A DNA stretch of 64,000 nucleotides from Spirochaetes bacterium GWE1_32_154. GTDB taxonomy: Bacteria; Spirochaetota; GWE2-31-10. The notes beneath the pieces are model-generated. The model searched no databases and had not been told where the DNA came from. It worked only from the letters and a program-made list of their open reading frames with translations. Both the position numbers and the translations under genes were made by a program. Positions 1 to 64,000 of this stretch are shown piece after piece. Positions within the stretch are counted from its first letter, which is position 1. Each line of letters opens with the position of its first letter. The stretch is from positions 62,001 to 126,000 of the forward strand of contig MIAY01000039.1 of assembly GCA_001829315.1 (NCBI GenBank). Reading direction: 5' to 3'.

Positions 1-2426
1 TAAGTGGTGTTGGTATTGTTTTTTACAAATATAAATTGGATGGTGGTGTCTGGTCTGCTGAAATTCCGATTTCAACTCATATTATAACTGATAACCTGAC
101 TGCCGGTGATCATACCATTTCTGTTCTTGGCAAAAAAACCGATGGCGTATGGCAAACTGAAGTGCATAGTACCGTGTATCAGTGGAATATTAATACCACT
201 CCGATAGTTGCAGTTTTATCAGGTTTACCTGAAACAATTACAAGTACTACCGGATGGGAAATAACGGTTGCCGGAATCGATGTTGCCTATTATAAATATC
301 AAATTGATGACGGAGTGTATTCTTCTGAATTCACGGTGACAAATAAAATAATTCTATCAAATTTATTAAATAAACAATATACAATAAATGTTATTGGTGC
401 AAATATTAATCGTATCTGGCAAAAAATAGAAGTACCGACAACCTATTCATGGACTGTTGATTCCGTTTTACCAAAAGCTATTTTGACAAATACCCCTCAG
501 GAATATACTGATATAAAATTAACAGATATAGCAGTAGGCGGTGTTGATTTGGTTGTATACAAATATAAATTAGATGGCGGTGTCTGGTCTGCTGAAATCC
601 CGATTGCAACGCATATTATAATTGATAACCTCTCCGATGGAGATCATATCATATCGGTGGCCGGTAAAAAAAGTAACGGATTATGGCAAAAAGATGCTGA
701 TGCGACAATCTATAACTGGAATATTAATACTGTGCCGGTTATTGCTGTTTTATCCGGTTTCCCGCAGGAGTTTTCAAAGATAAAAACCACTGATATTTCT
801 GTATCGGGTACAAATGTTGTTTATTATAAATACAAAGTTGATACAGGTGCATACTCTTCAGAGCTTCCTGTTTCTAATAAAATAAGTTTGACAGGGTTAA
901 CCGATAAAAAGTATACCATATCTGTACTTGGTGCAAATGAAAATCGTATCTGGCAAAAAATTGAAGTACCTACAGTATATTCATGGACTGTTGATACGGC
1001 TGCACCGGTTATTACAGCAAATACTAAAACAACGTCTGTGGTAAGTCCAGACTTGTCCGGTACCGTAAATGATCAATCTGCTACAATCCAATTATTGATT
1101 AATGAGTCTAATTACACCCCGACAAACAATATTTCAGGTGTATGGTTATTGGATGCAGGTTTGATAACAGACTTAACAAATGATGCGTATGATTATACCG
1201 TTTCTGCAACCGATTTAGCGGGTAATACAGGAACCGGATCAGGAACATTAACGATTGACACTACTGTGCCAACGGTAATATTAAGCAATCTTCCGTCATC
1301 GGTTACTAATATTGACAGCATCGCAATTACTGCTGGCGGACCTGATATTGTATCATATAAATATAAAATAAATGATGGAATCTGGAGTGATTTTATACCT
1401 GTTTCAACACCAATTGTGGAGTCATCACTTTCGGATGGTAATTATACCATTTATGCATGCGGAAAGAAAGCTGTCGGAACTGAACAGTTGGAGCAAAATG
1501 CTACATCAAGTACTTGGATTGTAGATACAACTCCTCCGGTTATTACGTTGGTTGGTGAGCCTGTAATCTATTTAAATAAAGGTGATGTTTATACATCACC
1601 GGTTGACGGTGCTACGGTAACTGATACTTCCGGTGAAATAATTTCAGCTGTTAAAAGCGGGGTACCTGATTCAACGATATCAGGGGTTTACCTGGAAACA
1701 TACTCAGCTATTGATTCTGCGGGGAATATAGCGATTCCTGTGTCACGAAAAATTGTAGTGTATAAAGCATTTGATGGTACGACAGTTTTTACAGATGCTG
1801 ATAATAAGATTGAGTCTTCAACTGTTGATAAAACAATATATTTAGATTATGATGATCAGTTTATTTATATCGGGTATATGGGTGAACAAATGAATTTAAA
1901 TAATAGAATATTGTATTTTGCTCTCAATTGTGAGGAAACCGGTACGGTGGGGTCAACTATAATAGATGAAGTTCAATGGTTTGAAGGTCGTCGCGTAAAT
2001 CTGCCATTTAAAGCAAAATATTTGTATATGGCTAAGCATTATATAAACATTTCGGAAGGACAGAATCTTACTCAGAAATACAAAAGAATTTCTGATGGCA
2101 CTGTGTGGGGTGAACGAGTAGAAATAAAAGATCCAAATATAAATGAGTTTCGATTATATACAAGTGATAATACTACAAAAACTTCTCTCTACGCTATAAA
2201 TCGTGCAAATATAGGTAATCCTCAAGGGAAAATATCATTTGTTGTTTATGTAAAAAATGTTGAATCATATAATGATGGCGGATATGGCTGGATGTTCTCA
2301 TCAGCACCTCTTGACGCAATTGATGTCGATGGTATTGGAGAAAAAACATTCACTAAATATTTTGAGCTTGATTTAAACTCAAGTGAAAAACCAAATGTGG
2401 CTGCAGTGGTTATAACGCCGCCATAA
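1..2426 (+). CDS. Large secreted repeat protein, 3' part (partial)
   Basis: The reading frame is open to the left edge (first full codon at base 3), so the true start and any signal peptide lie outside the window. About 808 residues are visible. The N-terminal 330 residues are a tandem array of about 85-residue modules of two alternating types: one carries KYKLDGGVWSAEIPI, the other KYQIDDGVYSSE and NRIWQKIEVPT followed by YSWTVD. An Ig-like module follows (DLAGNTG, TLTIDTTVPT), then another KYKINDGIWS module, then an Ig/DUF5011-like module (TPPVITLVGEP to SAIDSAGNIAIPV). The last 220 residues form a separate globular domain starting near KAFDGTTVFTDADN, possibly a DOMON or carbohydrate-binding type beta-sandwich. 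The likely role is a cell-surface or secreted adhesin or polymer-binding protein. The architecture is seen; the function is inferred. Confidence 0.8.
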   Translation, partial: SGVGIVFYKYKLDGGVWSAEIPISTHIITDNLTAGDHTISVLGKKTDGVWQTEVHSTVYQWNINTTPIVAVLSGLPETITSTTGWEITVAGIDVAYYKYQIDDGVYSSEFTVTNKIILSNLLNKQYTINVIGANINRIWQKIEVPTTYSWTVDSVLPKAILTNTPQEYTDIKLTDIAVGGVDLVVYKYKLDGGVWSAEIPIATHIIIDNLSDGDHIISVAGKKSNGLWQKDADATIYNWNINTVPVIAVLSGFPQEFSKIKTTDISVSGTNVVYYKYKVDTGAYSSELPVSNKISLTGLTDKKYTISVLGANENRIWQKIEVPTVYSWTVDTAAPVITANTKTTSVVSPDLSGTVNDQSATIQLLINESNYTPTNNISGVWLLDAGLITDLTNDAYDYTVSATDLAGNTGTGSGTLTIDTTVPTVILSNLPSSVTNIDSIAITAGGPDIVSYKYKINDGIWSDFIPVSTPIVESSLSDGNYTIYACGKKAVGTEQLEQNATSSTWIVDTTPPVITLVGEPVIYLNKGDVYTSPVDGATVTDTSGEIISAVKSGVPDSTISGVYLETYSAIDSAGNIAIPVSRKIVVYKAFDGTTVFTDADNKIESSTVDKTIYLDYDDQFIYIGYMGEQMNLNNRILYFALNCEETGTVGSTIIDEVQWFEGRRVNLPFKAKYLYMAKHYINISEGQNLTQKYKRISDGTVWGERVEIKDPNINEFRLYTSDNTTKTSLYAINRANIGNPQGKISFVVYVKNVESYNDGGYGWMFSSAPLDAIDVDGIGEKTFTKYFELDLNSSEKPNVAAVVITPP
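3..998 (+). repeat. 534-bp tandem coding repeat (two-module unit)
   Basis: Matching DNA segments recur exactly 534 bp apart. The segment beginning AAATATAAATT at 27 recurs at 561, and AATCGTATCTGGCAAAAAAT at 408 recurs at 942. The period is 178 codons, one pair of the alternating modules. Nucleotide similarity is high over the module cores, suggesting fairly recent duplication or homogenisation. The first copy is incomplete at the window edge. Confidence 0.8.
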
Positions 2427-2471
2427 AATAATAGAGGTTTTTGTAAAATTAACCTTTAAGAAAGTCATGAG

Positions 2472-2602
2472 TGTTTCACGCGGAGGCGCAGTGGTCGCAG
2501 AGTTTAGGATTTTGTTATTAATTTAAATAAAATACTCTTCCTCATCGTTCTCAGACACTCAGCGTGAGCATTTCTTTCCTAGTGGTTTTTTGCGGTTAAA
2601 GT
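2472..2602. repeat. Degenerate CGCGGAG/CGCAGAG-type intergenic repeat
   Basis: The 293-bp gap between the repeat protein and the nuclease gene holds no convincing gene. It contains a GC-richer stretch (CACGCGGAGGCGCAG, GGTCGCAGAG) at 2477-2502 and a T-rich stretch ending TTTTTTGCGGTTAAAG near 2601. The two resemble the halves of the CGCGGAG...TGCGGTTAAA style intergenic repeat found scattered in many unrelated bacterial genomes. Assignment rests on motif resemblance only. Confidence 0.4.
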
Positions 2603-2719
2603 TCTTTTTTCAGGGTAGTACGTGGTTGAAGATTAATGAGCCATAGATGTGGTGAGCTATTTTAATTTATGTTTATTGGCGTTTTATTATTTTAGAGGTG
2701 TCCTTAATCATATTAGATT

Positions 2720-3634
2720 TCAGCTATCAACACCCTCGATTAGCCGTATTACATCTGTTTCACAAAGCCCTGTATATTTAACAATCTGTGCAACTGTAAA
2801 ACCGTCAGAATGCATACTTTTTGCATTTTGTTTTGCTTTTTCAAGATTAAGTTGTTTCTCTTTCTGAATACCGATTATTTCTCCCTTTTCAAAACCTGTC
2901 CTGTGTGCATGATTTAAAGAACTGACTTTTTCATGGAGTGACTTTTGTCGTTGTTCATAAAGATATCTTTCTTCTTTATCATGGCTTAATACATTAAGCT
3001 GATTGATTGCTTTTTTTATTTCCGGTATTTGTTCTGCAATCATAGAAACCTCCCTATCTTCAGGATTCTCAATAAATAATAACCAGTCTCTTAACAGTAC
3101 ATTGGGTACTATGCCCTCTGTTCTAAGTTTTGGTAATTCCAAAAAGTGAATTTGAGCCACATTTGTTAATACCTCATGGGTGTCAATTTCTTTAAACATA
3201 AAAGTATTATGAACTCTTTTATTCTGAACTACTATAAAATTCACTATATTAATAGTAATAGATTTTTTTAATTTTGTATAGTCATCACCTTCAAAAATCT
3301 GTTCTTCTATTAGTTTTGACAGATAGTAAACCGTTCTCTTTACCATATCATTGTTATTAGCAATCTGTATCTCGATGTCAATTATTGTATTATCATTTGC
3401 TTTAGCACGAACATCAAGTATTGAGTATTTATCATCAATAGATTTTTTTTCAATATTAGGGTTTAATATAATGACAGAGATAATTCTGTCATTATCTGTA
3501 TATCCTAAGACTGCATTTAAGAAACTTATTAAAATTTCCGGCATTTCCGGATTACCGAATATCCTTTTGAATACAAAGTCAACTTTAGGACTCATTAGTG
3601 ATACTTTTTTAGTATCTTCGCTATTTTTAATCAT
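2720..3634 (-). CDS. Rpn family PD-(D/E)XK nuclease / putative transposase
   Basis: About 304 residues. The opening MSPKVDFVFKRIFGNPEMPEILISFLNAVL is the signature of the PDDEXK_2 (Rpn, recombination-promoting nuclease) family. The catalytic core is visible as LDVRAKANDNTIIDIEIQI, supplying the Asp and the ExQ of the PD-(D/E)XK fold. A C-terminal segment (GFTVAQIVKYTGLCETDVIRLI) looks like the short helical tail common in this family. Family members are DNA endonucleases that stimulate RecA-independent recombination and often occur in many copies. An ATG four codons earlier (3646) is possible, but its bases form the GGAGG ribosome-binding site for the ATG at 3634, so the later start is preferred. 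The gene stands alone with repeat-like sequence downstream. The family call is secure; activity is not shown. Confidence 0.9.
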   Translation of the reverse strand: MIKNSEDTKKVSLMSPKVDFVFKRIFGNPEMPEILISFLNAVLGYTDNDRIISVIILNPNIEKKSIDDKYSILDVRAKANDNTIIDIEIQIANNNDMVKRTVYYLSKLIEEQIFEGDDYTKLKKSITINIVNFIVVQNKRVHNTFMFKEIDTHEVLTNVAQIHFLELPKLRTEGIVPNVLLRDWLLFIENPEDREVSMIAEQIPEIKKAINQLNVLSHDKEERYLYEQRQKSLHEKVSSLNHAHRTGFEKGEIIGIQKEKQLNLEKAKQNAKSMHSDGFTVAQIVKYTGLCETDVIRLIEGVDS

Positions 3635-3809
3635 AACATCCTCCATATATATTAAATGAAGAAAAAGTTATTTTTCATTAAGGGGTGACGGTTTTTTTAC
3701 AATTTATCTATGGGTTAAGGATTTAATGAGATGATGTTTTCGATAATTCAAAAACACAATGTTTCCCATACTGAGCGTAAACATCGCATCCTTTTTCGGT
3801 TTTTGATAT

Positions 3810-4763
3810 TTATCTTCGTATTTTGTTGTAATTGATTCGTTTAAAGAGATCAATACATTGTTCGAGGGTCATATTATGAGCTGCATCCTGAATATTTATG
3901 AGCGTCTCAGTCCCGTCATCATTTTTAATATATACTAATGAAAATCGTTTTATTGCAAGTAAATCAGCTTCGCTGGTAATTTTTGATTGAATAATATAAT
4001 CAGATAAAGGTATTTCACTAAATTCAATTTCACTTCCGTTAGCTGAGAATACAAAATCTTTCATATCAAACATTGTCGCTATGTGATTTGATGAAATGTG
4101 ATATGTTCTCCGCACTTTATCATACCATTGATGTGTTTTAAATTTTTCTTCATCTATAAGTGGAGTTGATGCGTCACTTTTCAGATTTTCAAAAATAGCC
4201 TGATTAAGCTCGGTTAATTTTATATTATTATCATGAAAAATTAAAGCAACAACAAATACATTTGCGTCCGGAGTGTATTTTGCAATAATTTCAGGAATAT
4301 CATAGTTAATTACAAAGTAATTACCTATTTTTTTTATAGTCTGACCATATAGTTTTAAGAAATCATTATTATCAACGATAGTATCAAAAAGTTGTGATGA
4401 AGTCATATTCAGTTTTAGTTGAGCATCAAAAGGGCTTACAATTGCAGCATCATTAATTGAAATTTTAAAATGATTTTCGAAAACCTCTACCATTTCGGGA
4501 TATTCTGATATAACAGACTTTGAATGCATTGCAAAAAAATATTGTGTTGAGTAGTGTTCCAGTATTAATAGATTCTGAATGAAAATATTTCCGCCAATAT
4601 TAGCCAGATATACGATATCACCAAATTCCTGACACCCGAGAATAATTGCTTTTTCGTAATTGAGTTTATTTGTTTGCGGTCGAACATAAACAACGGCACA
4701 CGAACGTAATTCGTCAAGATTGTATATAAATGGTATTATTATGTCAGGTTTTACATTACTCAT
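3810..4763 (-). CDS. Hypothetical cytoplasmic protein, 317 aa
   Basis: No signal peptide, membrane segment or repeat is visible and I recognise no family. The sequence is a mixed alpha/beta globular type. The first 110 residues include YVRPQTNKLNYEKAIILGCQEFGDIVYLANIGG, and the C-terminal third contains SDYIIQSKITSEADLLAIKRFSLVYIKNDDG and a final helical segment (MTLEQCIDLFKRINYNKI). The gene is monocistronic: the Rpn gene lies downstream on the same strand after about 160 bp, and lptD is divergent upstream. No clear Shine-Dalgarno sequence precedes the ATG. Length and intact frame argue for a real gene. Confidence 0.65.
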   Translation of the reverse strand: MSNVKPDIIIPFIYNLDELRSCAVVYVRPQTNKLNYEKAIILGCQEFGDIVYLANIGGNIFIQNLLILEHYSTQYFFAMHSKSVISEYPEMVEVFENHFKISINDAAIVSPFDAQLKLNMTSSQLFDTIVDNNDFLKLYGQTIKKIGNYFVINYDIPEIIAKYTPDANVFVVALIFHDNNIKLTELNQAIFENLKSDASTPLIDEEKFKTHQWYDKVRRTYHISSNHIATMFDMKDFVFSANGSEIEFSEIPLSDYIIQSKITSEADLLAIKRFSLVYIKNDDGTETLINIQDAAHNMTLEQCIDLFKRINYNKIRR

Positions 4764-4891
4764 AATTTTATTTGTTGCATTATTTTAAATATTTTTCTAA
4801 TATGAATCGTCAATTATTATCAGTATGGACAAAACACATACCTTGATTATATAACAAAATAAAATAAAAAGAAGTATTTATTAATAATTTT

Positions 4892-7800
4892 ATGCCCGGA
4901 TTTATAAAAAAGACATTATTTTTTACATTATTATTCTTATCTTACACTTTTACATACTCAGATGTAACAAGTGATAATTGGGTTAAAAATAATGAATCAT
5001 TTTATCTTAAAACATTATCAAAAGAATTAAATAATTCAGATTTTTATTCACTTCAGCAAAGAGCACGTTCTCTTGGTTTACCTGAGAAACAAAGTGCTGA
5101 TATATACAGGCAGGAAATTGCGAAATTTTATGGCATTACATTAATTCCGTCAGATACGTTTAATGGTGATAAAATAATTCTTGAACGAGCCGGTGAATTG
5201 AAAATGATTAAATTAAAAGAAGTTGATGAAGAAAATCTACATATAATCGGTGGTGTTAAAATAATAATTAATGCTAAAGATGAAAATAAAGTAAGTATTA
5301 AGAAAGAAATTGAAGCTGATGAAGTGTATATTGATTTAAAAAATAAGGAAATTACCGGTTCAGGAAATGTTATTTATAAAGATGAAAAACTCGAATTTAA
5401 TGGAGAACATTTTTATTATAATTACAACATAAATAGAGGAACTCTACTTTCAGGCAAAACGAAAATTAAGCAGAAAGATAAATCAGGGCTGGAAGGTGCT
5501 TTTTTTACAGGTGAAAGAATTGCTTATGTTGGTAGTGAAGAGTCTATTCTTTATGATGGGAAATTAACAACTTGTGATGCGGAAGAACCTCATTATTACA
5601 TTCAGGTAAAACGTTTGTGGCTCAATAAAGAAAGCGAGTGGGGGCTTTTGAATGGTATTGTATATGTCGGGCCTATGCCGTTTTTATATTTTCCCGTTTA
5701 TTATCATCCCAAAAACATTGATATTTACCCTTCTTTCGGATACAAAACAAGAGAGGGGTGGTTTGTTAATACAACATTCAGTATTCTTGGTAAAATGGAT
5801 ATCGGCGATAGTGCTTCAACAACTCAAATTTCTGATTACGGACTGCAGGAGCGAAGAAAAAAACCGGCATCTTTGTTTTCTATAACAAAAAATGACATTG
5901 ATACAGCATTAAATACATATTATGACTCGAAAGAGTTTTATAAGAAAAATCCCAAATTACGTTTTTTAACCAGGGATTTTAATAGTTTATCAATGTCCTT
6001 TAAGATTTTTGCCGATGCATATACCAATCTTGGTTTTTATTATGGAGGTTTTTTTTATTTTAATATTGATCATAAGCGGTTTCCTGTTGAGATATTTCTA
6101 TTAACAGATTATGCATTCTCAAGAAGAATATGGAAAGATGATAAGACTGATCAATATACCTTTTATAATCCAAATGATAGAAGTATGCTATGGACAAGTG
6201 ATTTTGATAAAAACTTACAAAATACATATTATTTTTATTCTGCTAATCCATTTGAATTAAGAACTTCTCAGTTTTTTAGAATTGATGGGGAACTTTTTAA
6301 AGATGTTGTGAAATTAAAATATTCAGGTCAGATTGAGTATGCATCTGATGCAAGATTTTACAAAGATTTTTATAGCAGAAATTTGACTTTTTCTTATATT
6401 GATTTATTAGCTGATGCTTTAAAATACAGTATTGAAAAAAATGATAAAGGTGGAAGTATTTTTACCTTAGCCGATGAGAAAGAAGTTAGCTCTGTACCAA
6501 CGATTAATGACTTCATTGAATTGAGTTTATCTCCTATTACTATTCCTGATTTATTTGGATTAAATTTAATCAGTTCTGTTTCTATTAATGCAAAAGTTAA
6601 TGCTGGTTTTCAAACTGAACAGATTTTAAAATATGCTCCGGGTAATATTCAACAGGCTGAAGATCATAAATATGAGCGTTATTTTTTAGAAAAAATCCTT
6701 CTCCCTGAAACAACTGTAAAGATGAATGGTGAGTTACTGAATTATGATGTATTCATAAATATGAATAAAAAATATAATGAGTCATTATTACAAAAACAAC
6801 AATCAAAAAATACCACTGCAAAAAAAACATCTGTTATGTATACTGAAATTAATCGTATCGGAACACTCGACGCCTCAACAGATAAAACTGTTATTGATTA
6901 TAAATATTTACTGCCATTTTTTTCGTTGAGTATTCCTTCCGATAATAAGAGTTCTAAAACCATTGATACTTATTATAATGAAATAATCATTAGTGATAAT
7001 TCTTCAGATTATAAGCAGGAAACAATCAAAGATATTAAGAAAGAAATAAAAAATTATGATGAAATCATAGCAATAGATAAGGAGGGAAATCAAAATCTAT
7101 TTGATATAAAAATGATTTCATTTTCATTGAATTATGACATAACTGATATTAATAAGAATAATTTATTTTTTAACACTAAATTTAAAAGAGATAATGAAGA
7201 TATTGATAATATGATGGAAATAGTAACCGGGCAATATGATATTAATAAAAGGCTTCGTCAATTTAATATTGAAAATGATTTAACAGCAACACTTAATGGT
7301 TCGTTAGGGCTTTTTAAATTATTTTCAGATTCATCTGAACTGATTAAGTTATCTCCAAATCTTAAATTTACATTTAAAAAAAATTATGATGATATGGATG
7401 TGTATGAAAAATATCTTGATACAGTTACTACCATTGATGCAACGGCTGACCGGATAAAGAAAATTAACACTGATAAAAATAATTTATTATATTCAAATAG
7501 AATGAAAACTGAATATAAATTAGTATTTTCTGATACTTTAAAAAATGATTTTTCATTTGGTACCTATTTATTATCAGGTACAAATCTTTCTACAGCATTT
7601 AATGCAAATTTATACGAGTATAATGAACAGAAAAGTTATAATTTTAATATTTTGAATGAAGTTAATACAAAGAAAAATACACCGGGTTATCAACCTGTAG
7701 ATTCCGGTAATTATTATTTTCAAAGAGATTTTTATCATATGATATCTGAATTGTCCTCAAAATTAAATTTATCTTTTAATGTACTGCCAAAAGGTTTTGA

Positions 7801-9280
7801 ACATACTCTAAACATAACAACAGGACCAAAAATCAACTTTATTGTTCCACAAGCCTCAATGAATATTCTAAAAGACGAGTTATGGCTTGAAGAATCTGGT
7901 TCCGTAAAATATCTTTGGACTGATGTTATGGGGGATATGTCTGCTGATAAGCAGGAGGATGTTGGAAGAATTACAGAACAGGCAAGAGAGTATGTATATT
8001 ATCGTAAAACAGGTAAAAATTTAAATGATAAAGTTAGCGAATTTTTCTTCTATGAAAACTTCTGGGAAGGGGCAAAGAATTTCAGAAAAATTTTTGAAAG
8101 TTTCAGTATTGATCTTAAATATAGTTATATTTTAAATAACATAAACTATTTCTCAATAAATAATATAATTTCATTTAATTTAGTTAATATTGGTTACTTT
8201 TCAAATGGCAGAGGAAGTACGGCAGGTCTTGCCGTTTATCCTGACAATTCATTAACAATGTCAGTATTTAATTCCATGTTTCAATATACAAATAATTTAA
8301 CATTTACGAAAGAATCTGATAAAACAAAAGTATTTACCGGAGTTGATAAACAGCGTTTGCTTGATGAAAATATGATTGTAAAGTTCGCCGATATTAATAC
8401 TTTTACATTCAGGCTTGATGGGAATAAATTTGAATTCAAATTACCGAAAGGGAATTGGTTTTCTCTTACAAGTAGAACAGATCTACGATATGATTTAAAT
8501 AAAAAATGGTATGGTCCGACAAAAGATGTTAATCGATATAATATATATCTTAATTCTCAGGATTTTACTTTTTCTGGTATTATGGACATATTTTCAGTTA
8601 CTCTTAATTATAAATCGTATGATTTTAAAGATGCCGGTTTAAATGTTGTATTAGACGGCGGTATGATTAAGTTAGGGTATAGTTTTAATGAAATTCCTCA
8701 ACTTTTTAATCTGATTAATTTCAGTTTTAGACCTGATATTACTTACAACTTTTCATCTAAAAAAGATCCTTACTATAATGAAAGCGGTGTGCTTGATCAA
8801 ATTTCGCAAAGTTATTATGATAGTAATAAATTATTAACCTCTTTATCAATGGAGCTTATTATTGGAAAAGATAAGGAGTATCAAACTACATTCAAATTTT
8901 CAACATCAAGCAGTAATACGAAACTTTCAAGATATTATGAGGCGGACTCGGAAGTAACTTTTTTTGACGATTTAATAAAATCATTTAATTTTGCAAAAGA
9001 AGAAGACCGTGTTAAGAGTGCTTTTAATTTACAGTCTATATCTTTTTCAATTGAACATAAACTTCATGACTGGATTTTATACTTTGATTATTCCGGTAAA
9101 CCGGAACGAAATTATACAGGAAATAAATATGTCTGGGATAATACTTTTTCATTTAAAATATCATGGAATATTGACAGTAAAAATCAATTAATGAAACTTT
9201 TTAATAAATCAAAAGTTGATGATAAATATGAAAAGGGAAGTTGGCGTCAGCGATCCATGTCACTTGACTTTGATGAATAA
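4892..9280 (+). CDS. lptD: LPS-assembly protein LptD (OstA family), large form
   Basis: About 1462 residues with an N-terminal signal peptide (FIKKTLFFTLLFLSYTFTYS). Residues of about 110-260 are the OstA/LptA-like beta-jellyroll (EADEVYIDLKNKEITGSGNVIYKDEKLEFNGEHFYY). Next come TTCDAEEPHYYI, near residue 228, and GPMPFLYFPVYYHP, near residues 259-272, both hallmarks of LptD. The long C-terminal part is aromatic-rich beta-barrel sequence. LptD receives lipopolysaccharide from the periplasmic Lpt bridge and inserts it into the outer leaflet. The protein is much longer than the roughly 780-residue enterobacterial form, with extended barrel or loop regions. No lptE-like gene is adjacent. The ATG at 4892 lacks a strong ribosome-binding site but is placed directly before the signal peptide. 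Confidence 0.88.
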   Translation: MPGFIKKTLFFTLLFLSYTFTYSDVTSDNWVKNNESFYLKTLSKELNNSDFYSLQQRARSLGLPEKQSADIYRQEIAKFYGITLIPSDTFNGDKIILERAGELKMIKLKEVDEENLHIIGGVKIIINAKDENKVSIKKEIEADEVYIDLKNKEITGSGNVIYKDEKLEFNGEHFYYNYNINRGTLLSGKTKIKQKDKSGLEGAFFTGERIAYVGSEESILYDGKLTTCDAEEPHYYIQVKRLWLNKESEWGLLNGIVYVGPMPFLYFPVYYHPKNIDIYPSFGYKTREGWFVNTTFSILGKMDIGDSASTTQISDYGLQERRKKPASLFSITKNDIDTALNTYYDSKEFYKKNPKLRFLTRDFNSLSMSFKIFADAYTNLGFYYGGFFYFNIDHKRFPVEIFLLTDYAFSRRIWKDDKTDQYTFYNPNDRSMLWTSDFDKNLQNTYYFYSANPFELRTSQFFRIDGELFKDVVKLKYSGQIEYASDARFYKDFYSRNLTFSYIDLLADALKYSIEKNDKGGSIFTLADEKEVSSVPTINDFIELSLSPITIPDLFGLNLISSVSINAKVNAGFQTEQILKYAPGNIQQAEDHKYERYFLEKILLPETTVKMNGELLNYDVFINMNKKYNESLLQKQQSKNTTAKKTSVMYTEINRIGTLDASTDKTVIDYKYLLPFFSLSIPSDNKSSKTIDTYYNEIIISDNSSDYKQETIKDIKKEIKNYDEIIAIDKEGNQNLFDIKMISFSLNYDITDINKNNLFFNTKFKRDNEDIDNMMEIVTGQYDINKRLRQFNIENDLTATLNGSLGLFKLFSDSSELIKLSPNLKFTFKKNYDDMDVYEKYLDTVTTIDATADRIKKINTDKNNLLYSNRMKTEYKLVFSDTLKNDFSFGTYLLSGTNLSTAFNANLYEYNEQKSYNFNILNEVNTKKNTPGYQPVDSGNYYFQRDFYHMISELSSKLNLSFNVLPKGFEHTLNITTGPKINFIVPQASMNILKDELWLEESGSVKYLWTDVMGDMSADKQEDVGRITEQAREYVYYRKTGKNLNDKVSEFFFYENFWEGAKNFRKIFESFSIDLKYSYILNNINYFSINNIISFNLVNIGYFSNGRGSTAGLAVYPDNSLTMSVFNSMFQYTNNLTFTKESDKTKVFTGVDKQRLLDENMIVKFADINTFTFRLDGNKFEFKLPKGNWFSLTSRTDLRYDLNKKWYGPTKDVNRYNIYLNSQDFTFSGIMDIFSVTLNYKSYDFKDAGLNVVLDGGMIKLGYSFNEIPQLFNLINFSFRPDITYNFSSKKDPYYNESGVLDQISQSYYDSNKLLTSLSMELIIGKDKEYQTTFKFSTSSSNTKLSRYYEADSEVTFFDDLIKSFNFAKEEDRVKSAFNLQSISFSIEHKLHDWILYFDYSGKPERNYTGNKYVWDNTFSFKISWNIDSKNQLMKLFNKSKVDDKYEKGSWRQRSMSLDFDE

Positions 9281-9333
9281 AATTCTATGCGGGTTGTGTT
9301 CTTTTGTATTATTTTATTTTTCTACAGGCTCTA

Positions 9334-9362
9334 TTGACATAAATAAATAATTTAACTAATAT
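9334..9362 (+). promoter_or_regulatory. Sigma70-type promoter for adk
   Basis: TTGACA at 9334-9339 and TAATAT at 9357-9362 are separated by 17 bp, 32 bp before the adk start codon. AAGGTGA precedes the ATG at 9395. This lets adk be transcribed independently of lptD. Confidence 0.75.
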
Positions 9363-9394
9363 CCGATTTATCAAAAATAATAAGGTGATACATA

Positions 9395-10021
9395 ATGAAT
9401 TTAATTTTTTTTGGTGCCCCTGGTGCAGGTAAGGGGACAATTGCTAAAATGCTTAAAGATAGAGAAAATCTTGTTCATATCAGTACCGGCGATATATTTC
9501 GAACAGCTATTAAGAATAAGACTGAATTGGGGCTAAAAGTTACTTCTATACTTGATAAAGGTGAGTTAGTGCCTGATGAGTTAACAATCTCTTTGGTTTC
9601 TGAACGAGTTAAAGAACCTGATTGTAAATCCGGTTATATTCTTGATGGTTTTCCCAGAACTCTTGTTCAGGCAGAAGCATGGAGTAAAGAAGCGACTATT
9701 GATGCTGCAGTATATTTTGATATATCAGATGATGAAGTTGTCAGACGACTATGCGGCAGACGAACATGCCCTAATTGCCATTCAATATTTCATGTAGAAT
9801 TTAACAAACCAAAAAAAGACGGCATATGTGATGTTTGCAATTCTGAATTAATCATTCGTCCTGATGATTCAAATGAATCAATTAATAACAGGCTGAAAGT
9901 GTATCATACGCAAACAGAACCATTAGTAGAGTATTTTACAAAGTTACAAAAAGTTATTGTAATTAATGCAGTGCAAAATTCAGAAAAAGTATATTCTGAT
10001 ATTGCTGGTAAGATTAAGTAA
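9395..10021 (+). CDS. adk: Adenylate kinase (zinc-lid form)
   Basis: Adenylate kinase interconverts ATP, AMP and ADP in the cytoplasm. The 208-residue protein opens with the P-loop GAPGAGKGT (residues 7-15), followed by the AMP-binding STGDIFR, DGFPRT and CGRRTCP segments. The LID domain carries two Cys-x2-Cys pairs (CPNC near 125 and CDVC near 145), the zinc-binding arrangement of Gram-positive and many other adenylate kinases; enterobacterial enzymes lack it. The length is normal for the long-LID class. The start is fixed by AAGGTGA just upstream. The gene is convergent with rlpA across a hairpin repeat. Confidence 0.97.
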   Translation: MNLIFFGAPGAGKGTIAKMLKDRENLVHISTGDIFRTAIKNKTELGLKVTSILDKGELVPDELTISLVSERVKEPDCKSGYILDGFPRTLVQAEAWSKEATIDAAVYFDISDDEVVRRLCGRRTCPNCHSIFHVEFNKPKKDGICDVCNSELIIRPDDSNESINNRLKVYHTQTEPLVEYFTKLQKVIVINAVQNSEKVYSDIAGKIK

Positions 10022-10042
10022 TATTTGTGAAAAAAATATATA

Positions 10043-10092
10043 GAGCCTCTTGCATAAAATCGAGATAAAAAATGTATTTTTGCAAGAAGCTC
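10043..10092. repeat. Dispersed palindrome, single-hairpin unit (copy A)
   Basis: The arms GAGCCTCTTGCA and TGCAAGAAGCTC pair with one mismatch around a loop containing TCGAGATAAAAAATG. The copy lies between the convergent adk and rlpA genes, where it could act as a bidirectional terminator. Related copies are at 16064, 20971, 26111, 40584 and 43624. Confidence 0.75.
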
Positions 10093-10104
10093 GATTGTAT
10101 GAAT

Positions 10105-10713
10105 TTATTTGTTTTTTTTTATCAGGTAATTATTAATATTTGCATTATGTAATTCAAGTTTATGGGTATGAAGCATATTGTAGGTCAGGTTTTTCATTTC
10201 AACCCTGTATAGTGTTTTATTGTTTACTCTGACTTCTGTTATTACCGGATTAATTGTAGTGGATTTTAATTTATTGGCAATATCTATTGCAGAATTTTTA
10301 TTACTGAAAGAACCAGCTTGAATAGTATATGTATCACGTGTATATCGATAATATTTATTATCACCTTCCTTAATTAAATAAACTTTTACCCGTGCTGTAC
10401 CGCGTTTTATAAAGTCCAATTGAACAGCAGCAGCTTTAGAAAGATCAATAATTCTATTTTTTGCATAAGGTCCTCTATCGTTAATTCTTACAACGACTTC
10501 TTTGCCATTATCAAGTGATACAACTTTAACGATACTGCCGAGCGGGAGTGATTTATGTGCAGCTGTAAGTGAATATGTATTAAACTTTTCACCATTAGCT
10601 GTTAATTTTCCATGAAAGTTAGGTCCATACCAACTGGCAATTCCGGTTTGCTCAAATGAGAAAATATTACAACTAAAATATACACTATATACAATAAAAA
10701 AATATACTTTCAT
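10105..10713 (-). CDS. rlpA: RlpA-like septal-ring lytic transglycosylase
   Basis: 202 residues. An N-terminal signal sequence (about 20 residues) is followed by the double-psi beta-barrel domain: [41 protein letters not shown], then [23 protein letters not shown]. Residues of about 125-195 form a SPOR domain ([23 protein letters not shown]), which binds denuded septal glycan. RlpA family enzymes cleave glycan strands lacking stem peptides. The signal peptide ends SFEQ without a classic lipobox, although VYFSC might serve as a weak one. The ribosome-binding site AGGAG precedes the ATG. The gene is single, convergent with adk and divergent from the next gene. Confidence 0.92.
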
Positions 10714-10765
10714 ATCTTCTCCTGATTGTATTTATCGTTCAAAAAATGATAATCTTAAAAATAAT

Positions 10766-10794
10766 TTGATTTTATCTTAATTTGGATGTATATT
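10766..10794 (+). promoter_or_regulatory. Candidate sigma70 promoter
   Basis: TTGATT at 10766-10771 and TATATT at 10789-10794 are spaced 17 bp apart, 33 bp before the ATG at 10827. They would drive the small outer-membrane protein gene. Confidence 0.55.
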
Positions 10795-10826
10795 AAAGGT
10801 ATCGATCATTTTAAAGGAGTTTAAGA

Positions 10827-11603
10827 ATGAGAAAATTACTTGTTATATTGTCTATGATTACTGTTTTTGCTTTTTCTGTGAATGCAAAAGCCGGGGATAC
10901 AAAACCGAAATGGGATGAGAATAAGTTTCAGTTTGGTATTGGTGCCACTATTAGTACCGGTAATTTACTTGGTGTTATTGAAACAGGGAAGATGATAGAT
11001 GCTGAAAACAAATCAGGAACTGATTACAGTTATCCCGGTATGACTAAGGAACAGGCAGATGCTTATAATGATTTATCAAAGAACATGAAAACAGCGATTT
11101 GGGTGTCAAACATATTTGCATCTATGGAATACGCAATTCAGACCAGAATCTTGTGGAATGTACTTATTGCTCATGCTGATTTAGGTTTTCTACCTATGGA
11201 ATCATCAAATAACGGTAGATTTGATATGGTTTTAGGCGTGAACGCCGGTATTAGAGCACCATTTTTCATAATGCCCTATGTTACTGCCGGAGTAAATTTT
11301 ACATTCAGTTTTTATCCTGATAAAGTAGCAAATATTGCTAGTGAAAGTTGGAAAATTAATTCAGGTTTCGGTGTTGTTGATAATTTCGTTTTTAGACCGG
11401 GTATTAATTTTGTTGCCGGTTTAGATCTTAAGCTTGGCAAATTTTCAATTGGCGGTTTTTATAAATACATAATTAAAGATTTTGATGAATTTAATTATAT
11501 GTATGAACAATTTAAAAACGATGCCACAAGATTTGATTCCGCTGTAGGACTTATATTCAGTTCGCAAAGTAAGTTTGGCGTTGCCGTTTCATTTTATTTC
11601 TAA
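10827..11603 (+). CDS. Putative outer-membrane beta-barrel protein, 258 aa
   Basis: A clear signal peptide (MRKLLVILSMITVFAFSVNAKAG) is followed by alternating hydrophobic and glycine-rich strands: FQFGIGATISTGNL, DMVLGVNAGIRAPFFIMPYVTAGVNFTFSF, FRPGINFVAGLDLKLGKFSIGGFYKYII and a final strand SKFGVAVSFYF. The terminal phenylalanine after an aromatic alternation is the classic outer-membrane insertion signal. The size suits an 8-10-stranded barrel. The family is not recognised and the function unknown. A strong ribosome-binding site (AAAGGAG) precedes the ATG, and a hairpin terminator follows. Confidence 0.8.
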   Translation: MRKLLVILSMITVFAFSVNAKAGDTKPKWDENKFQFGIGATISTGNLLGVIETGKMIDAENKSGTDYSYPGMTKEQADAYNDLSKNMKTAIWVSNIFASMEYAIQTRILWNVLIAHADLGFLPMESSNNGRFDMVLGVNAGIRAPFFIMPYVTAGVNFTFSFYPDKVANIASESWKINSGFGVVDNFVFRPGINFVAGLDLKLGKFSIGGFYKYIIKDFDEFNYMYEQFKNDATRFDSAVGLIFSSQSKFGVAVSFYF

Positions 11604-11621
11604 TAAAGTTTTATATTCAAA

Positions 11622-11647
11622 AAATAAGGGCATTTTTGCCCTTATTT
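11622..11647. terminator. Bidirectional hairpin terminator
   Basis: Perfect 11-bp arms (AAATAAGGGCA and TGCCCTTATTT) around TTTT, with A/T flanks on both sides, lie between two convergent genes. The stop codon of the minus-strand chemoreceptor gene lies inside the right arm. Confidence 0.85.
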
Positions 11648-13654
11648 CTTTTCTCCGGTGATGTTTTTTTCCAAAATGTGCATTTTTTCATTAATATCAA
11701 TAAAAAACATCGATATTTCATTTAAGTTTTTTTCCAATTTCTCATTATAGTCATTTTGTTTTAATTTAACAGTTTCGATCGAGTCTGTAGAATCATTCAA
11801 TTCTTTTGAAAGTAATTGCAGTGAGTCTGTTATTTTCTTTTCATTTTCCAGGTTATTTAATATATCGCTCGTAACACAAACTAGTTCTTTTATTGCTTTA
11901 AGATTTTCATTTGAATTGATTGCCTGTTCTTTTGTTGCAATATCAATCTCACTGATTAGATTTGATGTATTATTGATATCATTTTTAATTATTTCCATAG
12001 CAAAAACTACATTATTGCCGTTTTTTACTGTTTCTCCAACAATATTTTCCATATCTTTTATCAATTTACCAATTTCATACGTCTGGGCATTTGTGTTCTC
12101 TGATAATTTTCTCATTTCATCCGCTACAACAGCAAATCCCTTTCCGCTTTCGCCTGCATGAGCGGCCTCAATCGCTGCGTTCATTGATAAAATCCCGGTT
12201 TGATCGGTAATGCTCGTTATATTGTTTAAAATTTCAGAGATCACAATACCAATTTTTGAAATATTAGTTATTGACAGATTCATATCATCAGTTGTTTTGC
12301 TGCCATCAACAGATGCCTGTGATAAGTTATACGTTAATTCATTTGCTTTTTTTGTTGACTGTGATACTGAAGTAATGGAAGATGTCATTTCGGTTGTAGA
12401 TGAACTTACCTGTTCAATCATTGTTGATTGATTTGTTATCCTTTCGATACTTTTCTGAATCAGTTCAACTGTTTTATACGCAGATGCAGTTGTTTCTGAT
12501 GAAATCTTCTTTTGTAATAGTATTTTTTCATTCATAATCATATTTGATTGTTTAATTTCATTCATTGCTTCAATAAGTGTATTAATATTTTGAGTTTCAT
12601 CTTTTGTTTTATTTATTATATCGAGAGCCATTGAATAGAAGTTTTGAAATTTGGTATTGAGGTTATGTATTAATCGATTAATGAGAACCTGAATTTCACC
12701 GATTTCAGAGTCATCAGTTTTCACAACCAGTATACTTAAATCACCTTCAATTTTAGTTATTGTTGATAAACGTTTAATTATTGATTGTAATTGAGTATGC
12801 ATATTCGTACTAAATAAAAAGAAGCTGAGAGCAAAAATAAAGAACACAACGATTGCTGCAAGACTAATATGATTTATCTCATTTTTAATAAGTTGTGGAT
12901 AATTTCTTTTGATTTCAATGGCAATCGTTTGTAATTGAGGGTCACTTGATTTTTCAGCCTTATTGAGTAACTCAGTAAAGTATCCATTCGTTGTGCCGGT
13001 ATATTTTGAAGATTTATAGATTGAATCTGAAATACCACAAATTTTTTCAATTTTTGATATTGATATTTGACCCATAACCATAATAATAAATAAACCGGCA
13101 AGCAAAAATGTCATATAGAATTTTGTTTTTAAAGTAAAAAAAGTTTTTACTGTTTCTGTTTCAAAAAGGTCAAATCGTAATTTTAATGTTTGAAAGTACT
13201 TTCCTATAATTATAATTTGCATTAATCCAACTAAAGGGCCAAAAATCACTGATACTATAGAAAATCGTAAGGTTGCCGATCTAAAAATGCCCTCTGCAAG
13301 AACTCTTATTGTGACACCCACAAGAGGGCCCATAATCCACCCTAGTAAGTTGACAACAATAATTGAAAATACAACTTTTTTTTCAATATTTTTTAAGAGT
13401 AATTTCTCTTCATCAGATAACAATTTAGTAGTTTTTCTTTCAATTGAAGTTATTTTTCGTGCAATAAAGTATATCGGAATTATACAGGATATTAAAACAG
13501 TTAATTGAACAACTATTGTTCTTGGTAAATTAGTCATTAGTTGTTTAAATGATATTCCAAGAAAATTATAAATTACTAAGTCCATCAGGATAATTGCAAT
13601 TACCTCTGAAATTATCATCATTATAGTTATTTTTTTTGATATTGTACCGTTCAT
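11642..13654 (-). CDS. Methyl-accepting chemotaxis protein with six-TM input region
   Basis: About 670 residues. The C-terminal half is a chemoreceptor signalling domain with the diagnostic hairpin tip (TDQTGILSMNAAIEAAHAGESGKGFAVVADEMRKLSE) flanked by long coiled coils. The N-terminal part is unusual: about four membrane segments in the first 155 residues, a fifth near 182-201, a short periplasmic stretch of about 60 residues, and a sixth near 266-288 followed by a HAMP-like linker. Most receptors have two segments around a large sensor domain. It should couple to CheW/CheA and bias the flagellar motor; none of those genes is in this window. A TTG 15 bp upstream opens the frame, but GAGGGGTG lies within that extension and sits properly for the ATG at 13654. 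Confidence 0.93.
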   Translation of the reverse strand: MNGTISKKITIMMIISEVIAIILMDLVIYNFLGISFKQLMTNLPRTIVVQLTVLISCIIPIYFIARKITSIERKTTKLLSDEEKLLLKNIEKKVVFSIIVVNLLGWIMGPLVGVTIRVLAEGIFRSATLRFSIVSVIFGPLVGLMQIIIIGKYFQTLKLRFDLFETETVKTFFTLKTKFYMTFLLAGLFIIMVMGQISISKIEKICGISDSIYKSSKYTGTTNGYFTELLNKAEKSSDPQLQTIAIEIKRNYPQLIKNEINHISLAAIVVFFIFALSFFLFSTNMHTQLQSIIKRLSTITKIEGDLSILVVKTDDSEIGEIQVLINRLIHNLNTKFQNFYSMALDIINKTKDETQNINTLIEAMNEIKQSNMIMNEKILLQKKISSETTASAYKTVELIQKSIERITNQSTMIEQVSSSTTEMTSSITSVSQSTKKANELTYNLSQASVDGSKTTDDMNLSITNISKIGIVISEILNNITSITDQTGILSMNAAIEAAHAGESGKGFAVVADEMRKLSENTNAQTYEIGKLIKDMENIVGETVKNGNNVVFAMEIIKNDINNTSNLISEIDIATKEQAINSNENLKAIKELVCVTSDILNNLENEKKITDSLQLLSKELNDSTDSIETVKLKQNDYNEKLEKNLNEISMFFIDINEKMHILEKNITGEKK

Positions 13655-13709
13655 TTTTTCACCCCTCAATAATTTTAGTGAATAATTATATTAATGTCAA
13701 ATGAGCTTT

Positions 13710-13738
13710 TTGCAAAAATTCTTTTTTTATTGTATTAT
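13710..13738 (+). promoter_or_regulatory. Candidate promoter with a repeat-like -35
   Basis: TTGCAA at 13710-13715 and TATTAT at 13733-13738 have 17-bp spacing. The ATG at 13759 follows closely, with GGAGG in between. The -35 region lies in TTTTTGCAAAAATTC, which resembles one arm of the dispersed palindrome family. Confidence 0.5.
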
Positions 13739-13758
13739 ACAATTCAATGGAGGATTAA

Positions 13759-16053
13759 ATGAATAAATGCTTGATTATTTCAATGTTTCTAACCGTTTTA
13801 CTATCTGTTTATCCTGAACTATATACTAATGATACAATTCAGGTTTCGAATGATTTTGTTGTTGAAAAAAATGAAGGTGAGGCTCGAAAAGCATCAGTAA
13901 AGGGACGGATTATTATTACAAATTATGATGGCGTTGACGCATCAAGAACAATACCCGTGCCTGCAAAAGAATTTCCTCAATTTAAAACAGGATACCCGAT
14001 AATCGACATCCTTTATGATATGGCAATTGAAGAAATAAAATTAAACACGAATACAAGCGGTTTTTTTGTAGCAGGTGAAAAATGGAATCAGGCATGGACT
14101 CGTGATATGTCTTATGCTATATTTCTTGGTCTTTCAAGTGTTTTTAATAAAACTTCAATTGATAGTCTTCGAACCCGAATATATAACGGGAATATTCTGC
14201 AGGATACCGGAACCGGTGGCAGTTATCCGATTAGTACTGATAGAATGTCGTGGGTAATGGCTGCTTATGAAACAGCACTTGCATCAAAAGATATGGTTTT
14301 CTATAATGAAGTATACAATGTTTCTAAAAAAGCAATGCTTCAGGATATTGAGCTGGTTTTTGATACTGCAAAAAACCTGTTTAAAGGAGAGCAGTCTTTT
14401 CTTGACTGGAGAGAACAGACGTATCCCCGATGGATGACTCCCGGTGACATTGGTGAAAGTTTTGCCCTTGGGACGAATGTAAATCATTTTATTGCCCTTT
14501 CAATCTTATCAAATATGGCATCAACACTTGGTTTAAGTGAAGATAAAAATATGTGGGACAGATATAAAAAACTTAATCAGGAAGGCATTAATACTCATCT
14601 TTGGTCTGAAGAAAAGAATCATTGGGCTGCCTATTTAATTAATGGTGTTTTTCCCTCACTTTATGAAGGTTATGAAACATTAGGTGTATCGCTGGCAATT
14701 TTATCTGATCTAAAAGATACTTCTTCTGATATTCTTAATCGTTTAAATCCGCTATCGTATGGTTTATCTGTTGTTTCTCCACAATTAAAAGGTATTCCGC
14801 CCTATCACAATAATTCGGTATGGCCTTTTGTACAAGGATATAGAGGTTTATCAGCAGCGAAATTAAAAGATATGAAAGTATTTTCGGATGAGTTTTTTAC
14901 ACTTGTCAGATCAGGTGCACTCTTTTTGACATTTAAAGAAAACCTTGTTGCATCAAACGGTAATAAGAAAGGTACACAAATTAATTCAGACAGGCAATTA
15001 TGGAGTGTGGCATCGTACCTTGGTTTTGTATACCGGGGGCTTATTGGCATGAGTTATTCATCATCAGGTATTCATTTTAATCCTGTAAAACCCCAATCCA
15101 TGACAAATCCGGTAATATTGAAAAACTTTACTTATAGAGATGCTACAATTGATGTTGAAGTTATTGGAACCGGATGTGACATTGAATCAATACTGGTTAA
15201 TGGTAAAAAACAGCCTGATGATTATATACTTCCAATAAATGCTTCCGGTACTTTTTCAATTAAAATTACTTTAAAAAAAGGCGCAGATAGTATTGATAAA
15301 CCGCATATCTATGATGCTTCATCAGAAATTAAAGTTATCGATTCACTTGTTCTAAGTGAAGAAAAGAATAAACTACTATTGAAGTGGACTGGTGTTAAAG
15401 ATAAGGAATATCTTGTTTTTAAAAATGGCCAATTATTTAAAAAAATAAAAGCGACACAATTAGAAATCGCAAAAGAAAAATCTCCGGTTGAATATTCAGT
15501 TGCTGAAGATAATGGTGTTTTACCTGTATTAAAAGGAAATCCAGTGTGGACGGAAAATAAAAAAGGGATAATAATCAGCGAGGTAGAGCAATCTTTTGTT
15601 AAAGGTGGTGAAATAAGTGTTGATGTTGTACAAAAAAATGTTAAACCAACCATAGGTGCCGTTTTATTAAAAGACTTTAACAGGTTTTCACATAATGGAA
15701 AAGCATATATTGAGAAATGGGGTGGAGCAACTGATGATTTTATTGAATTTACTTTGAAAGCATCTTCAGATGGTGATTATTTATTGAGATGGCGTTTTAT
15801 GAACGGTGGACCGGTAAATACCGGCGAGAAGTGTTCAATAAAAGAATTGTCAATAAATAGTGTTTTTCAGAGGTTTATATATTTCCCACACACGGGTAAC
15901 TGGAGAGAATGGCAGTTTACTTCCCCGATTGTCGTACATCTTAATAAAGGTGCTAATACAATTAAAATTTATAACTCTTCTAAAACATATAGTCAGAAAG
16001 AGTATTATCCGATTATTAATATTGATTTATTAAAAGCAGAATTTTTTAAATAG
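13759..16053 (+). CDS. Secreted six-hairpin glycosidase-like protein
   Basis: 764 residues with a signal peptide (NKCLIISMFLTVLLSVYP). Residues of about 75-430 look like an (alpha/alpha)6 toroid glycosidase: VAGEKWNQAWTRDMSYAIFLGLS, TDRMSWVMAAYETALASKD, FLDWREQTYPRWM, and YHNNSVWPFVQGYRGLSAAKL have the spacing and acidic/aromatic motifs of trehalase- or glucosidase-like families. A short beta domain follows. The last 150 residues (KAYIEKWGGATDDFIEFTLKASSDGDYLLRWRF to INIDLLKAEF) resemble a CBM6/35-type carbohydrate-binding module. The protein would act on oligosaccharides in the periplasm or outside the cell. The substrate and exact glycoside hydrolase family cannot be given from sequence reading. 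The start is set by GGAGG before the ATG. Confidence 0.75.
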   Translation: MNKCLIISMFLTVLLSVYPELYTNDTIQVSNDFVVEKNEGEARKASVKGRIIITNYDGVDASRTIPVPAKEFPQFKTGYPIIDILYDMAIEEIKLNTNTSGFFVAGEKWNQAWTRDMSYAIFLGLSSVFNKTSIDSLRTRIYNGNILQDTGTGGSYPISTDRMSWVMAAYETALASKDMVFYNEVYNVSKKAMLQDIELVFDTAKNLFKGEQSFLDWREQTYPRWMTPGDIGESFALGTNVNHFIALSILSNMASTLGLSEDKNMWDRYKKLNQEGINTHLWSEEKNHWAAYLINGVFPSLYEGYETLGVSLAILSDLKDTSSDILNRLNPLSYGLSVVSPQLKGIPPYHNNSVWPFVQGYRGLSAAKLKDMKVFSDEFFTLVRSGALFLTFKENLVASNGNKKGTQINSDRQLWSVASYLGFVYRGLIGMSYSSSGIHFNPVKPQSMTNPVILKNFTYRDATIDVEVIGTGCDIESILVNGKKQPDDYILPINASGTFSIKITLKKGADSIDKPHIYDASSEIKVIDSLVLSEEKNKLLLKWTGVKDKEYLVFKNGQLFKKIKATQLEIAKEKSPVEYSVAEDNGVLPVLKGNPVWTENKKGIIISEVEQSFVKGGEISVDVVQKNVKPTIGAVLLKDFNRFSHNGKAYIEKWGGATDDFIEFTLKASSDGDYLLRWRFMNGGPVNTGEKCSIKELSINSVFQRFIYFPHTGNWREWQFTSPIVVHLNKGANTIKIYNSSKTYSQKEYYPIINIDLLKAEFFK

Positions 16054-16063
16054 AAAATATACT

Positions 16064-16114
16064 GGATGCTCTTGCAAAAACTTAAGATAAAAAGAGTATT
16101 TTTGCAAGAGATCC
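16064..16114. repeat. Dispersed palindrome, single-hairpin unit (copy B)
   Basis: GGATGCTCTTGCAAAAA pairs with TTTTTGCAAGAGATCC apart from one unpaired base. The loop includes TTAAGATAAAAAGAGTA. It lies between two convergent genes and ends one base before the minus-strand stop codon, so it is probably used as a terminator. Confidence 0.75.
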
Positions 16115-16115
16115 A

Positions 16116-16724
16116 TTACTTTGTTTTTTCTTCAGGAATCATTTTTAGTTGAAAAATAATACCGCAAATGGCAAGAATTGCAACAATAAAAAGTATAAGA
16201 TAGTATAAATCATTAGATTTTTCTAATGCATTAAAATACTTGATAAATGAACTGTTGCCAAATTTTAAATTGTAAATTAAAAACCCAACTCCATTTATCA
16301 TACAAAAACTGCCGATTATCGCTGTAGTTACAACAATCATTAATCGTTGAAAAATAAGCGAAAGAATACCGCCTGCTAAACATATTCCGATTAAGATTAA
16401 AATATTTTCTGTAATGTGAAGTCGCAAACCGGCAAAGTTTAATATAAAAAGAGTTGCTAATGCACCTGACATGAAAATACCCGCGTAATAGAATATAATA
16501 ATCAATATCCCCAGTATTATTCCAATTGCAATGGCTACAATGATAAGAACATTTTTATCATTTATAAAATTTGCCCCGTACGTAATTACAAGATAAATTC
16601 CGGTGAAAAAACCAAGTAATACGAGTGTAAATCTAAATACACCATACCCCCAGAAACAGCAGAAAATACCAAAACCTGTAATAATTAATGGAATGAGTAA
16701 AAAATATAATTCAGAAATATTCAT
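16116..16724 (-). CDS. Polytopic membrane protein (DUF4203/TMEM198-like), 202 aa
   Basis: Roughly seven hydrophobic helices run through the whole protein, with glycine-rich segments CCFWGYGVFRFTLVLLGFFTGIYLVITYG and AIAIGIILGILIIIFYYAGIFMSGALATLF. This is reminiscent of the DUF4203 family, which has no established biochemical role. A short cytoplasmic tail ends MIPEEKTK. AGGAG precedes the ATG. The gene is single; the signalling block lies divergently upstream. The membrane location is clear; the family assignment is tentative. Confidence 0.6.
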   Translation of the reverse strand: MNISELYFLLIPLIITGFGIFCCFWGYGVFRFTLVLLGFFTGIYLVITYGANFINDKNVLIIVAIAIGIILGILIIIFYYAGIFMSGALATLFILNFAGLRLHITENILILIGICLAGGILSLIFQRLMIVVTTAIIGSFCMINGVGFLIYNLKFGNSSFIKYFNALEKSNDLYYLILFIVAILAICGIIFQLKMIPEEKTK

Positions 16725-16908
16725 AGTTATTCTCCTGCATAATGCATTTCTTCACTGAATATAACAGGTAATATAAACTTCTGTCAAATACAAAATATTA
16801 TTTATTTAATATCATTGATTGAAATTTAATTAAATATGATTTAGAATATTTAACAAAGGTTCTTTTTGATACAGGTGCATCGTTATTTATAATTTTGGAG
16901 ACAATACA

Positions 16909-18027
16909 ATGTTTAATGAAATTAGTATGGAATTTAATGGAATGAAAATCCTGATTGTTGATGATGATACTAATTCTTTAGTTTTAATAAATCATATATT
17001 GAAAGAAAGGTATATTGTTGATATAGTGAATGATTCACGATTAGTCATGGAAAAACTGACCGTTTATCGCCCTGATCTTATTCTTATGGATATTATGATG
17101 CCGGGGATAAGTGGTCTTGATTTATGCAGGCAGTTACAGGAACATCCTGAATATTATACGATTCCTGTTATTCTTATTACGGCAAAATCTGAAGAAACTG
17201 ATGTGTTTAATGGTCTTGAGGCCGGTGCGATTGATTATATTAAAAAGCCATTTTCAGAGCTTGAGTTAATCGCACGAATTAACGCAGCGTTAAAAACTGA
17301 GATTTATATTCGTAAGCTAAAAATGTTAATTAAATTAAAAGACAGTTTTTTATCGATGGTAAGCCATGACATAAAAACACCACTTACAGCAATTATGGGT
17401 TTTTCGGAGTTGTTATTGGAAGAACGGGTGGGTGGCAATTTAAATGAAAAACAAAAAAGAATTATCAGTCAGATTTTAGACTCTGCTAATCATCAGAATA
17501 GAATTATAAAAGATTTATTAAACTATTCAATTCTCGAATCAGGAAATATGAAGTTATTTATTGATTCATTTAAACTCAAAAGTATTATAAATAAGTCAAT
17601 CGCAGAAGTTAGTTTTGTACTGGAAGAGAAACAATTACAAGTCATTGTTGATGTTGATGATTTATTTGAAATTGAATGTGATATGGACAGAATAATACAG
17701 GTACTTACTAATTTACTGGCCAATGCAGTTAAATTTACCCCAAAGGGTGGCATTATTGAACTTGGTGCGACAAAAAATGATTTATATGCTGAGGTTTTTG
17801 TGAAAGACTCAGGCATTGGCATCCCGAAAGAAAATATTCAAAAAATTTTTGATGAGTATGAGTTATTTACAACAAGAGGAACTTCAGGTGAAAAGGGAAC
17901 CGGTCTGGGTGTGAATATCTGTAATCGTATTATTAAAGAACATGGCGGAACGATGTTTGTTCAAAGTGAAGAAGGTAAAGGCACAACTTTCTTTTTTACT
18001 CTGCCGTATAATTCAAAAAGCAAATAG
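16909..18027 (+). CDS. REC-HisKA-HATPase hybrid sensor kinase (soluble)
   Basis: 372 residues, no membrane segment. An N-terminal receiver domain (MKILIVDDDTNS; phosphoacceptor Asp near residue 60 in LILMDIMMPG; Lys in YIKKPFSE) is followed directly by a histidine kinase: the H-box is FLSMVSHDIKTPLTAIMGFSELL (His near 152), the N-box NLLANAVKFTP, then DSGIGIP and GTGLGVNICNRI. Receiver-first kinases are usually switched by phosphorylation from another kinase. The gene is followed nine bases later by a LytS-type kinase and then a LytTR regulator, suggesting one signalling operon. GGAG precedes the ATG. The domain order is seen; the partners are inferred. Confidence 0.93.
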   Translation: MFNEISMEFNGMKILIVDDDTNSLVLINHILKERYIVDIVNDSRLVMEKLTVYRPDLILMDIMMPGISGLDLCRQLQEHPEYYTIPVILITAKSEETDVFNGLEAGAIDYIKKPFSELELIARINAALKTEIYIRKLKMLIKLKDSFLSMVSHDIKTPLTAIMGFSELLLEERVGGNLNEKQKRIISQILDSANHQNRIIKDLLNYSILESGNMKLFIDSFKLKSIINKSIAEVSFVLEEKQLQVIVDVDDLFEIECDMDRIIQVLTNLLANAVKFTPKGGIIELGATKNDLYAEVFVKDSGIGIPKENIQKIFDEYELFTTRGTSGEKGTGLGVNICNRIIKEHGGTMFVQSEEGKGTTFFFTLPYNSKSK

Positions 18028-18036
18028 GCGTTCTTG

Positions 18037-19065
18037 ATGAATCTAAAAAAGCCGTTTACCTATGTTCTTTCTATTTTTCTTCTTCTTGGTATGGTTATTT
18101 TGTTCTCAGGCGTTTTTGTAAGCGTTATTGTCGGTTTATTAATAGAAGATTTTTCGTATGAATTAATGAGAGTTTCAATTATTAATTCTTTATTTTTTGC
18201 TTTGGGTATTGTTTTAAATGTAGTGCTTCTTTCGCTTGTGTTTGCTAAAACGCATATAGTTAAAACATTAATTATTAATACATTAGTCACAATCGGGTTA
18301 CTGATTATTGATTATTTTTATCTTTTATTTACCGAACCGGTATTTTTAATCGTGTATCAGAATGTTTTTTATCTGTATATGTTAATTAATTTTGCTTTTA
18401 TACAAACAATTTCATTGGTGATGACAATTTTTATGATGATGAGTAATGAGATTATAATGAAAGATCAGGCAATTGAGATGGAAAAAAGACATTTTATTGA
18501 AGCAAAACTTGAACAACTTACAGAAAGAATTAATCCCCATTTTTTATTTAATTCACTTAATACTGCGATTGCTTTATTACCACACAAAGATAAAGCAGAA
18601 GATTTTCTTACAAATTTATCTGAACTTCTCCGGTACAATGTTACGATAAGCGGGAAGAAAAATCATACGATACGGGATGAAATTGAATATGTTAAGAAAT
18701 TTCTCTATATCCAGAAAATCAGGTTTGAAGATAGACTTGAATATCAAATAATCGGAACAAGTGAATATATTATTCCCCCAATGATTATTCAGATCCTCGT
18801 TGAAAATTCAATTAAACATACTATTAATTTTTCAAATTCATTACGAATAGATGTGATAGTAAGTGAAAATAATGACACAATCAGCATTGAAGTAAAAGAT
18901 TCATATCGTTTGTTACGAAATGACATGATTGGTAAAGGTTCCGGCTTACAAAACTGTTCCACAAGAGTAATATTAGCTGGAGGTTCTTTTATAATTGAAA
19001 ACGGTGGTGTTCGTATGATTTTTTCTAAAAGCGGATACAATCAAATTGTCAGGAGCCACGAGTGA
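18037..19065 (+). CDS. LytS-type sensor histidine kinase
   Basis: About 342 residues. Four membrane segments occupy roughly the first 140 residues with little exposed sensor domain. The His_kinase (LytS/YehU) domain follows: LEQLTERINPHFLFNSLNTAIALL carries the phosphoacceptor His in the NPHFLFN motif, and an HATPase_c domain contains IIPPMIIQILVENSIKHT and GKGSGLQNCSTR. It phosphorylates a LytTR regulator, encoded by the next gene with which it overlaps by four bases. The ATG at 18037 is preferred to the in-frame TTG one codon earlier. The ribosome-binding site is weak (AGG near 18026), consistent with coupling to the upstream kinase gene. Confidence 0.93.
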   Translation: MNLKKPFTYVLSIFLLLGMVILFSGVFVSVIVGLLIEDFSYELMRVSIINSLFFALGIVLNVVLLSLVFAKTHIVKTLIINTLVTIGLLIIDYFYLLFTEPVFLIVYQNVFYLYMLINFAFIQTISLVMTIFMMMSNEIIMKDQAIEMEKRHFIEAKLEQLTERINPHFLFNSLNTAIALLPHKDKAEDFLTNLSELLRYNVTISGKKNHTIRDEIEYVKKFLYIQKIRFEDRLEYQIIGTSEYIIPPMIIQILVENSIKHTINFSNSLRIDVIVSENNDTISIEVKDSYRLLRNDMIGKGSGLQNCSTRVILAGGSFIIENGGVRMIFSKSGYNQIVRSHE

Positions 19066-19766
19066 TTAATGTTTTAATAGCTGACGATGAACGTTTATCA
19101 AGGGTCCGATTAAAAGAGTTATTTCAAAATAGAAAAGATTTTTTCATACAATATGAAGCGGTTAATGGCGATGAAGTTTATACTGTTCTTGCGCATAAAA
19201 AAATTGATGTGGTATTTCTTGATATAAATATGCCGGGAAAATCTGTTTTTGAGTCTTTGCGCGAACTGAAGTTTGAAGGAATGATAGTGTTTCAGACGGC
19301 ATATAGTGAATTTGCCGTAAAAGCATTTGATGTTGATGCAGTTGATTATCTGTTGAAACCTTATAGTAAAGATCGATTTAGTATATGTATCGAAAAGATA
19401 ATTTCAAAATTTAATGAAAAACAAAATAAAAATAATAATGCGGTAATTGTATTAAAACAGCAAGACAATACTAAGATTGTCAGAATCTCTGATATCGTTT
19501 ATCTTACAATGGGAAATAGTATTATAACCATCAAGCTGAAAGATAAGACTACTCTTTTTTCAGATAAAACCCTTACCTATTTTGAATCACTTCTACCGGA
19601 ATGTGCTTTTTTCAGGACTTCAAGGAACGCATTGATAAATATAAAATGTATAGTATCGTTTCATAAAAATTGCAGTGGTGTCAATTATATTGAAATGAAT
19701 AATGGCGAACGAATAGAATTATCCCGCAGAAGAGTAAAAGATTTAAAGAGTCTGATTGATTTCTGA
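19062..19766 (+). CDS. LytTR-family response regulator
   Basis: 234 residues. The receiver domain (INVLIADDERLSRVRLKELF; phosphoacceptor Asp in VVFLDINMPGKSVF; conserved Lys in DYLLKPYSKDRF) is followed by a C-terminal LytTR DNA-binding domain (IVRISDIVYLTMGNSIITIKLKDKTTLFSDKTL to ELSRRRVKDLKSLIDF). LytTR proteins bind pairs of short direct repeats two helical turns apart. The GTG start overlaps the kinase stop codon (GTGA) and has AGGAG upstream, indicating translational coupling. A matching 21-bp-period direct repeat lies immediately downstream, before the bactofilin-like gene, the likely target. Confidence 0.95.
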   Translation: MINVLIADDERLSRVRLKELFQNRKDFFIQYEAVNGDEVYTVLAHKKIDVVFLDINMPGKSVFESLRELKFEGMIVFQTAYSEFAVKAFDVDAVDYLLKPYSKDRFSICIEKIISKFNEKQNKNNNAVIVLKQQDNTKIVRISDIVYLTMGNSIITIKLKDKTTLFSDKTLTYFESLLPECAFFRTSRNALINIKCIVSFHKNCSGVNYIEMNNGERIELSRRRVKDLKSLIDF

Positions 19767-19795
19767 CCACTCACAGTAATAAAGTTACCACTCAG
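19766..19795 (+). promoter_or_regulatory. Candidate LytTR operator (direct repeat, 21-bp period)
   Basis: ACCACTCAC at 19766 and ACCACTCAG at 19787 are direct repeats exactly 21 bp apart (9 + 12 + 9), the geometry used by LytTR regulators such as AgrA. The pair lies between the LytTR gene and the bactofilin-like gene and ends just before the -35 region. Confidence 0.5.
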
Positions 19796-19797
19796 AT

Positions 19798-19826
19798 TTT
19801 TTATTCAGAATTTTAATATTTATAAT
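19798..19826 (+). promoter_or_regulatory. Candidate activator-dependent promoter
   Basis: A consensus TATAAT at 19821-19826 has only a poor -35 (TTTTTA at 19798-19803) at 17-bp spacing, immediately after the direct repeats. This layout suits activation by a regulator bound next to RNA polymerase. Confidence 0.45.
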
Positions 19827-19862
19827 GTAAATAGTAAGTATATTATTTAAAGGAGTTTAATT

Positions 19863-20969
19863 ATGAAACGATTTTTGGTTTTTTTAACGCTTTTGACCGG
19901 TATTTTTTATGTCAGTAGTATAGAAATGAAAATTGGTAAAGATGAAAAAGTTACATTTTCAGAAAATCTGAGTACTGATTATTTATTTATGGGTGAATCA
20001 TTAGAATTTTATGGTTCAACAAAAGATTTATTTTTTTTTGGTAAATCATTACAATTTAATGGTAATACTGAAAGTTCTTTAATCAGTTTTGGTGAAGACC
20101 TTGAATTACAAGGTGTCGTTGGAAATGATATAATTTCAGCAGCTGATAATCTTACGATATCAGGAAATGTATATGGAACTGTTTTTGCAGCAGCAAATAT
20201 TGTAACTGTTTCAAAAGAAAGTGTTATTGACGGCAGTATTTTTGCTACAGGGAAAAAAGTAATCATTGATGGAATTGTAAATGGTGATGTGTATTGTGCA
20301 AGTGGCAGACTTATTGTTAATGGTATAATAAATGGTGATGTGAAACTGGCTACAGGAATGGTAAACATTAATGAAACAGGGATGGTTAATGGAAATCTTC
20401 ATTATTATTCAAAAGATAAAATAACAGAATCAGAAGCAACCCGAATTACCGGCGAAGTTGAATTTAAAGAAAAATCAATAACTCATAGTAAAACATCATT
20501 TAAAAAAGGTATGTTTATTGTAGCAAAAATATTCAGTTTATTTATTTTATTATCTTTCGTTATTGGTGGAATGTTACTTTTATTGATACCTTTTATGAAA
20601 AATGTAAAGGTTTCAACCCCAAAAGAGTTTTTTGAAACATTTGTCTGGGGGTTAATACCATTTTTCATATATCCTGTAGCCGTAGTTGTTTTACTGTCAT
20701 TAGTGATTACAATACCGCTGGCCTTTGGGTTAATGTTAGCCGGGTTACCACTATTATTTTTAACTCAAGTTATCGGTGTAACTTTATTTGGTGAAATGTT
20801 ATTTAAAGTTTTTAAATGGAATGAAAAAAATAGATTTATATACTTCTTATTTGGTTTAGTATTTTACATTTTTCTTTCTGTGATACCTTTTGTCAGCCAT
20901 TTGTCAGTTGTGTTTTTTTCAAGTGCAGGTTGGGGTAAAATTTTGAAAAGTATAGCTGATAAAAAATAA
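19863..20969 (+). CDS. Secreted, membrane-anchored bactofilin-like (polymer-forming) protein
   Basis: 368 residues. A signal peptide (KRFLVFLTLLTGIFYVSS) is followed by about 190 residues of short right-handed beta-helix rungs typical of bactofilin-like proteins (FGKSLQFNG, FGEDLELQGVVGNDIISAADNLTISGNVYGTVFAAANIVTV, DGIVNGDVYCASGRLIVNGIINGDVKLATGMVNI). From about residue 215 there are four hydrophobic helices. The helix would thus lie outside the cytoplasmic membrane, unlike classic cytoplasmic bactofilins. AAAGGAG precedes the ATG. The upstream direct repeat suggests control by the LytTR protein encoded just before. Its role is unknown, possibly envelope structure or stress. Confidence 0.8.
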   Translation: MKRFLVFLTLLTGIFYVSSIEMKIGKDEKVTFSENLSTDYLFMGESLEFYGSTKDLFFFGKSLQFNGNTESSLISFGEDLELQGVVGNDIISAADNLTISGNVYGTVFAAANIVTVSKESVIDGSIFATGKKVIIDGIVNGDVYCASGRLIVNGIINGDVKLATGMVNINETGMVNGNLHYYSKDKITESEATRITGEVEFKEKSITHSKTSFKKGMFIVAKIFSLFILLSFVIGGMLLLLIPFMKNVKVSTPKEFFETFVWGLIPFFIYPVAVVVLLSLVITIPLAFGLMLAGLPLLFLTQVIGVTLFGEMLFKVFKWNEKNRFIYFLFGLVFYIFLSVIPFVSHLSVVFFSSAGWGKILKSIADKK

Positions 20970-20970
20970 A

Positions 20971-21099
20971 TTGTAGAGTTTCTTGCAAAAATACTCTTTT
21001 TATCTCGAATTTTTGCAAGAAGCTACCTCTAACGCAATTATATTGCGTATTGCCGTAAGCAAAATCAAGTACTCTTGATTTTTGCAAGAGGCTCTGTAG
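20971..21099. repeat. Composite dispersed palindrome (copy C)
   Basis: The first hairpin (20973-21026) has arms ending TCTTGCAAAAA and TTTTTGCAAGA around a TACTCTTTTTATCTCGAA loop. A central palindrome ACGCAAT-TAT-ATTGCGT lies at 21032-21048. The second hairpin (about 21058-21085) has arms AATCAAG and CTTGATT extended by GCAAA/TTTGC. The outer ends are also imperfect inverted repeats (TAGAGTTTCTTGCAAAAA against GAGGCTCTTGCAAAAAT). It lies between the bactofilin-like gene and that gene's likely terminator. Confidence 0.8.
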
Positions 21100-21110
21100 T
21101 ATTATTATGA

Positions 21111-21141
21111 AGTCGGGAACTTGTTTTTCCGGCTTTTTTTT
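21111..21141 (+). terminator. Rho-independent terminator
   Basis: AGTCGGGA and TTCCGGCT form an eight-pair stem with two G-U wobbles, followed by a run of eight T. It most likely serves the bactofilin-like gene, from which it is separated by repeat copy C. Confidence 0.75.
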
Positions 21142-21233
21142 ATTAATACAATCGCTCACTTAAAAATAATAATTTGATAATGCACATTGCCGATATTTAG
21201 TGTATAATTAGTATAAATTATGAGGAGGTCGTT

Positions 21234-21956
21234 ATGAAAATACGATTTGTATCGATTGTTTTATTTTTGTTTATTGCTCAAACTTTCTTTTCTCAAACAA
21301 TAGAAATTACATCAAAGTGGATTGAAAATAAGAAAATAATGAGAAAACTTCATTTAGAAAGAAATGATATGAATGAACTTGATAAATTTGATGAAAAAAT
21401 AATATCAGATTTAAATAAATCAGATATTAAATTAGTCGAAAAGGAAGTTGCTGATTTATTAAACTATATAATAGTGGAAAAAATATATAATTCACCAATG
21501 AATACTGCAAATGCGATAAGTTTTTTGTATGAGAAATTTGTTAATAAACAGTATTTTTTTGATATTGTTTCCTCTATTGCAGGGTATAAATTCATGTCAA
21601 ATCATTATATATTAAGCGCTGCGTTAATCGGGTATTCAAAAAACTTTACTCTAAATCCGAAAAAAACATTTGATACTCTTGCAATTTTACAGGATTCAAT
21701 TGATTTGTATACAGTTGATCCTCAACGAAATGGAACTGTTGTGATAATAAGTAATGTTATAGCTTTTATCAGACAATATTTAATTGCAGTTGAAAATGGT
21801 GCTATTGAAGATATTTATGCTAATCAAATCAATGATATGGTAGATAAAATGGGTTTTAAAGCAAAATCATCAAGTTTTGATAATTATCCTGGTGCAAAAG
21901 ATTTACGAAAAGAATATTTTATATACGATCATGATAAAAAAGCTAAGAAAAAATAA
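21234..21956 (+). CDS. Secreted hypothetical protein, 240 aa
   Basis: A signal peptide (KIRFVSIVLFLFIAQTFFSQ) is followed by a largely helical, charged sequence (ITSKWIENKKIMRKLHLERNDMNELDKFDEKIISDLNKS; LVEKEVADLLNYIIVEKIY) and a lysine-rich tail (YDHDKKAKKK). No family is recognised. A strong ribosome-binding site (GAGGAGG) sits eight bases before the ATG. The stop codon overlaps the next start by one base (TAATG), so it is probably co-translated with the M32 carboxypeptidase. The protein is likely periplasmic. Confidence 0.7.
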   Translation: MKIRFVSIVLFLFIAQTFFSQTIEITSKWIENKKIMRKLHLERNDMNELDKFDEKIISDLNKSDIKLVEKEVADLLNYIIVEKIYNSPMNTANAISFLYEKFVNKQYFFDIVSSIAGYKFMSNHYILSAALIGYSKNFTLNPKKTFDTLAILQDSIDLYTVDPQRNGTVVIISNVIAFIRQYLIAVENGAIEDIYANQINDMVDKMGFKAKSSSFDNYPGAKDLRKEYFIYDHDKKAKKK

Positions 21957-23425
21957 TGGTGAGAGATATGGATGTATACAATAAAGTTATTAAACATTAT
22001 AAACAAATCACATTAATTAATCATATTACCGGTCTGCTTGATTGGGATATGAATGTTAATCTTCCGCCACACGGGTATGAAAGTCGTGGAGAACAAATGG
22101 CATACTGTGCAAAAACCAAACATCTTTTATTAATTGATGAGAAGTTTAATGATTTAATTGATGAACTTCAAGGTGATACATCTTTATCTGAAAGAATGAA
22201 GAGTGAAATTAGTTTTATTAAACATAAAGTTGAAATTCAGAAAAAGATCCCTGTTGCGTTAGTTGAGGAACTGGCAATTTTATCTTCAATTGCAACCGGG
22301 AAATGGGAACAGGCAAAAGAAACTGGTGATGATAGTGATTATTTACCTGTTTTAAATACAATATTTACTTTAACACGGGAGTATGCTCAATGTAAGGGGT
22401 TTGTTAATGATCCATATAATGCACTACTCGATGATTATGATAGAGGACTTACATATTCAATTGTAGAATCACTTTTTTCAACGGTTAAAGAAAAAACATT
22501 GACTATTTTGAACACAAGAAAAATCGAAAATAACAATTATAATTGGGAGGATGTTAGTGTTGCTAATCAGAAAATTATTTCTGATAGAATTATTGATTTC
22601 CTTGGTATTGATAGAAATAAACTGATTTTAAGTGAATCAACTCATCCGTTTACAGCAACAGTTGGTAATGGTGATGTGAGAATTACAACAGCATACACTG
22701 AAAATGATTTTCTAAGCAGTATATATAGTACTTTACATGAAGCCGGTCATGCTTTATATGAGTTAGGTGTTCAAAAAGAATTCGGTGATTCACCGTGCGG
22801 TGATATAGTTTCACTTTCTTTGCATGAATCCCAGTCGCGATTTTATGAGAATTGTATTGGTAGAAGTCGATCTTTTATTGAGTTCTTTTTTCCGATTATA
22901 AAAGAAGTTTGTAATGATCAGTTTGCTTCAATATCAGTTGATCAATTCTATGCGGCAGTTAATAAAATCTCAGATACCCCAATACGAATTGAGTCGGATG
23001 AAATCAATTATAATCTCCATATCATTTTACGAACAAAAATTGAAAGAGATTTAATTAATAAAACTATAGATGTTACTGATATTAATGAAATCTGGAACAA
23101 AGAGTTTTATGACATGTTTAATAAAAAAATTATTGATAAACGCTCGGGGTATTTACAGGATATTCATTGGGCGGGCGGGGGGATCGGATATTTTCCGACA
23201 TACACAATGGGGAATATAATAGCCACTCAGTTTGCAAAGTTATTGAATGATGAAACAGGTGTTCTTAATAAACCATTTTCAAAGCAATCATTTACGACTA
23301 TTTCCGGTTGGTTTCAGAATAGATTATACCGTTATGGGAATACTTTAACTTCATTTGATCTGGTTACAAAAGTAACCGGCAATGCTATTGACCCGTTACC
23401 GTTGATTCACTATTTATCAAGGTAA
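21956..23425 (+). CDS. M32 family metallocarboxypeptidase (Taq type)
   Basis: 489 residues, the usual length for the family. The zinc site HEAGH is in STLHEAGHALYELG, with a downstream HESQSRFYENCIGRS that supplies the Glu ligand and the family signature. Near the start, ITLINHITGLLDWDMNVNLPPHG matches the family N-terminus. M32 enzymes remove C-terminal residues from peptides in the cytoplasm, with broad specificity except for proline. The ATG at 21956 overlaps the upstream stop; a second ATG four codons later (MDVYNK) is an alternative start. No signal peptide. Confidence 0.95.
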   Translation: MVRDMDVYNKVIKHYKQITLINHITGLLDWDMNVNLPPHGYESRGEQMAYCAKTKHLLLIDEKFNDLIDELQGDTSLSERMKSEISFIKHKVEIQKKIPVALVEELAILSSIATGKWEQAKETGDDSDYLPVLNTIFTLTREYAQCKGFVNDPYNALLDDYDRGLTYSIVESLFSTVKEKTLTILNTRKIENNNYNWEDVSVANQKIISDRIIDFLGIDRNKLILSESTHPFTATVGNGDVRITTAYTENDFLSSIYSTLHEAGHALYELGVQKEFGDSPCGDIVSLSLHESQSRFYENCIGRSRSFIEFFFPIIKEVCNDQFASISVDQFYAAVNKISDTPIRIESDEINYNLHIILRTKIERDLINKTIDVTDINEIWNKEFYDMFNKKIIDKRSGYLQDIHWAGGGIGYFPTYTMGNIIATQFAKLLNDETGVLNKPFSKQSFTTISGWFQNRLYRYGNTLTSFDLVTKVTGNAIDPLPLIHYLSR

Positions 23426-23536
23426 TTTCCATCCTTTACATTCAAAAAAAATTATTCTTTACTTTACATCAAAAAAAAGTTAATTTGTATAAAATTTCTT
23501 TTGTTAAAATTACATTTATATTTATTATGGAGTTTT

Positions 23537-24277
23537 ATGAATACTATTGCAATTGTTGGTTATGGAAGAATGGGAAAACAGATTGAGCTTGTTTTAGCTG
23601 AAAAGAATATAAAACCTGTTTCAATTATTGACGGATATGCAAAAGATGCTACTTATAAAGAAATAAATGCTGATTCATTAAAAGGTGTTTCGGTTGTTAT
23701 TGATTTTTCATCTCCTGAAACTGTTATGGAAAATATAAAAAAATATATTGAATGTGGTGTTTCAGTTGTAATGGGAACTACGGGATGGTATGATAAAATT
23801 GATGAAGTAAAAAAACTGGTTGGTAATTCAATAGGTTTTATATGGTCAGGAAACTATTCTTTAGGAGTTAACCTTTACTTTAAGATAATTGAATATGCAT
23901 CAAAATTGATTGGTAAATTTGAAGCGTATGATCCGATGGTTCATGAATTTCATCATAAAGAAAAAAAAGACAGCCCTTCAGGTACTGCCCTGATGATTGC
24001 TGATTTAGTTAAAAGCGGTTATAAAGAAAGCCGTGATTCGATTGTTACTGAGCGTCTCAATAGAAAAAAAGAAGCTAATGAAATCCATGTTTCTTCAACT
24101 CGTGGCGGGTATATACCCGGTACTCATATAGTTGCGTATGATTCTGTACTTGATACTATTGAATTAAAGCATACAGCAAGAACAAGAGAAGGTTTTGCAT
24201 TAGGTGCAGTTACTGCTGCTTTGTGGCTTGACGGCAAAAAAGGTTTTTATAAATTTGATGAAACGTTGGATACTTAA
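23537..24277 (+). CDS. dapB: 4-hydroxy-tetrahydrodipicolinate reductase
   Basis: DapB carries out the NAD(P)H-dependent reduction step of the lysine/diaminopimelate pathway. The 246-residue protein begins with a Rossmann motif (IAIVGYGRMGKQI) and contains the substrate-binding signature EFHHKEKKDSPSGTAL, with the catalytic His pair and Lys. VMGTTGWY matches the nucleotide-pocket loop. The frame opens 36 bp earlier, but GGAG placed before the ATG at 23537, and the family N-terminus there, fix the start. dapA follows after ten bases, so the two form an operon supplying meso-diaminopimelate and lysine. Confidence 0.96.
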   Translation: MNTIAIVGYGRMGKQIELVLAEKNIKPVSIIDGYAKDATYKEINADSLKGVSVVIDFSSPETVMENIKKYIECGVSVVMGTTGWYDKIDEVKKLVGNSIGFIWSGNYSLGVNLYFKIIEYASKLIGKFEAYDPMVHEFHHKEKKDSPSGTALMIADLVKSGYKESRDSIVTERLNRKKEANEIHVSSTRGGYIPGTHIVAYDSVLDTIELKHTARTREGFALGAVTAALWLDGKKGFYKFDETLDT

Positions 24278-24287
24278 CGGGGGATAT

Positions 24288-25160
24288 ATGATTAAAAGAG
24301 GTTTATATACTGCAATTATTACTCCATTTTTAGAAAATGGAGAGATAGATGAGGTTGCATTAAAAAAAATAATCGATGAACAAATCGCAGCCGGTGTAGC
24401 CGGTATCGTTTCATGCGGTTCAACAGGAGAGTCTCCGACTCTTACACACGAAGAACATGACATGGTTATAAAGCTGTCAATTGAGCAATCTGCAGGCAGG
24501 TGTGAAATTATGGCCGGTACCGGTTCAAATTCTACTGTTGAAGCGATTACATTAACAGAGCATGCTCGATTAGCTGGAGCGAACTCCTCATTGCAGGTTG
24601 TTCCTTATTATAATAAACCGACCCAGAAAGGTATGTATTTACATTTTAAAGCAATTGCTGATTCAGTTGATATTCCGATTGTAATTTACAATATACGTGG
24701 TAGAACTGGTGTTAATCTTGAAACATCAACACTTGTTGAGTTAGCTAAAGTGCCAAATATCGTTGGTGTTAAAGAAGCATCCGGCTCCATTGAGCAGATG
24801 ATGGAAGTTATTTGTGCAACACCTGATGATTTTCTTGTTTTTTCCGGTGATGATAATCTTACATTACCGTTACTTGCAGCCGGAGGCGATGGTTTAATCT
24901 CAGTTGCATCAAATATTATACCAGAGAGAATGGTACAATTTGTTAATTATGGCTTGCAAGCTGATTTTGTATCAATGCGAAAAGAATATAAAGCTTTATT
25001 ACCGTTGTTTAAAAATTTATTTATTGAAACAAACCCTGTTCCTGTTAAAACGATGATGTCATTGATGGGAAAATGTAATGAGGTTTTCAGATTACCTCTT
25101 TGTGAGGCATCTGATGAAACACTTTCAATTATGCAAAAAATGATTGCCCTTTATAAATAA
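24288..25160 (+). CDS. dapA: 4-hydroxy-tetrahydrodipicolinate synthase
   Basis: DapA condenses pyruvate with aspartate semialdehyde, the first committed step towards lysine and diaminopimelate. About 290 residues of (beta/alpha)8-barrel sequence: GLYTAIITPF at the N-terminus, CGSTGESPTL (phosphate and substrate loop, usually GTTGESPTL), VVPYYNKPTQKG with the catalytic Tyr, and VGVKEASG with the Schiff-base Lys. The frame runs upstream into dapB, but GGGGG before the ATG at 24288 sets the start. A strong bidirectional terminator follows. Confidence 0.96.
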   Translation: MIKRGLYTAIITPFLENGEIDEVALKKIIDEQIAAGVAGIVSCGSTGESPTLTHEEHDMVIKLSIEQSAGRCEIMAGTGSNSTVEAITLTEHARLAGANSSLQVVPYYNKPTQKGMYLHFKAIADSVDIPIVIYNIRGRTGVNLETSTLVELAKVPNIVGVKEASGSIEQMMEVICATPDDFLVFSGDDNLTLPLLAAGGDGLISVASNIIPERMVQFVNYGLQADFVSMRKEYKALLPLFKNLFIETNPVPVKTMMSLMGKCNEVFRLPLCEASDETLSIMQKMIALYK

Positions 25161-25162
25161 GA

Positions 25163-25197
25163 ATTTCTCCTGAAATTGATTAAATTTCAGGAGAAAT
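25163..25197. terminator. Bidirectional hairpin terminator
   Basis: Perfect 15-bp arms (ATTTCTCCTGAAATT and AATTTCAGGAGAAAT) flank a five-base loop between the convergent dapA and TPR-protein genes. There is no long T tract, so termination efficiency is uncertain. Confidence 0.75.
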
Positions 25198-25204
25198 ACT
25201 ATTG

Positions 25205-26002
25205 CTATTTAAATTTAGTTAGAAGTGCCATCATATTAGTATATTGATTCTTTTCTCTTTTTGAAGGATTTGTAAGAGTCTTGTATGTTTTAATTCCGTT
25301 TTCAATAAGTTCTTTTGCTATAGATCGGTCATCTTTTATAATAAAATCATTGGTTTTTGTTCCAATTTTCTGACTCATTGCAGTTTTCTTTTTACTATCC
25401 CAATTTCTGTCATAGAATGCACTTGCAGCATCAAAAACTATTGTAAGGTCACTCGGATTGTTTGTAATAGCCTGGAAAAATAGTTCTCCCATAGTAAATT
25501 TATCACCACCTAAAAATGAAGGAACTCCTTCCTCAATTTTTGCTTTTAAGAAATATGCTGAAGCCATTGATGGATCAATACTAATTGCTTTATCTGCATA
25601 TTTTTTTAAATCAGGTATAGTTTCCAGAGATTCCGAAATACCAATAACCTTACTTCTTGAGCCAAGGTTCGTTGCATAATAAAAGGCAATATGCGCCCGA
25701 TCGGTTGGTGCTCCTGTTTGAATATCCAGATATGGTTTTAAAAATTCCATAGCTTCAGTATATTGTGCTATTTTTTCATTTTTCTTTGACTTATCCAAAG
25801 ATTCGGCAATTTCAAATTGTGCTCTGGCTGTTCTCCAGATTATACCTGCATCCGGTGCTGCATTATTATGTTCCTGCTTTAACATTTTAAGTGCTTCGGT
25901 ATGATTGCCGTTATGATTTAAGTCGTCAACGATTTTAAAATCAAACGAAAAAATCATGTTTACCATAAGTGAAAGTGATACAATAAGTAAAAACTTTTTC
26001 AT
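25205..26002 (-). CDS. Secreted TPR-like protein, 265 aa
   Basis: A signal peptide (KKFLLIVSLSLMVNMIFS) is followed by helical repeats resembling tetratricopeptides: HTEALKMLKQEHNN, GIIWRTARAQFEIAESL, YTEAMEFLKPYL, and ADKAISIDPSMASAYFLKAKIEEG. The GVPSFLGGDKFTMGELFFQAI segment resembles periplasmic TPR proteins of the TatT type, which in treponemes partner with TRAP transporters; no TRAP genes are present here. GGAAGGGAA is well placed before the ATG. It is probably a periplasmic scaffold. The fold is likely, the partner unknown. Confidence 0.72.
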   Translation of the reverse strand: MKKFLLIVSLSLMVNMIFSFDFKIVDDLNHNGNHTEALKMLKQEHNNAAPDAGIIWRTARAQFEIAESLDKSKKNEKIAQYTEAMEFLKPYLDIQTGAPTDRAHIAFYYATNLGSRSKVIGISESLETIPDLKKYADKAISIDPSMASAYFLKAKIEEGVPSFLGGDKFTMGELFFQAITNNPSDLTIVFDAASAFYDRNWDSKKKTAMSQKIGTKTNDFIIKDDRSIAKELIENGIKTYKTLTNPSKREKNQYTNMMALLTKFK

Positions 26003-26110
26003 AGATTCCCTTCCTGAAATTTTAGTATTAGGTTTATGTAAAATAATCCGAACAAATTATACTTCAAAATAAAAAAAATAGTATAGTTATTTTAATATTT
26101 TTTAATTTAT

Positions 26111-26145
26111 GGTAGAGTCTTTTGCAAAAATATTCTTTTTTTTCT
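26111..26145. repeat. Half unit of the dispersed palindrome (copy D)
   Basis: GGTAGAGTCTTTTGCAAAAA followed by TATTCTTTTTTTT matches the left arm and loop of copies C and E, but the right arm is missing. It ends just before the ribosome-binding site of rph. Confidence 0.5.
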
Positions 26146-26161
26146 TCATTTGAGGTGATGC

Positions 26162-26878
26162 ATGTATACAAGAACTAACAGATTAAATAAAGATACGAGA
26201 TTAATCACTTTTAATAAAGATCCAATGCCAAACGCATATTCAAGTGTTGAAGTTAAGTTTGGTAGAACCGTTGTTTATTGTACGGTGTCATTAAGTTCCG
26301 ACGTTCCCGAATTTGCTTCAAAAGTTAATAAAGGATGGTTAAGTGCAGAGTATTCTATGTTACCTGCATCAACCGGCAGTCGAAAGAAGCGGGATGGTAT
26401 AAAACAGGATGGACGGGGAGTTGAAATATCAAGATTAATCGGGAGAAGTCTACGAGCATCTGTAGATTTATATAAAATGAATGGTTATTCAATAATTATT
26501 GATTGTGATGTCATTGTTGCTGACGGCGGGACGAGAACAGCAGCAATATCCGGTGGATTTTGCGCTTTAAAATTAGCAGTCAACAGGATGATCAAAGAAG
26601 GTTTGATTTCTGAGAATCCAATTCTCTTTTCACTAGCGTCTATAAGTGCGGGTAAAGTGTCTTCTGAAATAATGGTTGATTTAGATTATATAGAAGATTC
26701 TTCAGCAGAAGTCGATTTTAATATTGTAATGAATGATAGAAGTGAATACATAGAAATTCAGGGCTCTGCAGAAAAAGGTATTATGAAAAGGGATGAATTT
26801 AATGCGCTGTTAGATTATTCTGAAAATGCTTTAAAAACAATATTTAAATTTCAAAATGATTTTTTTGCTTCTGTATGA
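26162..26878 (+). CDS. rph: Ribonuclease PH
   Basis: RNase PH trims the 3' ends of tRNA precursors by phosphorolysis. 238 residues, normal for the family. Recognisable blocks are YSSVEVKFGRTVVYCTVSLSSDVP, GWLSAEYSMLPASTGSRKKRDGIKQDGRGVEISRLIGRSLRA, and the phosphate and metal site region IIIDCDVIVADGGTRTAAISGG. GAGGTGATGC precedes the ATG at 26162. Its leader contains a half copy of the dispersed palindrome. The gene is convergent with the DUF192 gene, leaving two bases between stops. Confidence 0.96.
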   Translation: MYTRTNRLNKDTRLITFNKDPMPNAYSSVEVKFGRTVVYCTVSLSSDVPEFASKVNKGWLSAEYSMLPASTGSRKKRDGIKQDGRGVEISRLIGRSLRASVDLYKMNGYSIIIDCDVIVADGGTRTAAISGGFCALKLAVNRMIKEGLISENPILFSLASISAGKVSSEIMVDLDYIEDSSAEVDFNIVMNDRSEYIEIQGSAEKGIMKRDEFNALLDYSENALKTIFKFQNDFFASV

Positions 26879-26880
26879 AA

Positions 26881-27363
26881 CTAAGGGTTATATTTTAATG
26901 AAGAAAGTATTTCAATTGAGTCACCGGGCTTCATATTGATGGAGTTAAAAAAACCTTTGTTCATTTCTATTGCATACATAGCTTCACCGTCTGAAGGTAC
27001 TGATGTTTCATCAAGCGGGGCCATTTGTTCAATATTTAATATTTTGAGGTCTGGACCGATAAACGCGATATCAAGAGGAATTAAAGTGTTTTTCATATAA
27101 AAATTCCTATAATCTGCATAGCTGTAAACAAAAATCATTCCTGATTTCTCCTGTAGTTTTTTTCTGAACATGAGCCCTTTTTGTCGTTTTTCATAGGTAT
27201 CAGCAACTTCTAAATTATATATTGTGTCATTCATTTTGATTTTTGCTATTGTATTTTTTTCAGAACTGCAGTTTAGTATAATACATATTAATGCAATTAA
27301 TGTAAGACTCGATAAAAAAAGAGTATTTGTGCCGGCTGATTTACTAATATATTTTTTTTTCAT
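26881..27363 (-). CDS. DUF192 lipoprotein
   Basis: 160 residues. An N-terminal hydrophobic segment ends in a lipobox-like IILNCSS. The rest is a complete DUF192 domain: NLEVADTYEKRQKGLMFRKKLQEKSGMIFVY, YRNFYMKNTLIPLDIAFIGPDLKILNIEQMAPLDETSVPS, and AMYAIEMNKGFFNSINMKPGDSIEI. DUF192 proteins are small beta-barrel-like proteins of unknown biochemical role, usually exported. The start is supported by AAGGAA eight bases upstream of the ATG. The gene sits alone, divergent from the next lipoprotein gene. Confidence 0.9.
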   Translation of the reverse strand: MKKKYISKSAGTNTLFLSSLTLIALICIILNCSSEKNTIAKIKMNDTIYNLEVADTYEKRQKGLMFRKKLQEKSGMIFVYSYADYRNFYMKNTLIPLDIAFIGPDLKILNIEQMAPLDETSVPSDGEAMYAIEMNKGFFNSINMKPGDSIEILSSLKYNP

Positions 27364-27432
27364 TTAACTATTCCTTAAATTTATAAATAATTATATAATG
27401 TATTTTTATGATTTAAATAAAAGGTAGTTTAA

Positions 27433-29163
27433 ATGAATTTTTGTAAAAAATCAATCATGCTTTTTGTAAAGATACAAATATTGTTTTTATTATTAATAAT
27501 ACCATCTTGTGTAACAACTAAATTTGGTGTTTTTAATGATGATTTAATATTAAAATCAAGTGAAAGTAATAATGTATTAAAAGAAATAAATATACCATAT
27601 AGTTCGTTTATTCATGGTATTCCGGTTAAGGGGGACAAGGTCGGGATTTTGGGGACTGCCGTATCACCTGATAATTCAACACTTTTTGTTGTTATTAATT
27701 TTCCGAAATTTGCAATTCTATCAACAAAAGATGATGGCGTTACATTTCAATCTTCAATTTTTGATACAAGTTATTTTAATTCTGATAGTGATGAAGATGA
27801 ACAAAATCGCGGGTATAAAACAAAAGTACGAAAAGATATTCGGGTCAGGTCTGCATTTAATAATAATAATGTTGTTTTATCTGTGGGGCCATTTTTATTT
27901 ATTAGTTTGGATTCCGGTAAAACGTTTAAAAAAAAGACATTGTTTTACGATCTTGATCGTTCATTTATCAGGGATTTGCTTATCGATGAAAATGGCAGGA
28001 TTTATGCATTTACTGATAATAGAATTGCGTATACTGATAATCTCGGTAAAAAGTGGAAGCGAATTACTGTTGAAACAGAAAAAATTAAAAATAAAAATAT
28101 GCAATATGTAGATAGTGTATTATATAATAATGTTCCAAATGTATCATATCTTGATCGTTCAATGTTTCATACTGATTATTTTATAAAAAAAAATCCATTA
28201 CCTTCCGGACATAGTGCTGATTATAACGAAAGTGGTGTTTTTATTTTAGATAATGATGTTTTAGTAAAAACGAATGTTACTATGCCATTGGGGTTGTTCG
28301 TTGAAAATAAAGTATTGTATGGTTTTAATGTTTTTAATACCAAATTAAAGTTATTGCAGCTTTCTGATGATTTTAAAAAAACTAATTTCTATACAAACGG
28401 TAATCTTGCCGGCAGTAAAAATGCGGTACAATATTTTATAGATAGTATAAAAAAAGATTATTTCATTCTCGATTCGTATGCACAATTTCAAAGAATTTAT
28501 GATTTGACTTCAGATACCATAGAATCACTTGCAATTTCACCATCATTATTAAATCCTGTATTGAAGAAAAGTAAAAATATTAATTCAATACTAAGAAATA
28601 ATTTTTCAGGAATGAAAAGTAGAGATTTTAATTTTAACTGGGATCCTGAAAATTTAGTATATGAATATTCAGATGGTTTTCTTGATTCGTTATACTATTC
28701 TATATTTGATGTTAATGGTGATTTTTATGAAATTAAACCATCAATTTTTTTTATTTCTACCATAACGGAAGAAATAATTTCTAATAAATACAAAGAAGAT
28801 ACTACTGCGATGATACTGAGAAAAAAATCTGCGTGGCAGAATATTGACGTGAGTAAAAATGTTCCTTTTGAAATCAAAATTTCTGCAAATGCAGTTTCAA
28901 TGGCGTTATCCGAAAAACTTATTACAACTGTAGTTAATCCTGAACTAAAAACAAGAAGTTCGTACTGGTATAAAAATATAGATAAAAAAAAGAGATTTAA
29001 ACTGGAATTTGTGATAGGAAATGAAGAAAAAAATGATTTGTTATACTATCCGTCAGATATAGCATTATATAATGATGGAATCCTAATTGAAATTACATTC
29101 TATAATGATGTAATAAGTTATCGTGAATTGTATAAAATACCATCTTTGATAAAAAATAATTAA
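27433..29163 (+). CDS. Lipoprotein with BNR/Asp-box-like beta-propeller repeats
   Basis: 576 residues with a lipoprotein signal (VKIQILFLLLIIPSCVTT). The N-terminal half has repeats of the Asp-box kind seen in sialidases and sortilin-type propellers: FAILSTKDDGVTFQ, FLFISLDSGKTFKK, RIAYTDNLGKKWKR. These mark propeller blades, not a particular activity. The C-terminal half is less clear. AAGGT precedes the ATG. No enzyme residues could be assigned, so it is called a surface or periplasmic propeller lipoprotein. It is not obviously in an operon, since about 100 bp separate it from the nucleotidyltransferase gene. Confidence 0.65.
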   Translation: MNFCKKSIMLFVKIQILFLLLIIPSCVTTKFGVFNDDLILKSSESNNVLKEINIPYSSFIHGIPVKGDKVGILGTAVSPDNSTLFVVINFPKFAILSTKDDGVTFQSSIFDTSYFNSDSDEDEQNRGYKTKVRKDIRVRSAFNNNNVVLSVGPFLFISLDSGKTFKKKTLFYDLDRSFIRDLLIDENGRIYAFTDNRIAYTDNLGKKWKRITVETEKIKNKNMQYVDSVLYNNVPNVSYLDRSMFHTDYFIKKNPLPSGHSADYNESGVFILDNDVLVKTNVTMPLGLFVENKVLYGFNVFNTKLKLLQLSDDFKKTNFYTNGNLAGSKNAVQYFIDSIKKDYFILDSYAQFQRIYDLTSDTIESLAISPSLLNPVLKKSKNINSILRNNFSGMKSRDFNFNWDPENLVYEYSDGFLDSLYYSIFDVNGDFYEIKPSIFFISTITEEIISNKYKEDTTAMILRKKSAWQNIDVSKNVPFEIKISANAVSMALSEKLITTVVNPELKTRSSYWYKNIDKKKRFKLEFVIGNEEKNDLLYYPSDIALYNDGILIEITFYNDVISYRELYKIPSLIKNN

Positions 29164-29259
29164 TGAATTGATTGGTATTAGATGATATTGTTATATATAA
29201 TTTATTTCAAGTTTGTCTTAAGAATGCTACTAATTTTTTAATGAAGTGAGGTTTTTTTT

Positions 29260-30561
29260 GTGGGTGCTACTGATAGAGAAATTAAGAAAGATTTAAAATG
29301 TTTGAAAATTGATAAAAAAGAACATAAAATAGATAAAAAGCATATTCTTCCTGAGGCGGTTAAAGTTATTACGCGATTAAATAGCTTCGGATATCAGGGG
29401 TATGTCGTAGGCGGTGCCGTTAGGGACTTATTAATGGGACGTGAACCAAAAGATTTTGATGTCGTTACTGATGCTGTTCCAAATCAATTACGCCGTATTT
29501 TTAAGAATGCACGGGTAATTGGAAGACGTTTCAGGCTTGTTCATGTTTATTTTTCGGGTTGCATTGTTGAAACTGCAACTTTTCGTGCAGAAAGTAATTC
29601 TGATTCACAGGATTCACTAACAGAAAAAGATAATATATATGGTGAAATTGAGGATGATGTGATTAGAAGAGATTTTAGTCTCAATGCACTATATTATGAT
29701 CCGGCAAGTGAAGTTATTCTTGATTTTGTGGATGGTTATAAAGATATTCAATCAAAAATAATTAGAACATTAAAAGATGAAAAAATAAGCTTTTTAGAAG
29801 ATCCTGTCAGAATGTTGCGTGCCGTTAAATATTCTGTTTTATTAGATTGTCACTTAAGTGATATTACTAAAAAGAATATAAGAAAATACGGGAAAGAAAT
29901 ATTAAAATGTTCTTCAAGTCGTTTATATGAAGAATTTAATAAAATATTCAAATCCGGTATGGCGAGTAAAGTTTTTAAAGAATTGCATAATTTAAAGTTG
30001 TTAAAACATTTAATACCTTTTTTTTATAGTGAACTTTCAAAAAAAACCGGTAATGATCTTTTGAGTGAAATGATGAAATTTGAAAAGAATATAAATAAAA
30101 CTGATTTTTTTGAATATGAAACATATTGGCTTATCATGATTAAAAGAATCTTAGATTCAAAAATAATCAATGATAATTCTGAGAACCTTTTAGATTCAAT
30201 AAAAATAATTCTGGATAAAAATCTTATTCCTGTAAATGTACCTAAGAAAGTGATTGAAGATATTTCAAAAGCATATTATATATTTATAAAATACTCTACA
30301 ATAGATCAGATTGAAAAAATAAAAAAATATAAACTTCAAAATTCATTTAATATTGCATTAAAGTTATTTAATCTCTATTGCGAAGATCAGGAAATCATAA
30401 AAATAATTTCAAGTTTTAATTTTACTAAAAAAATTAGTAAAGATGTTGTTGTTGCTAAAAAACACCAGTCAAATATTAATTATAAGAATAAAAGATGCGT
30501 GGAAACTAAAAAAACTATTCTACGAATGGCTGTTACAGAAAATATCAGGGGGATTTTATGA
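29260..30561 (+). CDS. pcnB: PcnB-type poly(A) polymerase / tRNA nucleotidyltransferase
   Basis: 433 residues of the class II nucleotidyltransferase superfamily. The head domain has GYQGYVVGGAVRDLLMGREPKDFDVVTDAVPNQL, with the GG and DxD metal-binding motifs, followed by ARVIGRRFRLVHVYF and VETATFRAE, a block typical of PcnB-like members. RRDFSLNALYYD and EDPVRMLRAVKYSVLLDC follow. PcnB adds 3' poly(A) tails; closely related proteins add CCA to tRNA, and the two cannot be separated safely by eye. The frame starts with GTG at 29260, preceded by AAGTGAGG. The stop overlaps the next start (ATGA). Confidence 0.88.
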   Translation: MGATDREIKKDLKCLKIDKKEHKIDKKHILPEAVKVITRLNSFGYQGYVVGGAVRDLLMGREPKDFDVVTDAVPNQLRRIFKNARVIGRRFRLVHVYFSGCIVETATFRAESNSDSQDSLTEKDNIYGEIEDDVIRRDFSLNALYYDPASEVILDFVDGYKDIQSKIIRTLKDEKISFLEDPVRMLRAVKYSVLLDCHLSDITKKNIRKYGKEILKCSSSRLYEEFNKIFKSGMASKVFKELHNLKLLKHLIPFFYSELSKKTGNDLLSEMMKFEKNINKTDFFEYETYWLIMIKRILDSKIINDNSENLLDSIKIILDKNLIPVNVPKKVIEDISKAYYIFIKYSTIDQIEKIKKYKLQNSFNIALKLFNLYCEDQEIIKIISSFNFTKKISKDVVVAKKHQSNINYKNKRCVETKKTILRMAVTENIRGIL

Positions 30562-31595
30562 AAAAGGTATTAATTACAGGTGGCTCAGGTTTCCTTGGGA
30601 TAAATCTTGTCCGATATTTACTCGGTAAGGGGTTTAGTGTGGTTTCGCTTGATATTATTGATTTTGATTATCCTGAAAAAGATCAAATCAAAGTGATAAA
30701 GGGTGATATTAGAAATAAGGCGATTGTAAAAGAAGCAATGAGTGGTGTTAACATTGTTGTTCATGCAGCCGCTGCGTTACCGTTGTATAAAAAAAAAGAT
30801 ATATTTTCTACTGATATTGATGGTACAAAGACCGTTATTGATGAAGCATTTAACGCACATGTGGAGAGATTTATTCACATTTCTTCAACTGCAGTGTATG
30901 GAATTCCTGATCATCATCCATTATGTGAAAATGATTTATTAGATGGTGTAGGGGCGTATGGTGAGGCAAAGATTATTGCAGAAAAAATATGTGAAGACTA
31001 TAGAAATAAAGGTATGGTTGTTTCTATTTTAAGACCAAAATCCTTTATCGGACCTGAAAGACTTGGTGTGTTTGCATTGTTTTATGATTGGGCTAAGGAT
31101 GGCAAACATTTCCCTGTTCTCGGAAAGGGGCATAATCTTTATCAATTTCTTGATGTTGAAGATCTTTGCAGTGCAATTTTTTTATGTATTACAAAAGATA
31201 TTGGTCAGGTTAATGATGTTTTTAATATTGGTGCAAAATCATTTGGAAGTATTAAAGATGATTATCAATCAGTTCTTGATGAAGCAGGTTATAATAAAAA
31301 AATTATCGGAACACCGGCCGGTCCGGTTATTCTTGCATTACGAATACTTGAATTCTTTCATTTATCTCCATTGTATAAGTGGGTCTATGAAACTGCTAGT
31401 AAAGACTCATTCGTTTCAATAGAAAAAGCTGAAGAAAAATTGGGGTATACTCCACAATATTCCAATAAAGATGCATTAATAAGAAATTATCGTTGGTATA
31501 TTGAAAATTATGAGAAATTCAGTAAGAATAGCGGAGTTTCTCATAGAGTCCCTTGGAAGCAGGGTATTTTGCGATTATTTAAATCTTTTTTTTGA
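30558..31595 (+). CDS. NAD-dependent epimerase/dehydratase (extended SDR)
   Basis: 345 residues. The Rossmann motif ITGGSGFLGINLVRYLL at the N-terminus, HAAAALPL, and the catalytic Ser/Tyr-x3-Lys set (HISSTAVYGIP and AYGEAKIIAE) identify an extended short-chain dehydrogenase acting on a nucleotide sugar or similar substrate. ILRPKSFIGPERLGVFALFYDWAKDGKHFPVLGKG is the typical substrate loop. The start overlaps the PcnB-type gene by four bases, so it is translationally coupled. The exact substrate is not predictable here; no other sugar-nucleotide genes are adjacent. Confidence 0.9.
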   Translation: MKKVLITGGSGFLGINLVRYLLGKGFSVVSLDIIDFDYPEKDQIKVIKGDIRNKAIVKEAMSGVNIVVHAAAALPLYKKKDIFSTDIDGTKTVIDEAFNAHVERFIHISSTAVYGIPDHHPLCENDLLDGVGAYGEAKIIAEKICEDYRNKGMVVSILRPKSFIGPERLGVFALFYDWAKDGKHFPVLGKGHNLYQFLDVEDLCSAIFLCITKDIGQVNDVFNIGAKSFGSIKDDYQSVLDEAGYNKKIIGTPAGPVILALRILEFFHLSPLYKWVYETASKDSFVSIEKAEEKLGYTPQYSNKDALIRNYRWYIENYEKFSKNSGVSHRVPWKQGILRLFKSFF

Positions 31596-31600
31596 TTTTT

Positions 31601-32245
31601 TTAAATCTGTTTTTTTATGTAAACAAATAATAAAACAGTAGCAATAGGAATTGATACAAGGTACAATAAATTACCATAAAAGTAGGCAACTTTTAACGGT
31701 GTTGTGATAATTACCGGAAGTATAATTCCTAATAGAAGTGAAATCAATTTCTCACTAATAGAATAACCTTCAATAAATTTAGAAATGCCCAACCCTGATA
31801 ATGTCGAAATTATCAGGATTAACGATGCGTAATGCATATAAGCAAAAATTGTATTTGGAATAAACTGAATGCTGTTGTAGTATATTGAGTAAATTGTAAA
31901 ATAACCTGACAGCAAAGCAAATAAAAGAAAACTTGTATTTTTCCAACCGGTATCTACATTGACAATATTGAAAAAGCCTATGATACCATATAATAAAGCA
32001 CTTGAGATAGCTATAAATAATAACCCGTCAATTATAATATATTTAATCCAGATTGACAGCGGATTAGCTATCGTTTCAGTCATTGAGTCAAATATTCCAA
32101 ATACAAATTTATAGAATAAAGCATATAGTAATCCGATTATGAACAGTTTTATAAAGCTTGAAAATTCATTCTGATCAAAATAAAATTGAGAAATATAAAG
32201 TACTGTTAATGATAATAGAATGTAAAATATACAATTGAATAACAT
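31601..32245 (-). CDS. Polytopic inner-membrane protein, 214 aa
   Basis: Six or seven hydrophobic helices span the protein (ILLSLTVLYISQFYF, FIIGLLYALFYKFVF, IDGLLFIAISSALLYGIIGFF, SFLLFALLSGYFTIYSIYY, SLILIISTLSGLG, LISLLLGIILPVII, LVSIPIATVLLFVYI). No family is recognised. AAGGGG precedes the ATG. It is the last gene of a minus-strand operon behind the POTRA-barrel protein (nine-base gap) and the LolB-like lipoprotein, so a role in envelope biogenesis is a reasonable inference. Confidence 0.65.
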   Translation of the reverse strand: MLFNCIFYILLSLTVLYISQFYFDQNEFSSFIKLFIIGLLYALFYKFVFGIFDSMTETIANPLSIWIKYIIIDGLLFIAISSALLYGIIGFFNIVNVDTGWKNTSFLLFALLSGYFTIYSIYYNSIQFIPNTIFAYMHYASLILIISTLSGLGISKFIEGYSISEKLISLLLGIILPVIITTPLKVAYFYGNLLYLVSIPIATVLLFVYIKKQI

Positions 32246-32254
32246 ACAAACCCC

Positions 32255-34111
32255 TTATTGATTATCTATACCAAAGGAAAATACCAGATTCCCGCTAAAA
32301 CCGCCACCTTTAAATATTTTCCAGACATCTATACCTAGTTGAACTTCAATTAATGCAGGAACAAATCTCGGTATGATTTGAAATTTAACACCACCTGCTA
32401 AACCCGGATATAAATTTAATTTTTCAGTTTTTAACGTTTCAATATATGGATTAGCTTCTTTATTATCATAATTAAAATTGGTGTAGTTTTGCGCAAGCCC
32501 GACATCAAGAAAAAAAGTAAAAAATGCATCCCATTCAAGAGGTTTTTTTAATTGATAGGTTAGAAATGATGGAGTTGTAAAGTTAAAAAGAGGGAGTTTA
32601 TAAGCAATGTTAAGTAATGTTCCTGCATACCCCTCAAAATCACCGGTATTTGAACCCATAACATAGTCGGAATCAACTCGATATATTCTTTTTTCAACAG
32701 CTGCAATTTTTTCTGCATTTATTTTTTCATTTAATTTAAAATGATTATCGTAAGTATTTGTGTCATTATAATAGTAAAAAAGTTTAAATCTCATCATATA
32801 ATGATGTCTTTTGTAAAACCGGTAATCAAGTTGATTGGTAAAATTAACATCTAATTGAATTGTGTTAGATACATCTTTCCATAATTCATAATTTTTACCA
32901 ATATAATTTTGATATGCGTCATTGTAATCAAAAGCTCTTTGAATAATTGTATTGCTGAATATAATTGTATTTGCAAGATTAGGATTAATGTTAAATCTTT
33001 TAGTGAAATTACCAGTAACACCAAGATTTAATACATGATTTGTAAAGTTTTTATGAATGTTTTCTGTATTAAAACTAACCTCTTTACTAGTAATAACTTG
33101 ATTAGATTGAGTAGTAAAGTTACCAATCAGTGTAAAACCTATAGAATAAGCATATTCGGTATTTGGAAAAACAAAATCTAATGAAAGGGTTGGGTTATAT
33201 AAATTTTTTATTTCATGAAAATAATTAATTTTCTCATTGTTCTCAACGGGAACATCAAAGGCAAATTTATTATTTAATTCTGTTTCATGTCGATATTTAA
33301 TAGTTGAGCCAAAATTAAAATATGGAGTAACTGGGATATTTACTCCTAATGAAGCGGAAGGGGTAAAGTAGTGGACTGGTGCGACATCATTAATTGCTTT
33401 ATCTTCTTCATTGACTTCAACAACTTTGTAATTTAAAGCAATGTTTGAATTTATTTTAATATCATAATTGGGCACTGTATAATTGAGAGAAAAAGCAGAA
33501 GTTATTACATGGTTATTTATTTTACTCCATTTCCCATCCCATGTAATAACTCCAATGGGAGGAATACTGGTTGTGCTATCAAGGTTATAATTTAAATAAC
33601 TGGTAGCAGCTGATAAGTTAATAGAAAATATTAAATTTTCTATGTTTAAAAAGTAATTATCATACCAATCTAAATTAACTCCAATATGGGATGTCGGTAA
33701 AAATTCTAATTTAGCCCCGAGATACTTGCCCCATCCGCCGACATTGTAATGTCTGAAAATCAGCTTTGGTTTAAGTCCCTGACTATTTGAATAGGTAAAA
33801 AAGGGAATTACAATAAATGAAAGTTTTTCCTGAATTACAATTGTAATTATTACTTCATTTTCGTTGATTATATCTTCACGAATCGTTGCTGTATCAATTA
33901 TATATCTTTGTGCATTAACCTTTGTTAAAACGGTGTTTTTTGTTGATGCGTTCCAGACATCTCCTGGTTTTATTGTAATAATCTTTTTAAGAAAATTAAT
34001 ACTTGTTACATTTGTTCCTTCAAAATTAATATCTTTAATTATTATTTCTTGAGCGAAAATAAAAACGGGTAATAAAAAAAGTAATATAATACTGGTATTT
34101 TTGCTATTCAT
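32255..34111 (-). CDS. Single-POTRA outer-membrane barrel protein (Omp85/BamA-like)
   Basis: 618 residues. After a signal peptide (IILLFLLPVFIFAQ) comes one POTRA-like domain: IIIKDINFEGTNVTSINFLKKIITIKPGDVWNASTKNTVLTKVNAQRYI, then ENEVIITIVIQEKLSFIVIPFF. A long aromatic beta-barrel with periodic strands follows (NVGGWGKYLGAKLEFLP, HIGVNLDWYDNYFLN, and near the end LYPGLAGGVKFQIIPRFVPALIEVQLG). Canonical BamA has five POTRA domains and TamA three, so this is a short Omp85 relative or divergent homologue. It sits between a LolB-like lipoprotein gene and a polytopic membrane protein gene. The exact cargo is unknown. Confidence 0.8.
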   Translation of the reverse strand: MNSKNTSIILLFLLPVFIFAQEIIIKDINFEGTNVTSINFLKKIITIKPGDVWNASTKNTVLTKVNAQRYIIDTATIREDIINENEVIITIVIQEKLSFIVIPFFTYSNSQGLKPKLIFRHYNVGGWGKYLGAKLEFLPTSHIGVNLDWYDNYFLNIENLIFSINLSAATSYLNYNLDSTTSIPPIGVITWDGKWSKINNHVITSAFSLNYTVPNYDIKINSNIALNYKVVEVNEEDKAINDVAPVHYFTPSASLGVNIPVTPYFNFGSTIKYRHETELNNKFAFDVPVENNEKINYFHEIKNLYNPTLSLDFVFPNTEYAYSIGFTLIGNFTTQSNQVITSKEVSFNTENIHKNFTNHVLNLGVTGNFTKRFNINPNLANTIIFSNTIIQRAFDYNDAYQNYIGKNYELWKDVSNTIQLDVNFTNQLDYRFYKRHHYMMRFKLFYYYNDTNTYDNHFKLNEKINAEKIAAVEKRIYRVDSDYVMGSNTGDFEGYAGTLLNIAYKLPLFNFTTPSFLTYQLKKPLEWDAFFTFFLDVGLAQNYTNFNYDNKEANPYIETLKTEKLNLYPGLAGGVKFQIIPRFVPALIEVQLGIDVWKIFKGGGFSGNLVFSFGIDNQ

Positions 34112-34126
34112 TAATATTCCGATACA

Positions 34127-34912
34127 TTATTTAATTTTAATAATTATTTTTTCAGGATCGTCTAATTGAAAATAATTGCTCGTATTGGTAAAATCATCAA
34201 TACTTACTTTATCTATAGATGTGCTTCGAATAACAAAAGTCATTGAAACATTATTGTTGTCCGGTTTAACTTTTAGGCGTTGCGGGATGACTTCGCCATT
34301 TTCCATTGTGTTATATGACAGAATATCGATAGTAAGCGGATCAAAAAATTGATTTTGTAATCGTGCTGAAACAATTTTTTCTTCATCATCAATGATAATT
34401 ACAAAGTTTGTTGTCTGGTTGGTCAATTTTAATTGATATTCTGTTTTGTTTTTAATAAAATCAATCATTTGTAAATCATCTGAATAAGGTACTAAACCAA
34501 GTAAAAAATATACCAACTCTATTGGATTAAAATTAAAACCCAATATTTTTGAAAAGTCTACTACACTATCATTCAGTCTCACATAATTATTATCTGTATG
34601 ATTTACAATAATGAATTCACCGGAATTCATATAAAGATCGAGTAAAGGTTTTGATAAAACTGATAATTTTAAGATTGATTTCTTGCTAGCTATATCAGCT
34701 GTAACTGAAAAAGATATGTAAACTGCAGGTATGTTTTTATTTCCTGAAATTTGAAGAGAGCCTGAAATTGTTGCAGAATTTATAGATTCTGATTTACTGA
34801 TCATTTTTTTATAAACTACATTTTTTTTGAGATATTCTTTTTCTTTTATATTAACTGTTTTACAACTGAAAAAAACAAACAAAAAAATAAATGCTATATA
34901 TAAATATTTCAA
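34127..34912 (-). CDS. LolB-like / DUF4292-type outer-membrane lipoprotein
   Basis: About 261 residues. A lipoprotein signal peptide ends FVFFSC. The body is beta-rich in the style of LolA/LolB half-barrels: SATISGSLQISGNKNIPAVYISFSVTAD, KSILKLSVLSKPLLDLYMNSGEFIIVN, YQLKLTNQTTNFVIIIDDEEKIVSARLQN. This suggests binding of lipid or lipoprotein acyl chains. The frame opens with a TTG at 34924, but GGAG overlaps that codon. The better start is the TTG at 34912, six bases after GGAG, which also puts the lysine at the start of the signal peptide. It is the first gene of a three-gene envelope operon. Confidence 0.68.
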   Translation of the reverse strand: MKYLYIAFIFLFVFFSCKTVNIKEKEYLKKNVVYKKMISKSESINSATISGSLQISGNKNIPAVYISFSVTADIASKKSILKLSVLSKPLLDLYMNSGEFIIVNHTDNNYVRLNDSVVDFSKILGFNFNPIELVYFLLGLVPYSDDLQMIDFIKNKTEYQLKLTNQTTNFVIIIDDEEKIVSARLQNQFFDPLTIDILSYNTMENGEVIPQRLKVKPDNNNVSMTFVIRSTSIDKVSIDDFTNTSNYFQLDDPEKIIIKIK

Positions 34913-35058
34913 AACACACTCCAATTTTTTTTAACGAGTTTAATACTATCATATTAAATAATGTTATAATAATCATTTCAGATAAATATCATAAAATATT
35001 GTTTAGTACAATTATTTTAATCATAAAATGTAAATTTATTAATAATAATTTAATATTT

Positions 35059-35085
35059 ATAGTATATAGAGTATACTATTATAAT
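35059..35085 (+). promoter_or_regulatory. TATAAT promoter element with abutting palindrome
   Basis: ATAGTATA-TAGAG-TATACTAT (35059-35079) is a perfect 8-bp inverted repeat ending at the base before TATAAT (35080-35085). It precedes the lipoprotein gene at 35103. It may be an operator but is AT-rich, so chance is possible. Confidence 0.4.
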
Positions 35086-35102
35086 CTATAGGAGTTTTAT
35101 TT

Positions 35103-35789
35103 ATGAAATTATTAAAATTATTAACATTAGGTTTTTCGTTAATAGTGATTACATCATGTTTTTCTCAACGAATTACTTTAAATCCTGATAAAAAGAGTGG
35201 AAATGTTTCTATTAATTATACGTTCAGTGATGATGATTTTGAAATACTTTCACTTATTTTGTCTTCAGCACCGGTTGGTGGAGAAGCAGGAACTTTTGAT
35301 CCTTCAATCTTAATTGATAAAAAAGAGTTTATTTCATATTTCCAAAAAATGGAAGTTAAAGAATTAACACTGGTAAAGTCGGATATTTCAAGAAAAGTTA
35401 TTGATGGGGTTGGTTATTACACCGGTGCTATAGTAATCAATTTTACAGATTTTGAAATTTTACTCAACAAATTTCCTGCCAGTGAAAATGGTTTAGGATT
35501 TAAAAGAGAGGGGCAGGTTATTACAATGGAACAGAAAATTGAAATGGGGAAAATGGGTGACATGGAAACTCTTGATAATTATATTGATTTAGTGAAAGCA
35601 GATAAACCGGTTTGGTATAAGAAATTTATTAATGATGATTTTCTGATAGAAATTGTTTTGAAAAAGCCTTTTATTCAAACCCGGGGCGTTACGCTTTCGT
35701 CTGATAAAAAAACGGCGAAGTATTCTTTTAAAACCGCTGATATGATTGGTTCTAATCGAAAGGATCTTGATTTTATGCTGAAGTTTTAA
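35103..35789 (+). CDS. Lipoprotein of unknown function, 228 aa
   Basis: The signal peptide ends in a clear lipobox (LIVITSCFSQ). The mature part is beta-rich with no recognised domain (ITLNPDKKSGNVSINYTFSDDDFEILSLIL; VGYYTGAIVINFTDFEILLNKFP; FLIEIVLKKPFIQTRGVTLSSDKKTAKYSF). The early motif NPDKKSGNVSINYTF recalls small lipoproteins of the LppM type, but this is not secure. Its divergent neighbour is the LolB-like lipoprotein operon. AGGAG lies eight bases before the ATG. Confidence 0.65.
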   Translation: MKLLKLLTLGFSLIVITSCFSQRITLNPDKKSGNVSINYTFSDDDFEILSLILSSAPVGGEAGTFDPSILIDKKEFISYFQKMEVKELTLVKSDISRKVIDGVGYYTGAIVINFTDFEILLNKFPASENGLGFKREGQVITMEQKIEMGKMGDMETLDNYIDLVKADKPVWYKKFINDDFLIEIVLKKPFIQTRGVTLSSDKKTAKYSFKTADMIGSNRKDLDFMLKF

Positions 35790-35921
35790 TAAAAAAACAT
35801 TGATTTTTTTTGTGTTTATGTTATATTGCGACGATAATTAGTATTTTGTTATCCGATACAAGTGTTTTTGGTAGTTTTTATGTAAATAATACTTGTTCAA
35901 TTGTTAAAATATCAGATTATC

Positions 35922-35950
35922 TTGACAAAAAAAATATAAAATATTATATG
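35922..35950 (+). promoter_or_regulatory. Sigma70-type promoter for rplM-rpsI
   Basis: A consensus TTGACA at 35922-35927 is followed after 17 bp by TATATG. AGGAG precedes the rplM ATG at 35982. The strong -35 suits ribosomal protein genes. Confidence 0.7.
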
Positions 35951-35981
35951 GTTATACCTGTTATAGTGATTAGGAGCAGAA

Positions 35982-36422
35982 ATGAAGAAGTTTACAACGT
36001 ATAATGTGACGTCTAAAGACATAGCGAAAAAATGGTACATAATTGATGCTGATGGTATTCCTCTTGGTAGAGTTGCTGTAAAAGCTGCTTATGTTCTTAG
36101 GGGTAAGCATAAACCCACTTATACCCCGCATCTTGATACCGGAGATAATATTATTATTATCAATGCTTCAAAAGCAATAATGACCGGAAATAAAACAAGC
36201 GATAAAATTTATTATCACCACACTGGTTATATGGGTGGTCTTAAAGAGACTACATATGAGAAAATGATGGAAAAAAAACCAGTTTTCCCTATGGAAGCAG
36301 CTGTTAAAGGAATGTTACCAAAAGGTCCTTTAGGAAGAGAAATGTTCAGAAACCTTAGAGTGTATGAAGGTGCTGAATATAATGAAGCTTCACAAAAACC
36401 AGAGAAACTTGAGATTAAATAA
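35982..36422 (+). CDS. rplM: 50S ribosomal protein L13
   Basis: 146 residues. KKWYIIDADGIPLGRVAVKAAYVLRGKHKPTYTPHLDTGDNIIIINASKAIMTGNK and YYHHTGYMGGLKETTYEKMMEKKP are the conserved L13 blocks. GMLPKGPLGREMFRNLRVYEGAEY closes the core. L13 is an early-assembling protein of the large subunit. The gene is in the universal rplM-rpsI order with 15 bases between the two. The start is fixed by AGGAGCAGAA before the ATG. Confidence 0.98.
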   Translation: MKKFTTYNVTSKDIAKKWYIIDADGIPLGRVAVKAAYVLRGKHKPTYTPHLDTGDNIIIINASKAIMTGNKTSDKIYYHHTGYMGGLKETTYEKMMEKKPVFPMEAAVKGMLPKGPLGREMFRNLRVYEGAEYNEASQKPEKLEIK

Positions 36423-36437
36423 GAGAGGAGAACTTAA

Positions 36438-36845
36438 ATGGCTTTGTCTAAAAAAGTAGGTAACCTTTATTTTTCTACCGGTAGAAGAAAAACATCGGTA
36501 GCAAGAGCAGTTGTTGCTAAGGGAAAAGGTAATATTGTAATTAATGGAAAACCTCTTAAGGATTATTTTCCTGCAGGTTTATTTGATATGATAGTTAAAC
36601 AACCACTTGTTGTTACTAATACAGTTGATAGTTATGACATAAAAGTTAATGTTTATGGTGGTGGTATGAGTGGTCAGGCAGGTGCTATAAGACATGCAAT
36701 AGCACGAGCATTAGATTTAATTGACGAAAAAAATCATACACCAATGAAAAAATTAAAACTTTTAACACGAGATCCAAGAATGGTTGAAAGAAAGAAATAT
36801 GGTCAGAAGAAAGCAAGAAAGAGATTTCAGTTTTCAAAACGATAA
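36438..36845 (+). CDS. rpsI: 30S ribosomal protein S9
   Basis: 135 residues. YFSTGRRKTSVARAVVAKGKGNIVINGKPLKDYFP is the S9 N-terminal signature. VNVYGGGMSGQAGAIRHAIARALDLID and the basic C-terminus ending RKRFQFSKR, which reaches the P-site tRNA, complete the protein. GAGAGGAG precedes the ATG. A strong terminator follows, closing the rplM-rpsI operon. Confidence 0.98.
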   Translation: MALSKKVGNLYFSTGRRKTSVARAVVAKGKGNIVINGKPLKDYFPAGLFDMIVKQPLVVTNTVDSYDIKVNVYGGGMSGQAGAIRHAIARALDLIDEKNHTPMKKLKLLTRDPRMVERKKYGQKKARKRFQFSKR

Positions 36846-36861
36846 TATTTGTAAGATATTT

Positions 36862-36890
36862 AAAAGAGGAACATTTTGTTCCTCTTTTTT
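36862..36890 (+). terminator. Rho-independent terminator after rpsI
   Basis: AAAGAGGAACA and TGTTCCTCTTT form a perfect 11-bp stem around a three-base loop, continued by a T tract. It lies between rpsI and recX. Confidence 0.9.
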
Positions 36891-36908
36891 TGTTATTAAG
36901 GATTTATA

Positions 36909-37376
36909 ATGTCAAATATATTAGAAAGTGCACTTAGGATTACTGCTTTTGGACCGCAGTTTAAATCTGTTTTGAAAACTAAATTGAGAGTAAAAGGATA
37001 TCTTGATACTGAAATTGATAATGTTATCATTAAACTTGAATCACTCGAATTATTAGATGATTTTAAAGTTACTAAATTATATGTTACAACACAGGTGAAA
37101 AATAAATTTTATGGTCCAAATCTTATTAGGGCTAAGTTATTTGAGAAGGGAGTTGATAAAGAGATTGTTGAGTCAATAATTAAAGAAATATTTTTTGATA
37201 TTGAAGAAGAAACAGATGTTTGTTTGAAGTGTTTTAATAAATTTATTACTGAAAAAGAAAAGTCAAATACATCAAAAATATATAGAAAACTTCAATCAAA
37301 AGGTTTTTCTATGCGTGCAATTAAAAATGTCGTAGCTACTCAATTAGATATTGAGGTAGATGACGATATTAGATAA
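36909..37376 (+). CDS. recX: RecX family regulatory protein
   Basis: 155 residues of three-helix repeats characteristic of RecX: LRITAFGPQFKSVLKTKLRVKGYLDTEIDNVIIKLESLELLDD, then YGPNLIRAKLFEKGVDKEIVESII, then TSKIYRKLQSKGFSMRAIKNVVA. RecX binds RecA filaments and inhibits recombinase and coprotease activity. recA is not in this window. The 3' end overlaps the convergent membrane protein gene by 33 bp. The weakly conserved family makes the call good but not certain. Confidence 0.85.
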   Translation: MSNILESALRITAFGPQFKSVLKTKLRVKGYLDTEIDNVIIKLESLELLDDFKVTKLYVTTQVKNKFYGPNLIRAKLFEKGVDKEIVESIIKEIFFDIEEETDVCLKCFNKFITEKEKSNTSKIYRKLQSKGFSMRAIKNVVATQLDIEVDDDIR

Positions 37377-38057
37377 TAAATGTTCTGAATTAAAAATTGG
37401 AAATGCCGAGAGTAATTTAATTTTAATATCATTGGAATTATCAATAATTTTAATATTCTGAAATTCGCATACTTTTTTTTCTATATCAAGTTTAATCAGT
37501 AATGACTTAAAATTTATATCAATAATATCTTTAATGTTAAGGGTTTGTAATAGTATTATATCTGTTTTTAACTTTTGTTCAAATGCTTTACTGACAAAAA
37601 GAATATCACCTTGAATATTTGCTATTATCATAAATCCATTATAAGTTAGTGAAAGATGTTCAACTAATGCATACATTGAGCTGAGTTTGACAATTCTTTT
37701 GTTTCCTAAATCATTAATTCTTGAAAATAATTCAGTGATTTTTATCCCGATTATTCCTAATTTTTTTATTGATTGATGTTGATTTGAAAAGTTATGATGC
37801 TTTGAAAAATCTATGAGTTTGTTAAATTCGGTTATTATATTTGTGTTTTTCTTAAAAAGTATATATATAATCGGTACGTTGATGGAAATAATAAAAATCA
37901 TTAAATAAATAATAATCTCGGACTGTTTCTTTATTGATACCGGATCAGTTAGATCGTTATTATTGATAGTGTAAAAAAAATATAAACTAGTAATAATTAT
38001 GCTGGTTAAATGAAAAATGATTAGGGAGTTTAAATGTCTTTTTGTTATAATAAGCAT
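37344..38057 (-). CDS. Two-TM membrane protein with PAS-like cytoplasmic domain
   Basis: 237 residues. Two membrane segments (HLNSLIIFHLTSIIITSLYFFYTI and IIIYLMIFIISINVPIIYILF) enclose a short external loop of about 20 residues. A linker and a PAS-like C-terminal domain follow (LSLTYNGFMIIANIQGDILFVSKAFEQKLKTDIILLQTLNIKDIIDINFKSLL). No kinase or other output domain is present. The ribosome-binding site GGAGCTC overlaps the end of trkA, so it is the third gene of the trkH-trkA operon and probably senses something relevant to potassium uptake. The 3' end overlaps recX by 33 bp. Confidence 0.65.
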   Translation of the reverse strand: MLIITKRHLNSLIIFHLTSIIITSLYFFYTINNNDLTDPVSIKKQSEIIIYLMIFIISINVPIIYILFKKNTNIITEFNKLIDFSKHHNFSNQHQSIKKLGIIGIKITELFSRINDLGNKRIVKLSSMYALVEHLSLTYNGFMIIANIQGDILFVSKAFEQKLKTDIILLQTLNIKDIIDINFKSLLIKLDIEKKVCEFQNIKIIDNSNDIKIKLLSAFPIFNSEHLLSNIVIYLNI

Positions 38058-38059
38058 AA

Positions 38060-38749
38060 TTAGAGCTCCTTAATTAGTTTAATACTAATATCTTCACCTA
38101 CAAGAATGAGAATATCTCCCTCTTTTAGTGTTTCGTGTGCGTCAGGAATTATAATTATTTCTTTAAGCGTTGTGTTTCCAAATTCGTCCATGTTAAAATC
38201 TTTTCGCTTTATAAGAACAACGCTGACATTGTGTTTATTTCGCAGATCAAGAGCCGGCAATGTTTTATTAATAAATGGTTCAGGAGTTACAATTTCTGCA
38301 AATGAATATCGATCAGAAATGGTATATTGATCTATAAGATTTGGAGAAACTATTTTGTTAGCTATTCTGCGACCTTGTTCTACCTCGATATTGATTATTT
38401 CATCAGCTCCGATCTTACTGAGAATTTGATGATGAATAGAAGATGAGGATCGGGCTATAACGTGGGGAATATTAAAGTTTTTTAATATAGCCGTTGATAA
38501 TATACTTGATTGAATATCAGCAGCCATTGCAACAACTGCCGTATCTACTGATGAAATAGGGGTTGATTTCATTGCAATTTCATCTGTTGTATCTATTTCA
38601 ATTGTTTGGTATATTTCTTCTTTAATTTTTTCCAGCAATTTTTGATCTTTATCCATTGCGATTACTTTACTGCCTTTTTTTGTCAGTTCAAGACATAATT
38701 CATATCCAAAAGTGCCTAAACCGATAACTGCAATTAATTTACTTGCCAT
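38060..38749 (-). CDS. trkA: TrkA/KtrA potassium-uptake regulatory subunit
   Basis: 229 residues, one RCK unit. The nucleotide-binding Rossmann fold begins AVIGLGTFGYELCLELTKKGSKVIAMDKD. The central blocks are TVVAMAADIQSSILSTAILKN-type sequence and IIARSSSSIHHQILSKIGADEIINIEVEQGRRIA-type sequence. The RCK_C domain follows (SFAEIVTPEPFINKTLPALDLRNKHNVSVVLIKR; EGDILILVGED). It forms a cytoplasmic ring that gates the TrkH/KtrB channel in response to ATP, ADP or NAD(H). The single-unit length matches KtrA more than two-unit E. coli TrkA. It starts 12 bases after trkH and has GGAG before the ATG. Confidence 0.93.
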   Translation of the reverse strand: MASKLIAVIGLGTFGYELCLELTKKGSKVIAMDKDQKLLEKIKEEIYQTIEIDTTDEIAMKSTPISSVDTAVVAMAADIQSSILSTAILKNFNIPHVIARSSSSIHHQILSKIGADEIINIEVEQGRRIANKIVSPNLIDQYTISDRYSFAEIVTPEPFINKTLPALDLRNKHNVSVVLIKRKDFNMDEFGNTTLKEIIIIPDAHETLKEGDILILVGEDISIKLIKEL

Positions 38750-38761
38750 TTTTTCTCCAAT

Positions 38762-40498
38762 TTACCCTATCATAACATCTGCTGAAGGATATTGTATTTT
38801 TACTGATTTTTTATGATTTGCAACAGCTGAAAACAAAGTTAATGGCCCCGTTTTCCCGATAAACATTAAAATAATAATTATTAATTTGCCTATAGATGAT
38901 AATTCTGCGGTTATACCACCCGATAAGCCAACAGTTCCAAATGCTGATATTGTTTCGAATGCGAGTTTAATAAAATCCTGTTTACTGTCTGAAATTGTTA
39001 AGATAAAAAGTGCAGTTATAATTAATGAAATGGATAAAAATAAAATCATAAAACATCGAACTATAATATCCCTTGATATGGTTTTATTAAATGCAATCGT
39101 TGTTTCCTGATTTCGCATAAATGCTCTTATTCTTATAACTATAATTGCAAGTGTATTAACTTTTACTCCTCCTGCTGTAGAGCCTGAGGCACCACCAATA
39201 TACATCATAATCATCATAAATAAATATGTTGAAGAGTGAAATAAGGAAGTGTTCATTGTGTTAAAACCCGCAGTTCTTAAAGTAACTGCTTGAAAAAAAG
39301 AAGATAAATATTGTGTGCCAATATGTTCTTTAGCAAGAGTATTGTTATGTTCAAGTGCATAAATCATAAAAAAAGAAATGATTGTCAAAATACTCGAAGT
39401 TATTAATACAATTTTTGTATTATCTGATATTTTTATAATTGGACCACTATAATTTTTTTTTATTTTTTTTATTTTATACTCTAAATATTGGAAAACATTT
39501 GAAATTGTTGAAAATCCTAAACCACCGGCTATGATTAAAATAGCAATTGTAAATATTGTTATTGGGGATGATTTATATGACATCAGACTGTCAGGCATAA
39601 GGGAAAAACCGGCATTACAGAATGCTGAAACAGAATGGAAAATCGAATAATAGAGAGATTTAAAAGAAAAACCGTATATCGTTTGAAATTTTACAAAAAG
39701 AAAGAAAGTACCAATTGTTTCGATTACAAACGCTGTAAGTATTATGTTTTTAATATTTCGAAATAAAGAACTCATATCTTTTTGATTTAATACATATGAA
39801 AGTGTTATTGTGTCTTCAATTGAAATTTTTCTGTACAACATAAAAGATATAAAGGTTGAGAAAATCATTATTCCAAGACCACCTAATTGGATGAGGATGA
39901 GAATGATTATTTGGCCGAACAGAGTAAATATCGTCCCTGTGTCAACAACACTAAGACCGGTTACGCAAATTGCAGAAGTTGATGTAAATAATGCATTGAT
40001 ATATCCTAATTTTTCCGAACCATGAATCGCAAATGGAAGAGTAAGGAGGGTCGTTCCTATAAATGTTATGATAAAATAACTTGAAATAACACTTTTTGCA
40101 GGATTTCTAAGTATATTTTGGGACAGATCTTTAATTTCGATGTTTTCATTCTTGTTGATTATATTATAAATATTTCTAAGAATAATTGCTAAAACAGCAA
40201 TTGATATCGATATTTTACCCGGAACAAAATAATCTGAGATTGATTTATAATTGATTAGAAAAAATAGAATTAAAATTAAAATAAAGTCAGGTAATACTTT
40301 TTGAATATTAAAATTAGTAATCAATAATATTATAAAAATGTCTATAATATAGAGAGTTACTGCAATATAAAAAAAATAATAGGCTAATCCACCGGTAGAT
40401 ACTGAATTCGTATGAAAATTTGTAATAGAAGTTATTAAAAATAAAACAGATAAGACGTTTATTATTATTCGATAAAATTTATTATTCATAATATTCAT
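38762..40498 (-). CDS. trkH: TrkH/KtrB potassium-uptake channel subunit
   Basis: 578 residues. The four half-P-loops of the superfamily are visible with their filter glycines: TSAICVTGLSVVDTG, SAFCNAGFSLMP, RTAGFNTMNTS and SAFGTVGLSGG. ISSYFIITFIGTTLLTLPFAI begins the channel core, near residue 140. The first 140 residues add about four extra hydrophobic helices beyond the usual KtrB core. It conducts potassium into the cell, gated by the RCK subunit encoded next. No clear ribosome-binding site precedes the ATG at 40498; an ATG three codons later is an alternative. Repeat copy E lies upstream. Confidence 0.93.
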   Translation of the reverse strand: MNIMNNKFYRIIINVLSVLFLITSITNFHTNSVSTGGLAYYFFYIAVTLYIIDIFIILLITNFNIQKVLPDFILILILFFLINYKSISDYFVPGKISISIAVLAIILRNIYNIINKNENIEIKDLSQNILRNPAKSVISSYFIITFIGTTLLTLPFAIHGSEKLGYINALFTSTSAICVTGLSVVDTGTIFTLFGQIIILILIQLGGLGIMIFSTFISFMLYRKISIEDTITLSYVLNQKDMSSLFRNIKNIILTAFVIETIGTFFLFVKFQTIYGFSFKSLYYSIFHSVSAFCNAGFSLMPDSLMSYKSSPITIFTIAILIIAGGLGFSTISNVFQYLEYKIKKIKKNYSGPIIKISDNTKIVLITSSILTIISFFMIYALEHNNTLAKEHIGTQYLSSFFQAVTLRTAGFNTMNTSLFHSSTYLFMMIMMYIGGASGSTAGGVKVNTLAIIVIRIRAFMRNQETTIAFNKTISRDIIVRCFMILFLSISLIITALFILTISDSKQDFIKLAFETISAFGTVGLSGGITAELSSIGKLIIIILMFIGKTGPLTLFSAVANHKKSVKIQYPSADVMIG

Positions 40499-40583
40499 TC
40501 AAAATACAATAAAAAAATATTTATGTAAAGGATATTTTAAGTCAGGTAAACCTTATGTAGAATTCACGTATTTCAATTCATTC

Positions 40584-40704
40584 AAGCCTCTTGCAAAAAT
40601 ACTTTTCTTTTCTCGAATTTTTGCATGAGGCTACCTCTAACGCAATTATTTTGCGTATGGCGGAAGCAAAAATTATGTACTCATGATTTTTGCAAGAGCC
40701 TCAT
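40584..40704. repeat. Composite dispersed palindrome (copy E)
   Basis: It has the same order as copy C: a hairpin with CCTCTTGCAAAAAT and ATTTTTGCATGAGG arms, a central ACGCAA-TTATT-TTGCGT palindrome (about 40640-40656), and a second hairpin ending TTTTTGCAAGAGCC. The outer ends are inverted repeats (GCCTCTTGCAAAAAT against GGCTCTTGCAAAAAT). It lies between the end of the J-domain gene and the start of trkH, both on the minus strand. Confidence 0.8.
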
Positions 40705-40731
40705 TCTATATGAGTTAATGGTATGATTTTC

Positions 40732-41424
40732 TTACTGAGTTTCAACGGAAGGCAGTACTTTTAATAAAAATTGATATGCATTATTAAGTTGTATAAAATC
40801 ACCGGATACAACTCCATTATTGACATCAGGATGTTTTATTTTCGCCAATTTCCTATATGCAGTTTTAACCATTTCAATAGTACATCTTTCGGGTAGTGAC
40901 AGTAGTTCAGTTGATTTTTTAAATTGATCATAATTAAAAAGTAATTCCCATGTTCCATTTATAAATGCTTCTGCACGTTTTTCATCGAGATTGTAATAGT
41001 TTTCTTCAGAGTAATAAAAATATTTTAATGAACTATTTTCTAATTGAACATTATCATTTTTACTTGCATGGAAAGGACAGAGAAAACTATTATTTTCAGT
41101 TTCAGCATTACAAAATAAACCGGTTGCCGGATCGTATTCCCGGCAAAAACCATTTTCCGGATAGTTTGTTAAGAACGAACGCATAAAATGGACATGAAGA
41201 TATTTTTTCTGTTTATAATACGTATCCTGTAACTGATAAAGCATTGTAAATAAAGCAAAATGATATCTGTACAATTCGATTGGTAATAAGTCCGAAACAT
41301 TTTTGAGATCATACACTGATTTAAGGGCTGAACTTTCATAAAAAGGTCTGTCCTGGCTTTTAATAAAACCATCCAATTTATCGATAAATTCTTTACTTGT
41401 TAAATGTTTTAAATCATACAGCAT
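40732..41424 (-). CDS. C-terminal J-domain protein
   Basis: 230 residues. A J domain is at the C-terminus: SLPERCTIEMVKTAYRKLAKIKHPDVNNG with the invariant HPD, then FIQLNNAYQFLL. J domains stimulate DnaK ATPase. The first 170 residues are not recognised but contain a Cys/His cluster (FCREYDPATGLFCNAETENNSFLCPFHASK) that could bind zinc. Canonical DnaJ has its J domain first, so this is a specialised co-chaperone or adaptor. It begins three bases after metG ends, with its ribosome-binding site (AAGGTAA) inside the metG 3' end, so the two genes are co-transcribed. Confidence 0.85.
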   Translation of the reverse strand: MLYDLKHLTSKEFIDKLDGFIKSQDRPFYESSALKSVYDLKNVSDLLPIELYRYHFALFTMLYQLQDTYYKQKKYLHVHFMRSFLTNYPENGFCREYDPATGLFCNAETENNSFLCPFHASKNDNVQLENSSLKYFYYSEENYYNLDEKRAEAFINGTWELLFNYDQFKKSTELLSLPERCTIEMVKTAYRKLAKIKHPDVNNGVVSGDFIQLNNAYQFLLKVLPSVETQ

Positions 41425-41427
41425 AAC

Positions 41428-43593
41428 TTACCTTATATTTCCTTGTGTTATTTTTACTGTATTGATTTTTTTACCGGCTACTTGAAGCGGTGTATTTTTG
41501 AATTCTGCACAATTATTTTTTACTGTTAAAGGTACTTTTGCAAAATCTTCAATACCGATTATTTGTGTATTAGGTTTACTGTCATGTATTGTAATATAGT
41601 GTCCTTCGTTACAGTCCGGGAATAATACTTCAACAATACCGGCTTTTTTATCATCAGCGGCAAGAAGCATACCTTCACTTAAAACACCTCTTAAATTTGC
41701 CGGTTTTAAGTTGTAAACAATAATAACTACTTTATTCAGTAATTCATCTTCTTTATAGTATGGAACTAAACCGGAAACAACCTGTCTTATTTCTCCATTA
41801 CCCATATCAACTTTTTCTACATAAAGTTTATCAGCTTCGGGGTGTCTTTCAATAGAAATGATTTTCCCTGTTTTTAATGCGATGGTACTGAATTCCTCAG
41901 CGGGATTAATAATTTCTTTTTTTCCTGCAAATTGTTCTTTTAATTTTTCAACGAGCTCTTTTTCGAGTTTTGTAAAAAGTACTCCGGGCGGATTTATTTG
42001 TAAACCTTTCAGCATGTCGTAGTTACCAATGTTTGAAATAAGAATTGTATCGGTTGACAGGTTGATGCTGTTGAAGTATCGAGTAATAGCTCCGGGAATA
42101 TACGGGTATAATAAAATTGATATATCACGAACAAAACCGAACAAACTTGAAATTATCCTGTTTGTTTTTTCTTTATCTTCTTTTATAATTTTCCAGGGTT
42201 CGTTGTCCTGAAAAAATTTATTTCCATAAGAGCATAATTCAAGAATTTCGAGAAGTGCTTTTTTCAATTCTACTTTTTCATATAATGATTTAATTGAATT
42301 TACTTTATTTTCAAAGTCGGCGAATTTAAATACAGAATCATCAGATGTATCAACCAAATTTATTGATCCGTCAAAAAATTTCATTGAAAATTGCAAAACT
42401 CTATTAACAAGGTTTGCATAATTAGCGATTATTTCACCATTAACTTTTTCCATAAAATCATTCCAGAAGAATTGTGTGTCATTTTTCTCAGGTCTGTTTC
42501 TTAACAGATAATAGCGGTATAAATCAGGATCAATTCCCGAATTTTTTGCCTGATCTCCAAAAACACCTGTTCCGCGACTTTTTGAAAACTTTTGCTCTTC
42601 ATAGTTTAAATATTCTGTTGAGCTAATTGTTTTTAACATAGTCCAATTATCACCGGTAGCAAGTAATGATGCCGGGAAAAGTACGGTATGAAACGGTATA
42701 TTGTCTTTGCCCATAAATTGAAATAACTCAACATCGTCAGGTGACTTCCACCATGATTTCCAGTCTTTGAATTTATTAGCTGTTATCGATATATAACCAA
42801 TTGGTGCATCAAACCATACATAAAAAACTTTGTTTTCAAAACCTTTAAGCGGTACTTTTACACCCCAATCAAGATCCCGTGTTATACATCTTTTTTTCAA
42901 GCCCTGTTCAATCCAGCCTTTTGTTACCATCAGAGCGTTATTGGACCATTGTCCGAACTCACTTTGTTTTGTAACCCAGTCTTCTATTTGCCCTTTCAGT
43001 TTCTCAAGATCAAGAAATAAGTGATTGGTATCTTTAAAAACAGGTTTCTCACCGCATGAAGAGCATTGGGGGGATTTGAGTTCAGCCGGATCCAAAAGTT
43101 TACCGCAACTCTCACATTGATCACCTTTTGCTTTTTCATATCCGCAATGCGGGCATGTTCCTTCAATATATCTGTCAGCAAGATACATGTCACACTTTAT
43201 ACAAAAGGGTTGAGTAATTGTATCTTCTACAATATAACCTTTATCGTAAATTTCTTTAAAGATGCTTTGCACAATTTCAGTCTGTTCATCACAACTTGTT
43301 CTACCGAAATGTGAAAAAGAAATGTTGAACCAGTCATAAATATCTTTATGTATAGCATGATATTTATCACATAACTGCTTAGGTGTTATGCCTTCCTGTT
43401 TTGCTCTTGTAACTGTTGTGGTTCCATATTCATCGGTACCGGAAACAAACATTGTTTCATACCCTGAAATAGTACAATATTTTGCAAAAACATCAGCTGA
43501 TAAAACACAGCCTATGATGTTTCCAAGATGAGGTATATTATTAACATAAGGAAGTGCAGACGTTATTAAAATTTTTCTTTTATTTGAACTCAT
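41428..43593 (-). CDS. metG: Methionyl-tRNA synthetase
   Basis: MetG charges tRNA-Met and initiator tRNA. 721 residues. ITSALPYVNNIPHLGNIIG carries the HIGH-equivalent motif (HLGN, residues 22-25). A four-cysteine-pair insertion follows (CIKC, CPHC, CESC, CSSC), the two-zinc-knuckle form. EQKFSKSRGTGVF carries the KMSKS equivalent (KFSKS, near 335). The C-terminal 110 residues (IALKTGKIISIERHPEADKLYVEKVDMGNGEIRQVVSGL) form an EMAP/Trbp111-type tRNA-binding domain that permits dimerisation. GGAGAAACATC precedes the ATG. Composite repeat F lies just upstream. Confidence 0.97.
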   Translation of the reverse strand: MSSNKRKILITSALPYVNNIPHLGNIIGCVLSADVFAKYCTISGYETMFVSGTDEYGTTTVTRAKQEGITPKQLCDKYHAIHKDIYDWFNISFSHFGRTSCDEQTEIVQSIFKEIYDKGYIVEDTITQPFCIKCDMYLADRYIEGTCPHCGYEKAKGDQCESCGKLLDPAELKSPQCSSCGEKPVFKDTNHLFLDLEKLKGQIEDWVTKQSEFGQWSNNALMVTKGWIEQGLKKRCITRDLDWGVKVPLKGFENKVFYVWFDAPIGYISITANKFKDWKSWWKSPDDVELFQFMGKDNIPFHTVLFPASLLATGDNWTMLKTISSTEYLNYEEQKFSKSRGTGVFGDQAKNSGIDPDLYRYYLLRNRPEKNDTQFFWNDFMEKVNGEIIANYANLVNRVLQFSMKFFDGSINLVDTSDDSVFKFADFENKVNSIKSLYEKVELKKALLEILELCSYGNKFFQDNEPWKIIKEDKEKTNRIISSLFGFVRDISILLYPYIPGAITRYFNSINLSTDTILISNIGNYDMLKGLQINPPGVLFTKLEKELVEKLKEQFAGKKEIINPAEEFSTIALKTGKIISIERHPEADKLYVEKVDMGNGEIRQVVSGLVPYYKEDELLNKVVIIVYNLKPANLRGVLSEGMLLAADDKKAGIVEVLFPDCNEGHYITIHDSKPNTQIIGIEDFAKVPLTVKNNCAEFKNTPLQVAGKKINTVKITQGNIR

Positions 43594-43623
43594 GATGTTT
43601 CTCCGGACAATAAATTGATTTTA

Positions 43624-43748
43624 TGTGAGGCTCTTATAAAAATCAAGGGTACTCGATTTTTATAAGAGCATTACGCAATTAAATTGCGTTAGAAGAGGCT
43701 AATTGCAAAAATTCGAGATAAAAAGAGTGTTTTTGCAATTAGCTCATG
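43624..43748. repeat. Composite dispersed palindrome, inverted and compensated (copy F)
   Basis: Hairpin 1 has perfect 15-bp arms (43630-43644 GCTCTTATAAAAATC and 43655-43669 GATTTTTATAAGAGC). The central palindrome ACGCAATT-A-AATTGCGT is at 43673-43689. Hairpin 2 has perfect 14-bp arms (43698-43711 GCTAATTGCAAAAA and 43730-43743 TTTTTGCAATTAGC) around a loop that is the reverse complement of the copy C loop. The element is inverted relative to C and E and lies between the divergent metG and REC-GGDEF-EAL genes. Confidence 0.88.
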
Positions 43749-43824
43749 TTATTCTTAATTGTACTTTTTGTCAATTATTTTTAAGATTTGGAAAGTTCTG
43801 TTTTATAAAAAATAAAAGAAATAA

Positions 43825-43853
43825 TTTTACTTATTATATAAATAAGTTATAAT
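43825..43853 (+). promoter_or_regulatory. Promoter with palindromic spacer
   Basis: TTTTAC at 43825-43830 and a consensus TATAAT at 43848-43853 are 17 bp apart. The spacer contains the perfect inverted repeat ACTTATT-ATATA-AATAAGT (43829-43847), which abuts the -10. It would drive the REC-GGDEF-EAL gene at 43911. Confidence 0.5.
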
Positions 43854-43910
43854 GAGTTTTTATTGAAGTAGTTGAAGATTGTTTTTTAATCAGTGTCAGA
43901 GGATATAACA

Positions 43911-45572
43911 ATGAAGATCGTTTTAGTAGTTGAAGATGAAGAAATAATATTAAATAATATGGCAGCTATTTTAGAAAATAAGAATTATGAAGTGTATAAA
44001 GCAAAGAATGGAGAAGAGGCACTTCTTGTTGTCGAAGATCTTAATCAAAGAAAAATTATTATTGATTATATTATAACTGATATAAATATGCCTGTTATGG
44101 ATGGGTATGATTTTCTTATCGCACTAAGAGCACAATATACAGAATATTATATACCGGTTATTTTTTTAACTGCTTATTCCGCGAAGGTTGATTACCGTAA
44201 AGGTATAACAATTGGTGCAGATGATTATCTTACCAAACCTTTTACTACTGATGAACTGATTGAAAGCCTTATCGCTATTGAAAAAAAACGTGAAAAATTA
44301 TTTGAAATCTATAAAAGCAGAACAAATACTACTATTGATCCTTTAACCGGTCTTTCAAATAGAAATGGTATTGAAAAGTCAATTGAAAAATTGGATCTCA
44401 CTCAAGTTCGATTTTATTATATTCATGTCAGGCAATTTTATAAGCTTAAAGAAATACTTGATATAAGTGAAATTGAAAATATTATGATAAATCTTTCATT
44501 ACGAATTAAATCATCATTAAATGATAATGAAAGACTGATTTATATATCTGATGATTCAGTTTTATTGATTTCAGAAAATGTCGATTTTGATTCACGATGT
44601 AGAAGTATTAGCAGATTATTTAATACAGCAGTTAATTCAGGTTTACGTAATATTTATATATCTGTTAATATTGGTGTTGCAAATTTTGAATACAATTCTT
44701 TAATAACATTAAATAACTCTAAAACTGCCGTTTTTTACTCAATAAATAATGAAACAGGAAATTATTTTGTTTATGATAAAAAAATTGAGAAGAAAGGTAT
44801 TCCTAATATTGATTTACTTATATCAGATGGGTTTAATAATGATAAGTTTTATTTAGAATCCCAGCCGCAGATTAATTTATTTTCGGGGAAAGTTACCGGT
44901 GTTGAATCTTTAGTCAGATTAAACAGTGATGATTATGGAACAATTTATCCTGATAATTTTATATGGGTATGTGAACTCAATGGTTTAATTGACAATTTAG
45001 GTGATGTTGTATTAAAAAAAGCCTGCCAAACGATACTTGAATTTGAAAAACAAGGATTGAAAGATATTCTGGTTGCTGTCAATTTTAGCGGAAAACAATT
45101 GTCTGATAATTCTGTTGTTAAAAGGGTCAAAGATATCATTGGATTGTATGAAATAAATCCGTCATTTCTTGAATTTGAAATTACTGAAACGGTAATGATA
45201 AGTAATCAGACAATGGTTAGAAGTATTCTTGATGAATTTAAAAAAATGGGCATTAAAATTGCACTTGATGATTTCGGTACCGGGTATTCAACATTCTCAT
45301 ATCTTACGAAATTTCCTGTTGACCGGATTAAAATTGATAAATCATTTATTAATGATATATCTTTTGATGTTGATCTTCAACGAATTGTTAAAACAATAAT
45401 AGACCTTGCCCATGATATGAAAATTGAAGTGGTAGCAGAAGGTGTTGAGAATGAAGATCAGCTTGAAGCGTTGTGCGATATCGGGTGTGATATTATTCAG
45501 GGCTATTATTTTTCAAAACCGAAGAAATTTGAAGATTTGGTTGCCTATATAAAAGAAAAAAACTTTGTGTAA
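43911..45572 (+). CDS. REC - degenerate GGDEF - EAL cyclic-di-GMP phosphodiesterase
   Basis: 553 residues, soluble. The receiver domain spans about residues 1-130 (KIVLVVEDEE; Asp in YIITDINMPVMDGYDF; DDYLTKPF). A GGDEF-like domain opens IDPLTGLSNRNG but has lost the catalytic motif (ISDDSVLLIS). The EAL domain spans about 300-550 with key residues kept: VESLVRL in place of EAL, VAVNFSGKQL, EFEITETVMI, LDDFGTGYSTFSYL, IKIDKSFI, VVAEGVENEDQL, QGYYFSKP. It should hydrolyse cyclic-di-GMP under phosphorylation control, with the GGDEF part regulatory. The frame opens at a GTG 18 bp earlier, but AGAGGA before the ATG at 43911 sets the start. A secreted protein gene follows after 16 bases. Confidence 0.92.
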   Translation: MKIVLVVEDEEIILNNMAAILENKNYEVYKAKNGEEALLVVEDLNQRKIIIDYIITDINMPVMDGYDFLIALRAQYTEYYIPVIFLTAYSAKVDYRKGITIGADDYLTKPFTTDELIESLIAIEKKREKLFEIYKSRTNTTIDPLTGLSNRNGIEKSIEKLDLTQVRFYYIHVRQFYKLKEILDISEIENIMINLSLRIKSSLNDNERLIYISDDSVLLISENVDFDSRCRSISRLFNTAVNSGLRNIYISVNIGVANFEYNSLITLNNSKTAVFYSINNETGNYFVYDKKIEKKGIPNIDLLISDGFNNDKFYLESQPQINLFSGKVTGVESLVRLNSDDYGTIYPDNFIWVCELNGLIDNLGDVVLKKACQTILEFEKQGLKDILVAVNFSGKQLSDNSVVKRVKDIIGLYEINPSFLEFEITETVMISNQTMVRSILDEFKKMGIKIALDDFGTGYSTFSYLTKFPVDRIKIDKSFINDISFDVDLQRIVKTIIDLAHDMKIEVVAEGVENEDQLEALCDIGCDIIQGYYFSKPKKFEDLVAYIKEKNFV

Positions 45573-45588
45573 TACTTGAAGAGGTACT

Positions 45589-46287
45589 GTGAATTTTTTT
45601 TACGTTGTAATACTGTATCTATTTTTTTTGATTTCCTTTTGTTTTGCTAATCCGATTATTAGAGTAGGTAACTTTTCAGGTGAAAGTGTAGAAATCGTTT
45701 TGGGTGAATTAGAAAAACCTTCGATTGAACTTTATGATTTACAACATACTGAAGTTACTCAGACGATACATACAATAAAACAGGGACAATATTCGTTTTA
45801 TTTTAGAGTAAACAACACAAATGATTGGGTTTCATTAACAGATGATAATGGTAATAAAGCTGTTTATCAATTGAATGATAATGGTGTTTATATGTTTATA
45901 TTTGGTTATTCAGGCATTCCATATTGTATCGATCTTTCATCACATAAGAAAAGCGATGATGGTTTATTTTATATATTAAATGAATCGGGCAGAGAAATAA
46001 ATCTTTTAAAAATTACTGATGATTGGGAATATGGACAAAAAGGGCTTTTTCTTAAAGAGATCGGTAGCGGTGATTTAATCGGACCGGAGAATATTGAATA
46101 TGGTAAATGGAAAATTATGTGGAGTTATTCCGATGATCCAAAAATTGAGCGGTATTTTGTCTACCCCAATTCAAAAAATACCACTATCGAAGAACCTTTA
46201 ATAATAGATTATACTAACTCTGTTAAATATTTTATGGTTTTGTATCGCGATCTGATGGGAGAAAGTGTCCGGTTATTCGACTGGTGA
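45589..46287 (+). CDS. Secreted hypothetical protein, 232 aa
   Basis: The GTG start is preceded by GAAGAGG. A signal peptide (NFFYVVILYLFFLISFCFAN) is followed by two or three similar beta-rich modules: IIRVGNFSGESVEIVLGE and FYILNESGREINLLKITDDW are comparable openings, suggesting internal duplication. No family is recognised; some resemblance to DUF4397-like surface modules is only an impression. It is probably co-transcribed with the cyclic-di-GMP phosphodiesterase gene. The last 15 bases overlap the convergent sixA gene. Confidence 0.65.
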   Translation: MNFFYVVILYLFFLISFCFANPIIRVGNFSGESVEIVLGELEKPSIELYDLQHTEVTQTIHTIKQGQYSFYFRVNNTNDWVSLTDDNGNKAVYQLNDNGVYMFIFGYSGIPYCIDLSSHKKSDDGLFYILNESGREINLLKITDDWEYGQKGLFLKEIGSGDLIGPENIEYGKWKIMWSYSDDPKIERYFVYPNSKNTTIEEPLIIDYTNSVKYFMVLYRDLMGESVRLFDW

Positions 46288-46782
46288 TTGCTCCTTTTTT
46301 GAAGGGAAAAAAGTATTGATTATTCTTCCCTTGTTTGTTACTTCATTTTTCCATGATATTATATCTAATTCGATTTCGTAAACTCCCCCCGTTGGTATGT
46401 CAATATCATTTTTTCTGGTGATTTCCTTAACAACTTCTGATAAACCGGGATTGTGTCCGCAGAGGTATACAACCTCAAATGAGTCTGAAATCTCTGATAG
46501 AATTTTTTTAAAAATAGTTATGTCACCTTCATAGACTCGTATATCATTTATAATTCGTGCTCTGTCAAAATCTATATAATCAGCTATTGCAGAAGCCGTT
46601 TTTTTTGCTCTTTTTGCAGGGCTTGTGATAAAAATATCAGGATAAGCAATATTTTTTTTGATAAAATCACCAATCTCCGGAAGTTGTTTTTTACCGCGGT
46701 TACTTAATTTTCTTTTTATATCTATTTCATTTAAATCATTCCAGCTTGATTTAGCATGTCTCAAAATGATCAGTTTTTTCAT
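46273..46782 (-). CDS. sixA: SixA-type phosphohistidine phosphatase
   Basis: 169 residues of the histidine phosphatase (RHG) superfamily. KKLIILRHAKSSWND has the catalytic His in RHAK. LSNRGKKQLPEIGDFI, FITSPAKRAKKTASAIADYI and EVVYLCGHNPGLSEVV (second catalytic His) follow in order. SixA removes phosphate from histidines such as those in phosphorelay or PTS carrier proteins. GGAG lies seven bases before the ATG. The start lies within the upstream NIF3-type gene (32-bp overlap), and the 3' end overlaps a convergent gene by 15 bp. Confidence 0.92.
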   Translation of the reverse strand: MKKLIILRHAKSSWNDLNEIDIKRKLSNRGKKQLPEIGDFIKKNIAYPDIFITSPAKRAKKTASAIADYIDFDRARIINDIRVYEGDITIFKKILSEISDSFEVVYLCGHNPGLSEVVKEITRKNDIDIPTGGVYEIELDIISWKNEVTNKGRIINTFFPSKKEQSPVE

Positions 46783-47101
46783 GTAAATCTCCGTAGGTTA
46801 TTATTTTGATAATTGAATATGCGGGTTCCTCATAGGGGTGAGTTATTTTTATTTTTTCAATAATATTTTGTATCAGATGTTCCTGACAAATCATTTCAAC
46901 TTTAATTTCTTTTACCCTTTCTATAGTATTCTCAGAACCAATAAAGGGTTTACTTCCTTTTAAAGGACGAAATTGTCCGTAACCTTCAGTTTCCCATGAA
47001 CATGAATCATAGTTTTTATAAGCCCCGGCACCGGCATCAAACATTGCTGTTTTAACTTTTTCTGTATGATTTTCAGGAATGTATACCGTAATTAAATACA
47101 T
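46751..47101 (-). CDS. Stand-alone NIF3/YqfO insert-domain protein (PII-like fold)
   Basis: 116 residues. YLITVYIPENHTEKVKTAMFDAGAGAYKNYDSCSWETEGYGQFRPLKGSKPFIG and the later HPYEEPAYSI are the hallmarks of the CutA/PII-like domain found inserted in YqfO/NIF3 proteins. Here it stands alone. The biochemical role of this domain is not established. GGGAG precedes the ATG. The gene overlaps sixA by 32 bp, so the two are translated from one message. Confidence 0.87.
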   Translation of the reverse strand: MYLITVYIPENHTEKVKTAMFDAGAGAYKNYDSCSWETEGYGQFRPLKGSKPFIGSENTIERVKEIKVEMICQEHLIQNIIEKIKITHPYEEPAYSIIKIITYGDLHEKTDHFETC

Positions 47102-47113
47102 AGAAACTCCCTG

Positions 47114-48439
47114 TTATTTTGTGCCATAGAAGAAAAGCAGGAATTGTTCCATTCTTTCAGCCCATGCTTTTTCATTGTGACCCCTTTTTTCATCAAGTAT
47201 AAAAAGAAGATCTTTATTGGATGTGAAGCCGATTTTCTGTAAACCTTCATTCATAATGATTGCTTGAGGATAAAAAATTGAATCAACATCGAGTTTCCCG
47301 CAGTCTAAATAAATCTGTAAATCCTGTTTTTGTGTGATAACTTTATCAAGCAGATACTCTGTTATCCAAAAAGGTCTGTCTGACCATTGACCGACATTGG
47401 GATTATAATTTCCATACGATAATGCACCAATTTTACTGAATATTTCAGGGTATGAATATCCGATAAACAAAGATACCCCGGCTCCGAAACTTGAACCTGC
47501 AATTGCAGTGTTTTCCCGATCCGGTAGTGTTCTATAGTGAGTGTCTATAAGCGGTTTCACTTTATGAACAATAAAATCGACATAATTATCAGTAAATCGT
47601 TTTGATTCTGCAACATATTCTTCTTTACCAGTTTGATCATATTTATAGAGTGTTGAAAAACCGACATATTCTTCTTTTCTTTTTGATGTATTTTCAATTC
47701 CTACAATAATCAGTTCGGGTATAGCATTTGCATTAATCAATTCGGTCGCTTTTGTATCAATTTTCCATCCTCCAAAATTTGCAGTTGGTGTATCAAATAT
47801 ATTCTGACCGTCATGCATATATAACACAGGATATTTTTTATCAGGGGCATTGAAATAAGAAGGCGGAAGATAGATATAAATATCCCTTTCAACGTTTTTT
47901 GTTGATATTATATCAGGTCTGATATTAAAAATTGCCTGAATAGCAGGTTTATTGCTACCGGGTTTGCGAACAACATTTGATCGAAGTTTATCGAGCGTTA
48001 TATTTTTATTGTAATCATCTTTTTTTATAGTTACTTTTTTGCCGTCAATAATAGTAAAATAATAGGAAACTGAATCAATATTGTTATAATGGTACGATTT
48101 GTAGTAAACCGGGGTTTTCTTATACTGATACAAATAATCATTTGTCGCAAAATTATTTATTGCTGAGGTAAGCGACACTGAAGTCGCATTTTTACCGGTG
48201 TCTAAATAAATAAATGTTACTACATCACCTTCAATTGACGGATACACGTGTAATGTATCCCGCCATGTATTAAAAACATCAAATATTTGTTCATCAGTTT
48301 GCGTGTCATTGATTGTTGAAAATAGTTTTTCTACCTCTGTTGTATATATTTTCTGATTCATTACTTTTACACCTTTATTATATTGTACCGGAAAAATATT
48401 TACTGATAATACCATAAAACATAGAATATACTTTATCAT
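47114..48439 (-). CDS. Secreted esterase, enterochelin-esterase-like family
   Basis: 441 residues with a signal peptide (IKYILCFMVLSVNIFPVQ). The C-terminal 270 residues are an alpha/beta hydrolase of the esterase D / Fes type: VERDIYIYLPPSYFNAPDKKYPVLYMHDGQNIFD, nucleophile Ser in AGSSFGAGVSLFIG, acid near LDCGKLDVD, and His in KRGHNEKAW. The N-terminal part (VYPSIEGDVVTFIYLDTG to VSYYFTIIDGKKV) is an early-set, CBM48-like sandwich often fused to this domain. The substrate may be a carbohydrate ester or siderophore ester. It lies 22 bases downstream of glgX on the same strand. Confidence 0.87.
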   Translation of the reverse strand: MIKYILCFMVLSVNIFPVQYNKGVKVMNQKIYTTEVEKLFSTINDTQTDEQIFDVFNTWRDTLHVYPSIEGDVVTFIYLDTGKNATSVSLTSAINNFATNDYLYQYKKTPVYYKSYHYNNIDSVSYYFTIIDGKKVTIKKDDYNKNITLDKLRSNVVRKPGSNKPAIQAIFNIRPDIISTKNVERDIYIYLPPSYFNAPDKKYPVLYMHDGQNIFDTPTANFGGWKIDTKATELINANAIPELIIVGIENTSKRKEEYVGFSTLYKYDQTGKEEYVAESKRFTDNYVDFIVHKVKPLIDTHYRTLPDRENTAIAGSSFGAGVSLFIGYSYPEIFSKIGALSYGNYNPNVGQWSDRPFWITEYLLDKVITQKQDLQIYLDCGKLDVDSIFYPQAIIMNEGLQKIGFTSNKDLLFILDEKRGHNEKAWAERMEQFLLFFYGTK

Positions 48440-48461
48440 AATTATACCTTTTCAAAAGTTT

Positions 48462-50618
48462 TTATTGTTTTTTATCAATGAGAACGACTAAACTTCTTGA
48501 TCGTACATTAAAGACTGAAGATTTAACCTTTTGTTCTTTGTTGACTTCATAAAAACCCTTTTCAGTGGAAGAATCAACTGCAACAAACCATGTTTTCTCT
48601 TTTCCCGGTGATGGCAAATGAAAAACAAGATCTTCCCAGTATGCATTGATAATTACATATATATTATTATCATCTAATTCAGCACCGGTTTCGCCTTTTG
48701 AACCGTCAAGCATAAATGCAACAGTATGAGAATCAATTCCCCAGTCAGGTTCCTGAACTTGTATTCCATGCCAACTTATATCTCTAATTTCATTACCCGA
48801 TGAATCAACACCTTTGAGAAAACCCTCTCTTCGTAAAACAGGATGTTTTCTTCTGAATTGAATTAGATATTTTGAAAATTCAAAGAAATTGTTGTTTTTC
48901 TCCAGTAATGTCCAGTCAATCCAGTTTAATCTGTTGTCGTGGCAATAGGTATTATTATTACCTGATTTTGAATATTTAATTTCGTCTCCGCCTAAAATCA
49001 TTGGCGTTCCCTGACTTAATAAAAGTATGCCCATCATACTTTTCATATGTCTGTCACGAAGTGATAAAACTGTCTGGTTATCGGTTAACCCTTCAGCACC
49101 ACAATTCCAACTTAAATTGTGATTATTACCATCGGCATTACCTTCTCCATTTTCAATATTGTTTTTATTATTATAACTAACTAAATCATAGAGGGTAAAA
49201 CCATCGTGAGCAGTTAAAAAATTAATGCTGTGACACGGTTTTCGGTCTCCATAATAAAATAAGTCGGCACTTCCGGCAATTCTTTTGGCTACTTCACCGG
49301 ATAATGCTGTATCACCCTTAATAAAACCTCTAATGTCATCACGAAATTTTGCATTCCATTCAGCCCAGCCGGAAGGAAAACCGCCAAGTTTGTAAAGACC
49401 GGCAGCGTCCCAGCCTTCTGCAATGATTTGTGTTGAACCCAGAATCGGGTCATTATTGATTTCATCTAAAACAGAATAGTCAGGCTGCCAGTTGCCATGT
49501 TTATCCCGTCCGAGTATTGCTGCAAGATCGAAACGGAAACCGTCAATATGCATATCAATTACCCAGTATCTCAAACTGTCTTTTATAAGTTTTTTTACTA
49601 CCTGGTGATTACAATTAAGTGTATTACCGCATCCTGAAAAATTTTTGTAATGTCTTCCTTTTTCTGTCATGTAATAAATGGAATTATCTATTCCTTTAAA
49701 CGACACTGTCGGTCCATATTCATTGCCTTCACCGGTATGATTGTAAACAACATCAAGAATAACTTCAATGCCGGCTTCATGCATTGCTTTAACCATCTGT
49801 TTGAATTCGTATACGGCGGTAACTCCATCATTATCAGACGCATACCAGGCATCGGGTGCAAAAAAACCGAGTGAACTATACCCCCAGAAGTTGTATAGTT
49901 TTTCATTGGTTATCGGGTTGGTTCTTATATTTTCAAGGTGATTGAAATGATGAACCGGCATAAGTTCAATGGTCGTTATACCCAACTCGGTTAAGTAGGG
50001 TATTTTTTCAATTAAACCGGCATACGTTCCGGGATTTTTCACACCGGATGATTTATCCATAGTAAATGCTCGTGTGTGAATTTCATAGATAATAGTATTT
50101 TTTAACGGGATTTTAAGTTGTTTATCGCCTTCCCAGTCGAAATTATTGCTATCTATAACAACAGATTTTGCAGTACATCCGAAATTTGATTCTTCATTAA
50201 AAGACAAATCACCTAAACCGGAACCAACTTGATAGGCGTAGGCTGCGTTTACATTCCAGTCATAATTGCCTGAGATTGCTTTTGCATAAGGGTCAAGGAG
50301 TAATTTGTGTTTATTAAATCTATGCCCGTCTCTGTCAGGCCAATAAGGACCGTCAATGATGTAACCGTAGCATTGTCCTTCTTTTATACCATAAATGAAT
50401 ATATGCCACACATCACCTGTTTTATTAACTTTTTCATCGAGTTTGATCGTATGTGAAGGTTTTGTATCACTTGGATTATCAAAAAGTAACAATGAAACAC
50501 TCGTACCATTTTTTGAGAAAATAGCAAAGTTACAACCATCATGAACTAAATCAGCACCAAAAAGATATGGCGCACCCGGATCCGTTTTTAAATTCTCGTG
50601 AATAATATATTTTTGCAT
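48462..50618 (-). CDS. glgX: Glycogen debranching enzyme GlgX (isoamylase-type GH13)
   Basis: 718 residues. The N-terminal CBM48 region begins DPGAPYLFGADLVHDGCNFAIFSKNGTSVSLLLFD. The GH13 catalytic regions follow: VILDVVYNHTGEGNE (near 293), DGFRFDLAAILGRD with the nucleophile Asp (near 366), IIAEGWDAAGLYKLG with the acid Glu (near 402), and NFLTAHDGFTLYDLV (near 469). NYWGYSSLGFFAP-type sequence matches the isoamylase/GlgX/TreX group. It removes alpha-1,6 branches from glycogen or phosphorylase-limit dextrin in the cytoplasm; there is no signal peptide. AGGATG precedes the ATG. No other glycogen genes are nearby. Confidence 0.95.
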   Translation of the reverse strand: MQKYIIHENLKTDPGAPYLFGADLVHDGCNFAIFSKNGTSVSLLLFDNPSDTKPSHTIKLDEKVNKTGDVWHIFIYGIKEGQCYGYIIDGPYWPDRDGHRFNKHKLLLDPYAKAISGNYDWNVNAAYAYQVGSGLGDLSFNEESNFGCTAKSVVIDSNNFDWEGDKQLKIPLKNTIIYEIHTRAFTMDKSSGVKNPGTYAGLIEKIPYLTELGITTIELMPVHHFNHLENIRTNPITNEKLYNFWGYSSLGFFAPDAWYASDNDGVTAVYEFKQMVKAMHEAGIEVILDVVYNHTGEGNEYGPTVSFKGIDNSIYYMTEKGRHYKNFSGCGNTLNCNHQVVKKLIKDSLRYWVIDMHIDGFRFDLAAILGRDKHGNWQPDYSVLDEINNDPILGSTQIIAEGWDAAGLYKLGGFPSGWAEWNAKFRDDIRGFIKGDTALSGEVAKRIAGSADLFYYGDRKPCHSINFLTAHDGFTLYDLVSYNNKNNIENGEGNADGNNHNLSWNCGAEGLTDNQTVLSLRDRHMKSMMGILLLSQGTPMILGGDEIKYSKSGNNNTYCHDNRLNWIDWTLLEKNNNFFEFSKYLIQFRRKHPVLRREGFLKGVDSSGNEIRDISWHGIQVQEPDWGIDSHTVAFMLDGSKGETGAELDDNNIYVIINAYWEDLVFHLPSPGKEKTWFVAVDSSTEKGFYEVNKEQKVKSSVFNVRSRSLVVLIDKKQ

Positions 50619-50645
50619 ATAAACATCCTGTTTGAAGTCTCGAAA

Positions 50646-51401
50646 CTATCGATTAATTTTTTTCCCTTCGCTAATAAGTGTTATGATAAAGTTAGATATT
50701 GTTTTTTTATCATTTCTATTCATTTCAATAAACTTAACACCGATTCCGGCAGGAATATGTCCATTAGCTTCAATTTTATTCCATACTACAAGACTATTAC
50801 ATGTAACACTCGTAGTATCTAATATTAGTTTGATTTCTACAATATCATTGATATTAGGGTGTACGTTTGTGTCTGGCATCAAAATAAATGCGCCTGTTTG
50901 TGATATATCGTATGTTGAATATTCTTTATGATTAACCATAACTTTAATATTATGATTAATTCTTTTTGCCTGCTCCCACCATCGTACTCTCGGGTTTAAA
51001 TATGGAGTTCTTATTTCTTTTCTGATAAAAAAACCGATTGGAATAAGCACTAGCAGGTTTACAAAAAAATAAGGTGTAATCGATATTGCCAAACCGCCTG
51101 CTGTTCTTACAATCATTGAATTGAGTATAATAAGTACAGAATGAATTAGAAAGTAGTACCATCCCCAGCTTCTTACTTTATATAAACCGTACGCCAGTGG
51201 AAATGTTGCAATCCATAATAGTATTGTTGATATAGCAAGCATATCTCCAATCATAATATACTTTCCGATTGTTATTAAATGTTCTATTGGGGTTTTTGCT
51301 GTATTTGATATAAAAATCATCAGCAGATTACCAATAGGATTTAATAAATAAATCAGAGAAAAAATAATAATTAAAAAAGGTTTCTTTTTGTAGCCTGTCA
51401 T
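50646..51401 (-). CDS. Membrane protein with C-terminal PilZ domain
   Basis: 251 residues. About four membrane helices fill the first 135 residues. A PilZ-type domain follows: RWWEQAKRINHNIKVMVNHKEYSTYDISQTGAFILMPDTNVHPNINDIVEIKLIL, with the DxSxxG-type motif as DISQTGAF. The usual RxxxR cyclic-di-GMP motif is incomplete (KRINHN), so ligand binding is uncertain. The end (GIGVKFIEMNRNDKKTISNFI) matches PilZ C-terminal strands and helix. The ribosome-binding site AAGGAT precedes the ATG. It lies upstream of glgX in the same direction, with 27 bases between. Confidence 0.8.
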   Translation of the reverse strand: MTGYKKKPFLIIIFSLIYLLNPIGNLLMIFISNTAKTPIEHLITIGKYIMIGDMLAISTILLWIATFPLAYGLYKVRSWGWYYFLIHSVLIILNSMIVRTAGGLAISITPYFFVNLLVLIPIGFFIRKEIRTPYLNPRVRWWEQAKRINHNIKVMVNHKEYSTYDISQTGAFILMPDTNVHPNINDIVEIKLILDTTSVTCNSLVVWNKIEANGHIPAGIGVKFIEMNRNDKKTISNFIITLISEGKKINR

Positions 51402-51510
51402 ACTATATCCTTAAAAGTTAAGATTTTTAGTTTCAGTGTTTTTGAAACTAAGGAATAATAATGTAAAAATAGAACTTTTGCAAATAATAAAATCGTATCT
51501 TTAATTTTTT

Positions 51511-52677
51511 TTATTTTTTTTCTTCAGAAGAATGAGAATATCCCTTAATTACTATTGCAATAAAGAGTGTAATGAAAATAATTATCCCATAAATGCCATA
51601 TATTGTTTGTAAACCAAAAAAATCCGATATTATACCGAGAATAAACGCAAATACAACATTTCCTGCTACGTTAACAGCAATGAATGTATTGTTGAGCGTA
51701 ATTTTTTCATGCTCTTCTCCCGAGTTTACAAACTGAGTGCTTAAAACAGGAAATAAAATACTGTGACCAATACCGTATAGAAAACCTGTTACAACAAGCT
51801 GAAAGTCATTGTGAAGAAAAAATAAATTGATAAGTGACAATAAAATTGTTGTAAATGACAGTATAATTAATGTTTTGTATTTTAATATTTCAAGTATTTT
51901 ATAGAAAACAATTCTAAAGAAAATTGCAACAATTGAGAATGTTGTAAAAAATAATGACAGATTTGGTTTCCCAAGTTTTATTGTCGTGTAATTTGGAAGA
52001 AACGAAACAATAACACCAAATGCACCGCCATAAATAAATGAAAAAAATATCAATGATTTCAGATTTGTTCTTTTTATGATTGTTATAAAATGTTCAGATA
52101 TTGTATTTCTATGAATATTTTCCGGGATTTTTAACACAATTATCCATACAATAACAAATAGTGCAATTATCATACCTGAAAGAAACAATGCATATCCGTC
52201 AAAATGTTTTATAACATTTTCGCCGATGAACGCCCCGACAGGATTGGACAGTATGCCTGAAACACCAAAGAAAGCAATGCCGCGAACCCTTTTGTCGTAT
52301 GGAAGAATATCATACATTATATTCATATTTATAGTGTAACCGAAAAAATAGGATATTGACGAAGTAATTCGCAACATAAAAAGCAATACCAGGTTATCGT
52401 GAAAAATAAACGACCCGCCCATTGATATGACAAATAATAAATGGGCAGCTATTAACACCGGTTTTCGTGGAAGGGTGTTTGCAATTTTGCCAAAAAACAA
52501 TACATATCCCATAAGCATAAATGATGTTATATTCATAAAAAGCCCGATATAGCCATTGGTTGCACCAAGACCTTTTAAATAGGACGGAAGCATATTAATA
52601 GAGGCGTGTGACAAAAAGAATATAAAATTTAATATAAATATACCGGCAAATGACAGTTTATATTTTTTTTGTTCCAT
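51511..52677 (-). CDS. Major facilitator superfamily transporter
   Basis: 388 residues with about 12 hydrophobic helices and a short central loop near residue 190. SINMLPSYLKGLGATNGYIGLFMNITSFMLMGYVLFFGKIANTLPRKPVLIAAHLLF shows the typical MFS loop 2-3 region, and GISGILSNPVGAFIGENVIK follows. The C-terminal half begins FFSFIYGGAFGVIVSFLPNYTTI. The family members acting on drugs, sugars or amino acids cannot be separated here. The gene stands between the PilZ gene and the TonB operon, all on the minus strand, and probably has its own promoter. Confidence 0.88.
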   Translation of the reverse strand: MEQKKYKLSFAGIFILNFIFFLSHASINMLPSYLKGLGATNGYIGLFMNITSFMLMGYVLFFGKIANTLPRKPVLIAAHLLFVISMGGSFIFHDNLVLLFMLRITSSISYFFGYTINMNIMYDILPYDKRVRGIAFFGVSGILSNPVGAFIGENVIKHFDGYALFLSGMIIALFVIVWIIVLKIPENIHRNTISEHFITIIKRTNLKSLIFFSFIYGGAFGVIVSFLPNYTTIKLGKPNLSLFFTTFSIVAIFFRIVFYKILEILKYKTLIILSFTTILLSLINLFFLHNDFQLVVTGFLYGIGHSILFPVLSTQFVNSGEEHEKITLNNTFIAVNVAGNVVFAFILGIISDFFGLQTIYGIYGIIIFITLFIAIVIKGYSHSSEEKK

Positions 52678-52760
52678 CTCTAAACCCTGTGTACTAAGAG
52701 AATAATTGTATGTGATAATTGCATATTGGTAATTTTTAGTAAAGAATATTCAAAAATCAG

Positions 52761-52803
52761 CCACCCCTTTTAGAAATAAATTTACATTTCAGTAAGGGTG
52801 GGG
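52761..52803 (-). terminator. Likely terminator of the TonB operon
   Basis: On the minus strand CCACCCTT pairs with AAGGGGTGG (one bulge) across a long loop, followed by a short T run. It lies just after tonB. Confidence 0.45.
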
Positions 52804-52807
52804 GATT

Positions 52808-53404
52808 TTATTTAAGCGTAAATCGAATGGGATATCTGAAAATAACAGCTACCGGAACACCGTTTGATTTTGCAGGTATACATTTCATACCAAGAACAGC
52901 GTTTTTTGCAGCTTCACCAAAACCATACCCCGGGTCTTTAATAATATCTACTTTTCGTATTGCACCTAACTGGTCAATATACAATTGTAAATATACAACA
53001 CCTTCAATGCCCTGTCTTAATGCAAGGGGAGGGTAGATCATTCGTGATTTAATTTCACCTGTCGGTATAACGGGAACATCGGATATTTTATGTTGAGGCA
53101 GATAATCAATATCCATCTCTTTGATTTCTTTATCAGTTGCAATAATCTCATCTGCTACACTATCCTGTTTGGTAACTTCAACAACATCCTCTTTTTTTTC
53201 TTCAACTTTTGGTTTCGGCGGTGGCGGGATATATTCTTCGATGTCAACAACTTTAAATATGGTGCTGTCTTCCCGTTCCTGCGATGCTTGTGTTGAAAAA
53301 CTAATTAAAAGAATTGCAGCAACATGAATACCGATTGTGACTGAGAAAACTATTTTCCGTAAATTCTTTTTTATAAAAATATATAGTATTGCACTTTTAT
53401 TCAT
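52808..53404 (-). CDS. tonB: TonB energy-transducing protein
   Basis: 198 residues. One N-terminal membrane anchor (IVFSVTIGIHVAAILLISF) is followed by a proline-rich linker (EEYIPPPPKPKVEEKKEDVV), shorter than in enteric TonB. The C-terminal TonB domain follows: RMIYPPLALRQGIEGVVYLQLYIDQLGAIRKVDIIKDPGYGFGEAAKNAV, ending PVAVIFRYPIRFTLK. It spans the periplasm and passes proton-motive energy from ExbB/ExbD to outer-membrane receptors. AGGTGA precedes the ATG. It is the last gene of a six-gene uptake operon. Confidence 0.95.
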   Translation of the reverse strand: MNKSAILYIFIKKNLRKIVFSVTIGIHVAAILLISFSTQASQEREDSTIFKVVDIEEYIPPPPKPKVEEKKEDVVEVTKQDSVADEIIATDKEIKEMDIDYLPQHKISDVPVIPTGEIKSRMIYPPLALRQGIEGVVYLQLYIDQLGAIRKVDIIKDPGYGFGEAAKNAVLGMKCIPAKSNGVPVAVIFRYPIRFTLK

Positions 53405-53411
53405 ATTTCAC

Positions 53412-53810
53412 CTAATCCTTTACTACAAGTGATACGACTCTATGCTGTAAGAGCCTCAGGATATTCATAATGTCGTCAATATTCTTGTATTTTGTCTTTT
53501 TATCAGCAATTATATGAATTCGTATACCTGGTTTTTCAATAATGCTATCTACTATTACTTTTTCAAGTGCATTAATCTGTATTACTTCACCTTTGTAAAA
53601 TATCACACCCTTATCATCAACCCATATTTCGAGATTTTGTTTATCCTGCGTTACTTCATAATTAGCAGCTTCAGGGTAACTTATTTTTATCTCTCTTCTA
53701 TAATTGATGAGTGAAATAACCATTATAAAAATAAGCAACAGGAATGCAATATCAGACATTGAGCTTATCGGAATGCCGGGTGCCCGGTTAACATCTCTTT
53801 TTATTTTCAT
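53412..53810 (-). CDS. exbD: ExbD/TolR family protein (second copy)
   Basis: 132 residues. One N-terminal membrane helix (PISSMSDIAFLLLIFIMVISLINYRR) contains the essential Asp in SDIAFLLLIF. The periplasmic ExbD domain follows (KQNLEIWVDDKGVIFYKGEVIQINALEKVIVDSIIEKPGIRIHIIADKKTKYKNIDDIMNILRLL). With ExbB it forms the proton-driven motor for TonB. It starts one base after the upstream exbD stop, so it is translationally linked. It differs from the first copy throughout, suggesting a heteromeric pair and not a recent duplicate. Confidence 0.95.
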   Translation of the reverse strand: MKIKRDVNRAPGIPISSMSDIAFLLLIFIMVISLINYRREIKISYPEAANYEVTQDKQNLEIWVDDKGVIFYKGEVIQINALEKVIVDSIIEKPGIRIHIIADKKTKYKNIDDIMNILRLLQHRVVSLVVKD

Positions 53811-53811
53811 A

Positions 53812-54216
53812 TCAGGTACCCTTCATTTTAAATGAGAAATTTTCAACTTTCATGAGCCGTATAACGTCAATAATATCAACTACCGCCTGGTATTCAACTT
53901 CCGGGTCAATTAATAGATAGAGTGTCATGTTCGGTCTTAATTTTAATCGTTCAGTAACAAGATCCTGCAGTTTTTCTATGGTAACTGTTTCTTCATCACA
54001 AGTAATTTGTGCATCAGCTTCAATTGCAACTCGAATAATATCCTGAGTATTAACAATTTTAGATGAATTCTTTTTTGGTAAATCAAGCAAGAAACCCATA
54101 TTAACATTAAATACTGCAATGACAATGAAAAATATTATGAGTAAAAATGCAAGATCGCTGAGTGAACCTGATTCAAGTGCATTTATTACTTTCTTTTTTC
54201 TGATTTTGATTTGCAT
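53812..54216 (-). CDS. exbD: ExbD/TolR family protein (first copy)
   Basis: 134 residues. The N-terminal helix ALESGSLSDLAFLLIIFFIVIAVFNV has the conserved Asp in SDLAFLLIIFF. The periplasmic domain includes VNTQDIIRVAIEADAQITCDEETVTIEKLQDLVTERLKLRPNMTLYLLIDPEVEYQAVVDIIDVIRLM. AAGGTC precedes the ATG. It is part of the exbB-exbD-exbD-tonB cluster. Paired exbD genes are common in TonB systems of Bacteroidetes and other lineages. Confidence 0.95.
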   Translation of the reverse strand: MQIKIRKKKVINALESGSLSDLAFLLIIFFIVIAVFNVNMGFLLDLPKKNSSKIVNTQDIIRVAIEADAQITCDEETVTIEKLQDLVTERLKLRPNMTLYLLIDPEVEYQAVVDIIDVIRLMKVENFSFKMKGT

Positions 54217-54225
54217 ACACTGACC

Positions 54226-54870
54226 TTATTTATTATTTTTTTCATGTTCCTGAATAAGAACAGTTGTTACAACATCAGTTCCCACCCGTTCAATATTTGT
54301 AATAAACCGTTCAACAATATTGGTAAAAACATTATAAGCTGTGATTGATACAACGGCAATTATTAAACCATACGCTGTTGTTATAAGTGCTTCAAATATA
54401 CCGCCTGCGACAAGCTGGGCATTAACATCGGTTGCTTTTGCAATTGCACCGAATGCGCCGATCATACCGGAAACTGTTCCTAAGAACCCTGTTATCGGAG
54501 CAATAGAGCCCATTTCCACAAGGTAATTAAGACCCTTTTCAATATCTTTCACTTTTTTCTGGGTTTCTGCTTCAAACGCTTTTTCCATACGGTGTTCACC
54601 AAGTTTTGCCATGGTTACACCTTCAAGAATGATGTGTGCTGCTAATTTTTTCTTTTTGAATGTTTTCAAATATGCTTGCGCACCATCACGATCATCATTC
54701 TTAAGAAATTCTATGACTTTTTCTTCAATATCAGTTACTTTAAAGTCATACATTAAAAAGTAAATAGCCCGTTCGATTGTTACAGCCACGGTTACAATCG
54801 ACATAGCAAGTAACGGCCACATCGACCATCCGCCAAGTTGAAATAAACTGATTAAAGTCATTTTGTCCAT
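54226..54870 (-). CDS. exbB: ExbB/TolQ family proton-channel protein
   Basis: 214 residues. Three membrane helices are visible: GGWSMWPLLAMSIVTVAVTIERAIYFL near the N-terminus, then two after a cytoplasmic domain, in ITGFLGTVSGMIGAFGAIAKA and ALITTAYGLIIAVVSITAYNVF. The GLLGTVxGMI-type motif is diagnostic. It forms the pentameric channel around ExbD. The frame opens 45 bp upstream, but AGGAG placed before the ATG at 54870, and the family N-terminus there, give the better start. Confidence 0.95.
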   Translation of the reverse strand: MDKMTLISLFQLGGWSMWPLLAMSIVTVAVTIERAIYFLMYDFKVTDIEEKVIEFLKNDDRDGAQAYLKTFKKKKLAAHIILEGVTMAKLGEHRMEKAFEAETQKKVKDIEKGLNYLVEMGSIAPITGFLGTVSGMIGAFGAIAKATDVNAQLVAGGIFEALITTAYGLIIAVVSITAYNVFTNIVERFITNIERVGTDVVTTVLIQEHEKNNK

Positions 54871-54919
54871 TTTTTTAAACTCCTGTTTTTTTATAAATAT
54901 ACTATAGTGTTGCAAAAAA

Positions 54920-55843
54920 TTATTTTTTTAAATTATCAATAATGATACAATTATTAAATTTATAATCATTATTTTTTGTCGTAACTTGTAGAACTGCTTG
55001 TGGTAAAAAGGTATCAAAGAAATAATCGTAATTATACAATGCTTTAAGTAACTTTTTACTTTCATTAAAATCTCGAAGCATTGTCCCGCTGTTTCGTACT
55101 TCTTTTAATGTTTCACCTATTACTGCATCAGTATAACTTTTTCTATACAATAAATCATCAGCAATTATAAGATCATCAGTATTGTCTAATAATGAAAGAT
55201 CATAGTGTATGTCAAGTAACTTTTTTTTATATAATGTATTTATACCATATAATTCAGGAAATAAAACCCTTTTTGTATGCGTTAAAAAATCTTCAGGTAT
55301 GTTTCTATTCGGGTCGAAAAAATAATTTAGACCGGTTTGTGACGGTGCAAATTGCCCGAACCCGTCTTTCAGTTTAAGTAATTGTGCTGTTTCATAGAGG
55401 CGGTCAAATTTGTTTTTAAAACGCCCGGCACCGTCTTTATTCCGGTAGTATGTGTCAATAACACGCATCGAGCCTGATTGAATATCGATAACTTCAGGTT
55501 TGGAAATCATTTCAATAGTCATATTTTCATCATATTTTTTAATTTTTCCCTGACCGTAGAGCATTAAATTACCTTCTGTATATGATCTCCAGCCGTTCGT
55601 GATCGTATATAAACTGTTGAAATTAAGAATGGTATCGCCACTTGCATCAAGTGATAATGCACCTTTTAGCGTTATTGACGGTAATAATGAACTTGTTATA
55701 TATACCGTTTCCAACCCGGATTTATCGCTCATTATCGTAAGGTTTATATTTTCAAGGCTTTTTTTATCTGAATATCGCTCTTTTAGCGATAAACAACCGG
55801 AAAGCATAACACATATCATTATCATGTATAGTATATTTTTCAT
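54920..55843 (-). CDS. Lipoprotein of a TonB-dependent uptake operon, unknown function
   Basis: 307 residues. The signal peptide ends in a good lipobox (MLSGCLSL). The N-terminal half is beta-rich in the manner of LolA-like or DUF4292-like folds (LENINLTIMSDKSGLETVYITSSLLPSITLKGALSLDASGD; EGNLMLYGQGKIKKYDENMTIEMI). The C-terminal half is helical. No family is recognised. It sits directly between the TonB-dependent receptor (14-base gap) and exbB, so it probably works with that receptor, either as substrate-binding surface lipoprotein or as receptor partner. GAGGAG precedes the ATG. Confidence 0.7.
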   Translation of the reverse strand: MKNILYMIMICVMLSGCLSLKERYSDKKSLENINLTIMSDKSGLETVYITSSLLPSITLKGALSLDASGDTILNFNSLYTITNGWRSYTEGNLMLYGQGKIKKYDENMTIEMISKPEVIDIQSGSMRVIDTYYRNKDGAGRFKNKFDRLYETAQLLKLKDGFGQFAPSQTGLNYFFDPNRNIPEDFLTHTKRVLFPELYGINTLYKKKLLDIHYDLSLLDNTDDLIIADDLLYRKSYTDAVIGETLKEVRNSGTMLRDFNESKKLLKALYNYDYFFDTFLPQAVLQVTTKNNDYKFNNCIIIDNLKK

Positions 55844-55857
55844 TGGTATCTCCTCAA

Positions 55858-58380
55858 TTAGAAATTAACGGTAAAACCGATTGACGGTAATGGTGCGCCT
55901 ATATCAAAATTAGCTTCTGTTCCTCTTTTATCATCTCCTGAGAACATATCAGTTTCCATTGCAGCCTTTGGACTATAGAGCGGAGCGAAGAGGTCTTCAA
56001 CTCCTGCATAAATTTCAACATACACTTTGCTGTTTGGTATATAAAAATTAAATGTAACTTTAAGATCAAACGGTATTGAAATTTCTGTTCTCAAAGTATC
56101 ACTATAGGTATAATTTTTTGCATATAACTCAAGAATATTTCCTTTCTGGTCATAAGCCCAAAACATTTGTGTTTCGCTTGCTTCCTTTTGTGGTTTACCT
56201 GATGCAATTGATAATTTTGATGTAATTGTAAAGAAATCAGTCGGTCTTGCATTCAAAATGAGGTTCATAGAATGAAATCTGTGATATCTCGGATAGTACC
56301 ATATCCCGACCGGGTCATTTCGTAAATTAAAAGACATACCATCGGTTGACGGATTGAACATTCGTATATCACAGTAAGAATATGATAAAGAACCATCCAG
56401 GTACGGTGACATTTTTCTTTCTATTGAAAGATCGAAACCGGTAGAATATCCATAACCATCTGAATGACTTACAATTTTTCCATTATTATTAGGGGGTGTA
56501 TTCATATAAAATCGATCAAATTGATATTTGAAATAACCTTCTGCTTTTACTTTGATATTGAATGGAAATAATGTTTCAATACCTGTTACGACAGTGAGGG
56601 TTTTTCCTATTGGCATAGTAAAATCTTCAAGTCCGAATGATTTTTCATATGCAACAAGTTCTGCCGGAGCTTTACTGAAAAGACCAACGCCAAGACTGAA
56701 TGTCATTGTTTCAAATACATTGTTTGGTTTAAAGGGAGTTAAAAAGAAATTTAATCGCGGTTCAGGTACGGGATACACTTGTAAATCATATTCCTCACCG
56801 TTTTGAGTTTTACCAAAAAGTGCTACATGATCTGTTCTCATACCAATTTCAATATCAAATATTTCAGGAATTACTTTGAAATCAAAATTCATATATGCAA
56901 ATGAAGAAAGTATTGATTTATCTTCTTTACTGATTGAATAAGTAAACGGTTCGTAAACTGGTAGTCCGTTTTTAAAACCTACGGAGTATATTTCTCCGCC
57001 ACCACTATAGTTTACCCATTGATATATACCGCCAAGTCCGATGCTGAACATAATTCTATCAGTAATTGTTACATCAGTATCAAATCTACCTTGAGCACTG
57101 TGATCAGCATCGCCCTCTCCAAATTGTGATGAGTTGTCCATTTGAAATGAATCAGGTAGTGTGGTTCCAATAACCGGAAGGGTTGCAAAGTATTCTTTAA
57201 ATTTATCACTGTATTTTCTTGTACCTTTTACTAAAAAGTTCCCTTTTATATCTGATTTGTGATACTCATATCCGCCAAGAAAGTGCATAAACACTTTATC
57301 TCCCGGTAATATCACTTTAAAACCTGTATTAACAAAGCCACTGAAGTTTACCCAGCTGAAATTACTTGTTGTAACAATATGAGTTGCTTCAGTCTGCCCG
57401 GGAGGGCTTGCAATCATACTTATACCATCAGCACCGACAAACCCGTTTATATACCACTCAAAACGGTCAACCGGTTTAATATACCATTTAAAGTAACCGT
57501 CATAAATATATGGTGAACGGGTAAAATTGAGACCCTGTTGATCAACCAGTGGTTTTACCATCAAAAGCGGTAAGTCCTGACTTGTCAGTCGACCTCCGAT
57601 GTATAAACCCGATTTTTCATTAACAATTGGTGTTTGCAATAATACTTCAGCAGTCATCATTGATAAGACAACCTGCAGTTTTACACCATCATTAGGGGTA
57701 ATTGTGTTTACTTCCATAAGACCGCTCATGGCAGGGCCGTATTTTGCAGAGAAAATACCGGCAGAGAACTTTAATGAATCAACAATGTTCGGGTTGAATA
57801 TTGAAAAACCACCACCCCAATGCCACGGGTAACGAACGACAAAGCCATCTAAAACGGTAGTAAGATCATTTGGTTCGCCACCACGAACAGAGAAATTAGG
57901 ACTGAACTTCCCGGCATACACAACACCGGGAAGGGTTTTTACTGTTGACATGACATCCTGCATCGGACCGGACATCGCTGTTGATTTCATTTCGTTTTTT
58001 TCAACAACTTTAGACACACCGACCTTTTCATCGGTTTTACCCGGTGCTTTTCCTTCTATAATAAGTTCTTTACCTTCAAGTACAAATTCCATGGATAAAC
58101 CGATTTTCAGCGTGTTTACATCCGGAGCGATAATAACTTTTCTACTTTGATATCCGACATAGTCGGCAATAACCATAATTTGTTCATTAGAATCAATTTG
58201 TAAAATAGTATCACCATTTTGATCGGTATATGCAATTCTGCCTGATTTTGGCTCAATCAACTTAACCCCTTCAAGCGGAATATCAATATCACGGTCAAAA
58301 ACATTAATTGAAATATCTTTTCCAAAAACAACAGATAATGATAGTAATATAAACAAAATAACTGATACACTTTTTTTCAT
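55858..58380 (-). CDS. TonB-dependent outer-membrane receptor with carboxypeptidase-regulatory-like domain
   Basis: About 840 residues. The signal peptide (KKSVSVILFILLSLSVVFG) is followed by a CarboxypepD_reg-like/Ig-like domain (VFDRDIDIPLEGVKLIEPKSGRIAYTDQNGDTILQI). The plug domain comes next (MSGPMQDVMSTVKTLPGVVYAGKFSPNFSVRGGEPNDLTTVLDGF), then the 22-strand barrel. The C-terminus ends LPSIGFTVNF, a classic barrel-insertion end. It imports an unknown ligand (siderophore, vitamin, glycan or metal complex). The frame opens 33 bp earlier, but GGGGG before the ATG at 58380 marks the start. It heads the operon with the lipoprotein, ExbB, ExbD, ExbD and TonB, an unusually complete dedicated set. 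Confidence 0.93.
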   Translation of the reverse strand: MKKSVSVILFILLSLSVVFGKDISINVFDRDIDIPLEGVKLIEPKSGRIAYTDQNGDTILQIDSNEQIMVIADYVGYQSRKVIIAPDVNTLKIGLSMEFVLEGKELIIEGKAPGKTDEKVGVSKVVEKNEMKSTAMSGPMQDVMSTVKTLPGVVYAGKFSPNFSVRGGEPNDLTTVLDGFVVRYPWHWGGGFSIFNPNIVDSLKFSAGIFSAKYGPAMSGLMEVNTITPNDGVKLQVVLSMMTAEVLLQTPIVNEKSGLYIGGRLTSQDLPLLMVKPLVDQQGLNFTRSPYIYDGYFKWYIKPVDRFEWYINGFVGADGISMIASPPGQTEATHIVTTSNFSWVNFSGFVNTGFKVILPGDKVFMHFLGGYEYHKSDIKGNFLVKGTRKYSDKFKEYFATLPVIGTTLPDSFQMDNSSQFGEGDADHSAQGRFDTDVTITDRIMFSIGLGGIYQWVNYSGGGEIYSVGFKNGLPVYEPFTYSISKEDKSILSSFAYMNFDFKVIPEIFDIEIGMRTDHVALFGKTQNGEEYDLQVYPVPEPRLNFFLTPFKPNNVFETMTFSLGVGLFSKAPAELVAYEKSFGLEDFTMPIGKTLTVVTGIETLFPFNIKVKAEGYFKYQFDRFYMNTPPNNNGKIVSHSDGYGYSTGFDLSIERKMSPYLDGSLSYSYCDIRMFNPSTDGMSFNLRNDPVGIWYYPRYHRFHSMNLILNARPTDFFTITSKLSIASGKPQKEASETQMFWAYDQKGNILELYAKNYTYSDTLRTEISIPFDLKVTFNFYIPNSKVYVEIYAGVEDLFAPLYSPKAAMETDMFSGDDKRGTEANFDIGAPLPSIGFTVNF

Positions 58381-58496
58381 AAAACCCCCGGTACCGCTCA
58401 AGAAAAGATGCAATGCGTTTTAAAAGCAAGTTTTGTGCCACATTGTCTCTCTGGACTTATACTTCATTGAAACAGAGCATAATGATGTATGAAATA

Positions 58497-58525
58497 TACA
58501 ATGTCGCAAATTTGGCGACATTGTA
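58497..58525. promoter_or_regulatory. Perfect 11-bp palindrome upstream of the TonB operon
   Basis: TACAATGTCGC and GCGACATTGTA flank the seven-base AAATTTG centre. It lies about 115 bp before the receptor start codon and about 100 bp before the divergent pentapeptide gene. Its symmetry and position suggest an operator; a terminator is possible but there is no T tract. The regulator is not known. Confidence 0.55.
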
Positions 58526-58622
58526 GTCAAAAAGTACAACGCAAGCACTTTTGTAAAAACACTTGATTTGTAGCACGGTATAGTATACAATATTATTGCA
58601 AACAATTCATAGGATTTTCATA

Positions 58623-59201
58623 ATGGATTTTAGTAAAAGCGATTTTAATAGTATTGAAATCAATTCAGAAGATTTTTCAGATAAAGATCTGTCCGGCAAG
58701 TCTTTTTATAAGTGCACTTTTACCGGTTGTAAATTCACTAACGCTGTTTTAAATGATACCGAGTTTGAAAATTGTGTATTTACAGAGTGCGATTTTGCCA
58801 ATCCTGTTATTGTTAATGCAAAGTTTCTGGATTCAAAGTATATTGAATGCAGACTATTAGGGTTAAATTTTTATTTATGCAGTCAATTTGCATTTATTGT
58901 TTCATTTGAAAAATGTATATTGAGTAACTGTAATTTCAATAATTTGAAAATGAAAAAAGCTCAATTTATACAATGTGAAATTTCAGAATGTTATTTTCAG
59001 GAAACATATCTTGCTGAGGCGGTATTTGAAGGTTCAAATTTTAGAAATACACTATTTCATTCGACAGATCTTGAAAAATCTTCATTTCGAAATGCTCACG
59101 GGTATGAGATAGATCCGAGGACAAATAAAATCAGAAAAGCCCGATTTACTGCCCCCGACGTTTTAAATTTATTGAATGGATTTGATATTGTTATTTCATA
59201 G
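58623..59201 (+). CDS. Pentapeptide-repeat protein
   Basis: About 192 residues. Repeats of the A(D/N)LXX type run through the whole length: FSDKDLSGKSFYKCTFTGCKFTNAVLNDTEFENCVFTECDFANPVI, then ILSNCNFNNLKMKKAQFIQCEISECYFQETYLAEAVFEGSNFRNTLFHSTDLEKSSFRNA. This implies a square right-handed beta-helix. Some family members (Qnr, MfpA) mimic DNA and protect gyrase; for most the role is unknown. The frame opens 27 bp earlier; the ATG at 58623 with AGGA upstream is preferred. It is divergent from the TonB operon and convergent with a small gene. Confidence 0.85.
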   Translation: MDFSKSDFNSIEINSEDFSDKDLSGKSFYKCTFTGCKFTNAVLNDTEFENCVFTECDFANPVIVNAKFLDSKYIECRLLGLNFYLCSQFAFIVSFEKCILSNCNFNNLKMKKAQFIQCEISECYFQETYLAEAVFEGSNFRNTLFHSTDLEKSSFRNAHGYEIDPRTNKIRKARFTAPDVLNLLNGFDIVIS

Positions 59202-59210
59202 AGCTTTTCA

Positions 59211-59345
59211 TTATTTCGGTTTGGTCGTTTCAACCATTAGTTTTGCAACCGCAACAAGCATAAATCGATGATGACTATCCAGTAATTCAAAATATTTCAA
59301 CAAATCTTCTTTTTGTTTTTGTAAGGATTCCTGATCAGTTTTCAT
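59211..59345 (-). CDS. Small protein, 44 aa
   Basis: This short frame has an excellent ribosome-binding site: AAGGAG followed by ATTATT and the ATG at 59345 on the minus strand. It encodes 44 residues opening MKTDQESLQKQKEDLLKYFE and ending in TKPK, with predicted helices (KEDLLKYFELLDS and RFMLVAVAKLMVE). The second may be amphipathic or weakly membrane-associated. It lies between the convergent pentapeptide gene and the divergent phosphatase gene. No family is recognised. The case rests on the start signal and clean termination only. Confidence 0.5.
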   Translation of the reverse strand: MKTDQESLQKQKEDLLKYFELLDSHHRFMLVAVAKLMVETTKPK

Positions 59346-59462
59346 AATAATCTCCTTCGTTTAAGTATCGGAGATCATCGTCATAAGAAGTATTCTTTAT
59401 TCAATTTTTTTAATCAATTCTTGCATTTTTTTGAATTTACAGATACTATGAAAGAGGGCTCT

Positions 59463-60311
59463 ATGAATACACTGAATGAGTTTGATTTATTAATATACAA
59501 TACTGCAGTTGAAGCTGCAATGAAAGCCGGAGAATTAATTAAAACACAATATCATGAATTTATTGCTGTTGAAACAGAGTTTGCTCATGATTTAAAACTT
59601 GATATAGATAGAAAAGCCGAAAAGGCTATCATTGATATAATTGAGTCACATTATAGCGATCATTCAATAATTACTGAAGAGGATGGAATTAAAGTAAAAT
59701 CCGGTGAATATTGCTGGATTATCGATCCGTTAGATGGCAGTGTTAATTATTATTACGGTTTGCCGTATTTTTGTACCTGTATTGCCTGTTATAAAATATC
59801 TCCGGCATCTGTTTCACGTCTTGCTGAGGGGAAAAAGATGGGAAATCCCGGTGAACCGGTTGCGGGTGTTGTTTTTTCCCCGGTGAGTAGTGAGTTATAT
59901 ACAGCATTCAAGGGTAAAGGGGCATTTAGAAACGGGGTGAGATTATCTGCTGATACGAAGAGAAAACTATCAGAGGTGATTGTAATCATGAGTACGGGAA
60001 GTACGCCGGATATTATAAATAAATCGCTTTGTATAGCCAATAAATTTGCTTTGTGTGCCAGGAAAGTGAGAATGTTTGGTGCAACCGGTCTGGATATAGT
60101 TAATGTGGCATCAGGAACAGCCGGTGTTTTTATTCAGAAGGGAACAAATTTGTGGGATTTTGCGGCTTCGAGAGTTATATTAGAAGAGGCCGGCGGTGAA
60201 ATAAAGTATATTGAAACTGATGCGGGGAAGTGGGATGTTGTAGCGAGTAATCCTGCAATTTCAGGTGAAGTTGATGAGATTTTGAAAAGCTGCGGTTTTT
60301 ATGAAGACTAA
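59463..60311 (+). CDS. Inositol-monophosphatase-family phosphatase
   Basis: About 282 residues of the lithium-sensitive, metal-dependent phosphatase family. Metal site residues are in ITEEDG and WIIDPLDGSVNYYYGLPYFC, and the downstream WDFAASRVILEEAGGEI supplies the third Asp. DLKLDIDRKAEKAIIDIIESHYSDHSII is the usual N-terminal block. Substrates in the family include inositol phosphates, fructose-1,6-bisphosphate and 3'-phosphoadenosine 5'-phosphate; the specific one is not set by sequence reading. The frame opens 42 bp earlier, but AGAGGG before the ATG at 59463 favours that start. A lipoprotein gene follows after 26 bases. Confidence 0.92.
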   Translation: MNTLNEFDLLIYNTAVEAAMKAGELIKTQYHEFIAVETEFAHDLKLDIDRKAEKAIIDIIESHYSDHSIITEEDGIKVKSGEYCWIIDPLDGSVNYYYGLPYFCTCIACYKISPASVSRLAEGKKMGNPGEPVAGVVFSPVSSELYTAFKGKGAFRNGVRLSADTKRKLSEVIVIMSTGSTPDIINKSLCIANKFALCARKVRMFGATGLDIVNVASGTAGVFIQKGTNLWDFAASRVILEEAGGEIKYIETDAGKWDVVASNPAISGEVDEILKSCGFYED

Positions 60312-60337
60312 CAATTGAGATTGAAGGTGGCATATTT

Positions 60338-61765
60338 ATGTATACTAAATATTTAGGGATAATCATGCTGTTTTTTATTCTATCCTGTCAGCCTTCGGTC
60401 TACAATGCAATTGATATTTATCATCAGATTGATGATCTTGGCATAGAAAAACCTGTTGAAGTTTATGCAACAAAAGGTTCATATAAACAGTATATTATGA
60501 TTTCATGGGTTTTTTATATGCAGCTCAAAATAAACTTTCATTTGTATAGAAGTGAATATCCTGATACTGATTTTACGGTGATAAGTTCTGAAATTGATAA
60601 CTCCTATTATTTTGATACGACGGCAGTTCCCGGTGTGACGTATTATTATAAAGTGAAAGCAGTTTCATTTTTAAATGGCGAGAGTGATTTTAGTGAAACA
60701 GTAAGTGCTTTAAGAGCAGGTACAGCAATTGATCAATTTGAGGATGGGGAGCCTGAAAACTACCCGGAATTTGCAATTGACACAACATTTTTGCGATCGG
60801 TATATCCTGTTGATGATGTGGATTATTTTTTAATCAAATGTAAATCTAAAGAGATAAAAACAGTGTCATTTGTACCAACTACAAACTCTGTGGCAAATAT
60901 TGATACATTTTCTATTAAATTTTATGATTTAAAAGATATGAATACCCCAATTCACGAGGTTGAAAGTGTTAAAATTGATAAAACGTTTAAAATATCAACA
61001 CCAACCGATGTTGATATTGTTGCAGTGTTACAATCGGATAAGCAGGGAGTGACCGGTGATTATAATTTTCAGATTAAATTGCTTGATTCTGAGAAAATAA
61101 TAAAAAACCTGTGGGTTAGTAATCAATACTCCGGGTATTGTATGATACAGTGGGATAGAGAAACTTTCTTTCGTTCATACAAAATTCAAAGACGAAAAAA
61201 AGGTGATGTTGACTGGGAATTTATTTCTGTATCAACAACAATTTTCAGAAGGGATACTGTTGATTCAATATCGGATGCAGGTAATAAAGCCGTTTATGAT
61301 TTCAGCATTGAACCTGATATAGAATATCAGTATCGGGTAGTCGGTTTTGTGACTGAAGATTTTTTCAGATATTCAATTGATGAGTTGTATGGTAAGCGAA
61401 ATTCAGTTGAGCCCGATAGTTATGAACCGGATGACAGTGTCCTGACTGCATCTGAATTTGAGTTGCCTGTTAACCGACAGGAAAGAACTATGACTGATGA
61501 TAGTGGTGTAGATTATATGTCAGTCACTTTGAAAGCCGGCACATCATATTACATACAGTTAAATTATAATCAAAATTATGCAATGACCGTAGCTTTGACA
61601 ATTATAGATATGGATGGTAAATCAGTCTTCTATTCTCCTCCTGTTGAAAATGGGAGTATTGAAGTTAATGGTTTTCAATGTGTAACAGAAGGACGTTATT
61701 ATGTTAAGGTAGAATGTTTCACCCGATCTGGTGCCTACGATATTTCGATTACGGAAAAACAATGA
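60338..61765 (+). CDS. Lipoprotein with alternating FN3 and PPC-like domains
   Basis: 475 residues. A short lipoprotein signal peptide ends FFILSCQPS. The order appears to be: a fibronectin type III domain (MISWVFYMQLKINFHLYRSEYPDTDF to VPGVTYYYKVKAVSFLNGESDFSE), then a PPC-like domain (DQFEDGEPENYPEFAIDTTFLRSVYPVDDVDYFLIKC). A second FN3 follows (YCMIQWDRETFFRSYKIQRRKKGDVDWEFI to YQYRVVGFV), then a second PPC-like domain (PDSYEPDDSVLTASEF; GVDYMSVTLKAGTSYYIQL). FN3 and PPC modules mediate binding to proteins or polymers. AAGGTGG precedes the ATG. The stop overlaps the next gene (ATGA), starting a chain of overlapping genes. Confidence 0.75.
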   Translation: MYTKYLGIIMLFFILSCQPSVYNAIDIYHQIDDLGIEKPVEVYATKGSYKQYIMISWVFYMQLKINFHLYRSEYPDTDFTVISSEIDNSYYFDTTAVPGVTYYYKVKAVSFLNGESDFSETVSALRAGTAIDQFEDGEPENYPEFAIDTTFLRSVYPVDDVDYFLIKCKSKEIKTVSFVPTTNSVANIDTFSIKFYDLKDMNTPIHEVESVKIDKTFKISTPTDVDIVAVLQSDKQGVTGDYNFQIKLLDSEKIIKNLWVSNQYSGYCMIQWDRETFFRSYKIQRRKKGDVDWEFISVSTTIFRRDTVDSISDAGNKAVYDFSIEPDIEYQYRVVGFVTEDFFRYSIDELYGKRNSVEPDSYEPDDSVLTASEFELPVNRQERTMTDDSGVDYMSVTLKAGTSYYIQLNYNQNYAMTVALTIIDMDGKSVFYSPPVENGSIEVNGFQCVTEGRYYVKVECFTRSGAYDISITEKQ

Positions 61766-62514
61766 AAACAACGTACCTCTTTGTTTTTATGATGTCGTTT
61801 TTTATTTCATTTCAATCATTTGGTGTTAATCGTGGCGATTTTTCTTTATATGGTGGTATCGGCATTGATTATACCGAAGTTTTTTTTGCGATATTAAATA
61901 AGATTGAGATTTCACCGTTTTTTATTTCCGGTTTTCAATATTCATTTCATTACCGGAGAATTACCATTGGTAATTCTTTAGATTTTTCATATTATGCAAA
62001 TAATCAGTATTATAAAAATAATTTATTATATTATACCGATAAAACCCGTACATCCGATTTTACCCTCACGTATCAATTGTCGTTTAAAGGTGAAAGAGGA
62101 ACGTATTTTAACTCGTATTGGGGGGGCGGTTTTGTGATTATTAATCGATATGAGGTGTATTCAATTGGCAAATTATTAAGTTTTACTGAAAATAGAATTC
62201 TTCCTTATCCATTTATATTCGCCGGGTTTAGCTTTACTCCCTATAAAATAATCGATTTTTTAGTATATAGTTCTGCAGGAGCCGGTATCGGATACAAAGG
62301 TTTTTACCGTGATGAACGATTTGTCCGGTCAGGAAATGATATTAGTATTGCAACCGTATTGAATGTGGAAAGTAAAGTCTCTATTACAAAAAATGTTTCT
62401 TTTTTTATTAACTGGAGAAACAGACTTCTTGTGACCCTTGATTTACGGGATATTATAGGAACTATTTTCTGGTCAAATACCATATATACGGGGGTTTTAT
62501 TTGAAATTAAGTAG
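61762..62514 (+). CDS. Putative outer-membrane beta-barrel protein, 250 aa
   Basis: A signal peptide (KTTYLFVFMMSFFISFQSFG) is followed by amphipathic strands rich in aromatic residues and glycine: GDFSLYGGIGIDYTEVFF, PFFISGFQYSFHYRRITIGNSLDFSYY, DFTLTYQLSFKGERGTYFNSYWGGGFVII, ILPYPFIFAGFSFTP. The last strand ends IYTGVLFEIK, which lacks a C-terminal Phe. The start at 61762 overlaps the upstream stop (ATGA) and places the signal peptide first; the frame opens earlier inside the upstream gene. Function is unknown. It is co-translated with the FN3/PPC lipoprotein and the following HExxH lipoprotein. Confidence 0.72.
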   Translation: MKTTYLFVFMMSFFISFQSFGVNRGDFSLYGGIGIDYTEVFFAILNKIEISPFFISGFQYSFHYRRITIGNSLDFSYYANNQYYKNNLLYYTDKTRTSDFTLTYQLSFKGERGTYFNSYWGGGFVIINRYEVYSIGKLLSFTENRILPYPFIFAGFSFTPYKIIDFLVYSSAGAGIGYKGFYRDERFVRSGNDISIATVLNVESKVSITKNVSFFINWRNRLLVTLDLRDIIGTIFWSNTIYTGVLFEIK

Positions 62515-63358
62515 GTTCTCATTAATTGTTTTACTATTTTTTTCCATCTCATTACTCATGACTAATTGTGCCGGATTGCTGTTTGACACTTCATCATTTG
62601 ATGTGTTGGAAACAAATCATTTTACTTTTTTCTATAAATCGGGATCTATCGTTGAAAAAGATTTATCAAGCATTGTGAAATATTCTGAACTGGCAGTTAA
62701 ATGGTATTTTACCTATACAAATGTGAGTGTTACCGTAAAACCTGATATCTATCTTTTTGATGAAGGAACAGGAGGTGAGTATAACAGAGTAGCCGGATTA
62801 TTGGATGACAGCGTTTTGGATTCTAATTCGACAAAAGGTGTAATTACTTATTATTACAAAGAATACGATTACATACAGGCTTCGGTAACAATTCTTCATG
62901 AAACGATTCATGTTATTCAGGATTATATTTTAGAACTTAATTCTATCGGTATTGCCGAGGGGTATACTTCTTATTTAGCATTGAAATATTATTTTTATAT
63001 TTTAGGGAATACGTATTCGGATGAATCTATATTTAATCTTCTTTGCTCATATATTACTGATGATTTAGAGAAATATGGTGAGTACCCGTCTCAAATTTTT
63101 ACTATGACATTGCTTGAATTTAATGGTGTAACGATAAGTGAAAATGGTATTGAAAGAAACCCCAAAAAGCGGTATGAAATATCCGAGTCATTTATTGTAT
63201 ATTTAACAATGAAATATGATATATCGTATGTTAATAATTGGCTTAAACAAACAGATACAACAAATTTTAAGACCCGTTTCAAAGAAGAATTTGATATTGA
63301 TTTTGATGTTGAAGAAAAAAACTGGTATGAGAAGGTGAGAGAATCGTATGAAAATTGA
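62501..63358 (+). CDS. Lipoprotein with gluzincin-type HExxH metallopeptidase motif
   Basis: 285 residues from a TTG start preceded by GGGGG; it overlaps the upstream gene by 14 bp. The signal peptide ends in a lipobox (LLMTNCAGL). The core sequence VTILHETIHVIQDYILELNSIGIAEGYTSYLALKYYF has HETIH followed about 17 residues later by the Glu of AEGYTSY, the zinc-binding pattern of peptidase-MA-like gluzincins. FTFFYKSG and FRVAGLLDD-type sequence before it match the usual start of such domains. It is likely a periplasm-facing or surface protease, or a pseudoenzyme. It overlaps the Crp/Fnr regulator gene by 11 bp, implying coordinated expression. Confidence 0.78.
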   Translation: MKLSRFSLIVLLFFSISLLMTNCAGLLFDTSSFDVLETNHFTFFYKSGSIVEKDLSSIVKYSELAVKWYFTYTNVSVTVKPDIYLFDEGTGGEYNRVAGLLDDSVLDSNSTKGVITYYYKEYDYIQASVTILHETIHVIQDYILELNSIGIAEGYTSYLALKYYFYILGNTYSDESIFNLLCSYITDDLEKYGEYPSQIFTMTLLEFNGVTISENGIERNPKKRYEISESFIVYLTMKYDISYVNNWLKQTDTTNFKTRFKEEFDIDFDVEEKNWYEKVRESYEN

Positions 63359-64000
63359 TATTGATTTTTGTTCCTGTATATTAAAAAAGCTTAAATTTAT
63401 TCATACAAAACCGGAGCAAATAGAGGCTCTTTTTTTGAATAGTCACTACAAAAAACTTGAAAAGGATCAATTCATTTATATGGAAGGAGATACAATATCT
63501 TCTTTTTATCTGCTCTTAAGCGGAAAGGTTGAAATCTTTAAAAATACTGATAAATATTCAAATAAAATATTCGGGGTTTTAACACGAGGTGATATTTTTG
63601 GGGTGCCTGAACTTTTTCTTGATGAACATTCTGTCAATGCAAAATCAATAACGCCGGTAGAATATCTTTGTGTTGATTTAAGTGAATTACTTGATAATTT
63701 TTCAGTGTATCCCGGCCTGATTTTTGATTTATTAAAACAGTCTTCCCGAATGATTGCTGAAATGCAAAGAGCATTGTGTATTGAATCTGCCGAAAAGAAA
63801 GTGGTAAGCTATGTCTATCATTTAATGACAGCCTCAGGTATAAAAGTTGACCGTGGGGTGTATGTTAAGAAAAACCAAAGCAATGAGAGAATTGCTTCTA
63901 TATTAAATATTACCCGGGAGACGTTGTCGCGCATTTTTACCGATTTAAAAAACCGTGGAATTATAGAAACCACGCGGGATAGTATTGTTGTGTTAAAACC
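63348..64000 (+). CDS. Crp/Fnr family transcriptional regulator (3' end cut by window)
   Basis: The frame is open from the ATG at 63348 to the window end, 217 codons, close to the full length of the family. The N-terminal cyclic-nucleotide-binding-like domain contains KLEKDQFIYMEGDTISSFYLLLSGKVEIFKN and LTRGDIFGVPELFLDEHSVNAKS. After a long helix (AEKKVVSYVYHLM) comes a winged-helix domain with recognition region NERIASILNITRETLSRIFTDLKNRGII. The CSC near the N-terminus is not the FNR iron-sulfur pattern. GAGAG precedes the ATG, which lies inside the upstream protease-like gene. It is probably the regulator of this overlapping operon. Confidence 0.92.
   Translation, partial: MKIDIDFCSCILKKLKFIHTKPEQIEALFLNSHYKKLEKDQFIYMEGDTISSFYLLLSGKVEIFKNTDKYSNKIFGVLTRGDIFGVPELFLDEHSVNAKSITPVEYLCVDLSELLDNFSVYPGLIFDLLKQSSRMIAEMQRALCIESAEKKVVSYVYHLMTASGIKVDRGVYVKKNQSNERIASILNITRETLSRIFTDLKNRGIIETTRDSIVVLK

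Follow-up and report, generated by a model that had tools for sequence, protein, structure and literature searches.

A spirochaete lineage with a predicted LytS/LytTR circuit for a putatively exported bactofilin-like protein

Bactofilins are usually small cytoplasmic proteins without a signal peptide. Could a protein with their fold work on the other side of the membrane, under a two-component system of its own? The question is raised by four genes in the window, the whole 64,000-nt (64-kb) stretch of DNA analysed here, which belongs to genome G000 and whose numbering is used for all positions. An earlier note on this DNA had proposed a signalling module of four genes, and open reading frame calls together with Pfam confirm each of them on the plus strand: a soluble receiver-first kinase (16909-18027), a LytS-type kinase (18034-19065), a LytTR regulator (19062-19766) and a bactofilin-like protein, here Bac (19863-20969).

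A conserved trio and a local neighbour

The second and third genes encode a PF06580 kinase (His_kinase, 7.2e-23) adjoining a receiver-LytTR response regulator (Response_reg 3.8e-17, LytTR 1.9e-17), with the phosphoacceptors H169 and D54 present, as in a LytS/LytTR two-component system. The hydropathy profile of the kinase shows four hydrophobic peaks without a sizeable outside domain; a Pfam search up to E 0.1 found no sensor domain in it, 5TMR_LYT-type domains included. The two frames overlap by 4 nt, so that the four-TM LytS-like kinase and overlapping regulator originally described are borne out. Among NCBIfam models BtsR comes closest to the regulator, at 124.8 bits, below that model's cut-off of 246. 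G000, G004 and G006 each have one LytTR-domain gene, namely this regulator, and G001 holds a separate LytS-LytTR-CstA locus (G001:C208).

Genes for the kinase, the regulator and Bac are adjacent in five loci (the window, G001:C294, G004:C81, L061 and L062) and split in one, bac being unlinked in G006. The Bac subfamily (E<1e-150) and the LytS subfamily (E<1e-130) occur in the identical 4 of 392 genomes of the phylum, where the next-best matches lie at 2.7e-45 and 4.5e-38; within the order, both are found in the same four of nine genomes (p=0.008, ignoring kinship). lytS-lytTR-bac is a conserved three-gene module, whose domains, linkage and matching presence and absence are established by computation.

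The receiver-first kinase (Response_reg 3.9e-28, HisKA 6.6e-20, HATPase_c 1.4e-27) stands apart. It is not found upstream of lytS in G001, G004, G006 or L062, its closest relative in G006 (48%) lying on a separate contig, C220, and L061 is uninformative on this point, with just 417 nt upstream of lytS. Because it precedes lytS in no informative relative, a four-gene module was rejected, and Pfam and gene order in relatives make this kinase a local neighbour outside the conserved module. The co-occurrence that the earlier note had proposed as its own test thus holds for the trio and fails for the four genes together.

Fold and predicted topology of Bac

Bac (368 aa) is predicted from Pfam, alignment and an AlphaFold model to be an exported membrane protein with a bactofilin fold. 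It matches Bactofilin PF04519 at 1e-8 and 35.8 bits, against a gathering cut-off of 27.9 that L060 (49.5 bits) and L062 (32.7 bits) also pass; the remaining Pfam signal is a weak one to FapA, with no LiaF match. In the model, residues 79-182 superpose on the Thermus thermophilus bactofilin 6rib_A (VIA-align, Z 13.1, rmsd 1.4, 96 residues), and comparison with BacA 2n3d gives Z 10.8 and rmsd 2.3 over 99 residues, the model showing the core that marks bactofilins, a right-handed triangular beta-helix of about 100 residues. Foldseek with the whole model returned no match below E=0.001. Unlike bactofilins, Bac has a signal peptide, extra rungs ahead of residue 79 and, at the C-terminus, a membrane domain that would take up that end of the beta-helix.

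Three parts can be told apart along the gene. Hydropathy and aligned N-termini delimit a signal-peptide-like segment (about residues 1-19, 19863-19919), the AlphaFold model and VIA-align a beta-helix domain (about residues 20-203, 19920-20471), and alignment, model and hydropathy a membrane domain (about residues 210-366, 20490-20960). The last includes the motif WGLIPFF, invariant in 7 of 7 close relatives. Since the model has five helices of at least 16 residues here, the "four-helix" anchor first proposed is within error, and the exported bactofilin-like protein with a membrane anchor stands as an observation. A signal-peptide-like N-terminus is found in all seven aligned Bac relatives, although one row starts inside the segment, and the loops alternate between K/R-rich and uncharged, as the positive-inside rule would have it for an outside beta-helix. 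A beta-helix outside the cytoplasm fits both features.

An operator in front of bac

The region between lytTR and bac had no place in the original observation. It contains an exact direct repeat, ACCACTCA-N13-ACCACTCA, identified by eye and motif scan as two candidate LytTR/BtsR-type boxes on the plus strand (19766-19773 and 19787-19794, 21 bp apart). Right after box 2 comes a weak -35, TTTTTA (19798-19803), and then a candidate -10 hexamer of the bac promoter, TATAAT (19821-19826), both read from the sequence; a consensus promoter scan, whose rule demands a better -35, did not list the latter. The repeat agrees at 16 of 16 positions with ACCRCTYA-N13-ACCRCTYA, which we take to be the BtsR-type consensus. 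This E. coli-type pattern, used for the upstream scan, agrees with the oligo published in PMC4847170, where the yjiY site of E. coli YehT/BtsR is a direct repeat GCCGCTCA/ACCGCTTA/ACCACTCA with a period of 20-21 bp.

Equivalent boxes precede six of seven bac genes, the unlinked bac of G006 among them, in upstream regions of 200 nt (400 nt for the two G001 copies, because the site of C294 had already been seen farther up). In each of these six regions the period-21 pair is equalled by at most 1 in 2000 (or 0 in 1000) shuffles from a simple random-walk script, which is not an exact dinucleotide sampler, and a motif-free periodicity test ranks 21 bp highest among periods 10-40. The second G001 copy (C479) has no convincing pair. 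The distance from boxes to start codon is 250 nt in G001:C294 versus 68-78 elsewhere, and the spacing between boxes and -10/-35 varies among relatives. Boxes lie ahead of lytS in none of six loci, so feedback on the kinase is not visible at the DNA level and control of lytS by its own system via these boxes found no support. There are none upstream of the receiver-first kinase either. A scan of the window, which also gave the 16 of 16 agreement ahead of bac, covered 53 upstream regions from 55 ORFs of at least 120 aa, omitting those at 27614-28111 (inside another ORF) and 36-2426 (too near the window start). The operator of the module is likewise established by computation and, together with linkage and matching presence and absence, makes LytTR control of bac likely. 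To that extent the control of a beta-helix gene that the earlier note had suggested is supported, its first kinase being no conserved part of it.

How far does the regulon extend? A tighter box pattern has 23 matches in the four genomes against five for a reversed control (which has four in G001), a count that is not independent of the sites, because the pattern was written after they had been seen. Seven of the 23 are intergenic: ahead of bac in all four genomes, ahead of TolC in two, and ahead of a 99-aa ORF in G006 that has no Pfam match. In G000 the bac site is the sole intergenic match among nine. The TolC sites, in G001 and G006, precede an orthologous TolC-MFP-RND efflux operon; this is not a general target, because the TolC-like genes that come closest in G000 and G004 lack such a site. 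In G005, a genome without the LytS and Bac subfamilies, none was seen ahead of the nearest TolC relative examined (six of the 15 loci in this check had no usable start and went unscored, and the ORF scored in G008 is MFP-like, not TolC). Boxes were not found ahead of cstA in G001:C208. A large regulon was rejected, as a looser pattern with two mismatches occurs about as often as the reversed control pattern (160 vs 139 in G000) and less often than that control in G001 and G006.

A proposed circuit and its rivals

Our preferred reading, which we hold with fair confidence, is a dedicated three-gene switch in which LytS/LytTR activates Bac, an exported beta-helix protein anchored in the inner membrane. 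We infer its steps, from binding by the regulator and activation (not repression) to topology in the cell, stimulus and physiological role. The four-TM LytS would respond to a signal at the inner membrane, or within it, by phosphorylating the regulator, which would bind the two 8-bp boxes, 21 bp apart and on the same DNA face, just upstream of the bac promoter; with its good -10 and poor -35, this promoter would be activated. Exported via Sec, Bac would be fixed in the inner membrane through its C-terminal helices, leaving its C-terminus inside and a right-handed beta-helix of the bactofilin type in the periplasm. Because the regulator also appears to control the RND pump in some relatives, the circuit probably answers envelope stress or serves envelope homeostasis.

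Is Bac instead an ordinary cytoplasmic bactofilin with incidental hydrophobic ends? Its Pfam domain scores above cut-off and its fold superposes on a bactofilin, but the N-termini of all seven aligned relatives and the alternation of loop charge make this very improbable, as does the company it keeps: three further bactofilins in G000 are short (open frames of 118-134 aa), like classical ones. The operator bears on another rival, by which LytTR is a repressor of bac, or the boxes act chiefly on a different gene and the link to bac simply follows from gene order. The direction of regulation is unreadable from sequence and the -10 spacing varies; against this, the boxes stay ahead of bac where it is unlinked, in G006, their place upstream of the -35 is where an activator would bind, and BtsR, the closest described regulator, activates its target according to PMC5552118. 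We regard this rival as improbable.

Harder to set aside is a reading in which Bac is both output and partner of LytS, its membrane domain contacting the kinase and its outside beta-helix sensing the envelope, with LytTR control of bac closing a feedback loop. Membrane proteins of the LiaF type act in this way on kinases that lack a sensor domain, and LytS, with four hydrophobic segments, has none known to Pfam; Bac offers a large domain outside and a strongly conserved one in the membrane, and the two proteins are fixed partners in the genomes sampled. However, WG, FF and P recur at similar positions in several relatives without a LytTR neighbour, which means that the membrane domain can be conserved without LytS as a partner, and bac is unlinked in G006. 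We consider this reading rather unlikely. In its fullest form, which is speculative and to our minds unlikely, the circuit would serve envelope sensing alone: the beta-helix would monitor or brace the periplasm, the membrane domain would tune LytS, and the RND pump could be drawn into the regulon. If true, output and partnership in one protein would extend the bactofilin fold to signalling outside the cytoplasm.

The arrangement resembles LiaFSR-type envelope-stress systems, which pair a kinase without a sensor domain and a regulator with a membrane protein bearing an outside beta domain. It differs from them in kinase family (PF06580 only), in the LytTR output domain and in the lack of a LiaF match in Pfam. 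With E. coli BtsS/BtsR (YehU/YehT) it shares a PF06580 kinase, a LytTR regulator and a box that agrees with the yjiY site oligo in PMC4847170; Pfam found no sensor domain in the window kinase, and the predicted target is Bac, not a CstA/BtsT-type pyruvate transporter. A BtsR-type DNA code would be at work in a distant phylum on a different target.

The predicted LytS/LytTR circuit dedicated to an exported bactofilin-like protein is the new part. Other Spirochaetota proteins (such as L099, L100, L104 and L106) also join a signal peptide, a bactofilin-like domain and a membrane domain that aligns with that of the window Bac, to which they are 20-23% identical, whereas a LytTR gene lies beside none of 11 loci (in flanks of at most about 1.5 kb) and BtsR-type boxes precede none of the nine scanned (L103 and L109 omitted). 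Because such proteins occur without LytTR neighbours the class is not new, and of the undescribed, sensor-regulated outside bactofilin first proposed, the outside-facing fold is not special. Exported bactofilin-like membrane proteins apparently have no assigned function in the searchable literature. A dedicated regulator and predicted operator offer a handle on when bac is on and which genes accompany it (efflux in two genomes), and the operator would let the stimulus be sought with a reporter, which suggests a regulated envelope system open to direct testing in a spirochaete lineage. Halofilins, archaeal relatives of bactofilins, were considered as a possible precedent.

Conservation of the signalling genes

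The window, positions 62001-126000 of contig C39 in genome G000, carries four forward-strand genes: a receiver-HisKA-HATPase kinase (the receiver-first kinase, 16909-18027), a PF06580 kinase (LytS, 18034-19065), a receiver-LytTR regulator (19062-19766) that overlaps the PF06580 kinase gene by 4 nt, and bac (19863-20969), whose product has a bactofilin domain over the Pfam cut-off. Open reading frames and Pfam domains place all four where the earlier note had them. Its proposal that they form one signalling module did not survive comparison: the receiver-first kinase lies upstream in none of the relatives, and its best relative (48%) is elsewhere in G006 (C220, L049), one of the order relatives' genomes, flanked by a Fe-hydrogenase/MCP-domain protein and a DUF4097 "toastrack" protein. 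What recurs is the trio lytS-lytTR-bac, adjacent in the window, G001:C294, G004:C81 and the extracted loci L061 and L062; in G006, bac (C206) is separate from lytSTR (C177, near a contig end).

The window genome, G000 (4.03 Mb, 43 contigs, 97.6% complete), has close relatives that, where named, are Spirochaetes MAGs. At E 0.001, 11 of 60 relatives match Bac. Apart from G000 itself, the full-length close matches (E below 1e-70) come from G001, which has two copies, G004 and G006; the rest are weaker or partial. LytS relatives at E below 1e-50 mark the same genomes. Searching 392 phylum genomes with alignments as queries recovered the Bac and LytS subfamilies (E<1e-150 and E<1e-130, respectively) in exactly these four, the next-best matches being 2.7e-45 for Bac and 4.5e-38 for LytS. 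Within the order, four of nine genomes (G000-G008) have both subfamilies and five have neither (p=0.008, ignoring kinship). LytTR-domain genes number one each in G000, G004 and G006, and two in G001.

A divergent TM7S3/TM198-domain membrane protein (16116-16724) directly precedes the four-gene stretch, and bac is followed by repeated TTTTTGCAAGA-like arms (20970-21140) and a terminator-like stem (21109-21136); the window also holds a PD-(D/E)XK family transposase gene (2720-3646). A sigma-70-family factor gene (L062, 2816-3373) directly precedes the trio there, and what by eye resembles a response regulator gene (L102, 2654-3304) immediately follows a distant Bac homologue.

A predicted exported bactofilin-like protein

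The three other bactofilins of G000 are short (open frames of 118-134 aa), making Bac the odd one out. Its six aligned relatives are 36-45% identical to it, and in all seven proteins a signal-peptide-like start leads into a beta-helix, followed by a membrane domain containing an invariant WGLIPFF. An AlphaFold model from the seven-row alignment (mean pLDDT 83.7, pTM 0.52) places residues 79-182 on Thermus bactofilin 6rib_A (VIA-align Z 13.1, rmsd 1.4 over 96 residues). Comparable or better scores are reached by many other beta-helices, with longer aligned stretches and larger rmsd; the modelled beta-helix fold is therefore secure, and the family assignment leans on Pfam and the close 6rib_A fit. 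Foldseek with the whole model returned no match under E 0.001.

Loops after helices 1 and 3 of the membrane domain hold 2 to 6 K/R, and those after helices 2 and 4 are K/R-free except for one K in one row, as expected for the predicted topology, with the beta-helix outside and the C-terminus inside. With the membrane domain set so close behind the C-terminal end of this beta-helix, classical end-to-end polymerisation may be blocked on that side.

Direct repeats before bac

The lytTR-bac gap of the window contains two copies of ACCACTCA (19766-19773 and 19787-19794), 21 bp apart. Comparable boxes precede bac in G006 (GCCATTCA/ACCACTCA, plus a degenerate third box another 21 bp upstream), L061 (GCCGCTCA/ACCGTTCA/ACCAGTCA), L062 (ACCATTCA/ACCGCTCA), G004 (ACCGCTTA/GCCGCTCA, followed at 20 bp by ACCGTTTA) and G001:C294 (ACCATTCA/ACCAGTTA). 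Scored against ACCRCTYA-N13-ACCRCTYA (maximum 16), six of seven bac upstream regions reach 14-16, equalled by at most 1 in 2000 shuffles (0/1000 for G001:C294). The exception, the second copy in G001, does not rise above chance (349/1000 shuffles match it). The highest score is 12 both among 52 other upstream regions of the window and upstream of nine distant Bac homologues, and none of six loci has boxes upstream of lytS. Motif-free self-similarity across the seven regions, at periods 10-40, also peaks at 21 (sum 43; others 30-38).

The last box ends 68-78 nt from the bac start codon in five loci and 250 nt from it in G001:C294 (L065). There, a possible stem lies in the gap between boxes and start (3720), its arms centred near CACCACGAAGT and ACTTCGTGGT; it may be a small insertion that moved the boxes away.

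The E. coli yjiY site fragment for YehT/BtsR contains GCCGCTCA, ACCGCTTA and ACCACTCA (PMC4847170), the last being the very box found before the window's bac; from that fragment we compute spacings of 20 and 21 bp. The same paper describes a LytTR site as a pair of 9-11 nt repeats separated by 11-13 nt.

A proposed dedicated switch and its possible reach

A mismatch-free genome scan with RCCRNTYA-N13-RCCRNTYA gave 9, 4, 3 and 7 matches in G000, G001, G004 and G006; reversing the pattern gave 1, 4, 0 and 0. In G000 and G004 the sole intergenic match is the one before bac; G001 has a further one before a TolC gene, and G006 has two more, before a TolC gene and before a 99-aa ORF. The two box-bearing TolC genes (40% identical; boxes ending 117 nt from the start in G001 and 67 nt in G006) each open a TolC-MFP-RND set with a TetR-type gene ahead of it, and the two operons (G001:C583, L140; G006:C87, L141) are related. 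The closest scored TolC relatives of G000, G004 and G005 have no box pair. Both TetR-type genes are unusually long (403 and 438 aa, two TetR_N matches each).

A dedicated LytS/LytTR switch is the simplest explanation; it would activate bac and, in some species, an RND pump as well. That it activates rather than represses is suggested by boxes lying upstream of a weak -35, with TATAAT at 19821-19826, and by analogy to BtsR, which is reported to activate the promoter it targets (PMC5552118). Could Bac also act on LytS? The sequence accommodates this reading as well as the dedicated switch, and we consider it rather unlikely. For the dedicated switch, the pairing of a predicted exported membrane protein with efflux would point to a role in envelope stress or homeostasis.

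The other LytTR gene of G001 belongs to a row of LytS-like kinase, LytTR regulator and CstA-family transporter (C208; L047 1-3419), alike in gene set to BtsSR/BtsT, in a spirochaete; no ACCRYTYA repeats were found before its cstA.

Among the matches listed for bactofilins with LytTR, two-component systems or exported forms, titles and abstract openings mention no such module, most subscription journals lying outside this scope; bactofilin scaffolds and membrane association are described (PMC13393453).

Follow-up and report, generated by a model that had tools for sequence, protein, structure and literature searches.

Matched hairpin arms in a dispersed MITE-like element of a spirochaete genome are best explained by DNA arm copying

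The MITEs that derive from insertion sequences (IS) in bacteria are short, gene-less and AT-rich, share terminal inverted repeats (TIRs) with an IS, are flanked by a target duplication, and occur in many intergenic copies (PMC10969869). The family described here agrees with them in all of these respects but is modular, with as many as three successive palindromes, contains single hairpins that are apparently mobile alone, and carries an unusually clear record of arm copying. Multi-base matched changes that perfect imperfect inverted repeats are known from template switching and quasipalindrome correction (PMC8794818, PMC7202029, PMC8604942): perfect hairpins arise and are repaired through template switching with no G-U step (PMC8794818), and the arms of inverted repeats are homogenised by it (PMC8604942). 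Changes of the same sort are seen here, spread over almost 200 copies of a single repeat within one bacterial genome and made in both directions of copying. REP and BIME sequences are likewise composite extragenic palindromes present in hundreds of copies; REPs are tied to REP-associated tyrosine transposases (PMC2817692), whereas the fixed 4-bp duplication and DDE-type ends of the present family argue against its membership in that group. The partner IS found in the phylum resembles the IS5/IS1182 type (DUF772-DDE_Tnp_1), and a broken copy with the same ends lies in the genome under study; the partner IS makes a 4-bp duplication, in contrast to IS1272 of the IS1182 family, which is reported to make none. 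The family is a further member of the known MITE kind, and it holds a clear record of corrected palindromes that resembles RNA covariation.

The window, that is, the whole stretch of 64,000 nucleotides that was analysed, belongs to a genome of 4.03 Mb in 43 contigs. It contains a 119-bp composite palindrome, copy F, located between divergent genes for a methionyl-tRNA synthetase and a response regulator with an EAL domain, as well as further copies of the same family (Table 1). A first-pass annotation of this DNA had described both hairpins and the middle palindrome of copy F as perfectly paired, with changes on one arm matched on the other, and direct reading of the sequence bears this out. 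Relative to the family, TTGC is changed to TTAT in hairpin 1 and GCTTCTTG to GCTAATTG in hairpin 2, in each case with the other arm changed to match, and the right arm of hairpin 1 complements the left one in place of the family's GCTTCCGCC type. The annotation's form of hairpin 1 in other copies, CTTGCAAAAAT/ATTTTTGCAAG, has to be corrected: nearly all of them, including the two other full copies in the window, have a right arm ending in GCTTCCGCC or similar and pair over at most 12 bp. It appears that hairpin 1 of copy F had been set against the hairpin-2 arms of other copies.

Table 1. Copy F, its neighbouring genes and related elements, in window coordinates
Feature	Position	Strand	Basis or remark
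Copy F, complete 119-bp MITE-like element	43627..43745	+	TIRs and exact 4-bp duplication; model R1 positions 1-118 matched
Copy F, left target-site duplication ATGT	43623..43626	.	Read directly; family-wide duplication pattern
Copy F, right target-site duplication ATGT	43746..43749	.	Read directly; family-wide duplication pattern
Copy F, left TIR GAGGCTCTTATAAAAAT (family form GAGGCTCTTGCAAAAAT)	43627..43643	+	Copy alignment
Copy F, right TIR (GAGCTAATTGCAAAAAC on - strand)	43729..43745	-	Copy alignment
Copy F, hairpin 1: 15-bp perfect arms 43630-43644 / 43655-43669, 10-nt loop	43630..43669	.
Copy F, middle palindrome ACGCAAT-TAA-ATTGCGT	43673..43689	.
Copy F, hairpin 2: 14-bp perfect arms 43698-43711 / 43730-43743, 18-nt loop TTCGAGATAAAAAGAGTG	43698..43743	.
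Methionyl-tRNA synthetase gene	41428..43593	-	Pfam tRNA-synt_1g, Anticodon_3, tRNA_bind; start codon 33 bp from copy F, which lies upstream
Response regulator - EAL domain gene	43893..45572	+	Pfam Response_reg, EAL; begins 147 bp after copy F
Second full copy, duplication GAAT	40585..40702	-
Third full copy, duplication TACA	20977..21094	-
Single-hairpin relative, 50 bp	10043..10092	+
Single-hairpin relative, about 50 bp	16065..16114	+

A sequence-only family model built from 24 copies gave 160 matches at E < 1e-3 in the window's genome, and the right-hairpin word with up to three mismatches gave 213 sites, compared with 1 for a reversed-pattern control; about 160-210 copies of the element are present. 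Alignments of 24 and 67 copies reveal terminal inverted repeats GAGGCTCTTGCAAAAAT ... ATTTTTGCAAGAAGCTC at both ends. An exact 4-bp duplication lies flush with the ends in 79 of 109 full-length copies (mean 3.0 and maximum 10 in 200 shuffles), and enrichment comparable to this was not found among the same copies for duplications of 2, 3 or 5-9 bp. The shared TIRs, the exact target duplication and the high copy number identify the family as mobile, and copy F is one copy of a dispersed non-autonomous MITE-like element. The typical element is ~119 bp long and has no coding capacity, with variants up to ~250 bp. Lone single hairpins of ~45-52 bp show an exact 4-bp duplication at 9 of 52 listed places, where 1.1 would be expected, the list including some halves of longer variants. 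Copies are mainly intergenic: a crude call places 19 of 164 within an open frame. They occur in either orientation in every gene arrangement and show no fixed direction relative to genes. When searched, three other genomes of the host's taxonomic family contained essentially no copies, and the exact right-hairpin word had no match in GTDB genomes, a set from which the window's own genome is possibly absent.

Two structural variants were observed within the family. Longer relatives of ~190-250 bp (L128 766-1016, L133 1350-1555, and L125 from 803 onward) have an extra, GC-richer core GGTCGC...GGGGTACC...GACCA between the middle palindrome and the right hairpin, and a subfamily of ~137-139 bp (L019, L029, L035, L036 and L037) has an extra nested palindrome GAAAAAAAGAGTACTTTTTTTAT within hairpin 1.

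An order-wide search with the terminal repeat identified distinct elements of 96-98 bp in a genome of another genus of the same taxonomic family (G001). These elements (L145-L154) differ from the window's, share its terminal repeat and have an internal inverted copy of their left end. IS fragments at contig ends in G001 and in a second genome, G007, start with GAG[GC]CTCTTGCAAAAAT and encode a peptide MKSIA..LGD, which led to a complete 1,481-bp IS in genome G357 encoding a 370-aa DUF772-DDE_Tnp_1 transposase. This IS has the same terminal repeat as the MITE-like elements, its ends being GAGGCTCTTGCAAAAT, and 4-bp duplications (TAGG, AATG and TATG) flank three of its four copies. In the window's own genome (G000, contig C40) only a remnant of such a gene is present: the same terminal repeat is followed by transposase sequence containing stop codons and apparently interrupted by a different insertion. 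This broken DUF772 transposase occupies L164 1091-2400, and by eye the interrupting insertion is possibly of the IS21 type. The shared ends and the same duplication length suggest that an IS of the G357 type moved the elements in trans. Any assignment of this IS to a family would be tentative, since its best NCBIfam models score below their curated cut-offs: IS1182 reaches 80 bits where 270 are required, and IS5_4 reaches 67 where 140 are required. A plasmid search with the N-terminus of the transposase gave no hit. Two other candidates were rejected. The one DDE_Tnp_1 gene found in the window's genome, an IS982-like transposase (DDE_Tnp_1_3) in a single copy (L141 2343-3278), was ruled out as a partner by its non-matching ends, and an apparent 1,594-bp pair of terminal repeats on contig C316 of G001 is actually a short MITE and an unrelated repeat.

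Covariation was analysed for hairpin 2 and the middle palindrome in 67 copies without large inserts. Paired cells make up 95.2%, and eight pairs have changed on both sides. The number of two-sided cells, 106, compares with 41.2 +/- 9.6 after shuffling, with no shuffle as high, and with 1-8 in slid registers; these counts are of cells, not of independent events, and are inflated by related copies. Over 181 copies, 91% of the cells of hairpin 2 and 94% of those of the middle palindrome are Watson-Crick pairs, so in these two parts arm differences are not mostly unmatched across the genome. No covariation above shuffles was detected in the outer stem that opposes one terminal repeat to the other; the matching thus takes place inside each hairpin and not between the ends of the element. 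Since the two-sided cells are mostly at four pairs common to subfamilies, it is uncertain how many independent arm-copy events they represent, five cases being clear. Arm correction is also far from complete, since many copies keep one unmatched pair in hairpin 2 (A-A at columns 76-111 in 47 of 158).

The clear cases are copies in which normally unpaired arms have become complementary. The outer arms of hairpin 1 are unpaired in the consensus (GGCTCTTGC versus GCTTCCGCC), as are the middle palindrome's outer flanks (GCTTCCGCC versus TTAGAGGTAGC). Five copies (F, L006, L025, L032 and L076) depart from this state, in both directions, each with one arm exchanged in a single tract for the complement of its partner, and their closest relatives retain unpaired arms. 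Hairpin 1 of copy F has two left-type arms, the right from the left, with a private TTAT on both. L006 has a 19-bp hairpin 1 of the same arrangement (two left-type arms, right from left) with CATG, although the right arm is of the usual kind in its closest copies L037 and L009, which diverge from it by 2.8% and 4.2% in the remaining sequence; such longer perfect forms of hairpin 1, 19 bp in L006 and 15 bp in F, are rare among composite copies. In L025, which differs from L012 by 1.4% elsewhere, the complement of the copy's right arm has taken the place of the left end, and the terminal repeat is lost. The middle stem is 17 bp long in L032, both arms being of the right type (left from right), and 18 bp in L076, both being of the left type (right from left); the two members of this reciprocal pair cannot both be ancestral. 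The right arm of a further copy, L058, is left-type with the consensus sequence and could be either ancestral or converted. The possibility, raised in the first-pass annotation, that arms are copied from one another is therefore supported by five copies with new long palindromes formed in either direction from arms that are unpaired in the consensus. The loop of hairpin 2 is forward in 127 cases and genuinely inverted in none, and only a fold-back route fits, since the inverted loops left by some template-switch routes are not seen there.

These private palindromes bear on a founder effect combined with recombination between copies, in which hairpins would pass as whole blocks and a few matched types would exist without any arm copying. 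The concentration of two-sided cells in few subfamily types agrees with it, as do the two major haplotypes of the middle palindrome (69 and 53 copies) and the ten types of perfect hairpin-2 arms. Nevertheless, we consider this explanation unlikely, because it only moves the problem back to the origin of every matched type and leaves such features as the TTAT arms of copy F and the left end of L025 unexplained.

The number of G-T and A-C mismatches allows a DNA process to be distinguished from selection on RNA. Whether a transition leaves G-T or A-C is decided by the arm in which it occurs; selection on a folded RNA should favour G-U, but no such preference is expected of a DNA process. In 181 copies we counted 44 G-T versus 71 A-C cells (30 versus 55 in hairpin 2, 14 versus 16 in the middle palindrome). 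For rare mismatches only (at most five copies each), the numbers are nearly equal, 22 versus 18 in hairpin 2 and 14 versus 10 in the middle. The A-C excess of hairpin 2 would become G-U if the opposite strand were read and stems from a few shared subfamily positions; the middle palindrome has no such bias.

As its other reading of the covariation, the first-pass annotation had suggested that a folded RNA or a cruciform is maintained; the covariation is confirmed for hairpin 2 and the middle palindrome, while selection on a folded RNA is not supported, given that G-T is not commoner than A-C and that five copies have newly complementary arms. This alternative, by which copies are transcribed and hairpins kept through compensatory substitution, accounts for the strong, register-specific covariation of hairpin 2 and the middle palindrome, and stable stem-loops are known from MITE transcripts (PMC10969869). 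We nonetheless regard it as very improbable: hairpin 1 is unpaired beyond 12 bp in nearly all copies, L032 and L076 gained pairing that is absent from the consensus, orientation to genes is inconsistent, the Rfam search gave no family match (best E = 0.54, far under the gathering score), and a terminator-like site was looked for at copy F and none was found. For the matched arm changes of copy F, which are genuine, the copying of one DNA arm onto the other offers the best explanation and fits better than selection on RNA.

Taken as a whole, these comparisons of sequence make it probable that copy F is a non-autonomous MITE-like element moved in trans by an IS with matching ends, and that its arms were matched by DNA arm copying. 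In each hairpin a terminal-repeat arm faces its own inverted copy; solitary hairpins also exist, flanked by 4-bp duplications of their own. In a hairpin or cruciform, one arm could serve a polymerase or a repair process as the template for its partner, so that a change would spread from arm to arm or a mismatched arm would be replaced outright; the overwriting seen in five copies and the absence of any preference for G-T point to such transfer. In copy F, the left arm of hairpin 1 with its TTAT may have been copied over a former GCTTCCGCC-type arm, and the two changed positions of hairpin 2 may have been equalised by arm copying. The molecular route would be fold-back replication or cruciform repair, and an RNA function for the element is not needed.

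Matched arms could alternatively be kept by the transposase, if a hairpin or cruciform were required for transposition. This is suggested by reports that members of the IS1182 family such as IS1272 recognise palindromic stem-loops, IS1272 replacing stem-loop targets irrespective of their sequence (PMC5678879), by the below-cut-off scores of the partner transposase, which are best against the IS1182 and IS5 models, and by the apparent independent movement of single hairpins. We give this reading little credence, as the elements leave a 4-bp duplication, unlike IS1272, and insertion does not depend on a perfect hairpin 1: intact duplications flank many copies in which this hairpin is imperfect. 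DNA arm copying remains the preferred explanation. A broader view of the family, which we advance only tentatively, is that of a natural record of DNA palindrome self-correction, whose arms may be continually re-copied both ways and reach full RNA-style covariation without RNA selection, a perfect hairpin being possibly also favoured in transposition.

Covariation of paired bases is routinely read as strong evidence of a functional RNA. In the present family, covariation that is register-specific and resistant to shuffling is better explained via DNA arm copying, and counts of G-T versus A-C mismatches together with newly created palindromes suggest a simple check for telling the two apart. 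The family also adds to the spirochaetes a high-copy MITE that is tied to an IS type by shared ends and target duplication.

The nearest named relatives of the methionyl-tRNA synthetase encoded next to copy F are from Spirochaetales and from Spirochaetes metagenome bins (~60-69% identity), and by this gene the host is placed among uncultured spirochaetes. Many relatives from Woesearchaeota and Nanoarchaeota bins were found as well (~41-49% identity, with one fragment higher), and the occurrence of archaeal-bin relatives beside spirochaete ones hints at an old transfer.
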